Origin: Desulfovulcanus ferrireducens
Lineage (GTDB): Bacteria; Desulfobacterota; Desulfovibrionia; Desulfovibrionales; Desulfonatronovibrionaceae
DNA length: 40,222 bases
Assembly: GCF_018704065.1 (NCBI RefSeq)
Contig: NZ_JAGUQP010000028.1
Span: forward strand, 1 to 40,222
Reading direction: 5' to 3'
The position numbers and the translations under genes were made by a program. Below, piece by piece: positions 1 through 40,222 of the stretch (the stretch's first letter is position 1; every line of letters begins with the position of its first letter). The notes below the pieces were generated by a model. The model did not search any database and was not told the DNA's origin. It was given only the letters and a program-made list of their open reading frames with translations.

Positions 1-534
1 GACCAAAAGCTGAGTTACGGTGTCTTGATGCACCAGAAAGTTGAACGGTCTGTCACGCCTAAATTCTTATTTCTTTATCTCTTAAATTTGAAAACAGGTG
101 ATGTAAACATACGAGAAAGTTGAGTTATAAATAAAAATGTGTATTTTTGACTAAAAAATAGCTAAATCATGAGCCGCGAATCACAGATTAACTCTAGCCT
201 TTTGAGCCTAATTTTTATATCCATTTTCCCAGATTTGAATTGTTGAGTCGCGGGTAGGGATGCTTATCTGTGTTCAACCTGAATCTAGAGTTCAGAACAG
301 AGTGTTTTCACCCGCTACCGACTTGGAATTCCCAGCTGAAAAAAGTTTGGTTAGGCAAGTCATTATGTTTATAATTGAACCCTAATAAAATTGATATTTT
401 TATCCAGTTGAAGGCTGGATTCAGGGTAACAGGTATGGATAAGTCATTCTGAGCACAAGGGGAAAGAATCTCTTGTTGCTTTTTCTTGTAGACGAATCTG
501 ATTTTTTCGATGTATTTCTGTACAGGGGGAGAAA
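1..534. other. Gene-free leader region before the LUD gene
   Basis: No convincing reading frame on either strand. The stretch is AT-rich. At 443-472 it holds a diverged copy of the GTCATTCTGAG...GAATCTC repeat that recurs at 21806 and 36808. The last bases before 535 carry a purine-rich ribosome binding site (GGGGGAG, six bases or so before the ATG). Loose inverted matches occur between about 185-205 and 265-295 (CACAGAT/ATCTGTG and AACTCTAG/CTAGAGTT), but they do not form a clean hairpin. Confidence 0.5.
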
Positions 535-1185
535 ATGAAAAAATTTCTAGAAAACTATTGGACCATTAAGCTGAATGAGGTCAAAGAAAATCTGGAGGCC
601 AATAATTTTGAGGTGTTTTTAGTCAATAATGTAGAGGAGGCCAGGGAGGTAGTATTGCAAAAAATTTGGCCTGCAATAACTCCTGTCTCGGTATCCTGGG
701 GAGGGTCCAGAACTTTTAAACAGACTGGGCTTTATGATGAATTAAAAAAAATGGATCTGAAGGTCATCGATACTTATGTCCCTGGCTTGTCAAAAGACGA
801 AGCAATGGAACTAAGACGCAAGTCTCTCTTTGTTGATTTATATGTCACTGGAACCAATGCCATCACAGAAAATGGCGCCCTGGTGAACCTGGATATGATC
901 GGAAACAGAGTAGGGGCCATCACTTTCGGACCGAAATTTGTTTTGGTGCTGGCCGGGAGAAACAAGATCGTGCCTGACTTTGAAGCTGCTGTAACTCGCA
1001 TCAAAGAGTATGCTGCTCCTGCAAATGCCATGCGACTTGATAAGAAGACTCCGTGTACCAAAACCAGTTCTTGTCATAACTGCGAAAGCCCGGATCGAAT
1101 CTGCAATGTTTGGACTATAACAGAGAAGTCCTTTCCTAAAGGACGGATAAAGATAGTTCTTATAAATGAGGATCTGGGAATCTAA
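535..1185 (+). CDS. LUD-domain (LutC/YkgG, DUF162) protein
   Basis: 216 residues, the usual size for a single LUD domain. The SWGGSRT stretch at 54-60 and the TGTNAITENGALVNLD block at 105-120, followed by GNRVGAITFGP, are the conserved core of this family. A C-terminal cysteine set (C174, C180, C183, C190) in a PC-x5-C-x2-C-SPxRIC arrangement is typical of the stand-alone members. LutC works with LutA/LutB in lactate oxidation, but no lutA or lutB lies beside this gene, so substrate and partner are unknown. It has a strong ribosome binding site and sits 3 bases upstream of dnaE, so the two are probably co-transcribed. Family assignment is firm; function is not. Confidence 0.88.
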   Translation: MKKFLENYWTIKLNEVKENLEANNFEVFLVNNVEEAREVVLQKIWPAITPVSVSWGGSRTFKQTGLYDELKKMDLKVIDTYVPGLSKDEAMELRRKSLFVDLYVTGTNAITENGALVNLDMIGNRVGAITFGPKFVLVLAGRNKIVPDFEAAVTRIKEYAAPANAMRLDKKTPCTKTSSCHNCESPDRICNVWTITEKSFPKGRIKIVLINEDLGI

Positions 1186-1188
1186 CAA

Positions 1189-4100
1189 ATGTCCGGATTT
1201 GTTCATCTGCATTGTCATACAGAATATAGTCTCCTGGACGGGGCCATCAAAATTAAGGATCTCTGTGCCAGGGCCGTGGACTATGGTCTGCCTGCCGCAG
1301 CCATTACAGATCATGGCAATCTTTTCGGGGCTGTCATATTTTATACCACAGCCAGAGATTTTGGCTTAAATCCTATTATTGGTTGTGAAGTTTATGTAGC
1401 CCAGAATCATCAAGAAAAGGGTCAGGAACGTTATCATTTGGTGCTTCTGGCCGAGAATAAAACAGGTTACCATAATCTCATCAAGATTGTCACCAAAGGC
1501 TGGCTAGACGGGTTTTATTATAAGCCGCGCGTGGATAAAGAGATTTTAAAAAAATACAGTGATGGACTTATTGCCCTGTCAGCCTGTTTGCAGGGAGAAG
1601 TTCAGTATAAATTACAAAAGGAGGGTTTTGAGGCCGGGCTCAACTCTGCCAGAGAGTATGCCCATATTTTTCCAGGCAGGTTTTATCTGGAAATGCAGGC
1701 AAACGGGATTAGAGAGCAGGAAGAAGTCAATGCAAAGCTCCAGGAAATGGCTCAAAAAACAGGTCTGCCTTTGGTGGCTACCAATGATTGTCATTATTTG
1801 ACCAAAGATGATGTACAGGCCCATGATATTTTGCTCTGCATCCAGACCAATTCCAAGGTGGATGAGCCAAGCCGGATGCGTTTTAATACTGATGAGCTTT
1901 ATTTTAAATCTCCTGAAGAGATGGAAAGGGCATTTAAAGATTGTCCACAGGCCCTGGAGAATGTGCAGGAGATTGCCCAAAGATGCCAGGTAGAACTCGA
2001 CCTGGGCAAACACTATTTCCCGGTTTACGCCCTGCCTGAAGGCATGACCCTGGAAGACGAGTTTGTCCGTCTGGCCCGGGAGGGGCTGAAACAAAGGTTA
2101 AAAGATTTGCCCTATTCTGTGGACGAGGAAAAGTACTGGGAGAGATTGGAACAAGAGCTGGAGATTATCTGTCAGAAGGGTTTTGCCGGTTACTTTTTGA
2201 TCGTTCAGGATTTTATCAACTGGGCCAAAGCACAAGGCATACCAGTAGGCCCCGGGAGAGGTTCGGCAGCAGGTAGTCTGGTGGCCTACGCCTTAAAAAT
2301 CACCAACCTTGATCCTATCAAATACAAACTCCTTTTTGAGCGATTTTTAAATGTGGAGCGGACAAGCTTGCCGGATATTGACGTGGATTTTTGCTATGAT
2401 CGGCGAGAAGAAGTTATCCGCTATGTAACTGAAAAATACGGCAAGGATAGTGTTGCCCAGATCACCACTTTCGGGACGATGAAAGCCAAGGCCGTGGTCA
2501 GGGACGTAGCCCGGGCAATGGGACTTAGCTTGTCCTTGGCGGATAAAATCGCCAAGCTTATCCCCGATGAACTGAAAATGACTATAGATAAGGCCCTGGA
2601 AAAGGAGCCTGATTTAAAAAAGATGGTGGAGGAAGATGAACGTATAGCCAGACTCATGGATATCTGCCGGCGCTTGGAGGGACTGGCCAGACATGCTTCC
2701 ACCCATGCTGCCGGAATTGTCATATCTGACAAGCCCATGGATGAATATCTTCCTCTGTACCGGGGGAAAAAGGGTGAAGTTGTTACCCAGTTTGATATGA
2801 AGCGGGTGGAAAAGGTGGGCCTGATCAAATTCGACTTTTTGGGCCTGAAAACCCTGACCGTGATAAGCGACACTTTAAAACTGGCCCGGCAGGGTGGAAA
2901 ACAAGTCCCGGATATGGATAAACTTCCCCTTGATGATGAGAAGACTTTCGAGCTTCTTTGCGCCGGAGAGACAGACGGTGTGTTCCAGCTGGAAAGCTCC
3001 GGAATGCGCAAGGTACTAACTGATCTTAAACCCAATTGTTTTGAAGATATTATTGCTCTTTTGGCTCTGTATCGACCTGGACCTCTGGAAAGTGGTATGG
3101 TCAATGATTTTATTCGCCGCAAACACGGTCAGATCCCTGTAGAATATCCCCATGAGGCTCTGGAGTCGATTTTAAAAGAAACTTACGGGGTCATTCTCTA
3201 CCAGGAACAGGTAATGCAGATAGCCGCTGTGCTGGCCAATTATTCTTTAGGAGACGGAGATATTTTACGTCGGGCCATGGGTAAAAAAGAGCCAGCAGTG
3301 ATGGCCGCGCAAAGGACCAAATTCATGCAGGGCGCACGTGAGAACAATGTCCCGGAAGAAGTAGCCGAGCATATTTTCGATTTGATGGAAAAATTTGCCG
3401 GGTATGGGTTTAATAAGTCTCACAGCGCTGCTTATGCTCTGATCTCTTATCAGACTGCATATTTAAAAGCCCACTATCCGGTGGAGTTCATGGCGGCCCT
3501 GATTACTTCCGAAGTGAACAATACGGATAAAGTCATTACCCACATCAATGCCTGCCGGGATATGAACATAGAGGTCCTCCCTCCGGACATTAATCATAGC
3601 CACTACTATTTTAGTGTTGAGGGTGGCAAGATGCGTTTTGGACTGGCCGGAATAAAGAATGTGGGGCAAGGGGCTATTGAAGAGATTGTCAGGGAAAGAG
3701 AAGAAAATGGTCCTTATTCCAGTTTGCTCAACTTTTGTGAACGGGTGAACCTTAGAAAAGTGACCAAAAGGGTCATCGAGATGCTCATTAAAAGCGGGGC
3801 CATGGATTGTTTTGGATGTAGCAGAAATGGACTCCTCGCAGGCATGGAGAAAGTTGTGGCCAGGGCTCAGCAAAAAGCCAAACATAAGAGCAAAGGCCAA
3901 CTATCATTTTTAAGTCTGGTCCAAAAAGACTCTGATTCAATCTCTGGTCTTGGATTGGATTGTCCGCAAAATAGTCTGGAAGAATTTTCAGATGAAGAGA
4001 AATTAAAAATGGAAAAAGAGGCCTTAGGCCTTTATCTTAGCGGACATCCTCTTTTACCCTTTAAGGAGGAGATAAAAAGACTGGGTATAAATGAATTGCA

Positions 4101-4656
4101 GCGTTGTCGTGAACTGTCGGCAGGAACAGAGGTTCATGTGGCCGTCATGGTCGTAGGCAAAAAGGAACATCTAAACAAAAAAGGTGAGAAGATGGCTTTT
4201 TGCCAGATCGAGGATTTAAGTGCCAGTGCCGAAGTGACCTTTTTTGCCGATGTCTACGCACAGTACAAAAGTCTTTTAGACAGTGAAGAGCCTTTGTTTC
4301 TTAAAGCTAAAATAAGTGCCTACGAGGGATTGCAAAACACCGAAAGCGATAGTGAAGACAATGATAGACCTAAGCAAATAAAACTTCTGGGCCAGGAGGT
4401 GCAGCTTTTACAAGATGCCATTAACAATGACCATCGTCCCATAAACATTACCATAGACATAGCTCAAAAAGGAGAAAATGGTGAAAGCGGGGTCTGGACG
4501 GGGTTGAAGAAAATTATAGAGAAGTATCCCGGTCAGGTTCCGGTACAGCTCTCGCTGTTAGGCGAGGATTTTGAATGCAAATTGCAGCTTGGCCCTGAGT
4601 ATGGAATAAGTCCCAATCAGAGGTTTTGGACAGAACTTGAAAGGTTAAAAGACTAA
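1189..4656 (+). CDS. dnaE: DNA polymerase III subunit alpha
   Basis: 1155 residues, full length for the DnaE1 type. The N-terminal PHP domain starts with HCHTEYSLLDGA near residue 7. The polymerase core carries the PDIDVDF motif with D396 and D398 and the third acidic residue D549 in KFDFLGLKTL, matching the catalytic aspartates of E. coli DnaE. A glycine-rich GPGRGSAAGSLVAY loop lies just before the palm. Near residue 904 GQLSFLSL resembles an internal clamp-binding motif. An OB-fold follows (about 985-1060, AVMVVGKKEHLNKKGEKMAF). This is the replicative polymerase that copies the chromosome with the beta clamp. The ATG is 3 bases after the LUD stop and lacks a well-placed Shine-Dalgarno, suggesting translational coupling. 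Confidence 0.98.
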   Translation: MSGFVHLHCHTEYSLLDGAIKIKDLCARAVDYGLPAAAITDHGNLFGAVIFYTTARDFGLNPIIGCEVYVAQNHQEKGQERYHLVLLAENKTGYHNLIKIVTKGWLDGFYYKPRVDKEILKKYSDGLIALSACLQGEVQYKLQKEGFEAGLNSAREYAHIFPGRFYLEMQANGIREQEEVNAKLQEMAQKTGLPLVATNDCHYLTKDDVQAHDILLCIQTNSKVDEPSRMRFNTDELYFKSPEEMERAFKDCPQALENVQEIAQRCQVELDLGKHYFPVYALPEGMTLEDEFVRLAREGLKQRLKDLPYSVDEEKYWERLEQELEIICQKGFAGYFLIVQDFINWAKAQGIPVGPGRGSAAGSLVAYALKITNLDPIKYKLLFERFLNVERTSLPDIDVDFCYDRREEVIRYVTEKYGKDSVAQITTFGTMKAKAVVRDVARAMGLSLSLADKIAKLIPDELKMTIDKALEKEPDLKKMVEEDERIARLMDICRRLEGLARHASTHAAGIVISDKPMDEYLPLYRGKKGEVVTQFDMKRVEKVGLIKFDFLGLKTLTVISDTLKLARQGGKQVPDMDKLPLDDEKTFELLCAGETDGVFQLESSGMRKVLTDLKPNCFEDIIALLALYRPGPLESGMVNDFIRRKHGQIPVEYPHEALESILKETYGVILYQEQVMQIAAVLANYSLGDGDILRRAMGKKEPAVMAAQRTKFMQGARENNVPEEVAEHIFDLMEKFAGYGFNKSHSAAYALISYQTAYLKAHYPVEFMAALITSEVNNTDKVITHINACRDMNIEVLPPDINHSHYYFSVEGGKMRFGLAGIKNVGQGAIEEIVREREENGPYSSLLNFCERVNLRKVTKRVIEMLIKSGAMDCFGCSRNGLLAGMEKVVARAQQKAKHKSKGQLSFLSLVQKDSDSISGLGLDCPQNSLEEFSDEEKLKMEKEALGLYLSGHPLLPFKEEIKRLGINELQRCRELSAGTEVHVAVMVVGKKEHLNKKGEKMAFCQIEDLSASAEVTFFADVYAQYKSLLDSEEPLFLKAKISAYEGLQNTESDSEDNDRPKQIKLLGQEVQLLQDAINNDHRPINITIDIAQKGENGESGVWTGLKKIIEKYPGQVPVQLSLLGEDFECKLQLGPEYGISPNQRFWTELERLKD

Positions 4657-4749
4657 AAGGTAAATTTAGGTTATTACGTATCGCTGTTATTAAAACATTG
4701 TATGACCACAAATAACAATTAATAACTATAAATAAATTCTATTAAAAAA

Positions 4750-5145
4750 ATGGGTACAACAAACTCAAAATGGTTTTTACGGGTGAGGTCGGAGTTCAGT
4801 GCTTCTCATCAGTTAAGGCACTATGCAGGAAAATGTGAAGCGTTGCATGGACACAATTTCCAGGTAGAGGTGGAAGTGTGGGGAGATCAGCTTGAGCCCA
4901 AAACAGGAATATTAATTGATTTTAAAGTGTTAAAAAAACATTTACAAACTGTCCTGGACAAACTTGACCACAAGCATTTGAATGATCTTGATGAGTTTAA
5001 AGAAAAGAATCCATCTTCCGAACTTCTGGCTAAGTTTATATTTAAGCACATGAAGAGTCTTTTACCCGGTGATAAAGTTAAGCTTTCTTATGTTATGGTC
5101 GCAGAGAAAAGTAGTTCCATGGCGTTTTACCGGGAGGATGAGTAA
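4750..5145 (+). CDS. queD: 6-carboxy-5,6,7,8-tetrahydropterin synthase
   Basis: 131 residues, full length for the PTPS/QueD family. Zinc ligands are H20 (SASHQL), H33 and H35 (LHGH). C29 in CEALHGH is the catalytic cysteine of the CxxxHGH motif, D73-H74 (LDHKHLND) completes the relay, and E119 (VAEKSSSMAFY) anchors the pterin. QueD converts dihydroneopterin triphosphate to carboxytetrahydropterin on the route to queuosine. A second queuosine gene, queF, lies at 29687. The start has no Shine-Dalgarno and follows an AT-only heptad-like repeat. The gene shares one base with dtd (TAATG). Confidence 0.93.
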   Translation: MGTTNSKWFLRVRSEFSASHQLRHYAGKCEALHGHNFQVEVEVWGDQLEPKTGILIDFKVLKKHLQTVLDKLDHKHLNDLDEFKEKNPSSELLAKFIFKHMKSLLPGDKVKLSYVMVAEKSSSMAFYREDE

Positions 5146-5603
5146 TGCGCATCCTATTGCAGAGAGTAAAAAGAGCCATGGTGACTGTAGATGGTCAGAC
5201 CGTAGCTGAAATAGATACAGGGATTCTGCTCTTTGTAGGTTTTACTCATCCGGATACAAAGCTCTGGCAGGATAAGGCCTGGGACAAGATTTTACAAAAA
5301 ATTGTAAATCTCAGGATTTTTCCTGATAGTAAAGGTAAGCTAAATTTGAGTCTGACCGATATAGATGGTGAAATTCTTTTGGTATCTCAATTTACACTGT
5401 TTGCCGATTGTCGTAAGGGAAGACGACCGAGTTTTAGTCATGCTGCTCATCCAGTAGAGGCCGAGAAACTTTTTAATAAATTTAAAAATGATCTCCAAAG
5501 GTTATGGCCGAAAGTGCAGACAGGCGTTTTCGGAGCGGAAATGGATGTGCAATTGTGTAACTGGGGGCCTGTGACCATCTGGATAGATAGCGATGAGTTT
5601 TGA
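5145..5603 (+). CDS. dtd: D-aminoacyl-tRNA deacylase
   Basis: 152 residues, family-typical. It starts MRILLQRVKRAMVTVDG, the usual Dtd N-terminus, and carries SQFTLFADCRKGRRPSF at about 85-101. The C-terminal NWGPVT is the Gly-cisPro motif that gives chiral proofreading. The enzyme removes D-amino acids (and glycine mischarged on tRNA-Ala) from tRNA in the cytoplasm. The start overlaps the queD stop by one base, so the two genes are translationally coupled. Confidence 0.97.
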   Translation: MRILLQRVKRAMVTVDGQTVAEIDTGILLFVGFTHPDTKLWQDKAWDKILQKIVNLRIFPDSKGKLNLSLTDIDGEILLVSQFTLFADCRKGRRPSFSHAAHPVEAEKLFNKFKNDLQRLWPKVQTGVFGAEMDVQLCNWGPVTIWIDSDEF

Positions 5604-5727
5604 GTTCTTTCTTTACGGAATTCAGAATGACGTTAGAAGGCGTGAGGGATGATGCTTCACGTATTGTACAATGGTGTCAATGGGTGTGCATACTCAAGAA
5701 CAAATATTTTAGTCCAATCTAATAGTT

Positions 5728-6864
5728 ATGGCCGAGACAATTAAAGCCCTTATTATTGATGATTCCAGTTTTTATCGAAGAATGTTGGTTAGCCTGCTAA
5801 AAGGGAGGTTTGACTTTGTTGAAGCCAAAGATGGCGAAGAAGCCATCGATAAATATCTAAGCTTTTCTCCTGATATAATTTTATTGGACTTAAATATGCC
5901 TAAGATCAATGGCCTGGAAGTCATAGATTATATCCGCAATAAAGCCAATAACAATGATGTTTTTATCATAGTCTTGACCGGAGAAGAGTCACAGGAAGTT
6001 AAGATTAAGGCACTTAATCTTGGGGCCAATGACTTTTTGACCAAGCCATTTTCTAAAGAAGAACTCATCGCCAGAATTGGAGTGGCTGAAAGGCAGGTTT
6101 ATTTGTTATTCAGGCTGCACAAGGCGTACGAACGAATGGCCCAGGAACTAAATATGGTTGCTGATTTGCAAGAAAGACTTTTGCCAAGAAGCAACTTTTC
6201 TTTCCCCGGTGTTGATTTACAGTCTTTATACATCCCTTCGGGTATGGCCAGTGGTGACTATTTTGACTATTTTGCTGTCAAAAAGGATGTGCTGCGCTTT
6301 GTGGTAGCCGATGTTTCCGGACATGGGGCCCGGGCTGCTTACATAATGGCTATGGTCAGGACCTTATTTTATATGACTAAACAGCACTATACGTCTTTGA
6401 GTGAAAGCGTCCGTCTTATAAATGAACATTTATGTCAGGTGTTAGGGGAGGAACCCGATTTTATCACCTTGTTTGCCTGTGATTTGGATTTGGCTCAAAA
6501 AAAGATTGAATATGTAAATGCAGGTCATTGCCCAGGGCTAGTAAAAGTCGATGGACAGAAGATTTTGCGATTGGATGCTTATCTGCCGGTTTTAGGTTTT
6601 TTCCCTTTAGAAGTTGAAGCTAAGAAGATTGATTTCACTCAAAGCGTGGGTGTATTTTTGTTTACAGATGGATTTTATGAATGGGAGCTCTCTCCCAAAA
6701 ATGCTTTTGGTTTGGATAGATTTTTGAGGTTGGTAGAGAATTTGCTACGATCCGAAAGGTTTTACCTGGAAGAAGTAAAGGATAAATTAGATTCCATACC
6801 AGTTCTTCCTCCTGTGTATCGCGATGATCTGACAGCTTTATGGGTAGAGACAAAATCAGAGTAG
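5728..6864 (+). CDS. Response regulator with PP2C (RsbU/SpoIIE-type) phosphatase domain
   Basis: 378 residues in two domains. Residues 6-120 are a receiver domain with acidic pair D11-D12, phospho-acceptor D54 in LLDLNMP and K106 in LTKPF. A helical linker (about 120-150, ending DLQERLLP) leads to a PP2C-type serine phosphatase with SGDYFD, ADVSGHGARAA and FLFTDGFYEW metal-site motifs. Such proteins dephosphorylate STAS anti-anti-sigma factors under control of a sensor kinase. The two genes that follow encode the expected kinase (RsbW-like) and STAS substrate, so the three form a partner-switch module. No cognate histidine kinase is present in the window. The start lacks a Shine-Dalgarno. Confidence 0.93.
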   Translation: MAETIKALIIDDSSFYRRMLVSLLKGRFDFVEAKDGEEAIDKYLSFSPDIILLDLNMPKINGLEVIDYIRNKANNNDVFIIVLTGEESQEVKIKALNLGANDFLTKPFSKEELIARIGVAERQVYLLFRLHKAYERMAQELNMVADLQERLLPRSNFSFPGVDLQSLYIPSGMASGDYFDYFAVKKDVLRFVVADVSGHGARAAYIMAMVRTLFYMTKQHYTSLSESVRLINEHLCQVLGEEPDFITLFACDLDLAQKKIEYVNAGHCPGLVKVDGQKILRLDAYLPVLGFFPLEVEAKKIDFTQSVGVFLFTDGFYEWELSPKNAFGLDRFLRLVENLLRSERFYLEEVKDKLDSIPVLPPVYRDDLTALWVETKSE

Positions 6865-6888
6865 TTTTTATATAAATAAAGCCTGAAA

Positions 6889-7320
6889 ATGAAGATTACT
6901 CTTAAAACTACTGCAACACCGTATACAGTTCGGTTGGTGGTTAAGGCCGTGATGACTATTTTAGAAGAGCTAATTGAAAATGATCTCCTTTATGAATTGC
7001 AACTGGCCCTGACCGAGGCATGTAACAATATAGTTGTACATGCCTATGATGGAAAGGAAGGAGAGCTGGAGTTGAGATTGAAGGTTGTTCCTCTCGAATA
7101 TATTCAATTTGAAGTTATAGACTGGGGTAAAGTTTTTAATAGCCCTAGTATCCTGTCAAGTTGTTCCCTTGTATTGCCTAAAGAGGAGGCAACATCAGGG
7201 CGGGGTATTTTTATTATACGAAAAGTGGCTGACAAGTTTGTTTATAAACGGGTTGATGGTAAGAATTTAATAATAATTCGTAAGTATATTCAGGAGGAAA
7301 AGTGGAAAGTTTACAAATAG
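6889..7320 (+). CDS. Anti-sigma factor-type serine kinase (RsbW-like HATPase)
   Basis: 143 residues, a single GHKL ATPase domain. The N box is TEACNNIVVHAYDG (about 43-56). A shortened G1 box (VIDWG) and the GRGIFIIRKV segment form the ATP lid. Proteins of this family phosphorylate a STAS antagonist and bind a sigma factor or other effector. It lies 24 bases after the PP2C gene, and its 3' end overlaps the STAS gene by 19 bases, so the three are one transcription unit. The target released by the switch is not visible; no alternative sigma gene is nearby. Confidence 0.9.
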   Translation: MKITLKTTATPYTVRLVVKAVMTILEELIENDLLYELQLALTEACNNIVVHAYDGKEGELELRLKVVPLEYIQFEVIDWGKVFNSPSILSSCSLVLPKEEATSGRGIFIIRKVADKFVYKRVDGKNLIIIRKYIQEEKWKVYK

Positions 7321-7643
7321 ACAAACAAGGTATGCTGTGTCTGATTAGTCTCCAGGGCGAACTTACCCTGGAGATTGTGGAAGAGGTTAAGGCTAAATTT
7401 GAAGATATTTTTGCTGATGACTGGGATGTCCTGGTCATTAATTTGGCTAAGATTAATTTTTTAGATAGTTCAGGTATTGGGCTCTTAGTAGCAACTAATA
7501 ATAAAGCCAAGCATAGTGGTAAAAAATTTTATTTGCTTGCGCCATCTGAGCAGGTAATAAAGACCTTAAAGTTAGTTAATTTGCTGCATTTTTTTGACAT
7601 TCTTGATAATGAAGATGATTTGATAACAGTTATGCCAGACTAA
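7302..7643 (+). CDS. STAS-domain anti-sigma factor antagonist
   Basis: 113 residues starting at GTG, preceded by an excellent AGGAGG inside the end of the kinase gene, which settles the start. The FLDSSGIGLL motif places the phosphorylatable serine at S56 (equivalent to S58 of SpoIIAA). The hydrophobic strand VLVINLAKINF precedes it as in SpoIIAA/RsbV. When dephosphorylated by the upstream PP2C protein it should sequester the RsbW-like kinase. The 19-base overlap implies coupled synthesis of kinase and antagonist. Confidence 0.92.
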   Translation: MESLQIDKQGMLCLISLQGELTLEIVEEVKAKFEDIFADDWDVLVINLAKINFLDSSGIGLLVATNNKAKHSGKKFYLLAPSEQVIKTLKLVNLLHFFDILDNEDDLITVMPD

Positions 7644-7647
7644 TAAA

Positions 7648-7685
7648 AGTTTAAAAATTGAAGTTAAAAGTTAAGGGTCAATTTA
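7648..7685. repeat. Degenerate 7-base tandem repeat after the STAS gene
   Basis: Reads as AGTTTAA, AAATTGA, AGTTAAA, AGTTAAG, GGTCAAT: five successive diverged heptamers. It is the spacer between the STAS gene and fapA. Confidence 0.65.
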
Positions 7686-7788
7686 ACATTTTTTTGGGAA
7701 GTATGTTTTCCTGCAGTAGAAAATAAAATAGGTATTTTTTTATCTGTTAAAATTTTATGTAAGAAGTTTATACTTTAACTACTAAGTT

Positions 7789-8901
7789 ATGCCCTACTAT
7801 TTACATCATTATTTTGATCCCTATTTTGATTATCAGAAATTAAAGCCTAAACAGCTGGAAAAAGGTAAGGTTGATTACTACAACTTGGGCTATGTCCAGA
7901 ATGTCATAGCCGGTCAAGTTCTTGCTGAGTGGAAAGAGATAGCTCCTGAAGATGTTGATCAATATGATCAGAATTTTATTTATGATAAAAAAGAATTTCC
8001 TATAGGACCTAACTGTGCTGTAAATCCACAAAATGAAGATCAACTCATTGCTACGGCCAATGGCTATGTTTTTTATTACCAGGGCAAAATAGCGGTTAAA
8101 ACAGTGCTTAATGTGCGCCGGGACGTGGATTTTCACACCGGCAATATTTATTTTGTGGGCGATATGATCGTCCATGGTTCTGTCCGTTCAGGTTTCGAGA
8201 TCAGGGCCAATAATATCCGGGTAAAAAGGCTCGTTGAAGGGGCTAAAGTGGAAGCTGGTGGGTCAATGGTTATCGAGGAAGGGGTCAAAGGAAGTGGCCA
8301 GGCTCTGATCAAAGCCGGAGAAAATTTGCGTACTCCTTTTTGTGAAAAGGCCGAGCTGGTTGTGCAAGAAAAATTGATCATAGATGGTTTGTGTTTGCAC
8401 AGCGTTTTATTTGCGGGGAAGTATGTAATGGTCAAAGGTAGGCTGATAGGCGGTCATGTTTGTTCTTCCTCATTAGTTTATGCCGGAGAGCAACTAGGAG
8501 GAGGGATGGGAGCTAAGACTGTTCTAGTTCTGGGTTATGATGCCTTGTTATTCAGAGAGGTTCGCCAGATTGAACAAAGTATTTCTGAGTTAAAAAAAGA
8601 TATTTTTTTAGTGGAGAGCAAGCTTCGTAAGGGGCCGGAATACGAAAAAGAATATGGTCCGAAACTTAGAACTTTAGAAGGAAAACTAAGAATTTTTACT
8701 AAGAAAAGAGAGGAGTTGTGGACAAGGATGGAGGGAAGCCTCAACCACAAGGCCAGGGTTATATGTCCCGGTGAGATTAGGCCTGGTGTGGAGATTAGTA
8801 TTGGACCAGCTTATTATAAGGTAGATGATTTTTTACAAGATGTCTGTTTTTACTTTGAAGATGATGAGATTAAATTAAAATCACCGGCGATGGATAACTA
8901 G
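7789..8901 (+). CDS. FapA (DUF342) family protein
   Basis: 370 residues. The middle of the protein (about 100-250) has the repeated beta-strand pattern with regularly spaced glycines (VGDMIVHGSVRSGFEIRANN, AGGSMVIEEGVKGSGQALI) typical of the right-handed beta-helix of DUF342/FapA. A charged coiled coil follows (about 258-320) and a short C-terminal domain contains RVICPGEIRPGVEI. FapA proteins affect flagellar placement or polysaccharide-linked processes in some bacteria. Here the gene lies between the partner-switch genes and motAB. No Shine-Dalgarno is seen, and 7648-7685 upstream is a degenerate 7-base repeat. Confidence 0.82.
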   Translation: MPYYLHHYFDPYFDYQKLKPKQLEKGKVDYYNLGYVQNVIAGQVLAEWKEIAPEDVDQYDQNFIYDKKEFPIGPNCAVNPQNEDQLIATANGYVFYYQGKIAVKTVLNVRRDVDFHTGNIYFVGDMIVHGSVRSGFEIRANNIRVKRLVEGAKVEAGGSMVIEEGVKGSGQALIKAGENLRTPFCEKAELVVQEKLIIDGLCLHSVLFAGKYVMVKGRLIGGHVCSSSLVYAGEQLGGGMGAKTVLVLGYDALLFREVRQIEQSISELKKDIFLVESKLRKGPEYEKEYGPKLRTLEGKLRIFTKKREELWTRMEGSLNHKARVICPGEIRPGVEISIGPAYYKVDDFLQDVCFYFEDDEIKLKSPAMDN

Positions 8902-8936
8902 TTGATAGTTGATGCTTAAGTACTAAGGGTTAAACT
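8899..8936. repeat. Degenerate 7-base tandem repeat between fapA and motA
   Basis: Reads TAGTTGA, TAGTTGA, TGCTTAA, GTACTAA, GGGTTAA. It begins in the fapA stop codon and ends at the motA start, so it fills the whole spacer and leaves motA without a Shine-Dalgarno. Confidence 0.72.
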
Positions 8937-9695
8937 ATGGATATAGGGACCTTAATCGGAATTCTATTGGGATTTGGCCTGATTATTGGCTCAATTATTT
9001 TGGGTGGAAGTCTGGGGGCGTTTATTGATGTTCCCTCTATTTTAATCGTTGTTTTTGGTACTGTAGCAGTTACCTTTATTATGTTCCCCATGGGCACAGT
9101 GTTCGGGGCCATTAAGGTTATGTTAAAGGCCTTTTTTGCCAAACCCCCGGATCCGAAGGCCATGATTAAAACTATTATTGATCTGGCTAATATTGCTCGC
9201 AGGGAGAGCTTAGTGGCTTTGGAAAAGGCCTCTGTTGAGGATCCCTTTTTAAAAAAGGGAGTACTTATGGTTGCTGACGGTACAGAGGAACAAACAGTAC
9301 GGTCAGTTTTGGAAATTGAGATAGCCTTTATGAAGCAAAGACACCAGATGGGCCAGGAAATTTTTAAATCCATGGGCACTATGGCCCCGGCTTTTGGTAT
9401 GATAGGAACCTTAATTGGTTTGGTTAATATGCTTCAGAGCCTAGATGATCCTTCTTCCATTGGTCCGGCCATGGCAGTGGCCCTTTTAACCACTTTTTAT
9501 GGCGCGGTTTTGGCCAATGTTGTTTTTTTACCTATCGCTAAAAAACTTGAACATAGAAGTGCAGAAGAAGTTTTGTTTATGGAAATAGCTGTTGAAGGAA
9601 TCATTTCTATTTTGAACGGAGAAAATCCACGCATTACTCAGGACAAATTAGAAGCCTTTCTGGCTCCTGCCTTGCGTGAGGGTAGTGATAGTTAA
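8937..9695 (+). CDS. motA: Flagellar motor stator protein MotA
   Basis: 252 residues with four membrane segments: about 4-24, 30-52, and two after residue 145. The cytoplasmic loop between carries the MotA signature. GMIGTLIGLVNML and the later FLPIAKKLE region contain the conserved prolines and glycines of the ion channel. MotA and MotB form the stator that couples ion flow to flagellar rotation. It begins 36 bases after fapA; that spacer is a run of 7-base repeats. motB follows 70 bases downstream. Confidence 0.96.
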   Translation: MDIGTLIGILLGFGLIIGSIILGGSLGAFIDVPSILIVVFGTVAVTFIMFPMGTVFGAIKVMLKAFFAKPPDPKAMIKTIIDLANIARRESLVALEKASVEDPFLKKGVLMVADGTEEQTVRSVLEIEIAFMKQRHQMGQEIFKSMGTMAPAFGMIGTLIGLVNMLQSLDDPSSIGPAMAVALLTTFYGAVLANVVFLPIAKKLEHRSAEEVLFMEIAVEGIISILNGENPRITQDKLEAFLAPALREGSDS

Positions 9696-9700
9696 TTTTA

Positions 9701-9760
9701 TAGGCAGTAAGTAGTAATTGGCAAGACTTTGAGTTTTAACTAGTTGTTGGGAGTGATTAC
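9701..9760. repeat. Degenerate 7-base tandem repeat between motA and motB
   Basis: GGCAGTA, AGTAGTA, ATTGGCA, AGACTTT, GAGTTTT, AACTAGT, TGTTGGG can be read as consecutive heptamers. Periodicity is weaker at the right end. Confidence 0.55.
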
Positions 9761-9765
9761 GTTTT

Positions 9766-10494
9766 ATGCCCAGAAAGCAGGAAGAATGCAAATGTGAAGA
9801 AGGGCTGCCCGGTTGGTTAGCTACTTTTGCTGACCTCATGTCCCTGCTTTTGACTTTTTTTGTGCTACTCTTATCCTTTGCCAATATGGACATACAAAAG
9901 TTTCAGGACATGTTAGGTTCCATTAAGGATGCCTTTGGTGTACAGGTGCAAAGAAAGCAAGCTGATTATATAGCCTTTTCGCCCTCCCAATTTGAGCGTA
10001 AGGATATTTCTCTGGACCAAAATGCCCGATTGCTCTTGGGAATGGTCTTGCGAATCAAGGCCATGCTGGATGAAGATAGAGTTCTTAAAAAAAATGTGGA
10101 TGTAACCCCCGACGATCAGGGGGTGCTTATACGGGTGAACAGCGGTCTTATGTTTGAGCCGGGGAGTGCCAAGCTTAAGCCAGAAGCTGCGAAGGTGCTG
10201 GAACGGGTGATCAAAATTTTAAAGGAGTACAATTTTGATCTTATAGTCCGCGGCCATACTGATGACCGGCCGGTTCGTTCAGGTAAATATCCGTCCAACT
10301 GGGAGCTTTCAGCAGCAAGAGCAGCAGCAGCCTTGCGCTATATAGTGGAAAAAGGCGGCATTAATCCCTCCAGGTTAAAAGCTGTTGGTTATGCTGACAC
10401 CAGGCCTCTTGTGCCCAATAATTCCGAGAGTAATAGAGCCATAAATCGGCGAGTAGAGTTTTACTATCATCGACCTAAGGTTGAAGGTTGGTAA
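9766..10494 (+). CDS. motB: Flagellar motor stator protein MotB
   Basis: 242 residues. The N-terminal plug and membrane segment (about 17-38) hold D23 in LATFADLMSLLLTFF, the ion-binding aspartate. A linker leads to an OmpA-like peptidoglycan-binding domain (about 115-235) with VRGHTDD, NWELSAARA and VGYADTRP. It anchors the stator to the cell wall. GGGAG lies in the leader but about 11 bases from the ATG, so initiation may be modest. Confidence 0.96.
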   Translation: MPRKQEECKCEEGLPGWLATFADLMSLLLTFFVLLLSFANMDIQKFQDMLGSIKDAFGVQVQRKQADYIAFSPSQFERKDISLDQNARLLLGMVLRIKAMLDEDRVLKKNVDVTPDDQGVLIRVNSGLMFEPGSAKLKPEAAKVLERVIKILKEYNFDLIVRGHTDDRPVRSGKYPSNWELSAARAAAALRYIVEKGGINPSRLKAVGYADTRPLVPNNSESNRAINRRVEFYYHRPKVEGW

Positions 10495-10597
10495 GTCTAG
10501 TAATGGCTGACAGGTTAAAAGGCAAAGAGATAGAAAAATTGTCTTGATTTTTTAGGCTCTTTACTTTTGCCCTTTCGTCTAATCCCAATAAAAGCAA

Positions 10598-10640
10598 CAA
10601 ACTCAATGAACTCGACAAACCCAACAAACACAACTGATTT
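10598..10640. repeat. 9-base tandem repeat at the start of the CgeB-type gene
   Basis: CAACAAACT, CAATGAACT, CGACAAACC, CAACAAACA, CAACTG: a 9-base unit. Because nine is a multiple of three it stays in frame and encodes the NSTNPTNTT residues at the predicted N-terminus. Confidence 0.7.
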
Positions 10641-12273
10641 TGACATTGTTGTTGACACAGGTGAGCAAAAGGTCTGTTTATTAGGGCCTTACGGGGTTAA
10701 GCGGATAGAAGAAGAAGTGCGGCAGCTTGTAAAGCAGAAACAGGTGTTGCCTGTTTTGGTTGGGTCCGGCACAAAAGAAATTTTGCATACGGTTTTAGAG
10801 GCTTGGTCCGGGCCTGTGGCAATTGTCGATAAAGAAGAAAAGATTCTGGTTCAGACTAAAGTTTTTGAGGAGTTTGGACAAAAAAAAAACATTTTTTGGG
10901 TACGCGAGTATAATGCTTCCAGAGCCTTAAAAAAATTGACCGCGTGGCAGATGGATCATGGCGGCCACCCTTTTTATCCCCTTATAATACCTGCCTACTT
11001 ACGTATTGATCCGAAATATTACAAACAAGTTGTGTCTTTTCTTAAGGCAAGCCAGCAATTTAATTTTTGGGAGCGAGTAAGATATAAAAAGTTTGCCAAT
11101 GATCAGCCCAGGATCCTGCTGATTACCAGCAAATATTTTTTAATGGGAGAAGTGATTGCGGCCTGTAAACGGCTTGGTATTCCCCATTATCTTTTGCAAC
11201 TTGAGGACCAGAAGCTGGGGTGCGAAAAGTTTGTAAAAGATTTTTTACAAGCGGTTGTTGAATTTAAGCCTGATTTTGTTTTTACAATAAATCATCTGGG
11301 AGTTGATCGAGAGGGTATACTTGTTGAGCTTTTAGAGAGGTTAGAATTACCTCTAGCTTCCTGGTTTGTAGATAACCCTCATTTGATCCTGTACATGTAT
11401 AATAATCTGACCAGTCCATGGACGACTATATTTACCTGGGATGCGGATAATATTGAGGAATTAAAGAAAAAGGGTTTTGAGCGTGTTTACTATCTGCCTC
11501 TGGCATCTGATATTTTCCGTTTCAGGCCTGGGATAGCCAGCAAAGATAACCGTTGGCAAAGCGATATTTCTTTTGTTGGAAATTCAATGGTAGCCAAGGT
11601 GAGAAGTAAATTAAAAAAGATAGCGTCTTTTCAAGGCCTGCTCAACGGATACCATAAGGTAGCTAGGGCTTTTCTGGAGAGTAAAAAGCGTTCTGTAAAT
11701 CTTTTATTAAAGTTAGAATTTCCGCACCTTTATAAAGAGTGGCAGAGATTGCCTGATATTGAAAAGAAACTTGAGTTCGAGGCCATGGTTACCTGGGAGG
11801 CAACGCGTATTTATCGTAAGCTATGCGTAAAGGAAATTCTGCCTTTTTCTCCCTTGATAGTCGGGGATAAGGGGTGGCAGGAAACATTTGGGAGCAATGA
11901 CTGGCAATGGCATCCTGAACTTAATTATTACCGTGATCTGCCGCAATTTTATCCCTGTTCTAAAATTAATTTTAACTGTACCAGCGCACAGATGAAAGGC
12001 GCAGTTAATCAAAGAGTTTTTGACGTGCCGGCTACCGGTTCTTTTTTGCTTACTGACTACCGCTATCAGATTGAAGATTTATTCGTCCCTGAAAAGGAGG
12101 TTGTTTTTTATAGAGATGTTGGAGAAATTGGGGAAATGGTGAGGTTTTACCTGGCCAGGCCGGAAAAGAGAGAAAAGATTGCCAGGGCTGCTTATCTGCG
12201 AGTAAAAAAGGATCATACTTATGAAAAACGCATACAGTTTCTTTGTAATAAAATGAAAGAAATATACAAATAG
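10606..12273 (+). CDS. CgeB-type glycosyltransferase (DUF3880 + Glyco_trans_1_2)
   Basis: About 555 residues from the ATG at 10606; an in-frame TTG at 10567 would add 13. SWFVDNPHLILYM with an adjacent TIFTWD and the SFVGNS segment are typical of the DUF3880/CgeB family. The C-terminal third has the PATGSFLLTDYRYQIEDLF and REKIARAAYLRVKKDHTYEKR blocks of a GT-B transferase. The first residues (NSTNPTNTT) are encoded by a 9-base repeat, so the true start may lie just inside, near residue 12-15. No Shine-Dalgarno is present. It lies between stator and flagellar hook genes with a second glycosyltransferase, which suggests, without proof, a role in flagellin or surface glycan modification. Confidence 0.82.
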   Translation: MNSTNPTNTTDFDIVVDTGEQKVCLLGPYGVKRIEEEVRQLVKQKQVLPVLVGSGTKEILHTVLEAWSGPVAIVDKEEKILVQTKVFEEFGQKKNIFWVREYNASRALKKLTAWQMDHGGHPFYPLIIPAYLRIDPKYYKQVVSFLKASQQFNFWERVRYKKFANDQPRILLITSKYFLMGEVIAACKRLGIPHYLLQLEDQKLGCEKFVKDFLQAVVEFKPDFVFTINHLGVDREGILVELLERLELPLASWFVDNPHLILYMYNNLTSPWTTIFTWDADNIEELKKKGFERVYYLPLASDIFRFRPGIASKDNRWQSDISFVGNSMVAKVRSKLKKIASFQGLLNGYHKVARAFLESKKRSVNLLLKLEFPHLYKEWQRLPDIEKKLEFEAMVTWEATRIYRKLCVKEILPFSPLIVGDKGWQETFGSNDWQWHPELNYYRDLPQFYPCSKINFNCTSAQMKGAVNQRVFDVPATGSFLLTDYRYQIEDLFVPEKEVVFYRDVGEIGEMVRFYLARPEKREKIARAAYLRVKKDHTYEKRIQFLCNKMKEIYK

Positions 12274-12301
12274 GATCAGGGGCTAAACCTTAAACTTATT
12301 T

Positions 12302-13705
12302 ATGGTTAAACCAATTTTAGTTTTACAGATGCAGCGCATGGGGGATTTGATTTTATCTTTCCCCCTTTTTTTATGGCTGTCCCGGACTTACCATCACACT
12401 CCGGTATGGACTGTTGCCGAAGAAGATTTTTTCCAGGGTCTGATGCCGATTTCACCTCAGGTAGTATATGTCCCGTGGAATAATTATTCTTATATTTTAA
12501 AGGAAAAATATTCTCTGGTCATAAATTTAAGCCACAGAAGAGAGGCAGCATGGCTAGCCGGGCAGATAAAGGCTGACGAAAAAATCGGTCCTTATCTGGA
12601 CAGGGATGATTACCAATATATTGCAGGAAAGTGGCAACTATACAGGGCGAGTCTCGTCCAAAGTAACAGGCATAATCGTTTTCATTGGGCAGACTTGAAT
12701 GCCCTGGATGTGATTCCTTTTGATCTGATGAAAAGCACAATTTGGCCTGAGCCTAGGATATTACCTTCGAACGGAAACAAGGTGGGTTTATTTTTAGGTG
12801 CCAGTGAGCGGAGTAAGCGTCCTTCCGCAAGGTTTTGGAGTCTTCTGGCTCAGAGGCTGATAGAGTATGGCCTCAGACCTGTATTTTTGGGCGGGAAGGC
12901 TGAGGTTGAACTGGCCGAAAGGGTTAAGTCTGACTTGGATGTCCGGGTCTTGGATTTGACCGGGCAACTCAGCCTGGACCAACTGGTCAGGATCGGCCAA
13001 ACTTTGCAGCTCTTAGTTACTCCTGATACAGGCCCTATGCACTTGGCCGCATGGACAGGTTTAAGAGTACTAAATCTGTCCATGGGCCCTGTAAATCCGT
13101 GGGAAACAGGTCCGTATCAGCCAGGACATTTGGTGTTAAGAGCTAACTTAAGCTGCAGAGGATGTTGGACGTGCAAATTTACTGAACCAAAATGTGGACA
13201 AAAATTTGATCCTCGGAAGATAGCTTTTCTGGTTAAAGAAATTGTTTTCTACGAAACAAGCAGACTGGGCAAAACCCGAATTAACGGTCTGGAATTGTTT
13301 ACTACCCAAAGGACGGGAACTCTTTATCATTTGCTGGCGATACACCAAAGATTCACCTTGTCAGACCTGTTTGGGCAGCTCTGGCGTTCTTTTTGGGGCT
13401 ATCATTTTGGTTTGTGGGCCAGAGAGGAAGTCTTTTCTATTGCTGAAGAAATCAGGGCAAAACACCCACTTTTTGCAAAGTCTTTTCAAGAAGGTCTGTT
13501 TTTAATATTAGATCAGATAAAAAGGGTAGTTAGAACAAGACAGGTTCCTGAACCGGATTTCTGGTCCAACTCCCCTCCTATGCTCAGACCCTTGACCAGC
13601 TATATTCATCTCTTTTGGCAAAATACAAATTTTACTCCTGCCTCTTTAAAAAAGTCCTTGGATTTGGTGGAAGAGTTCTATTCGATGTTCGATGTTGGGT
13701 TCTAG
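12302..13705 (+). CDS. Glycosyltransferase family 9 (heptosyltransferase-like)
   Basis: 467 residues. The first 320 or so are a GT9 domain: ILVLQMQRMGDLILSFPLF at the N-terminus, GASERSKRPSARFWSLL for the nucleotide-sugar half, and TPDTGPMHLAAWTG, the family signature. A CRGCWTC cysteine motif follows. The remaining 140 or so residues are an extension with no family I recognise. The last residues (SMFDVGF) are encoded by the start of a 7-base repeat (TTCGATG units) that continues past the stop. GT9 enzymes add heptose or similar sugars to LPS core; some act on flagellin. It follows the CgeB-type gene by 28 bases and is probably co-transcribed. Confidence 0.86.
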   Translation: MVKPILVLQMQRMGDLILSFPLFLWLSRTYHHTPVWTVAEEDFFQGLMPISPQVVYVPWNNYSYILKEKYSLVINLSHRREAAWLAGQIKADEKIGPYLDRDDYQYIAGKWQLYRASLVQSNRHNRFHWADLNALDVIPFDLMKSTIWPEPRILPSNGNKVGLFLGASERSKRPSARFWSLLAQRLIEYGLRPVFLGGKAEVELAERVKSDLDVRVLDLTGQLSLDQLVRIGQTLQLLVTPDTGPMHLAAWTGLRVLNLSMGPVNPWETGPYQPGHLVLRANLSCRGCWTCKFTEPKCGQKFDPRKIAFLVKEIVFYETSRLGKTRINGLELFTTQRTGTLYHLLAIHQRFTLSDLFGQLWRSFWGYHFGLWAREEVFSIAEEIRAKHPLFAKSFQEGLFLILDQIKRVVRTRQVPEPDFWSNSPPMLRPLTSYIHLFWQNTNFTPASLKKSLDLVEEFYSMFDVGF

Positions 13706-13742
13706 GTGCTTGGGTAATGTTGTTCGAGTTAGTTCTTAGTTA
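13679..13742. repeat. 7-base tandem repeat spanning the end of the GT9 gene
   Basis: TTCGATG, TTCGATG, TTGGGTT, CTAGGTG, CTTGGGT, AATGTTG, TTCGAGT, TAGTTCT. The first units encode the last residues of the glycosyltransferase and supply its stop; the rest fills the spacer before fliK. Confidence 0.72.
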
Positions 13743-13824
13743 ATTTTTCCTGCCTTCCCCCGTATTTTCACTTTTCACTCAATTGGAACAGTAATTGAAG
13801 TCTTTGACCTCAAGGAGGTCAGAG

Positions 13825-15444
13825 ATGCAATTTTTTCCTCATATTTCCGCTCCAGAACAATCGTTTTTGTCTGGTATTCCGACAAAAGAGCTTCGAGGTC
13901 CAGGGCAAGGTTCTCAATTTGATCAAGTCTTTTCTTCCCTTGTATCCTCTGAAAATAATTGTGAAAGCTTATCCCATTGCAGGAAGCAGAATTTAAGGGA
14001 TGTTGAGCCAAGAAAGAATGATGCACAAAGGGGAGAGGATAAGAGAGTTTTTTGGTCTGACAAGCTAAGTGAGGAAGATTTTTCCTCTTTAAAAGATGTT
14101 TTGAAAAATTTTGGTGTAGAAAAGGAAAAAATTCAGGTCTTGGAGAAAAAGTTTCGGGAAAAGGGGCTGTCTTGGAAAGATGTAGTCCTTTGTCTGGGAC
14201 TTGGTAGTTTGTTGACTAAGGATATTGGACAGTTAAATGCCAATTTAAAAAGAGGATTAACTTCTTTTTTTCAGAAGATAAATTTCACTCCGGAAAAGAG
14301 TCAAGAACTGGTAGCTAAGCTTGAACAAAATAAAAAAATGGAAGTGTGGAAAGAAATTGCTGAAAAGCTCAAAGAAATGCCACAGGGGCGAAAGATATCT
14401 TTAACTCAGAATGAGATAAAAAGTCTTAAGGTGGCTTTTGGGGTAGAAAAAGATCAGTTTTTTTTATCTGGTTTTGTAAATAAAGAGTTAAGTTTGGGAG
14501 AATTAAAGAATTTATTGGCTATAATAAAAAAAGAGGCAATGCGAACAGCGCCTGAAATCAATGAAGATGTAATGCGGTCAGTCTCTGAGGAAAGCAAAGC
14601 GATAATGGTTGATGGGCAAAGTAAGGAAGTTTTGATGTTGAGGTCAATAAGGCAACTCGCCCATAAGACAGAGAAGAAGGGTTTGAATAATGACCGAGGC
14701 AAAGAAGGCATAGATAACAATACTTTGCTCAAGGCTAAGGAAAATGGTGTACTACATCAAGGACGGCATCACGAAGGCAAGTCATTTAATGTTAATAAAG
14801 AAAAGGAAAAAGAGAATAATGATGACCAGCGAAATTTCTTGGGACAACGTGTTAAAGTAAAAACCGGTAAAGATGCTCAAGGACACTTTCACAAAGCAGA
14901 TAATGTCCACGATGAAATAAATGTTTTTCAGGTGAAAAACGAGAGTGATTGGCAGACAAAATTTGGGGGTGGCAGGGAAAAGATATCGAGACAGGTAATG
15001 GAGCAAGTTCAAAACGGGGTGGTTCAAAATTTAGGTAACGGCCGGCGGCAGATTAGATTGCAATTAAGCCCACCTGATTTGGGACGGTTACATGTTGTTT
15101 TACAGGTCAAAAACAACGAGGTTAAGGCGCTTATCAAAACCACAAACCATGATGTCACCCAGATTGTTAGTGAAAATTTGAATCAATTGAAGACCAGTCT
15201 GGAACAACAGGGGTTAAAAGTAGGAAAGTTAGAAGTGCAGACTCAGCTCCCTGATGGCCAGATGAGTACGCCCTGGCAGGGCTCTGACAAACATAATCAG
15301 GCTCAGGAGCATCTTCGTAAAGGAATAAACCTGGCCAGGCTACGAGGACTTAGTGAGAGCCGGGAAGAAAATTTGGCCCATGATGTGCAGAATATAGGGC
15401 ATGGAGAAAATATTTCCCAGTCAGGGATAGATTTATTTGCCTAG
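13825..15444 (+). CDS. fliK: Flagellar hook-length control protein FliK
   Basis: 539 residues from the ATG at 13825, chosen because AAGGAGG lies 7 bases upstream; the longer frame from TTG at 13795 has no support. The N-terminal and middle parts are low-complexity, hydrophilic and Lys/Glu/Asn-rich, as usual for the FliK ruler. The C-terminal Flg_hook domain (about 400-480) has QIRLQLSPPDLGRLHVVLQV, the expected signature. FliK measures the hook and switches export specificity from hook to filament. flgD follows 11 bases downstream. Confidence 0.92.
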   Translation: MQFFPHISAPEQSFLSGIPTKELRGPGQGSQFDQVFSSLVSSENNCESLSHCRKQNLRDVEPRKNDAQRGEDKRVFWSDKLSEEDFSSLKDVLKNFGVEKEKIQVLEKKFREKGLSWKDVVLCLGLGSLLTKDIGQLNANLKRGLTSFFQKINFTPEKSQELVAKLEQNKKMEVWKEIAEKLKEMPQGRKISLTQNEIKSLKVAFGVEKDQFFLSGFVNKELSLGELKNLLAIIKKEAMRTAPEINEDVMRSVSEESKAIMVDGQSKEVLMLRSIRQLAHKTEKKGLNNDRGKEGIDNNTLLKAKENGVLHQGRHHEGKSFNVNKEKEKENNDDQRNFLGQRVKVKTGKDAQGHFHKADNVHDEINVFQVKNESDWQTKFGGGREKISRQVMEQVQNGVVQNLGNGRRQIRLQLSPPDLGRLHVVLQVKNNEVKALIKTTNHDVTQIVSENLNQLKTSLEQQGLKVGKLEVQTQLPDGQMSTPWQGSDKHNQAQEHLRKGINLARLRGLSESREENLAHDVQNIGHGENISQSGIDLFA

Positions 15445-15455
15445 CGAGGTGGAGA

Positions 15456-16160
15456 ATGCAAACTAATGGTGTTGATTATTTGCTTGGCGGGTATGAGCGA
15501 GATTTCACCGGTCAGACTAGAAAAACTGGTGATGCAGCTCCTATGGGTAAGGATGAGTTTTTAAAGCTTCTAGTTACCCAATTAGAGCATCAGGATCCAT
15601 TGAATCCCATGGATGATCGTGAATTTACAGCTCAGTTGGCACAATTTTCAAGCCTTGAGCAGTTGACTAGTATTTCTGAAGGTATCAAGAGCCTAAATGA
15701 AGATAAGGCCAGGCAGGAAATGCTTGGCGCGGTGAGTTTTATCGGCAAGGAAGTGCGTGCAAGTGGTGATAGTTTGAGTAAAGAAGGCAATAATGTTTCT
15801 ACCGTGTACTATCATTTTGATGACGTGGCTTCAAAGGTATACATCAATATTTTTGACTCCTTTGGAAACCTTGTGCGCTCGGAAAATGTAGGCTCAAGGC
15901 AGCCGGGTGATTATGAGTTTGTCTGGGACGGTAAAACTTATACTGGCAGTTATGCCCCTGATGGTGTTTATTCTGTGAGCATTGCCGCAGAGGGTGTTAA
16001 TGGTCAACCAGTATTGGTTGACACTGAAGTCAGTGGTAAGGTGTCTGGTGTACAAAATATGAATGGTCAATCATACCTGCGCTTAGAAGATGGGCGACAG
16101 GTTAATTTTGTAGATGTTAAAGAGATTGTTAACCCTAGTAGCGATGATAGCCAGAAATAG
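15456..16160 (+). CDS. flgD: Flagellar hook assembly (capping) protein FlgD
   Basis: 234 residues. The N-terminal capping region has GKDEFLKLLVTQLEHQDPL and FTAQLAQFSSLEQL, the hallmark of FlgD. The rest forms the FlnA-like and tudor domains (NVGSRQPGDYEFVWDGKTY). FlgD caps the growing hook while FlgE subunits add beneath it. The AGGTGGAG site lies just before the ATG. Operon order fliK-flgD-flgE is standard. Confidence 0.96.
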   Translation: MQTNGVDYLLGGYERDFTGQTRKTGDAAPMGKDEFLKLLVTQLEHQDPLNPMDDREFTAQLAQFSSLEQLTSISEGIKSLNEDKARQEMLGAVSFIGKEVRASGDSLSKEGNNVSTVYYHFDDVASKVYINIFDSFGNLVRSENVGSRQPGDYEFVWDGKTYTGSYAPDGVYSVSIAAEGVNGQPVLVDTEVSGKVSGVQNMNGQSYLRLEDGRQVNFVDVKEIVNPSSDDSQK

Positions 16161-16175
16161 CTAGGAGGTTTGAAT

Positions 16176-17834
16176 ATGGGACTTTCAGCAGCATTATATT
16201 CAGGAACCAGCGGGCTTAGGGCTCATGGAGAGGCCATGTCTGTTATAGGCAATAATATTTCCAATGTGAGCACAATCGGTTTCAAAGGGTCTAGAATGCA
16301 TTTCGAAGATGCCCTGAATCAGGAAATTACTACTGCAGTTGGAGTAGGACAGGTCGGTAGAGGGGTTGCTATAGGTACTGTTATGACAGATTTTGCTCAA
16401 GGTTCTCTGGAAACTACCACCGAGTCTACTGATTTGGCCATAGGTGGCAATGGATTCTTCATTGTCTCCCCAAAGGATGAGGAAACGCAATATTATACTC
16501 GGGCAGGAAATTTTCGTTTTGATAAAGATGGTTACCTGGTAGATCCCCACGGTTATGTGGTCCAGGGCTGGGAAGTGCTTCAGGAAGATACGTCATCTGC
16601 AGCTACAGTTGAGCAGGCAGCTAGTCAAACTGCTAGTATAAAGACAAGAGGAGTGCCCACAGATATTCGCCTGGAGAATTTTCAGTCTCCTCCTCAACCT
16701 ACATCTCGAGTAAGTATGGTTGTCAATCTGGACTCACAAAGTGAAGATAGGTCAACAGATAAAGCGGATCCGTTTTTTGCCATGTTTAAAAAATGGAGTG
16801 CTAATGCCAGCGTTCCTATTGGAGACACGGCTTATGCATATCAAAGTACCATTAAGGTTTATGATGAAAATGGCACATCACATAATTTAACAGTTTATTT
16901 TGATCCGGTCAGGGAAGATATTACTGATACAGGAGGTAAACAGTACTGGGAATTTATGGTTACTGTTCCTCCGAATGAAGACAACAGGTCCTTTTGGAGT
17001 AGCGTGACCAATACTGATAAAAAGGGTGTGTTAATGATAGGTTCTCTAACCTTTAATACCGCCGGAGAAGTAGAGAATATGAGCGCATTCACGTTGAATA
17101 ATAACAACGTGACTCTTTCTGACCCCAACAATCTAAATGAGTGGGAACCAGCACTGTTTTCACAAAATGGATACCCCATATGCACGGCCAATTTTTTGGC
17201 TGCAACTGGTGCTGATTTTACTGACGGGGCTAATGCCAAGAATATTGAGATAAATTTTGGCATTCGCAATAAGGATTTAAGCGATCCAGACGGTACCGGC
17301 CCTAAATATCCTGGTTGGTATGACCCTGATACCACCGATTACACTGACCCCAGCGAAATTGGTACAGATCAGACAAAATTAATCGGTTTTTTAGACCCTG
17401 AGTATGGTGCTCTCTCGACAACTACCTATAGTACCGGTTCGACAACATTGTATCAATCTCAGGATGGCTATACAGCCGGATTTTTACAAAATATTAGTGT
17501 GGACCGTGACGGGGTGATAACTGGAAGATACTCTAATGGACAGATTTTACCACTCTATGTTCTTACTCTTGCTGATTTTAACAATAAATATGCCTTGCAT
17601 CGTGAAGGGGGCAATTTATTCTCACAGACGAGAGAGTCCGGTCCTCCTTTGACTGGCCTGCCCGGTACAGGAGGAAAAGGCACAATTGCCTCAAATTCTC
17701 TGGAACAATCTAATGTTGATCTGGCGAAGGAATTTGTAAAGATGATTACAACTGAGAAAGGATTTCAGGCTAATAGTAAGACTATAACTACAACCGACCA
17801 AATGCTTTCCGTGCTTATTCAGCTAAAACGATAA
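16176..17834 (+). CDS. flgE: Flagellar hook protein FlgE
   Basis: 552 residues from the ATG at 16176, which has TAGGAGGT at 16162-16169; the in-frame TTG at 16170 sits too close to that site. The N-terminus GLSAALYSGTSGLRAHGEAM and NNISNVSTIGFKGSR, together with the C-terminal SNSLEQSNVDLAKEFVKMI, are the conserved D0/D1 helices. The central variable domains make the protein longer than the enteric form (about 400). It polymerises into the hook. A strong terminator follows 18 bases after the stop. Confidence 0.96.
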   Translation: MGLSAALYSGTSGLRAHGEAMSVIGNNISNVSTIGFKGSRMHFEDALNQEITTAVGVGQVGRGVAIGTVMTDFAQGSLETTTESTDLAIGGNGFFIVSPKDEETQYYTRAGNFRFDKDGYLVDPHGYVVQGWEVLQEDTSSAATVEQAASQTASIKTRGVPTDIRLENFQSPPQPTSRVSMVVNLDSQSEDRSTDKADPFFAMFKKWSANASVPIGDTAYAYQSTIKVYDENGTSHNLTVYFDPVREDITDTGGKQYWEFMVTVPPNEDNRSFWSSVTNTDKKGVLMIGSLTFNTAGEVENMSAFTLNNNNVTLSDPNNLNEWEPALFSQNGYPICTANFLAATGADFTDGANAKNIEINFGIRNKDLSDPDGTGPKYPGWYDPDTTDYTDPSEIGTDQTKLIGFLDPEYGALSTTTYSTGSTTLYQSQDGYTAGFLQNISVDRDGVITGRYSNGQILPLYVLTLADFNNKYALHREGGNLFSQTRESGPPLTGLPGTGGKGTIASNSLEQSNVDLAKEFVKMITTEKGFQANSKTITTTDQMLSVLIQLKR

Positions 17835-17851
17835 TCAATTCGTTTCTAAAC

Positions 17852-17881
17852 AAAAAAGCCCCGCTAAGCGGGGCTTTTTTT
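17852..17881. terminator. Bidirectional intrinsic terminator between flgE and flaG
   Basis: An A-run, a perfect 8-bp GC-rich stem (AGCCCCGC / GCGGGGCT) with a TAA loop, and a T-run. The mirrored A and T tracts let it work on both strands: it ends flgE on the plus strand and flaG on the minus strand, whose stop is only a few bases away. Confidence 0.95.
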
Positions 17882-17884
17882 GTT

Positions 17885-18247
17885 TTATAGTGAGCGGTTT
17901 ATAAATATTCCAACCATTTTTTCAATTGACGCGGCCAGGTTAAGCAGCTCATCAGGTGGAATTTTACGGATGATTTTATTGGTTTCCGGATCCACCACAT
18001 CTACCTGTAATTTATTGGTTTCCTTGTGGATATGGAATTTAAGTTTAACACCTAATGAGTTGAGATAATTTTCTATGGATCTGGCAAGGTTTTCTATTTT
18101 TTCAAATTCGTTTTTCGGGAGTTTATCTGTCTTCTCCTTGTTTATATTTTTTTCTATATTCTGCCCGTGAGAGTCAACTTTCTTCTGGTCCGGAAGATAG
18201 TTGCTCGTATCCTGATTATTAAGATTCAGCGTATCTTGGACTTTCAT
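17885..18247 (-). CDS. flaG: FlaG family protein
   Basis: 120 residues. The N-terminal half is charged and disordered. The C-terminal half (about 60-118) has LKFHIHKETNKLQVDVVD followed by IIRKIPPDELLNLA, the conserved FlaG core. FlaG influences filament length and motility in several bacteria. It converges on flgE and is divergent from flagellin. Transcription should start at a near-consensus sigma-28 promoter at 18283-18309, and AGGTGGAG precedes the ATG. Confidence 0.9.
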   Translation of the reverse strand: MKVQDTLNLNNQDTSNYLPDQKKVDSHGQNIEKNINKEKTDKLPKNEFEKIENLARSIENYLNSLGVKLKFHIHKETNKLQVDVVDPETNKIIRKIPPDELLNLAASIEKMVGIFINRSL

Positions 18248-18282
18248 TTTTTTCTCTCCACCTTTTCTCTTCTTCCTTATCC

Positions 18283-18309
18283 TTATCGGAACTATTTTTA
18301 AAAACTTTA
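18283..18309 (-). promoter_or_regulatory. Sigma-28 (FliA) promoter of flaG
   Basis: Read on the minus strand: TAAAGTTT, an 11-base spacer, then TCCGATAA. This matches the sigma-28 consensus TAAAGTTT-N11-GCCGATAA at 15 of 16 positions. It lies 36 bases before the flaG ATG. This makes flaG a late, class-3 flagellar gene. Confidence 0.88.
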
Positions 18310-18393
18310 GCCTACTGTTGAGGCTAACTAAAATTTCTATTTTAATCTTTCGGCTAACTTAAGTTGGTGCCTATGTGATTTACTAGGAAAAAA

Positions 18394-18420
18394 TTGACAG
18401 TTTTTTTTTATAGCCGGTAA
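18394..18420 (+). promoter_or_regulatory. Candidate flagellin promoter
   Basis: GCCGGTAA at 18413-18420 matches the sigma-28 -10 element at 7 of 8 bases. The matching -35 position (18394-18401, TTGACAGT) is poor for sigma-28. The same bases hold TTGACA, 18 bases before TAAAAA, which would serve sigma-70. Flagellin is normally sigma-28 dependent, so the -10 match is favoured. The 5' leader would be about 90 bases. Confidence 0.5.
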
Positions 18421-18518
18421 AAATTGCTTGTTTTGGTTTTGTAACATGTTGAAATATTAGTATAAACTATTAATGGTATCTTGTTTGAAAGATAATAAAA
18501 AAAATAGGAGGTAAAGCT

Positions 18519-19451
18519 ATGTCTTTGGTTGTCAATCATAACCTTATGGCCATGAATGCGTCTAGAAATTTGAGCATGGCCTATGGTCGACTGGGCACGT
18601 CCACGCGTCGTTTGTCCTCGGGGCTTAGAGTCAGCACTGCTGCTGATGATGCAGCAGGCCTGGCAATTCGCGAACTTATGCGGTCAGATATATCCGCTCT
18701 GCAGCAGGGAGTCAGAAACGCCAATGACGCTATTTCGCTGATCCAAACTGCTGACGGCGCACTACAGGTCATTGATGAAAAGCTTATTCGCATGAAAGAA
18801 CTGGCAGAACAGGCTGCCACCGGAACCTACACTTCAGATCAGCGTTTGATAATTGACTCTGAATATCAGGCCATGGCCTCAGAGATTACTCGTATTGCCA
18901 ATGCAACGGACTTTAATGGTATCTATCTATTGAATGGTAATTTGTCCGGTGCAGGCGGAGATCAATCAGCCTGGATCAGTTCTTATGATGGTAGTGGCTT
19001 GGACAGTGCAGGACCTCTGCATGTTCATTTCGGAACAGGCAATGATTCAGCAGAAGATTATTACTATATTGCGATTGGCGGCGCCACTGCCTCTGCGTTT
19101 GGATTGGGCAATAATGCAGACACTTCCAGGTCAGACTATGTTGGCGGAGCTTCTATTTCCACACAGAGTTTGGCTCAGCAGGCCTTGGAGGGCATCAAAC
19201 AGGCAATTGTGTCAAAAGACCATATTCGGGCCAGTCTAGGTGCTTTGCAAAACCGACTTGAGGCTACGATAAGCAATTTGACTATTCAGGCCGAAAACAT
19301 GCAGGCAGCAGAGTCTCGCATTTCTGACGTAGATGTGGCCACTGAGATGACAGAATTTGTTCGGAATCAGATTCTGACTCAATCGGCAGTGGCAATGCTT
19401 GCCCAGGCCAACTCTCTGCCAAAGATGGCGATGCAACTCATTCAAGGGTAA
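18519..19451 (+). CDS. fliC: Flagellin
   Basis: 310 residues, a compact flagellin. The N-terminal D0/D1 region has RRLSSGLRVSTAADDAAGLA and NDAISLIQTADGALQVIDE. The C-terminal D1/D0 has LGALQNRLEATISNL and SRISDVDVATEMTEFVRNQI. The central variable part is short (about 135-205). A strong AGGAGG precedes the ATG. It is the filament subunit and the probable acceptor of any sugar added by the two glycosyltransferases upstream (inference). Confidence 0.97.
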   Translation: MSLVVNHNLMAMNASRNLSMAYGRLGTSTRRLSSGLRVSTAADDAAGLAIRELMRSDISALQQGVRNANDAISLIQTADGALQVIDEKLIRMKELAEQAATGTYTSDQRLIIDSEYQAMASEITRIANATDFNGIYLLNGNLSGAGGDQSAWISSYDGSGLDSAGPLHVHFGTGNDSAEDYYYIAIGGATASAFGLGNNADTSRSDYVGGASISTQSLAQQALEGIKQAIVSKDHIRASLGALQNRLEATISNLTIQAENMQAAESRISDVDVATEMTEFVRNQILTQSAVAMLAQANSLPKMAMQLIQG

Positions 19452-19501
19452 TGGCTATATATCATGATAGGCAGGTGGGGAGTAAGCAGCATGAAGGAGA
19501 G

Positions 19502-19525
19502 AGTGCTTTAAAAGGGCACTTTTTA
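19502..19525 (+). terminator. Probable terminator after flagellin
   Basis: AGTGCTTT pairs with AGGGCACT (8 bp, two G-U pairs) around a short TAAA-like loop, followed by TTTT. It lies about 50 bases after the flagellin stop. The opposite strand has no T-run, so it probably serves flagellin only. Confidence 0.65.
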
Positions 19526-19571
19526 TAAGTTCCTGCCAGTGACTGCTTGCTACCAACTGCCTATTAAGATT

Positions 19572-20279
19572 TCATAGCCTTTCTTGGAGAAATTTAAGTC
19601 CTAGTTGGGCGGCCTTTTGTTCTGCTTTTTTCACACTGGTGCCCTTGGCTTTTAGGTTGGTCCCATCAGGAAGGCTGACCTGGACAAGATAGATTTTTGC
19701 ATGTTCCGGGCCTTGGCTATCAACCAGGGTATAAACAGGGCGTTGCTTGAAAATTTTTTGGGTTAACTCCTGAAGTCTGGTTTTGTAATCTTTTGTGATT
19801 TTTTTGAGAGATATTTTTTTTGGCCAAAAAGGGCTAAAAATTTTATTTATGCTGGTCTTGACCTGTTCATAGCCTCCATCCAGAAATATGGCCCCAAAGA
19901 TAGCTTCTAATGTGTCACTAAGCACCGAGTCCCTGTCTTTTCCGCCCTGCATTTCCTCACCTTTTCCCAATAAAATATATTGGCCAAGCTTTAAAGACCT
20001 GGCTACTTGTGCTAGTGATACTTCATTGACCATACTTGCTCTAGCTTTGGTCAATTCTCCCTCTGATGCCGTGGGAAATTGTTCATAGAGGGCTTTGGAG
20101 ATACATAATTCAAGTACTGCGTCTCCTAAAAACTCCAGTCGTTCATTGTTTTCCAGGCCATGTTCATTGGCAAAAGAGCTGTGAGTCAAGGCCTGGCAGA
20201 GTAAAGTTTTATCATTGAATTGGTAAAAAATGAGTTTTTCCAGGTTGTTAATTTCGTGAGCAGAGAGAAAGTTTTTCAT
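19572..20279 (-). CDS. rnc: Ribonuclease III
   Basis: 235 residues, full length. NERLEFLGDAVLEL (45-58) is the RNase III signature with catalytic acidic residues. SDTLEAIFGAIFLDGG supplies the second acidic pair. The C-terminal 70 residues are a double-stranded RNA-binding domain (KTRLQELTQKIF, ending GTSVKKAEQKAAQLGLKFL). It processes rRNA and other duplex RNAs. CAGGAGA precedes the ATG on the minus strand. It converges with flagellin. Confidence 0.97.
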   Translation of the reverse strand: MKNFLSAHEINNLEKLIFYQFNDKTLLCQALTHSSFANEHGLENNERLEFLGDAVLELCISKALYEQFPTASEGELTKARASMVNEVSLAQVARSLKLGQYILLGKGEEMQGGKDRDSVLSDTLEAIFGAIFLDGGYEQVKTSINKIFSPFWPKKISLKKITKDYKTRLQELTQKIFKQRPVYTLVDSQGPEHAKIYLVQVSLPDGTNLKAKGTSVKKAEQKAAQLGLKFLQERL

Positions 20280-20629
20280 CCAGGTTATCTCCTGATTAAA
20301 GTTTAGGGCATTGAGTTTAAAAGTCAGAATTCAGAACTTTTAAAGAGGGGGCTAGCAGGGGATAAATTTTCGGTCAATCCCAACCCCTTGATTCCCAAAC
20401 TTTTCCCCCCCAATCCTCTTTACAATACATTTACATTGGTTTGGAATTGTGTTTTAATAAATAAACTATGCTACTTCAACTGGTATCCTTTAGTGGCATC
20501 CTTTTACCGGCCAATTTGGTCCTTTCGCCAATAATCAGGTGAAATCTGGCCTAGTCGACTAATTTAATCTTTTTATCATGAATGATTACGAGAAATTTTA
20601 AAAAACTTTAAACTTTCCAGGAGGATAAA
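20280..20629. other. Intergenic region between rnc and the BioD/DRTGG gene
   Basis: About 350 bases with no supported gene. It separates divergent genes and holds a good sigma-70 promoter candidate at 20430-20458. A C-rich run near 20380-20420 has a loose 7-base periodicity like other spacers in this window. AGGAGG lies at the right-hand end for the following gene. Confidence 0.6.
20430..20458 (+). promoter_or_regulatory. Sigma-70-type promoter candidate
   Basis: TTTACA (5 of 6 to TTGACA), a 17-base spacer and TTTAAT (5 of 6 to TATAAT). It points toward the BioD/DRTGG gene, giving a leader of about 165 bases. It rests on sequence match only. Confidence 0.5.
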
Positions 20630-21694
20630 ATGGTTGGAGTTTATATTGGCTCAACTGCAGGATATTCTGGCAAAAATATGATCGCTATGACATTAGGTCT
20701 TAGATTGCAAAAAGACGGATACAAGGTAGGGTATATGAAGCCCGTTGGAGCCATGCCTAAAGAAATAGATGGTAAGCTTGGAGACGAGGATGCTTTTTTT
20801 GTCCAGGAAATATTGGGTCTTTCCGAAGATGTAGAAAAAGTTACTCCGGTGGTTGTAAATCAAGATTTCAAAGTAAAAGCCTTTAAAGGTGAACATGAAA
20901 ACTTAATGGATAAGATCAAGCAGAGTTATGCAGAATTGAGTCAAGATAAAGATGTGATGATTGTGTCCGGTTCAGGAAGTATGTATTCTGGAAAATACTG
21001 CAGTGTTGATGGAGTTAGGGTGGTCAAGACTTTAGGACTGAAATCATTGGTCATAGACCGTTATACCAAAGAGCTTAATTATGACTACCTGCTTGCTCTG
21101 AAAGAGACTTTGGGCGATCAAATGATCGGAGCAATTTTAAACGATATTCCAGACCATTTTATGGATGAACTGAACAACATGCTTGTGCCTTGTCTAGAGC
21201 GTAATGGTGTAAAGATTTTGGGTGTCATCCCCCACGATTCTCTTATGGGAGCAATAAAAGTAGCCGACCTGGCCGAGCGTCTGGGAGGAAGGATCATAGC
21301 CGGTTCAGAAAAGGCAGACCGGGTCGTAGAGAGCTTCCTTATAGGTACCATGCAGGTAGAAAACTTTATGACCCATTTTAAGCGCCATAAGAATTCTGCG
21401 GTTATTGTTGGAGGAGATAGGTCAGACGTCCAACTGGTGGCTCTTGAAGGTAAATGTCAGTGCTTGATTTTAACCGGCAACCTTTATCCTAATGATATAA
21501 TCATGAGTCGGGCCGAGGTGTTGGAAGTGCCTATTGTTATAGTCCGCGATGATACTTATACTGTGGCCAAGAAAATGGAAAACATCCTTTCCAGGCATAA
21601 ATTGAGGGATGCAATCAAAATTCAACACGGTGCACAGTTAGTTAATTCTGTACTTGACTATAATTATATTAAAGAGTCAATCGGCCTGAGTTAG
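20630..21694 (+). CDS. BioD-like/DRTGG protein (stand-alone N-terminal part of phosphotransacetylase)
   Basis: 354 residues. The N-terminal 190 or so resemble the P-loop dethiobiotin-synthase fold found at the front of long Pta enzymes: VYIGSTAGYSGKNMIAMTLG (glycine-rich P-loop) and GYMKPVGAMPK. The C-terminal part has VIVGGDRSDVQLVALEGK and ILTGNLYPNDIIMSRAEV, a DRTGG domain with DRSD in place of the name motif. The catalytic acetyltransferase domain of Pta is absent, so it may be regulatory or act in acetate/acyl-phosphate metabolism; this is inference. Monocistronic: it has its own promoter candidate, AGGAGG, and a strong terminator after it. Confidence 0.82.
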   Translation: MVGVYIGSTAGYSGKNMIAMTLGLRLQKDGYKVGYMKPVGAMPKEIDGKLGDEDAFFVQEILGLSEDVEKVTPVVVNQDFKVKAFKGEHENLMDKIKQSYAELSQDKDVMIVSGSGSMYSGKYCSVDGVRVVKTLGLKSLVIDRYTKELNYDYLLALKETLGDQMIGAILNDIPDHFMDELNNMLVPCLERNGVKILGVIPHDSLMGAIKVADLAERLGGRIIAGSEKADRVVESFLIGTMQVENFMTHFKRHKNSAVIVGGDRSDVQLVALEGKCQCLILTGNLYPNDIIMSRAEVLEVPIVIVRDDTYTVAKKMENILSRHKLRDAIKIQHGAQLVNSVLDYNYIKESIGLS

Positions 21695-21728
21695 TTGTAA
21701 GTCCTGTAAGGCAAAAAATTAAAGTCTA

Positions 21729-21756
21729 AAAAAGGCACCTCTTTGGTGCCTTTTTT
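21729..21756 (+). terminator. Intrinsic terminator after the BioD/DRTGG gene
   Basis: AAAAGGCACC and GGTGCCTTTT form a 10-bp stem with a five-base TCTTT loop and end in a T-run. It lies about 35 bases after the stop. Confidence 0.92.
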
Positions 21757-21805
21757 AATGTCTTGAAGATGGAAAGATCCATACAAAAGTCTTGTTATCT
21801 TTTCC

Positions 21806-21833
21806 CGTCATTCTGAGCGGAGCGAAGAATCTC
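21806..21833. repeat. CGTCATTCTGAG...GAATCTC repeat, single arm
   Basis: A 28-base stretch that matches 36808-36835 with a single mismatch. It is one arm of the palindromic element seen complete at 36808-36884. It sits between the terminator of the BioD/DRTGG gene and the end of rnhA. A diverged copy lies at 443-472 and a half-arm in reverse orientation at 5621-5632. Confidence 0.75.
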
Positions 21834-21861
21834 AGACAAAGGCGGGGTAATGACTGACGTT

Positions 21862-21883
21862 AAGAGACGCAAGGGCAGCGTCT
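21862..21883 (-). terminator. Weak hairpin after rnhA
   Basis: AGACGC pairs with GCGTCT around a seven-base loop, just beyond the rnhA stop on the minus strand. The following T-rich stretch is short, so termination here is uncertain. Confidence 0.35.
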
Positions 21884-21891
21884 TCTCTGAT

Positions 21892-22368
21892 TCAACCAAC
21901 ATAATTGGTATCAATTAGCAAATTATCACTCTGAGCGGCCTGCTTGGCCAGGAGGTCGCACTTTTCGTTTTCTTCATCCCCGTTGTGACTTTTGATCCAG
22001 TGAAAATTAACCTGGTGTTTGTTTAAAAGAGGAAGAAGTTTTTGCCACAGGTCCAGGTTTTTGACCTTTTTTTTGCCGGAAGTTTTCCAGCCATTTTTTT
22101 GCCATTTTTTTATCCAGTTCTGGGTGATGGCGTTCGATACGTATTTTGAATCTGTATAAAGGTCCACCTGGCATGGAAACTTCAATGCTTCCAGGGCCTT
22201 GATAATGGCCAGGAGTTCCATGCGATTATTGGTAGTTAGCTTAAACCCTTGGGAAAGTTCTTTGCGTTTGTCCTTATACTTTAAAATTGCCGCCCAGCCA
22301 CCCGGTCCAGGATTTCCCAGGCTGGATCCATCCGTATAAATTGTTACCTTATAAGGCTGCTTATCCAT
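21892..22368 (-). CDS. rnhA: Ribonuclease HI
   Basis: 158 residues from the ATG at 22368 (MDKQPYKVT). A longer in-frame start would add nine residues inside the preceding gene and is not favoured. Active-site residues are D13 (IYTDGS), E51 (NNRMELLA) and D73 (LYTDSKYV), with the fourth in NEKCDLLAK near the end. It removes RNA from RNA-DNA hybrids. The start overlaps the stop of the upstream membrane protein by eight bases (ATGGATAA), so translation is coupled. Confidence 0.96.
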
Positions 22369-22852
22369 TTTCGATTTCCATAAGTTTTTGGCCAATTAAA
22401 CTTAATGCTTCACCTAAGCCTTGGGGCCAGTTACCGTTTTCAAAATAGGGAACAAAGTGTTGCTCCTGCAGGTAACGCAGGAACTCTACACCCAGGACTT
22501 TCTCCACCAGGGGGGGGAACCTCACAATGACCTCTTTATACTTAGGGCTTAAGCCGATAAAAATAGTTTTGGAATCCAGCTGGGGGATGTATATTCGTTT
22601 TGTGGTTATTTTAAGTTGCAGGGTCAAACCATACCGTTTTTTTAGCAGGGCAGAAAAATTATAGATACTTTTTTTCTGCTTATCGGTTAAAGTTTTGGTC
22701 TGATCCCAAATGGACTGTCTGGACTGAATAGTTGTGATTGTACGGTCATAATGTTTCCAGAAAAGTACTCCTACAGCCATGAATACGGCTACCAGGGCCA
22801 GGCCGCGGAAAATTTGCATGACAATATTATCGTTTCTGCGTTTTATAAACAT
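22361..22852 (-). CDS. Small membrane-anchored protein, possibly TPM-like
   Basis: 163 residues. One N-terminal membrane segment (about 13-31, [19 protein letters not shown]) is preceded by positive charges, so the rest should face the periplasm. The body ([20 protein letters not shown], then [19 protein letters not shown]) loosely resembles TPM-domain proteins, in which a lone alpha/beta domain follows a membrane anchor. I see no catalytic motif, and the assignment is tentative. It is coupled to rnhA through an overlap. Confidence 0.55.
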
Positions 22853-22915
22853 CTTTTTTCCCCGACTCTGTAGTTTTCAATTTCTATAATTACCATACCT
22901 CTACCCCATTAAGCC

Positions 22916-24163
22916 TTATTTACTTTTAAGCGCAGTAATGGGATTAAGGTTAGCTGCCTGGTTGGCTGGTTTTAAACCAAAAATTAGGCCAATTAAAAGG
23001 GCCGATAGGCTCGATATCAAAAAAACTTTTAGAGAAAATTCAATTGGTATAATGCCTAAACCTGACAAAATTTGTCCAGTAAGTGTACCCAGGCCAAAGC
23101 CGCATATAGCTCCCAGAATAGTTAAAATAACTGCTTCCGTCAAAAATTGGACTCTTATAGCCAATTTGCTCGCACCCAGTGCTAATTTAAGTCCGATTTC
23201 ATTTTTGCGTTCGTCAACACTTAAGTAAAAGAGATTGGCCAGGACAAATCCGCCAACTATTACAGCTACCGCGGCAGTCACCCCCAGGAAGATTACCAGG
23301 CTCCCCTGGAGCATGGCAAGAAATTTTAAGATTTCTTTGGCCGATAAAATAGTGAAGTCATCTGCCTGACCTGGTCCTAGATTGTGCTCATATCTTAAAA
23401 GAGCTCTTAGGTTTTGTACATGCTCATCCATAAGTTCCGGGTGAAAAAATTTAACTCTTAAGGCTCGAAAATATTTACGGTCTAAGTTAAATCTTTGTGT
23501 TAAAGTTGTAATGGGCATGATGATGCGGTTGTTAATGGATCTTCCTCCTCCACCTGAAAAGTCTCGATAAGCCAGAACACCAATGACCTGGACAGCTAGA
23601 TTATTGATAAGAATGGTTTTGCCTAATGGATCGGTATCGGGAAAAAGTTGTTTGGCTGGTTCATCGCCTAAAATACATACTTTGCGTGCCCTATGTACGT
23701 CGTCATTGTTCAAGTCTCTGCCTAGGGCTAAGGGCCAGTTCCAGCCCTCTGCATAGTTGGCTGTGGAACCAACAACTACAGAGACATTAATGTTTTTATG
23801 TTGAGCTTTTACCTGGACATCGTGAACAGCTCGCATGGGAATAACCATATAAGCTCCGGGCAGGGACCTTTCAATTTTTTGGGCATCAGACCAGGTCAAG
23901 GTATTTACCCGTTGTCCAACTGCCCGGCTTTTAATGTCTCCCCCTAAGACAAAGACAGCGTCGGGTCCAAACCAGTGCACTACTTCCCGGGCTTTTTTCT
24001 GGGCTCCATCAATGGAGGAGATAATGATGGTTAAAGCTGCAATGCCTAAACTGATGGCCAAGACGACAAAAAGACTGCGTAGTTTATAGGCCCAGACTGC
24101 TTTTAAGGCCAGTTCAAAATTACGCAGATAAATAATTGTATTATGTAGTTGCGATCTGTCCAT
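22916..24163 (-). CDS. ABC transporter permease, MacB/FtsX type
   Basis: 415 residues from the ATG at 24163; the longer frame only reads through the ATPase gene out of phase. It has one N-terminal membrane segment (SLFVVLAISLGIAALTIIIS), a large periplasmic MacB-PCD domain (about 45-270), then three membrane segments at the C-terminus, as in MacB without its ATPase. The start overlaps the ATPase gene by 23 bases. With the ATPase and the HlyD-type adaptor it forms a tripartite exporter. The substrate is unknown; peptides, lipoproteins or macrolides are possibilities from the family. Confidence 0.9.
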   Translation of the reverse strand: MDRSQLHNTIIYLRNFELALKAVWAYKLRSLFVVLAISLGIAALTIIISSIDGAQKKAREVVHWFGPDAVFVLGGDIKSRAVGQRVNTLTWSDAQKIERSLPGAYMVIPMRAVHDVQVKAQHKNINVSVVVGSTANYAEGWNWPLALGRDLNNDDVHRARKVCILGDEPAKQLFPDTDPLGKTILINNLAVQVIGVLAYRDFSGGGGRSINNRIIMPITTLTQRFNLDRKYFRALRVKFFHPELMDEHVQNLRALLRYEHNLGPGQADDFTILSAKEILKFLAMLQGSLVIFLGVTAAVAVIVGGFVLANLFYLSVDERKNEIGLKLALGASKLAIRVQFLTEAVILTILGAICGFGLGTLTGQILSGLGIIPIEFSLKVFLISSLSALLIGLIFGLKPANQAANLNPITALKSK

Positions 24164-24809
24164 CGATAATCTGGATGGTCCGCTGAGCAAAGTTAGCAGT
24201 AACCGGATCATGGGTGACCAGGATAATAGTTTTTCCCTGGGCATGAATTTTCTTGAATAAAAGCATGATTTCCTGGCTGGTTTTGGAATCCAATTGCCCT
24301 GTGGGTTCGTCAGCAAGGATGAGCTGGGGATCATTGATCAGGGCCCGGGCCAGAGCCACACGTTGTTGCTGTCCGCCGGAGAGTTGGCTTGGCTTAAACT
24401 TCATACGATCTTCCAGACCTAGCTGAGTTAAAAGCTCTTTGGCCCTTTGTTCCAACTTTTTTCTTGGCGTTTTACTGTATAAGCCGGGCAAAAGCACATT
24501 ATCCAGGGCTGTTATATAGGGAACAAGGTAGAAGCTTTGAAAGACAAATCCAATGAGTGAGTTTCTAAGCTTACTTAATTCATCGTCGTTTAACTTGGAC
24601 ACATCTTTTCCCTGTAAAAAATATTGGCCTGACGAAGGAGCATCAAGAAGTCCGATGATATGCAAAAGAGTTGACTTGCCTGACCCGGAAACTCCCTGCA
24701 GGGCAACAAACTCGCCCTGCTCAATGTCCAGGTTAATGTCTCTTAAGACCTGTATTTCGTCTTGACCCTGGACAAAGTTTTTGTGGATATTTTTTAATTG
24801 AATTAGCAT
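24141..24809 (-). CDS. ABC transporter ATP-binding protein, MacB/LolD type
   Basis: 222 residues. Walker A is GVSGSGKS (about 39-46), the signature is [15 protein letters not shown], Walker B is LILADEPTG, and the switch is LVTHD. It belongs to the MacB/LolD group, which drives mechanotransmission exporters rather than importers. The start lies about 30 bases downstream of the adaptor stop, and its end overlaps the permease gene. Confidence 0.93.
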
Positions 24810-24842
24810 TCAACTCCTTAATTTCACTGCGCAATCAGTCAA

Positions 24843-26057
24843 CTACTCACCTTTCAAAACAACCTGGGTGGCGACGACATCACCCGGTTTTAGTCCGGAA
24901 ATAACTTCTGTGTAATTGAGTCCGCTTAATCCAAGTTTTGGTTTGACCTGTGAAACAGTACCATCAGGCCTTTGTACGAAAATAACCTGTTTACCCTTGA
25001 TCCATTTTAGGGCTGAATTAGGCAGGGCCAGAACATTGTTCTTGGTTTTTACCTCAATCTGGCAATGAGCGGTCATCTCTGGTCTTAAAAACCTGGCTTG
25101 TTCAGAGGTAATCCGGACTAGTGCCTGGTAATAGACAATATTATCCCTTATCTCTGGTTGAGGATAGATTGTGGCTATTCGACCGGTAAAGGTTTTGTTG
25201 GGGTAGGCATCTACGTTGAAGGAGACCTTTTGTTTGGGGCGGATTTCACCCATGTCTGTTTCATCTATATATATCCACATTTCAAGACGCGTAGGGTCTA
25301 AAACAGTAATCAGGTTGGCTACCTGGAGGCCAGCGACAACAGTTTCTCCTTCCTGGGCTGTAACCTGGCTGACATAGCCAGTCAGTGGACTGTAAATTTT
25401 AGTATAGCTGAGTTTAACCTTTAAAGCATCTAGTTTGGCCTGGGCTTCTCTAATTTCTACCCTGCTTTTTTTGGCTTCAAAAGCAAATTCCCTGTTTAAC
25501 TCATTTAATCTGGCACTAGCCTGGTTAAAGTTTTGACTTTCAACTGCTAGCTCTTTTTGAGCTCGCTCAAACTCATCTTGAGAAACAAGATTTTCTTGAA
25601 AGAGCTTTTCGAGTTTATGGAAATTCGACCTGGTATAGTCTAGTTTGGCTTTGGCTTGGTGCAAAATGGCTTTGGCCTGAGCTATTTTTAAGGGATATGT
25701 GGCCTTGATTTTCTCCAGGGCCAGGCGGGACTTTTCCAGCCGGGACTGTGCTTCAACCATGGCTGTCCGAATTTCTCGGTCATCAATTTCAGCAACAAGC
25801 TGACCCTTTTGCACCTTATCGCCTACCTTGACCTTCATCTTGGTAATAACGCCGGTGGCTTGGGCCCCGATTTTGACTATGGCTCCTACCTGAGGTTTGA
25901 TAATCCCGGTAGCCTCCAGGACTTTGCGCACCTGACCTTTTTTCAGGGTGGCTGAGGCCAGAATTTTAGGGCCGTGGTATGAATTTTTTTTCTTCCACCA
26001 CCAGCCTCCCCCGGCGATCAAGACCAAAACTAAGGTGAGAAAGATAAGTTTACGCAT
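24843..26057 (-). CDS. Efflux periplasmic adaptor (HlyD/MacA family)
   Basis: 404 residues. An N-terminal membrane anchor (LIFLTLVLVLIAGGGWWW) leads to a lipoyl half (GAIVKIGAQATGVITKMKVK), a long coiled-coil hairpin (about 95-205) and the second lipoyl half (SPLTGYVSQVTAQEGETV). The beta-barrel domain (PKQKVSFNVDAYPNKTFTG) and a membrane-proximal domain follow. It should bridge the inner-membrane permease to an outer-membrane channel; no TolC-like gene lies in the window. The start overlaps the phosphomannomutase stop by eight bases (ATGCGTAA). Confidence 0.92.
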   Translation of the reverse strand: MRKLIFLTLVLVLIAGGGWWWKKKNSYHGPKILASATLKKGQVRKVLEATGIIKPQVGAIVKIGAQATGVITKMKVKVGDKVQKGQLVAEIDDREIRTAMVEAQSRLEKSRLALEKIKATYPLKIAQAKAILHQAKAKLDYTRSNFHKLEKLFQENLVSQDEFERAQKELAVESQNFNQASARLNELNREFAFEAKKSRVEIREAQAKLDALKVKLSYTKIYSPLTGYVSQVTAQEGETVVAGLQVANLITVLDPTRLEMWIYIDETDMGEIRPKQKVSFNVDAYPNKTFTGRIATIYPQPEIRDNIVYYQALVRITSEQARFLRPEMTAHCQIEVKTKNNVLALPNSALKWIKGKQVIFVQRPDGTVSQVKPKLGLSGLNYTEVISGLKPGDVVATQVVLKGE

Positions 26058-27426
26058 CTTGGGTCAGTTCCTGGATCCATTTCTTTAAAGGTTGTTCGAT
26101 TAGAGCGCGAATTTCTTCCAGCCGTTTTTCCGATTCAGCCTCAAATCGAAGGACCAAAACCGGCTGGGTATTGGAGGCGCGTAGCAGCCCCCAACCGTCA
26201 TCAAAAATAATGCGCACACCATCTACGTCGACAATATTGTATTTTTCGCGGAAATAGGCCTGGGCCTTGCTGACAACCTTGAATTTAATTTCTTCCGGAC
26301 AGTCCATTCGAATTTCCGGGGTATTAAATGTTTTGGGCCAGTCAGATAAATAAGAGCTCAAGGGCATATCCGGCTGTTTGCTTACAATTTCAATCAGACG
26401 GGCAGCAGCATAGAGGGCATCGTCAAAACCATAGTAGCGATCAGCAAAAAACATATGTCCGCTCATTTCCCCAGCGAGCAGGGCCCCGGTCTCTTTCATC
26501 TTGGCCTTGATCAGGGAGTGGCCTGTCTTCCACATTAGGGGCTTTCCCCCATGCTTTTCTATATCTTTAAACAGAAGGTGAGAACATTTTACTTCCCCGA
26601 TAACGGTGGTACCAGGATTTTCTTCGAGTACCTGGCGGGCAAAAATGGCTAAAAGTTTATCTCCATAGACAACATGGCCTTTTTCATCTACAACACCAAT
26701 ACGGTCACCATCACCGTCCAGGCCGATTCCAAGGTGGGCTTTTTCTTCAGTAACGATCTGGCTTAAATCTGTGATATTTTTAAGGACAGTGGGGTCTGGA
26801 TGATGGTTAGGAAAGTCACCATCTGGCTCGCAGTAGAGGGGAACAACTTCTGCCCCAAGTCTTTTTAATAGTTCAACACAAACAAGACCCGCGCTGCCAT
26901 TGCCGCCATCTACAACCACTTTGATCGGGTTACTTAGTTTGGCCCTGTCGGATAGATGATCCAGATAGGCCGGGACTATGTCCAATTGACTGGCCATGCC
27001 TTCACCTTTAGCAAAATCGCCCACCACCATTATTTCATAAATTTTTTGGATTTCTGAGGTATGGATAGTGCTTTCACCGGCCCAGACCTTGAAACCATTA
27101 AAATCAGAAGGGTTGTGGCTGGCCGTGATCATGACACCGGCATTTAAGTTTAAGTTTTTAATGGCGAAATAAAATAAAGGGGTAGCCACCATATCCAGAA
27201 AAGTAACATCAACCCCGGTGGAAAGGAGGCCATCCATAAGTCTGTTCTGGTATTCCGGTGAGCTGTGTCTACAATCATGTCCGATTACGGCATGGGTGTA
27301 GCCCAGAGATAGAAAATAAGTTCCACAGGCTTTGCCAAGGACTTCTACCCAATCACCATCAAAGTCTTTATTTACAATGCCGCGGATATCGTAAGCGCGA
27401 AAAATTTCTCTTTTGATCTCTTTCAT
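26050..27426 (-). CDS. Phosphomannomutase/phosphoglucomutase (AlgC/ManB type)
   Basis: 458 residues, full length for the alpha-D-phosphohexomutase family. The catalytic serine is S103 in TASHNP. The metal loop is DGDGDR (D237, D239, D241), the sugar loop GEMSGH (318-323), and the phosphate-binding RASNTQP lies near the C-terminus. It interconverts hexose 6- and 1-phosphates for nucleotide sugar and LPS or exopolysaccharide synthesis. CGGAGG precedes the ATG. It overlaps the exporter adaptor gene, so a sugar-activation step and an exporter share one transcript. Confidence 0.95.
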   Translation of the reverse strand: MKEIKREIFRAYDIRGIVNKDFDGDWVEVLGKACGTYFLSLGYTHAVIGHDCRHSSPEYQNRLMDGLLSTGVDVTFLDMVATPLFYFAIKNLNLNAGVMITASHNPSDFNGFKVWAGESTIHTSEIQKIYEIMVVGDFAKGEGMASQLDIVPAYLDHLSDRAKLSNPIKVVVDGGNGSAGLVCVELLKRLGAEVVPLYCEPDGDFPNHHPDPTVLKNITDLSQIVTEEKAHLGIGLDGDGDRIGVVDEKGHVVYGDKLLAIFARQVLEENPGTTVIGEVKCSHLLFKDIEKHGGKPLMWKTGHSLIKAKMKETGALLAGEMSGHMFFADRYYGFDDALYAAARLIEIVSKQPDMPLSSYLSDWPKTFNTPEIRMDCPEEIKFKVVSKAQAYFREKYNIVDVDGVRIIFDDGWGLLRASNTQPVLVLRFEAESEKRLEEIRALIEQPLKKWIQELTQDA

Positions 27427-27513
27427 TGGGTTCCTCCGGATTTTGAAGTTTGGAGATAAAAGTTGAAGAATATAGTTTCTATTTTTAATTTTATCAATAT
27501 GGGGAGAATAAAG

Positions 27514-27540
27514 AAAAGATTTACACTTGTAAAATCTTTT
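27514..27540. repeat. AT-rich inverted repeat between divergent pgm and hflK
   Basis: AAAAGATTT (27514-27522) and AAATCTTTT (27532-27540) are perfect 9-base arms, extended by ACA/TGT with one bulge. It sits in the 230-base spacer between two divergently transcribed genes, so it could be an operator or a weak hairpin. It is not followed by a long T-run on either strand. Confidence 0.5.
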
Positions 27541-27656
27541 AATAGGAATATAGGTGGTGTTTCTAACGTACGAATATTTAGAGTTTAGAGTTTTTGTTCA
27601 TGGTAATTATCATTTCATGCTCTAGGCTTTATATTTTGGGGAGGTTGAGTAAGTTT

Positions 27657-28751
27657 ATGAATTGGGATTGGGATAAATTGCAGGAACGGCGGCAGAGACA
27701 AAATCCCGGGGGTGGCCCTGGGCCTGATTTTGGAGATTTTAATCAAAAATTGAAGCAGATCAAAGGAATAAAATTGCCCGGGGCCAAGATCGTGGTCCTG
27801 GTGGTCATTGTCTTATGGGCCTTAAGCGGTATTTACATCGTTGATCCGGATGAGGTGGGGGTTGTTCAGCGTTTTGGCCAGTTTAACCGCATTACCGGGC
27901 CTGGTCCACACTATCACATTCCTTATCCCATTGAAAAGGTGCAAACGCCTAAGGTCACACGAATTAGAAGAGTTGAGATAGGTTTTAGAACTCTGCAGAA
28001 AAAGACTACTTTTGCTACCAATCAGTATCGATTGGTTCCTGAAGAGTCTCTCATGCTTACCGGCGATGAGAATATTGTGGATGTGCAGTTTATTGTACAA
28101 TATCAAATAAAGGATCCAAAAAATTACTTGTTTAACATTTCTCAACCCGTAAAGACGGTCAAAGACGCGGCAGAGGCAGCCATGCGTGAGGTTATTGGGT
28201 ATAATAAAATAGATTCTGCCCTGACAACTGGGAAATTGTCCATTCAGAATGATACACGGGAGCTTCTACAAAATATTTTGGATCGTTATCATAGCGGTAT
28301 AAAAGTAGTGGCCGTACAACTGCAAGATGTACATCCGCCCAAGCAGGTAGTTGATGCATTTAAAGACGTGGCCAGTGCTAAAGAGGATAAAAGCAGGTAC
28401 ATTAATGAGGCAGAGGCCTATCGTAATGACCTTCTTCCCAAGACTAGAGGTGAAGTGGCCAGAATCATCAACCAGTCCTTGGCCTACAAGGAGAGTGTTG
28501 TACGCAAGGCCAAGGGTGAGGCAGACAGATTCCTCGCTATATTGAAAGAATATAACAAGGCTAAGGATATCACTAAAAAAAGAATATATATTGAAACTAT
28601 GGAGCAGATATTGTCCAACCCAAGTGTGCGCAAGATGATTATTTCAGACAAGGCCTTACAAAGAGTTGTTCCTTATTTACCTCTAAATATGGAAGGCCTC
28701 AAAGGAAAATCAACTTCCCCAAAGGGTAAAAATGTAGGAGGGAAGAAGTAA
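27657..28751 (+). CDS. hflK: Membrane protease modulator HflK
   Basis: 364 residues from the ATG at 27657, which has GGGGAGG about 11 bases upstream; the frame open from 27594 has no such site. The N-terminus is typical: MNWDWDKL, then a Gly/Pro-rich stretch (NPGGGPGPDFGDF), one membrane segment (IVVLVVIVLWALSGIYIV) and a SPFH/band 7 domain (about 80-290). With HflC it forms a cage around FtsH that tunes membrane-protein degradation. It overlaps hflC by one base (TAATG). Confidence 0.96.
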   Translation: MNWDWDKLQERRQRQNPGGGPGPDFGDFNQKLKQIKGIKLPGAKIVVLVVIVLWALSGIYIVDPDEVGVVQRFGQFNRITGPGPHYHIPYPIEKVQTPKVTRIRRVEIGFRTLQKKTTFATNQYRLVPEESLMLTGDENIVDVQFIVQYQIKDPKNYLFNISQPVKTVKDAAEAAMREVIGYNKIDSALTTGKLSIQNDTRELLQNILDRYHSGIKVVAVQLQDVHPPKQVVDAFKDVASAKEDKSRYINEAEAYRNDLLPKTRGEVARIINQSLAYKESVVRKAKGEADRFLAILKEYNKAKDITKKRIYIETMEQILSNPSVRKMIISDKALQRVVPYLPLNMEGLKGKSTSPKGKNVGGKK

Positions 28752-29611
28752 TGCCCTATAAAAAGAGCTCTGTGCTGGCTATAATTTTCATCATCTTGCT
28801 TTTAGTTGGTTCGCAGTGTGTGTTTACAGTTGATCAGACTCAGAGGGCCATAGTGCTCCAGCTTGGAAAGCCGGTGGGGTCTGATCTGGGACCCGGCCTG
28901 CATTTTAAATTGCCCTTTGTGCAGAATGTTATCTATTTTGATCGCCGGGTTTTGGAATATGATGCCCCGCCAGCAGAAGTTTTAACCAAAGACAAGAAAA
29001 ATCTTGTGGTTGACAATTATTCCCGGTGGCGGATCAAAGATCCCCTGACTTTTTACCGCAGTGTCCGCACTATTTCCAGCGGTCTCTCTCGTTTGGATGA
29101 CATAATTTATGCTGAGCTCAGGGTGGCCTTGGGTCAGTACTCGCTTACTGAGGTTGTTTCATCCAAAAGAAGCGAGATAATGAGCCAGGTGACAAAAAAG
29201 TGTAATAAACTTCTTCAAGAATATGGTATTGAGATATTGGATGTCCGTATAAAAAGGACTGACCTGCCCCCGGAAAACCAGAGGGCCATATATGGTCGGA
29301 TGCGAGCGGAAAGAGAGCGCCAGGCCAAGCAATACAGGTCAGAGGGTAGGGAGGAAGCGGTTAAAATTAGAACCACTGCAGATAAAGAACGGACCATTAT
29401 GATTGCCGAGGCCGTGCGAAAGGCAGAGGTATTGCGTGGACAAGGTGATGCTATAGCCACGGCAATTTATGCCCGGGCTTTGGCTAAGGACCCAAATTTT
29501 TATCAGTTTCTGCGCACAATGGAAGCATATAAAAAAGGCGTAAACGATAATACCAGTTTTGTGTTTACTCCGGATAGTGAGTTTTGGAGATTTTTAAATA
29601 AAAGTAGATAG
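28751..29611 (+). CDS. hflC: Membrane protease modulator HflC
   Basis: 286 residues. An N-terminal membrane segment (about 7-25) is followed by a SPFH domain starting VDQTQRAIVLQLGKPVG, with WRIKDPLTFYRSV, DVRIKRTDLPPENQRAIY and a helical tail rich in Glu/Arg/Lys (about 195-250). It is the obligate partner of HflK. The single-base overlap with hflK indicates coupling. Confidence 0.96.
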   Translation: MPYKKSSVLAIIFIILLLVGSQCVFTVDQTQRAIVLQLGKPVGSDLGPGLHFKLPFVQNVIYFDRRVLEYDAPPAEVLTKDKKNLVVDNYSRWRIKDPLTFYRSVRTISSGLSRLDDIIYAELRVALGQYSLTEVVSSKRSEIMSQVTKKCNKLLQEYGIEILDVRIKRTDLPPENQRAIYGRMRAERERQAKQYRSEGREEAVKIRTTADKERTIMIAEAVRKAEVLRGQGDAIATAIYARALAKDPNFYQFLRTMEAYKKGVNDNTSFVFTPDSEFWRFLNKSR

Positions 29612-29617
29612 GTTAGG

Positions 29618-29637
29618 AGGGCTGAAGCCCGATTTTT
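29618..29637 (+). terminator. Possible terminator after hflC
   Basis: GGGC pairs with GCCC across a TGAA loop and is followed by GATTTTTT. The stem is short, so strength is doubtful. It falls between hflC and queF. Confidence 0.45.
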
Positions 29638-29686
29638 TCGAGGATAATGTTGTATATTCCACAACTTAACAAAACGGAGCTAACAT

Positions 29687-30103
29687 ATGCGAGATGATGT
29701 TTCTTCTTTGACTTTGTTGGGGAAAAGCAAGACTGAGTATCCAACCCGGGTTGACCCTGGGATTCTGGAGACGTTTCCCAATAGATTCCCGGAAAGAGAT
29801 TACCTTATTACCTTGATTAGTGATGAGTTCACCTCTCTTTGTCCTATGACTGGCCAGCCAGATTACGGAACAATCATTATAAAATACGTTCCTGATAAAA
29901 AATGTATCGAGTCCAAGTCGTTAAAGTTTTATTTGTTTAGCTATCGCCAAGAACCAACCTTTATGGAGACAGTGACCAACCGAATTTTAGATGATCTGGT
30001 CAAGGCTTGTGAGCCCCGGCAAATGACAGTTGTGGGAAAATTCAAGGCCAGGGGCGGCATAGTGATTGAGATTGAGGCAAGTTATGTTCGTTCAGATAGC
30101 TAG
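29687..30103 (+). CDS. queF: NADPH-dependent 7-cyano-7-deazaguanine reductase (type I QueF)
   Basis: 138 residues, the short unimodular form. C52 in FTSLCPMTGQPD is the nucleophile that forms the thioimide, with D59 following. ESKSLK (75-80) is the QueF NADPH-binding motif. The segment usually written F-H-E-x-x-x-N reads TFMETVTNRI here: the glutamate is kept but the usual histidine is methionine. It reduces preQ0 to preQ1 in queuosine synthesis, with queD elsewhere in the window. It lies 75 bases after hflC. I could not fit a preQ1 riboswitch to the spacer. Confidence 0.94.
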   Translation: MRDDVSSLTLLGKSKTEYPTRVDPGILETFPNRFPERDYLITLISDEFTSLCPMTGQPDYGTIIIKYVPDKKCIESKSLKFYLFSYRQEPTFMETVTNRILDDLVKACEPRQMTVVGKFKARGGIVIEIEASYVRSDS

Positions 30104-30126
30104 ATATTCTCAACGCCTGCATAGAT

Positions 30127-30441
30127 GAGTCTGTGGCAAACCTTGCTTAAGAGAGCAATTTTTCATAACTTTTTTCAATCCTGATTTCTTTCATGCTGGT
30201 GCAAGTGCCCGGATTCATCTATAGTTTGCTTGCGGGCAGAGCATAATGGGGTATTTGGGATAAATGAATATTCTTTTATTATCGATAGTTATGGTTAATC
30301 TCGCAAAACATTTAGCCCATTCACCCCGATGCTCTGCTTACCCACAAGCTTCGCCAAGATGGCTTACCCAGCCCTTTGCAATGCATTCAAGAAACCAGGA
30401 TTTCTAATCTGGTAGTCAAAATGGGGTTTGGCCACAGACTC
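30127..30441. repeat. Foldback (long-palindrome) element, copy 1
   Basis: A 315-base element with terminal inverted repeats GAGTCTGTGGC (30127-30137) and GCCACAGACTC (30431-30441). Internal arms also pair: AATCCTGATTTCTTTCATGC with the complement of the GCATTCAAGAAACCAGGATT segment, and GCAGAGCAT (30236-30244) with ATGCTCTGC (30329-30337). Nearly the whole element can fold into one imperfect hairpin around an AT-rich centre. No transposase frame is inside, so it behaves like a MITE or a structural repeat. A second copy lies at 31749-32064. Confidence 0.88.
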
Positions 30442-30458
30442 AGATAACCTTCCTTATT

Positions 30459-30499
30459 AAATGTATAGTGTTTAAGGTTACCTTAGACATTATACATTT
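30459..30499. repeat. 20-base inverted repeat upstream of the phosphotransferase gene
   Basis: Arms 30459-30478 (AAATGTATAGTGTTTAAGGT) and 30480-30499 (complementary at 18 of 20 bases) meet almost without a loop. It lies between foldback copy 1 and the phosphotransferase ORF. Such near-perfect dyads may be operators, a cruciform or a slow-folding hairpin; there is no T-run. Confidence 0.7.
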
Positions 30500-30617
30500 A
30501 TCTTTACTCTTTTATTAAGAATAATGCACTTGGCCTATCACCGATCAACTTGCTTGAAACGATTGCATGTTAGACAATCTCATGGGTGAGTTGAGGCAAT
30601 AAAAAGCGGAGGACCTT

Positions 30618-31697
30618 ATGATAGAGATGAATTTAGACAATCTGGAACAATTTTTAAACGATATTTTACCAGGTGAAGTAAAACTCACAGGCATAGGAGA
30701 GATAGGCTCCTTAGATGAGCAAGGAATGAAGGATTTCGGCTATGGAAAACCGATGCTTATTAGCTATGAGCAGGATGGTCAGGTCAAAGAGGCTGTAATC
30801 TCGGCAATGCGCGGGGATAAATATGGGCACCAATTCTACTGGGATCGGGCGGCCATTTTAATGTTTCAGTATGAAACCGGAGGGAAAATGGAGCGGCATG
30901 TTCGGCCCATTGCTTTGGGGTATATAAATAAGCAGGGCAAGCTCATTCCGGTCCGTGAGCCAAAAGAATTTGTTATTGTCAATGAAAAGGTCGAGGGCAG
31001 AGATTATTTTTTAGACCTGGAGCGAATAAAAAAAGGCGATTTTCGCCCGGAAGATCTTGAATTGGCGAAAAAGTTCGCCAGGTGGCTGGCACGTGTGCAT
31101 AAAGAAAAGAAAGATGATGTCGATCTTTACCTTCGCCGCGTCAGACAGCTAATTGGCGATTCTGAATGTATTTGGGGACTAATTGATGCTTACCCTTATC
31201 CTTATGAGCACTTTAAGGAACAAAGATTTATTGCCCTTGAAAAGAAACTCATTGACTGGCGGTGGAAGCTCCGCAAGTTTACCCATCGATTAAGTGTCGT
31301 GCATGGAGACTTTCATCCCTGGAATGTGCTGGTCAGAGAAGGGGGAGAATTTTCTGTTCTGGACAGGAGCCGCGGCGAATGGGGAGAGCCCGCAGATGAT
31401 GTGTCCACGATGAGTTGCAATTATCTTCTTTATGGCCTCTATGATCAGCCTAAACTTGCTGGTCCATTTGAAAAACTCTATTTGACGTTTTGGGAAGAGT
31501 ACCTAGAATATACAGGTGATGAGGAAATTTTAAAGGTTATTGCTCCATTCTATGTGTTTCGGGGACTGGTTATTGCTTCACCAGAATGGTATCCCAACCA
31601 TCCGTTGCAGGTAAGAGAGGGCTTATTTCGGTTTATAGAGAATGTGCTCGAAGACGAGAGTTTTGATTATAGGAATATTAATAAATATATGAGTTGA
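30618..31697 (+). CDS. Phosphotransferase family protein (APH-like kinase fold)
   Basis: 359 residues. The catalytic loop VVHGDFHPWNVLV (about 230-242) gives the kinase aspartate and asparagine. SVLDRSRGEWGEPADDV (about 248-264) is the metal-binding segment, with DRSRG where DWE is more usual. The N-terminal lobe (about 1-125) is less conserved but contains PMLISYEQDG and an EFVIVNEKVEG hinge-like strand. Substrates of this superfamily range from antibiotics to sugars and amino alcohols and cannot be told here. The gene sits between two foldback elements and upstream of an APS-kinase-like gene. GCGGAGG precedes the ATG. Confidence 0.82.
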   Translation: MIEMNLDNLEQFLNDILPGEVKLTGIGEIGSLDEQGMKDFGYGKPMLISYEQDGQVKEAVISAMRGDKYGHQFYWDRAAILMFQYETGGKMERHVRPIALGYINKQGKLIPVREPKEFVIVNEKVEGRDYFLDLERIKKGDFRPEDLELAKKFARWLARVHKEKKDDVDLYLRRVRQLIGDSECIWGLIDAYPYPYEHFKEQRFIALEKKLIDWRWKLRKFTHRLSVVHGDFHPWNVLVREGGEFSVLDRSRGEWGEPADDVSTMSCNYLLYGLYDQPKLAGPFEKLYLTFWEEYLEYTGDEEILKVIAPFYVFRGLVIASPEWYPNHPLQVREGLFRFIENVLEDESFDYRNINKYMS

Positions 31698-31745
31698 GTG
31701 AGCCGTTGTGCTTGGTGAGCCGTGACCAGTGAGGAGGGAAAAGTA
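31694..31745. repeat. 7-base tandem repeat after the phosphotransferase gene
   Basis: GAGTTGA, GTGAGCC, GTTGTGC, TTGGTGA, GCCGTGA, CCAGTGA, GGAGGGA. It begins in the stop codon region of the phosphotransferase gene and ends at the left edge of foldback copy 2. Confidence 0.65.
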
Positions 31746-31748
31746 AGA

Positions 31749-32064
31749 GAGCTTGTGGCCGAACCTTTTTATCAATTTAATTTCTATGGTTTATTCCAGT
31801 CTTGGTTTCTTTCATGCTGGTACAAAGACTTGGACCTATCTAAAACTTGCTTGCGGGCAGAGCATAATGGGATATTTCGGGTAAACAAAAGTTTCTTTAA
31901 TTGTCGATAGTTATGGTCAATGTCGCAAAGTATTTAGCCCATTCATCCCGATGCTCTGCTTATCCACAAGCTTCGTTAAGATTGGGTTACCCAAGCCGTT
32001 TGTAATGCATTTCAGAAACCAAGACTTTCAATCAGCGGTTAAAATGAGTTTTGGCCACAGACTC
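31749..32064. repeat. Foldback (long-palindrome) element, copy 2
   Basis: A 316-base direct copy of the element at 30127-30441, in the same orientation and clearly similar along its length. Shared blocks include TTTCTTTCATGCTGGT, CTTGCGGGCAGAGCATAATG, TCGATAGTTATGGT and CGATGCTCTGCTTA. The left end is diverged (GAGCTTGTGGC), while the right end GCCACAGACTC is identical. A short open frame crosses it but has no coding character. Confidence 0.87.
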
Positions 32065-32096
32065 AAGAGCGAACTTCTAATCTTGTAAGGGTAAAC

Positions 32097-32723
32097 ATGT
32101 TGCAATCTACTCAAAAAAATAATTCAACATCCAACTTCCAACATTCAACATTAAAAGAGGGTTGGGCTGTCTGGTTTGTTGGGCTTCCCGGCTCAGGTAA
32201 GAGTAGCATTAGTAAGAGGGCGTACGAATATTTGCGGGATAAGGGTTTGGATGTGCTCCATTTGCAGATGGATGAACGCAGAAAAGTATACTTCCCTAAT
32301 CCAAAGTACACGCCCGAAGAAAGAAGAAAGGCCTATGAGCTCTTTGCCCTGGAAGCGGCTGATTTGGTTCAAAAAGGGCATGGAGTTATTTTGGATGGTA
32401 CTGCGCCTAAAGTGGAGATGCGCCGTCTGGCCAGAAATAAGATTGAAAAGTTTGCGGAAATTTATATCTCCTGCTCCCTGCAGACGGCCATGGAAAGGGA
32501 GAGCAAAAGGCCTGAAGGACTGGTTATGGCCGGGCTTTATGCCAAGGCCCTGGAGCGGAAAAAGACAGGGAGAGAGTTTCCTGGTTTGGGGCAGGTGATA
32601 GGCGTGGATATCCCTTTTGAAGAAGAACCACAGGCTGAGCTTGTGGTGAAAAATGAGGGGATAAGTTTGAGAGAGGCAGTTCAGGAGGTGACTAGGTTTT
32701 TAGATGGATGGCTTGGTCTATGA
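32097..32723 (+). CDS. Adenylylsulfate kinase-like P-loop kinase (divergent CysC)
   Basis: 208 residues by the first ATG. Residues 5-19 are encoded by a 7-base repeat, so a later start is possible though none is obvious. The P-loop GLPGSGKSS lies at about 32-40. The C-terminal part aligns with APS kinase (GLYAKALERKKTG, VIGVDIPFEEEPQAELVV). The DGDNVR motif of true APS kinases is replaced by LQMDERRK, and the ISPYR phosphoserine motif by LDGTAPKVEMRR. It may phosphorylate something other than APS; dissimilatory sulfate reducers do not need PAPS for reduction. It overlaps miaB by four bases (ATGA). Confidence 0.8.
   Translation: MLQSTQKNNSTSNFQHSTLKEGWAVWFVGLPGSGKSSISKRAYEYLRDKGLDVLHLQMDERRKVYFPNPKYTPEERRKAYELFALEAADLVQKGHGVILDGTAPKVEMRRLARNKIEKFAEIYISCSLQTAMERESKRPEGLVMAGLYAKALERKKTGREFPGLGQVIGVDIPFEEEPQAELVVKNEGISLREAVQEVTRFLDGWLGL
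32123..32153. repeat. 7-base tandem repeat in the N-terminal coding region of the APS-kinase-like gene
   Basis: TCAACAT, CCAACTT, CCAACAT, TCAACAT: four close heptamers. They lie between the first ATG and the first conserved residue of the kinase and encode SNFQHST, which is unlike any CysC N-terminus. Confidence 0.75.
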
Positions 32724-34063
32724 GTAAAAAAATGAAATTTCATATTTTTACTTTTGGCTGTCAGATGAATGTCTGTGATTCTGACTGGTTATGCAGGTCG
32801 CTGACAGCCATGGGATTTGAACAAGGCGCGGAAGAGGAAGCAGATCTGTTTCTAATTAATACTTGTAGCGTGCGCGAGAAGCCAGAACAAAAAATATATA
32901 GTTTGTTGGGTCGGCTTACATCTTATTGGAAGAAAAACAAGGATGTCTTTGTTGGTGTCGGGGGATGCGTGGCCCAACAGGTGGGCAAAAAATTTTTTCA
33001 GCGTTTCCCGCATGTACGTCTGGTTTTTGGTACGGATGGCATTGCTATGGTCCCTCAGACCATTTTAAGGCTTATCAGTGAGCCTGAGCTTAGAGTAAGT
33101 CTTCTGGATTTTGAAGACTACTATCCGGAGCGGGAGAATAACTGGCCAGAAAAGATGCCTGCTCAAGCCTATGTAAACATTATGCAGGGTTGTGATAATT
33201 TTTGTGCCTATTGTATAGTTCCTTATACCCGGGGCAGGCAAAAATCGCGTTCAAGCAAAGCAATTTTAGATGAGTGCAGGACCCTGGTTAATTTAGGAGT
33301 TAAAGAAATCACCTTGCTTGGTCAAAATGTAAACAGTTACGGGTTGGACAAGTTTGGAGATGGAGTAAGTTTTGCTGAACTTCTATATCAGGTGGCAGCC
33401 ATTGACGGACTCAAGCGTCTACGCTTTACCACTTCCCATCCCAAAGACATTGCTGATGAGGTGATAAAAGCCTTTGGAGAACTTTCTTGCCTATGTCCGC
33501 AGCTACACTTGCCTTTGCAATCCGGCTCCAACCGTATTTTAAAACTCATGGGCAGAAAGTATACCAGAGAAGAGTATCTGGATATAGTTGATAAGTTGCG
33601 CAAAGTTTGTCCTGATATTGCGCTGACCACAGACCTTATTGTTGGTTTTCCCGGAGAGACAGAAGAGGATTTTGAGCAGACTTTGGAAATGATCGAATTG
33701 GTGCGTTTTGAAAATTCCTTTTCTTTTAAATATTCAGATAGACCCGGGGTGCGAGCGGAAAAGATGCAGCCCAAGGTCTTAGAAGAGGTTAAAGTTAGGC
33801 GGCTTGCTGTTTTACAAGAGTTACAAGAGAAGTTGACCGGAGAGAGTTATGCCGGGCGAGTGGGCAAAATAGATGAGGTGCTTGTTGAAGGTCTAAGTAA
33901 AAAACAGGGTAAAGATATGAAATTTTGGCGAGGAAGAGATTCAGGTGGTCGGGTGGTTAATGTCCCCTGTTCAAGCGATAGAGACCTCACAGGAGAAATA
34001 GTCAGGGTGAAAATTGTTGAGGCCAAAAAGCATTCGTTGTTGGGTGAATGGGTTGATGAGTGA
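32720..34063 (+). CDS. miaB: tRNA-2-methylthio-N6-dimethylallyladenosine synthase
   Basis: 447 residues from the ATG at 32720, which forms an ATGA overlap with the preceding stop; the frame is open 12 bases further up. The N-terminal MTTase domain has FGCQMN (C14) and NTCSVREKPEQK plus GVGGCVAQ for the auxiliary cluster. The radical SAM motif is CDNFCAYC, followed by IVPYTRGRQKSR. The C-terminal TRAM domain (about 380-445) ends VRIVEAKKHSLLGEW-like. It methylthiolates A37 of tRNAs reading U-starting codons. The stop lies at the beginning of a 7-base repeat. Confidence 0.97.
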   Translation: MSKKMKFHIFTFGCQMNVCDSDWLCRSLTAMGFEQGAEEEADLFLINTCSVREKPEQKIYSLLGRLTSYWKKNKDVFVGVGGCVAQQVGKKFFQRFPHVRLVFGTDGIAMVPQTILRLISEPELRVSLLDFEDYYPERENNWPEKMPAQAYVNIMQGCDNFCAYCIVPYTRGRQKSRSSKAILDECRTLVNLGVKEITLLGQNVNSYGLDKFGDGVSFAELLYQVAAIDGLKRLRFTTSHPKDIADEVIKAFGELSCLCPQLHLPLQSGSNRILKLMGRKYTREEYLDIVDKLRKVCPDIALTTDLIVGFPGETEEDFEQTLEMIELVRFENSFSFKYSDRPGVRAEKMQPKVLEEVKVRRLAVLQELQEKLTGESYAGRVGKIDEVLVEGLSKKQGKDMKFWRGRDSGGRVVNVPCSSDRDLTGEIVRVKIVEAKKHSLLGEWVDE

Positions 34064-34089
34064 ATGGGATGATTGGTGGATGAGTGAGG

Positions 34090-34109
34090 GACAGGCTTTC
34101 ATGCCTGTC
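34090..34109. repeat. Hairpin downstream of miaB
   Basis: GACAGGC pairs perfectly with GCCTGTC across a six-base TTTCAT loop. No T-run follows, so it is not a standard terminator. It may be part of an intergenic palindrome family or protect the 3' end of the transcript. Confidence 0.6.
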
Positions 34110-34212
34110 AGTACTAGTGTGGGCGGCAGATCCTTATGCTCACCTCTACACCCATACATCCTCAAGATTAACTTAATAAAATAAACCCATCTTCCCAAAG
34201 GAGAGGTAATAT

Positions 34213-34710
34213 ATGATGGTTGAAATGGAAGTGGTAGGTCTGGCTGTGGATGAAGAGACCAAGATGCCCTTAATTATTTTAAAAGATAAAGAAGAAAAAT
34301 ACATTTTGCCCATCTGGATCGGCGCACTAGAGGCCATGGCAATTTCTATCCCCTTAAACGGCATAAAAATGCTGAGACCCATGACCCATGATCTGCTTTT
34401 GAATACTTTAGAAAATCTGGGAGCAAAGCTTGAGCATATCGAAATAACAGAAGTGAAGGATTCCACCTACTATGCGGAGATTGTTCTTTTAAAGGGTGAA
34501 GAGAAGCTGCGTATTGACAGCAGGCCTTCCGATGCCATTGCTCTTGCCTTGCGAGCGAAGGTACCGATTATGGTCAGTCAAAAGGTTCTGGATGAGATTG
34601 AGGTGGAAAAGCGAGAAAAATATCAGGTTGTTTTGGAGGATGAAGAAAGTAAGAAGTGGGCTGAAATTCTAGAGAAATATGATTTAGAGGATATTAAATA
34701 TAAGATGTAG
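34213..34710 (+). CDS. Bifunctional nuclease family protein (DUF151)
   Basis: 165 residues. The DUF151/BFN core is plain: PLIILKDKEEKYILPIWIG, LNGIKMLRPMTHDLL, and RIDSRPSDAIALALR, the most conserved stretch. A short acidic C-terminal tail carries no UVR domain. The family has reported nuclease activity in a plant homologue; the bacterial role is not settled. AGGAGAGG lies 7 bases before the first of two adjacent ATGs. Confidence 0.93.
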   Translation: MMVEMEVVGLAVDEETKMPLIILKDKEEKYILPIWIGALEAMAISIPLNGIKMLRPMTHDLLLNTLENLGAKLEHIEITEVKDSTYYAEIVLLKGEEKLRIDSRPSDAIALALRAKVPIMVSQKVLDEIEVEKREKYQVVLEDEESKKWAEILEKYDLEDIKYKM

Positions 34711-35300
34711 GGTGGCGTACTATTTGCTTGTCCCACAAACTATTTTTCTAATAGTAATTTCCGGTGTTTGTCAAAGATGATGTCGCCTGAGTTGGTTTTA
34801 AGAGCTTGAAGCCGAATCTTTTTATCAACTTAATTTGTTTACTAAAGTTTAGAGTTTAAATTACTGGAAGTCGGACGCACCTCTCTATTATCGCCAGTTA
34901 AGCGAGTAAAAAATATTTTGTAGTTGCTGAATAATTCTTAATTGTCAGGCTATCTTGCCATAAATTGAATCCAGGTGCTGTTTTTTTATGATCATTTTTT
35001 GGGACTTTCGGTCCCACAGGCAGCGAACCTTGAAGTTTTGAAAATAAAATCTGATACCAGTAGCTATCCATCCGGCAGTTATTGGTTGCTCTGTACGCCA
35101 GGGGATTGAAAAGAAAGACTTTGCTTCCCCTGGCTCCAATACTAAGGACAATAATGGGAGTGAAATTAAGATTCCTGGTCTGAATTTCCTTTTTCTTCTT
35201 CTCAATCCATTTTTTATGCTTTTCTACTACCTTTTGAAGGACCTCTTCCCCCAGGGCAAACGCACCTAAAATTCTTGCAGTAGAGGTAGCTCTAGCCGTG
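34711..35300. other. Gene-poor stretch with repeat fragment and unassigned short frames
   Basis: No gene I can support. A fragment of the foldback element lies at 34802-34836. On the minus strand, about 34945-35295, two overlapping frames without stops look mildly protein-like; one contains VVEKHKKWIEKKKKEI, another PWRTEQPITAGWIATG. Neither shows a recognisable family, ribosome binding site or full domain. Given the decayed genes to the right, this may be another remnant. Confidence 0.4.
34802..34836. repeat. Left-end fragment of a third foldback element
   Basis: About 35 bases (starting GAGCTTGAAGCCGAATC) match the left end of copy 2 at 31749 with only a few differences, then the similarity stops abruptly. 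The remainder of the element is missing. Confidence 0.7.
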
Positions 35301-35309
35301 TTAAATTAT

Positions 35310-35773
35310 GTCCCCTTACCAACTGGTGTTTCATTTTGGACGGGCCGAGGTTTAAGCTGCTGGGTGATTCATTTTGAGGGCTGTTTGCCTGTCGAGGCCA
35401 TGGCAGCGCGAGGGGAAATGACTCTGGCTTATGGTCCCCGCTGAAACCAGTGGGGCTTGTTGACCCGCGAACCGGAAAACAGCCTTTTGCCGTTGTCCAG
35501 TTAAGGGCTGAAAACCTGGACAAGACTGCCTTTAACCTGGTTGGCTTTCAGACAAAACTCACCTATCCGGAGCAAAAAAGGGTCTTCAGGCTCATTCTGG
35601 GCTTAGAGGAGGCAGAGTTTTTGCGCCTTGGGAGCATGCAGAGGATTTTTTATGTTAATGCACCCGAGGTTTTGACTCCGAAGCTTATGCTTAAAAAAAG
35701 CCAAATATATTTTTGCCCGGACAGATTACCGGGGTTGAGGGATATCTGGAATCCGTTCCTAAGCATTTCTTCT
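35310..35773 (+). pseudogene. trmFO: trmFO remnant (tRNA m5U54 methyltransferase, folate-dependent)
   Basis: Pieces of the TrmFO C-terminal half appear in order but in three frames. [19 protein letters not shown] (from 35373) is in one. [18 protein letters not shown] and [17 protein letters not shown] with [10 protein letters not shown] are in a second (about 35444-35715). [12 protein letters not shown] (from 35719) is in a third. The first switch falls in a C-run near 35435 and the second near 35714. The N-terminal FAD-binding part is absent. With no intact copy in the window, this is a decayed, truncated gene; the organism may have another copy or have lost the modification. Confidence 0.85.
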
Positions 35774-35794
35774 GAAATCACATCCCTAACCTTT

Positions 35795-36110
35795 TACTCT
35801 CTTATCTTCGTACTCCTCTCCCCTTACAAATTCTTCTCCAAGGAAACATATTTTTCTACAGTCAAAAACGGTCAGGTATCCAGCACTTGTCACATTTATC
35901 TATACAGCTCCATGTTTGCTCAGGCCTTTCTGAACGGCTGTCTTTAGGTCTTTATGCAATTTTAACTCAATAACTATTTTTTTAAAGCCCTCCTTAGTCT
36001 TCTGTATGGGCAAAATAACAAGCAGGTCTGTCCTTTTCCTTCCGGGTCATATTCACTTAATCTTTCCACAGCTATTAACTATCCGTAGCAAAAAGCTCCG
36101 CTGCAAGGGA
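35795..36110 (-). pseudogene. Remnant of a PD-(D/E)XK nuclease/AAA-ATPase-type protein (C-terminal end)
   Basis: On the minus strand, in broken frames and in order: SFLLRIVNSCGKI, then YDPEGKGQTCLLF, then [20 protein letters not shown], then [13 protein letters not shown], then [12 protein letters not shown]. This is the layout of the nuclease-like tail of a family of AAA-type ATPases, which reads roughly RIVNGGGRI, GRGRTDLL, IVIELK, GLEQTxxYMDxC and GHLVIFDR. Stops and frame changes interrupt it, so it cannot be functional. Family identity is by motif recall and is less certain than for trmFO. Confidence 0.65.
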
Positions 36111-36806
36111 TAGAATTTTATGGCGTATGATGCAGTACTGATAGTGTCCATTCTTGTTGGATCTTTTGAATCCCTTACGTCTTATGATAAGTTTTTTTAC
36201 AAATAATTTAAATAGATTGCATGTGTCTAGACTGCAATTTATTCTGTATTGATGTCAGGTATTAAGAAATATTTAAATTAATGGTTGACAAATTTTGATA
36301 ATTGGTTAAGGCGTGATGTATAATAGTAATTTTTTTATTTTTTTTCATATAAAAATTTTTATAATAATATGTAAAAACGTACTCAAACCTCTTTTTATAA
36401 CTGTCTTATATGTAATAATTTTTGATAATATTCATAGCGAAAAAGATATGTTCTTCATCGTATAAATTATTTATAATCGCTAAATATACTATAGATAGAT
36501 TTAATATAAATCAAAAATTATTAGTTGTAGTGTCTATGGGTTTAGATTAGCAAAGAGTTATATTTATATTATTGTGGGGCTGACCTCTTTATCTCCGAAC
36601 TTTTGCATACATTTGTGTAAGGTATATTTATGTTTATGGATTTGGCTACAGGGTCTTCACTGTCTTATCTGGGTATTCTGTGACAACTGTAGCCTGTTAA
36701 CGCTAAAAGATTATCAAGCTGACTCTTTGGGCCGAATTTGGCGCAGCTTGTCTATACGCATCGAAAATGACTTTAGAAAAGGGTGTATCCGCTGGTTACC
36801 TTGATT
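36111..36806. other. Very AT-rich gene-free region
   Basis: From about 36180 to 36570 the sequence is dominated by A and T runs, clearly richer than the surrounding backbone. No gene is supported; the one open frame (36574-36804, plus) encodes a Cys/Leu/Trp-rich peptide without a ribosome binding site. It holds an orphan promoter candidate at 36295-36324. Such stretches often lie at the edge of acquired DNA, here next to the RHS gene. Confidence 0.55.
36295..36324 (+). promoter_or_regulatory. Orphan sigma-70 promoter candidate in the AT-rich region
   Basis: TTGATA (5 of 6 to TTGACA), an 18-base spacer and a perfect TATAAT. The next supported gene on this strand begins at 37053, so a transcript would carry about 720 untranslated bases or encode a non-coding RNA. 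In AT-rich DNA chance matches are frequent. Confidence 0.4.
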
Positions 36807-36807
36807 A

Positions 36808-36884
36808 CGTCATTCTGAGCGAAGCGAAGAATCTCGTTTGCTACGTTAGAGATTTTTCGGTCGTTTCGCTCCCTCAGAATGACG
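36808..36884. repeat. Palindromic hairpin repeat (CGTCATTCTGAG type)
   Basis: Perfect 12-base ends CGTCATTCTGAG (36808-36819) and CTCAGAATGACG (36873-36884), continuing inward as GCGAA / TTCGC and GAATCTC / GAGATT-like pairs. The whole 77 bases can form a hairpin. Single arms occur at 21806-21833 and, diverged, at 443-472, so it is a dispersed family in this genome. Confidence 0.82.
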
Positions 36885-37052
36885 AGGAGTGGAAAATATT
36901 TTTGGATTGAAACAACTTGCGGAAACACCTTTTAGAAATAGTTTTTAGGCATACAGTTTTGTCGTTGACAGGCTGGATTGTCGAGCGGGTTAACCTATAA
37001 AGATGATCCGGTTTAGCGCTTTAGGCAAAGACATTAAGGAAACAAGGGGGGA

Positions 37053-40000
37053 ATGATGCTTAAGGTGAAAACGGCTTTTTTTGTGATTTCGTTTCTTTGT
37101 TTATTTGTGCTTCAGTTAGGGACCAGCTGGGCTCATTCCATCCCCGGACCTGAGGCGGACCGACACAACACGGTTTATTCATACAACATCTCTGAAGTTG
37201 CTTTGGATGCAAGCAAACAGTTGCATGTGACCATAAACGTCTACATGTGCCCATACTGCAGCCCGTACAATAACTATGTGAAGGTTAACGTCGTGGGTAT
37301 TGGGACCAAATATACACGAAACACGCCGGTAGGAACCACATGCACCCGTAGTTTTATCTTTGACGCGTCAAGTTTGAAAGTCGGAGACATAGTCCAGATT
37401 AAATCGGACGTGTGGTGCGAGTGGTGCGGCCATTGGCGAGACAGCAAGACGTTTAAGGTCGAACAGAAGATAGTCGAAATGCCCGGGCTGGGCTATAAAT
37501 GCAACATGACTCTTGTCGAGATAGGCTCATTCGTAAATGTAGCCAATGGAAACCTTTTCTACTCTCGCCAGGTATCCCCGAATCCTAAGTTACCCTTGAC
37601 ACTCAATTACAACAGCCGCTCGAACCGGCAGAGCCGTTTTGGTTTTGGCTGGAATGACAGCGCAGACATTCGCCTTGTCAGAAAAACCGATGGTACGATC
37701 ATCTTAATCGACGCGGATGGGAGGGAAGAAAAATTCTCTTCAAATGCCAATGGTACTTTCTCTTCGCCACCAGGGAACCATGACTCTCTCAAATTGAACA
37801 AACAGGTTCTGTTTTCGGACGACATGGAAAACGGCAATGGATCATGGGCCGCAGACGATCCGTGGGGGCAAGTCACTTCACGTTCGCATAGTTCCAATAC
37901 TTCATGGACGGACAGCCCGAACGCTAACTATTCCAACAGCGTTCATAAGGCATTGACATTGGAGTTGGACCTTTCCAATACAGCAGTAGCCAGCATGACC
38001 TTCTGGCATACTTTTGCCTTGGAAAACGGCTACGATTTCGGCTACATCGAGATTTCTAAAGACGGCGGGGCCAACTGGACTTTGCTCAAGAGCTATACTG
38101 GGTACCAGAACGACTGGGCCAAGCAAACCGTCAGCCTCAATAGTTATGCCGGGTTATCCAACTTGTTGTTGCGGTTTCGTTTGATTACAGATTCAAGCGT
38201 GACATATGATGGCTGGTATATTGACGACGTCGAAATCAGTGGTGGCAGTAGTTACCAACTTTACCGAAAAAGAGGTAGTATTGTCTGCTTCGATCAAGAC
38301 GGTAAACCTTATCGAATCGAAGATAGGAATGGCAACGCAATAATTTACACCTATGATGAAGATAAGCTGTCAGCCATTACCGGGCCAGACGGAGATGTGT
38401 TGTATATTAGCAATGATTCTAACGGTCGCATCACCCAAATCAGCGATGCCACCGGCCGGGTAACAAGTTTTACCTACGACGCTGACAACAACCTGACCTC
38501 CATCACCAACGCGGCGGGCGACACCTGGAAGTTTGCTTACGACGGTGTCCACAATATGATAGCCAAAACCGACCCGCAGGGTCAGACAACCCAATACAGC
38601 TATGACAGCGACGACCGGTTGCTGGGCTCCACCGATGCCGCCGGCAATAACCGCACTGTGGAATATGTAAGTGATGCAGTAACAAGAGTCACTGATCCGG
38701 CTGGCAATACCTCGGAGTACACCTACAATAATTCCCTGAATGTCATCAGAAAGGTGGATGCTTTAGGCAATATCACGGAATACACCTGGGACGCTGACTT
38801 GAACAAAATCAGCGTTACCGATGCCTCCGGCACGATCACTTATAGCTATGACAGCTTCGGCAACATGCTATCCAGGACTGATCAGAGTGGCAGCACAACC
38901 AGCTATACCTATGACGCCTTTGGCAATATTCTCACCATTACCGATGCGCAAGGCAACGTCATCTCCAATACTTATGACGAAAAAGGCAACCTGATATCGA
39001 CCACAGATCCGGCGGGCAACACCACCACCTACCAGTACGATGCCAAAGGCCGTATTATAAGCGTCACCGATGCCAATAAGCGGGTGACAACCTTCGGCTA
39101 TGACGCAGCAGGCAACCTGATCACCATAACCGACCCCATCGGCGCTACCATCACTATGACCTATGATGCGGCGGGCAACATGGTGACCATGACTGACCCG
39201 ACAGGCAACATAACCACCTTTACCTATGATGTCCTTAACCGGCTCATCACAATCACCGACGCCAAAGGCAATGTGACCACCTACGGGTATGACAAACTCG
39301 GCAACCGGGCATCAATCACTGATGCCAACGGCAACACGACCTTGTTTACATACGATCACAAAGGCAGGGTTACCAAAATTGTTAACGCCCTGGGGCATCT
39401 CACTGTTTTTACTTATACCGATGCGGGTTGCCCATCTTGCAGTGATACCGGCAAGAACAGTCCCACATCCATCACCGACGCAAATGAGCAGACAACGATA
39501 TTCAAGTATGATGCCTTGGGGAGGTTGATACAGGAGTCCGACCCTCTGGGCAAATGGGTCTCCTATACTTATGATGCTCAAGGGAATCTCATCTCCCGGC
39601 TTGATGCCAAGGGTGAAAGGACCAGCTATACTTATGACGCCTTGGGCCGGTTGCTGAGTATAACCTATCCTGATGATTCCACCACCTCGTTCAGCTACGA
39701 TGTCAAGGGCAATGTGATCACGGCCAGTAACCAGCATATTGGTTATGCCATGGAATACGACAAGCTGGGCCGATTGACCAGGATCACTGATTCCTACGAT
39801 CGGACCATATCATATAAATATGACGCGTTAGGCAACCGGGTGCAAATGACTATGCCGGACGGTGAGTTAGTGACCTATGAATACGATAAAGCTAATCGTC
39901 TGTCGAAGACAGTCGGTTTCGCCGGCAGTTTCGGCCTTGACTACGATGAGCTGGGCAGAAGGACCAGCTTGAGATATCCCAACGGCGTCACGACCTCCTA

Positions 40001-40222
40001 TACTTACGATACTGTCGGCCGTCTGGTGGATTTGTTGACCAAAAACGCTAAAGGTGACATTTTAAGCGCATTCTCCTACACCCATGACAAGGTTGGCAAT
40101 CGTCTGACCAAGACAGAGAGTTATAAGCACCATCACCATAAACATAAGCGTTACGAATATACCTATGACAGTATCTACCGGCTGCTTGAGTCCATGCCGG
40201 TCACAATCAAGAAACACAAGGA
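37053..40222 (+). CDS. Secreted RHS/YD-repeat protein, 3' end beyond the window
   Basis: The frame stays open for 1056 codons from the ATG at 37053 to the window edge. It has a signal peptide (about 1-29, VISFLCLFVLQLGTSWA), then a domain of about 120 residues with paired cysteines (MCPYCSPY, WCEWCGHW). A DUF6531-like RHS entry (NPKLPLTLNYNSRS, FGFGWN) follows, then a jelly-roll insert (about 255-405, FGYIEISKDGGANW, LRFRLITD, DGWYIDDVEI). More than 25 YD repeats (YTYDAxGN/xITDAxGN) come next. A GCPSC motif interrupts them near residue 793, and a His-rich KHHHHKHK lies near the end. RHS proteins form a shell holding a C-terminal toxin or adhesin, which lies outside this window. GGGGGG lies a few bases before the start. 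Base composition is GC-richer than neighbours, suggesting transfer. Confidence 0.9.
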   Translation, partial: MMLKVKTAFFVISFLCLFVLQLGTSWAHSIPGPEADRHNTVYSYNISEVALDASKQLHVTINVYMCPYCSPYNNYVKVNVVGIGTKYTRNTPVGTTCTRSFIFDASSLKVGDIVQIKSDVWCEWCGHWRDSKTFKVEQKIVEMPGLGYKCNMTLVEIGSFVNVANGNLFYSRQVSPNPKLPLTLNYNSRSNRQSRFGFGWNDSADIRLVRKTDGTIILIDADGREEKFSSNANGTFSSPPGNHDSLKLNKQVLFSDDMENGNGSWAADDPWGQVTSRSHSSNTSWTDSPNANYSNSVHKALTLELDLSNTAVASMTFWHTFALENGYDFGYIEISKDGGANWTLLKSYTGYQNDWAKQTVSLNSYAGLSNLLLRFRLITDSSVTYDGWYIDDVEISGGSSYQLYRKRGSIVCFDQDGKPYRIEDRNGNAIIYTYDEDKLSAITGPDGDVLYISNDSNGRITQISDATGRVTSFTYDADNNLTSITNAAGDTWKFAYDGVHNMIAKTDPQGQTTQYSYDSDDRLLGSTDAAGNNRTVEYVSDAVTRVTDPAGNTSEYTYNNSLNVIRKVDALGNITEYTWDADLNKISVTDASGTITYSYDSFGNMLSRTDQSGSTTSYTYDAFGNILTITDAQGNVISNTYDEKGNLISTTDPAGNTTTYQYDAKGRIISVTDANKRVTTFGYDAAGNLITITDPIGATITMTYDAAGNMVTMTDPTGNITTFTYDVLNRLITITDAKGNVTTYGYDKLGNRASITDANGNTTLFTYDHKGRVTKIVNALGHLTVFTYTDAGCPSCSDTGKNSPTSITDANEQTTIFKYDALGRLIQESDPLGKWVSYTYDAQGNLISRLDAKGERTSYTYDALGRLLSITYPDDSTTSFSYDVKGNVITASNQHIGYAMEYDKLGRLTRITDSYDRTISYKYDALGNRVQMTMPDGELVTYEYDKANRLSKTVGFAGSFGLDYDELGRRTSLRYPNGVTTSYTYDTVGRLVDLLTKNAKGDILSAFSYTHDKVGNRLTKTESYKHHHHKHKRYEYTYDSIYRLLESMPVTIKKHK

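What the first reader, a model, noticed from the sequence alone, without database searches (positions are those of the whole stretch)
37053..38270. Unusual N-terminal half of the RHS protein: cysteine-pair domain plus jelly-roll insert
Before the YD repeats there is a secreted domain with MCPYC, WCEWC and a lone Cys between them, spaced like a metal site or disulfide knuckle. Then comes a jelly-roll domain like those of secreted peptidases, placed inside the RHS entry region. I do not recognise this combination.
Basis: partly seen in the sequence, partly recalled or inferred. Interest (0 to 1): 0.55.

Follow-up and report, generated by a model that had tools for sequence, protein, structure and literature searches.

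The report
RHS shell protein, unusual front end
A bacterium related to sulfate reducers encodes an exported shell-forming (RHS) protein whose front end carries a rare cysteine-rich domain and, threaded into the rim of the shell, a second domain otherwise seen in secreted proteases; it is an unusual variant of a known protein class rather than a new kind of system.

Summary
Window 37053-40220(+) is one open frame (1056 aa) that runs off the contig end. It has a signal peptide, a domain with C66-x2-C69, C97 and C122-x2-C125, a DUF6531 barrel plug (159-228), an InhA-like MAM jelly roll and 18 RHS stretches. Aligned to two RHS proteins without the insert, the MAM replaces 1-3 residues by about 150. 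The cysteine domain has no Pfam hit. AF2 predicts a seven-strand sandwich, whose strand order puts five cysteines at one pole (inferred). It occurs once elsewhere among the genomes searched: a Desulfobacteraceae MAG with the same order of parts, all six cysteines, and 80% identity here against 57% in DUF6531. None of 29 other MAM frames was in an RHS protein; 10 distinct ones sit inside subtilases. Best reading: a Sec-exported, probably polymorphic-toxin-type RHS shell, with the cysteine domain as the conserved N-terminal attachment or capping module and the MAM as an outward adhesion module. Metal versus disulfide is open. The C-terminus and any immunity gene are not in the assembly. New variant of a known kind.

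The parts
37053..37133 (+). signal peptide, residues 1-27 (SPI-like, ..SWA|H)
   Evidence: sequence; the relative L033 has ..ALA|H at the same point; judged by eye, no predictor run
37176..37466 (+). cysteine domain, residues 42-138: predicted seven-strand beta sandwich with C66, C69, C97, C122, C125
   Evidence: AF2 on 2 sequences; ten-residue block means mostly 66-88 over this stretch, 54 and 52 at its ends; middling VIA matches to many unrelated sandwiches, best Z 9.2; no Pfam hit in the window protein at E<=10
37248..37259 (+). C66-P-Y-C69, predicted loop between strands 2 and 3
   Evidence: conserved in L033 as CPFC
37341..37343 (+). C97, near the start of predicted strand 5
   Evidence: conserved in L033
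37416..37427 (+). C122-E-W-C125, predicted turn between strands 6 and 7
   Evidence: conserved in L033
37500..37502 (+).
37527..37736 (+). DUF6531, residues 159-228 (the N-terminal plug in solved T6SS Rhs proteins)
   Evidence: PF20148 E 1.2e-12, 48.4 bits, cut-off 24.1; role from PMC10684867 passages
37800..38246 (+). InhA-like MAM jelly roll, residues about 250-398, inserted between two entry strands of the RHS fold
   Evidence: PF20773 E 3.4e-10; AF2 and fold search; insertion boundaries by local alignment
38247..40220 (+). RHS/YD repeats, residues 399-1056, cut by the contig end
   Evidence: PF05593 E 5.5e-131, 18 stretches; TIGR01643 E 5.3e-105
35367..36927 (+). upstream stretch copied from (or to) the trmFO-RHS-remnant region of contig C9; not part of the protein
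   Evidence: blastn 95% over 389 bases and 88% over 1.1 kb

Best explanation
A Sec-exported RHS (YD-shell) protein of probable polymorphic-toxin type. Shown by sequence: a signal-peptide-like start, DUF6531, YD repeats, the in-frame MAM insertion, and strong conservation of the cysteine domain. Inferred: the repeats form a hollow barrel, DUF6531 plugs its N-terminal opening, and a C-terminal effector lies beyond the contig end. The cysteine domain is the conserved N-terminal module that holds or caps the shell at the producer's surface; because it has changed least, it probably docks on a conserved partner. Its two CxxC pairs and C97 come together at one pole, as a metal site or disulfide cluster that stiffens the domain outside the cell. 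The MAM jelly roll, threaded into a hairpin next to the plug, must project outward at the rim and most likely binds a glycan or surface protein of producer or target. The D-P pair at the start of DUF6531, where solved Rhs proteins are cut, reads S-F here and S-A in the relative, so the front end may stay attached (inference).
For: Domain calls over their cut-offs. Precise insertion of about 150 residues against 1 (L082) and 3 (L004) residues. The same order cysteine domain-DUF6531-start of MAM in a second organism. Identity 89/111 in the cysteine domain against 40/70 in DUF6531; dN 0.124 against 0.342, with pS of 0.78 or more in both. Predicted sandwich. MAM fold match to InhA2, MAM and reelin structures. 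DUF6531 is the N-terminal plug in Tse5, and adhesion domains at the N-termini or among the RHS repeats of exported RHS toxins are described (passages of PMC10684867, PMC3482391 and PMC13018210). A remnant on C9 beside a copy of the same upstream DNA has a typical RHS-associated core.
Against: No C-terminal effector, aspartyl-protease core or immunity gene of this gene could be seen. No secretion route across the outer membrane was tested. Only one relative of the cysteine domain, also at a contig end and in a MAG, so conservation rests on two sequences. No carbohydrate- or protein-binding site was shown on the MAM. The C9 remnant's link to this gene rests on shared upstream DNA, not on overlapping coding sequence.
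Confidence: 0.58

Rival explanations
1. A surface or periplasmic YD-repeat adhesin or scaffold without a toxin: the shell displays the cysteine and MAM domains for cell-cell or matrix attachment and carries no effector.
For: Both added domains look like adhesion or accessory modules. The cysteine domain is more conserved than the plug. No effector is visible because the contig ends.
Against: DUF6531-type plugs are found in toxin-carrying Rhs proteins (passages of PMC10684867, PMC12704120). The remnant on C9 ends in a standard RHS-associated core.
Confidence: 0.25
2. A decaying gene in a rearrangement-prone spot, with no present function.
For: The upstream DNA is a broken copy of another locus with a trmFO fragment. 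A second RHS locus in the genome is reduced to its tip. The gene is cut by the contig end.
Against: 1056 codons without a stop; synonymous positions saturated while the cysteine domain keeps 80% identity to a distant relative; all six cysteines kept.
Confidence: 0.07
3. A teneurin-like bacterial protein (TLP) with its own N-terminal adhesion modules.
For: Signal peptide, N-terminal adhesion-type modules and YD shell, the layout described for TLPs, which occur in Thermodesulfobacteriota (PMC13018210). Teneurin-2 is among the middling fold matches of the cysteine domain, Z 7.3 at rank 31.
Against: No NHL hit at E<=10, and the teneurin YD-shell model scores 34.8 against a cut-off of 50. The plug is DUF6531, which belongs to the plug type described as unlike the FN-plug (PMC8765631).
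Confidence: 0.03
4. An RHS effector loaded on a type VI secretion tip, with the front end as loading domain.
For: DUF6531 plus YD repeats is the core of T6SS Rhs effectors (PMC10684867, PMC8765631).
Against: A signal-peptide-like start, and no PAAR hit in the protein at E<=10.
Confidence: 0.03

Closest known systems
Tse5 / RhsA / Rhs1 (T6SS Rhs effectors)
   Same: DUF6531 plug followed by YD repeats (roles from passages)
   Different: Signal-peptide-like start and a cysteine sandwich instead of PAAR-type front ends; MAM insert after the plug; no D-P pair at the plug's start
WapA and other Sec-exported RHS polymorphic toxins
   Same: Signal peptide, accessory domain, DUF6531, RHS repeats (PMC12704120 passages; PMC3482391 passages)
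   Different: No DNRLRE, LysM or other wall-binding domain found; cysteine domain and MAM instead; the host belongs to a phylum of Gram-negatives (recalled)
Bacterial teneurin-like proteins
   Same: Exported YD-shell protein with variable N-terminal adhesion modules (PMC13018210 section 6)
   Different: DUF6531 plug, no NHL hit
InhA-like MAM domain (PF20773) of InhA (M6) peptidases and nested in S8 subtilases
   Same: Same domain family; also inserted between His and Ser motifs of 10 distinct subtilases in searched genomes
   Different: Host protein is an RHS shell, not a peptidase; 0 of 29 other MAM frames examined had an RHS or DUF6531 match

Membership tests
RHS / YD-repeat proteins | tandem YD repeats | tested here: met
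   PF05593 E 5.5e-131, 18 stretches
RHS / YD-repeat proteins | DUF6531 N-terminal plug | tested here: met
   PF20148 48.4 bits, cut-off 24.1
RHS polymorphic toxins | RHS-associated core with aspartyl-protease motif | not testable with these tools
   gene cut by the contig end; the only core in the genome is on contig C9
RHS polymorphic toxins | variable C-terminal toxin and immunity gene | not testable with these tools
   beyond the contig end
T6SS Rhs effectors | PAAR-type loading domain | tested here: not met
   no PAAR hit at E<=10 in the 1056 residues
WapA (Gram-positive) | cell-wall binding domain such as DNRLRE or LysM | tested here: not met
   no such hit at E<=10
Teneurin-like proteins | NHL propeller before the YD shell | tested here: not met
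   no NHL hit at E<=10; sequence test only
Teneurin-like proteins | teneurin YD-shell model (PF25023) | tested here: not met
   34.8 bits against a cut-off of 50
InhA-like MAM domain PF20773 | profile match over the curated cut-off | tested here: met
   40.2 bits, cut-off 26.9, profile positions 47-162 of 191
InhA (M6) peptidases | metallopeptidase catalytic domain | tested here: not met
   no peptidase hit over its cut-off in the 1056 residues; an M36 model gave 31.3 bits against 1700, over the MAM
Ig / FN3-like sandwich (cysteine domain) | seven-strand antiparallel sandwich | tested here: inconclusive
   strands predicted; matches spread over many unrelated sandwiches at Z 7-9; no Foldseek hit at E<=0.001
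Zinc ribbon / Cys4 metal site | four cysteines within bonding distance of one metal | not testable with these tools
   no coordinates returned; strand order only
Thioredoxin-like CxxC redox domain | thioredoxin fold | tested here: inconclusive
   all-beta prediction; one chance-level PDB sequence hit to thioredoxin, E 1.1

The most novel reading that the evidence does not exclude
The cysteine sandwich is the first described member of a domain family that works as a redox- or metal-controlled latch on the N-terminal plug of an exported RHS shell: with the pole cluster formed the shell stays shut and docked, and loss of the metal or reduction of the bonds loosens the front end and lets the cargo go, tying effector release to redox state in anoxic communities.
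Probability: 0.07. Interest if true: 0.65.

Novelty: new variant of a known kind. Interest (0 to 1): 0.36.

Why it matters
Front ends decide where exported RHS shells sit and whom they meet, and few outside the T6SS and Gram-positive types have been studied (recalled). This one offers a small domain under strong selection with a fully kept cysteine pattern, and a clean case of a jelly roll inserted at the rim of an RHS barrel. Both can be expressed alone. The same MAM module inserted in unrelated folds (subtilases and RHS) suggests a mobile insertable adhesion part, which can be tested by glycan and surface-binding assays.

Tried and rejected
Cysteine domain in known families: no Pfam hit for the window's domain at E<=10; L033's gave only E 0.08 and 0.13, far under their cut-offs. 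PDB by sequence: two chance-level hits, E 0.45 and 1.1. Teneurin TTR or superoxide reductase kinship: both appear among the fold matches but at the level of many unrelated sandwiches, so not used. PHROGs and PADLOC were not searched.

More relatives of the cysteine domain: apart from G000 and G577 themselves, none convincing; 199 genomes, two others with only the DUF6531 part; 395 genomes, nine partial matches at E 0.028-0.098, five of the nine with stops inside, taken as noise; 395 genomes around G577 (apparently the same sample), only G577; 291 genomes with alignment A1, 13 others, starting at model position 91 or later; phmmer found no cysteine domain in their frames; 297 genomes, only G000. 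IMG/VR: 17 candidate stretches, none confirmed. Plasmids: one hit at E 8. Phages: none. The scan of 84,980 genomes uses exact eight-residue patterns and misses divergent relatives.

MAM in IMG/VR: one short hit (L081), judged a chance peptide match. A three-way MAFFT alignment to show the insertion misaligned; replaced by local BLASTP of 12 RHS relatives. In that call L082 and L004 give clean flanking pairs, several others give overlapping or repeat-shifted pairs, and L089 gave none. RHS fragments in G577 on other contigs (L045, L046, L048) could not be joined to its gene and were left. Heme binding by CxxC was rejected: no CxxCH.

Literature: searches for RHS with MAM/InhA, DUF6531, YD repeat with jelly roll, teneurin with YD-shell and plug, Rhs with Sec signal, InhA-like MAM with subtilisin, RHS in Desulfobact- and InhA with MAM listed no paper on this combination, judged from listings; the library is open-access only.

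Full report
What is there. The window is the whole of contig C28 of a 2.59-Mb, 60-contig genome. The finding is the front of an open frame at 37053-40220(+), 1056 residues, which runs off the contig end. Order of parts: a signal-peptide-like start (1-27); a cysteine domain; DUF6531 at 159-228 (48.4 bits, cut-off 24.1); an InhA-like MAM domain with its best stretch at 295-395 (40.2 bits, cut-off 26.9); and 18 RHS-repeat stretches (E 5.5e-131). The cysteines are C66, C69, C97, C122, C125 and C150, then C412, C793 and C796, with C16 in the signal peptide. Five of nine mature cysteines fall within 60 residues, P = 0.0046 by random placement.

The organism. The only relative of the cysteine domain in a scan of 84,980 species' genomes lies in a MAG titled Desulfobacteraceae bacterium S15.Bin066. 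The first sampled genomes of its phylum have the same sizes as those of the window's phylum, so I infer that the window's host belongs to the same phylum (Desulfobacterota).

The relative. L033 9013-9801 has the same order: signal peptide, cysteine domain, DUF6531, and the first residues of the MAM (..IVFSDDMES) before its contig ends. All six cysteines are kept. Identity is 89 of 111 in the cysteine domain (28-138), 13 of 20 in the linker, 40 of 70 in DUF6531, 16 of 30 in 229-258 and 9 of 25 in the signal peptide. dN is 0.124 in the cysteine domain and 0.342 in DUF6531, while the synonymous difference is 0.78-0.94 per site in the signal peptide, cysteine domain, DUF6531 and 229-258, and 0.64 in the linker, so dN/dS cannot be given as a number. 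The cysteine domain is thus the slowest part compared. This rests on two sequences.

Fold of the cysteine domain. AF2 with these two sequences gave mean pLDDT 49.5 overall; residues 42-138 came out mostly at 66-88 in ten-residue blocks, with 54 and 52 at the ends, as seven strands: 44-51, 56-64, 74-80, 84-89, 96-104, 113-122, 126-135 (converted from model numbers). If the strands alternate up and down, as in an Ig-type sandwich (general knowledge), the loops 65-73 and 123-125 and the start of strand 5 lie at the same end, which gathers C66, C69, C97, C122 and C125 there. I had no coordinates, so this is inference. Foldseek gave no hit at E<=0.001; VIA gave Z 7-9 to many unrelated sandwiches, best 9.2 over 96 residues at 2.6 A, which the tool's own note treats as possibly only a common arrangement. 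I therefore claim a sandwich, not a family.

Metal or disulfide. CPYC and CEWC resemble the knuckles of zinc ribbons (recalled), which favours a Cys4 site, with C97 and C150 left as a possible disulfide. Against: the protein is exported, and the genome has a 344-residue VKOR-like frame (26.8 bits, cut-off 27.5) with a CxxC tail, so disulfides could form. I leave this open.

The MAM insert. A single-sequence AF2 model (mean pLDDT 57.5; residues 50-150 of the model mostly 62-80) ranks InhA2 first (Foldseek E 1.3e-5; VIA Z 9.3, 119 aligned, 3.7 A), followed among others by astacin-MAM and reelin. Local alignment to RHS proteins lacking it places the insert exactly: window 158-249 and 399-512 match L082 501-597 and 599-711; window 158-246 and 398-515 match L004 43-134 and 138-252. 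About 150 residues thus replace 1-3. The other relatives (10 of 12) were less clean and are not used for boundaries. DUF6531 is described as the plug at the barrel's N-terminal opening (PMC10684867, passages), so the insert should sit at that rim, facing out (inference).

How rare. Among 395 genomes of the phylum, 24 including the window's own have MAM relatives at E<=1e-6. In my frame survey, 28 of the 29 other places were recovered (L073 was not), plus L047 of G577: 29 frames, of which some are the same protein twice (L055/L076, L052/L075, L072/L078). None has a YD or DUF6531 match, within the stretch held for each locus. In 10 distinct proteins the MAM lies between the His and Ser motifs of a subtilase (motif matching). 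Conversely, none of the 19 DUF6531 frames from other genomes in the survey (L004-L007, L082-L091, L093-L097) has a MAM or cysteine-domain match. The cysteine domain was found only in the window's genome and in G577.

What it most likely does. Sec-exported RHS toxins carry adhesion domains that anchor them to the producer or touch the target, some at the N-terminus and some among the repeats (PMC3482391, passages; PMC13018210, section 6; PMC12704120, passages). By that pattern the cysteine domain is the conserved attachment or cap, and the MAM an outward adhesion part at the rim. In RhsA and Tse5 the chain is cut before a proline at the start of this region (P305, K47-P48). L082 reads GDPVN there, the window GSFVN and L033 GSAVN, so that cut is probably absent and the front end stays attached (inference). 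The C-terminus is unseen: the last 423 bases match nothing else convincingly, and the only RHS-associated core in the genome is a remnant on C9.

The C9 remnant. C9 carries a full-length trmFO-like frame (66917-68242; named from the PF01134 match of its window fragment, and by eye), a spacer and an RHS tip of 178 residues that ends after NFYAYVWCSG. Window 35367-35755 and 35805-36927 are 95% and 88% copies of C9 67601-67988 and 68732-69885. So a second RHS locus beside the same DNA has lost its front and repeats. This supports a history of rearrangement, not a function.

Verdict. The protein is a new variant of exported RHS shell proteins with one rare, strongly conserved domain; it is not a new kind of system.

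Noticed in passing
G000:C9:69841-70374 (L080 5342-5875): RHS tip remnant with a typical RHS-associated core and no front or repeats, beside a copy of the DNA that precedes the window's RHS gene.
   Followed up: partly
window 35367-35755: Broken duplicate of trmFO (PF01134 match) upstream of the RHS gene; the full-length frame is on C9 at 66917-68242.
   Followed up: partly
window about 36804-36907: Interspersed repeat of about 100 bases (CATTCTGAGCGAAGCGAAGAATC..), with more than fifteen matches across the genome.
   Followed up: no
window about 34800-34840: Short repeat of about 40 bases (query positions near 100-137) with many copies in the genome.
   Followed up: no
L087, L088, L094: Three RHS relatives carry a CxxC pair in or next to the same hairpin where the window's protein carries the MAM insert.
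   Followed up: no
G000:C16:51746-52081 (L098): VKOR-like frame of 344 residues with a C-terminal CxxC region, just under the Pfam cut-off.
   Followed up: partly
L047, L053, L054, L055, L057, L058, L060, L064, L066, L068: InhA-like MAM domains nested inside the catalytic domain of secreted subtilases.
   Followed up: partly
window 37001-40000: GC of the RHS gene (48-51% per kb) is higher than most of the contig.
   Followed up: no
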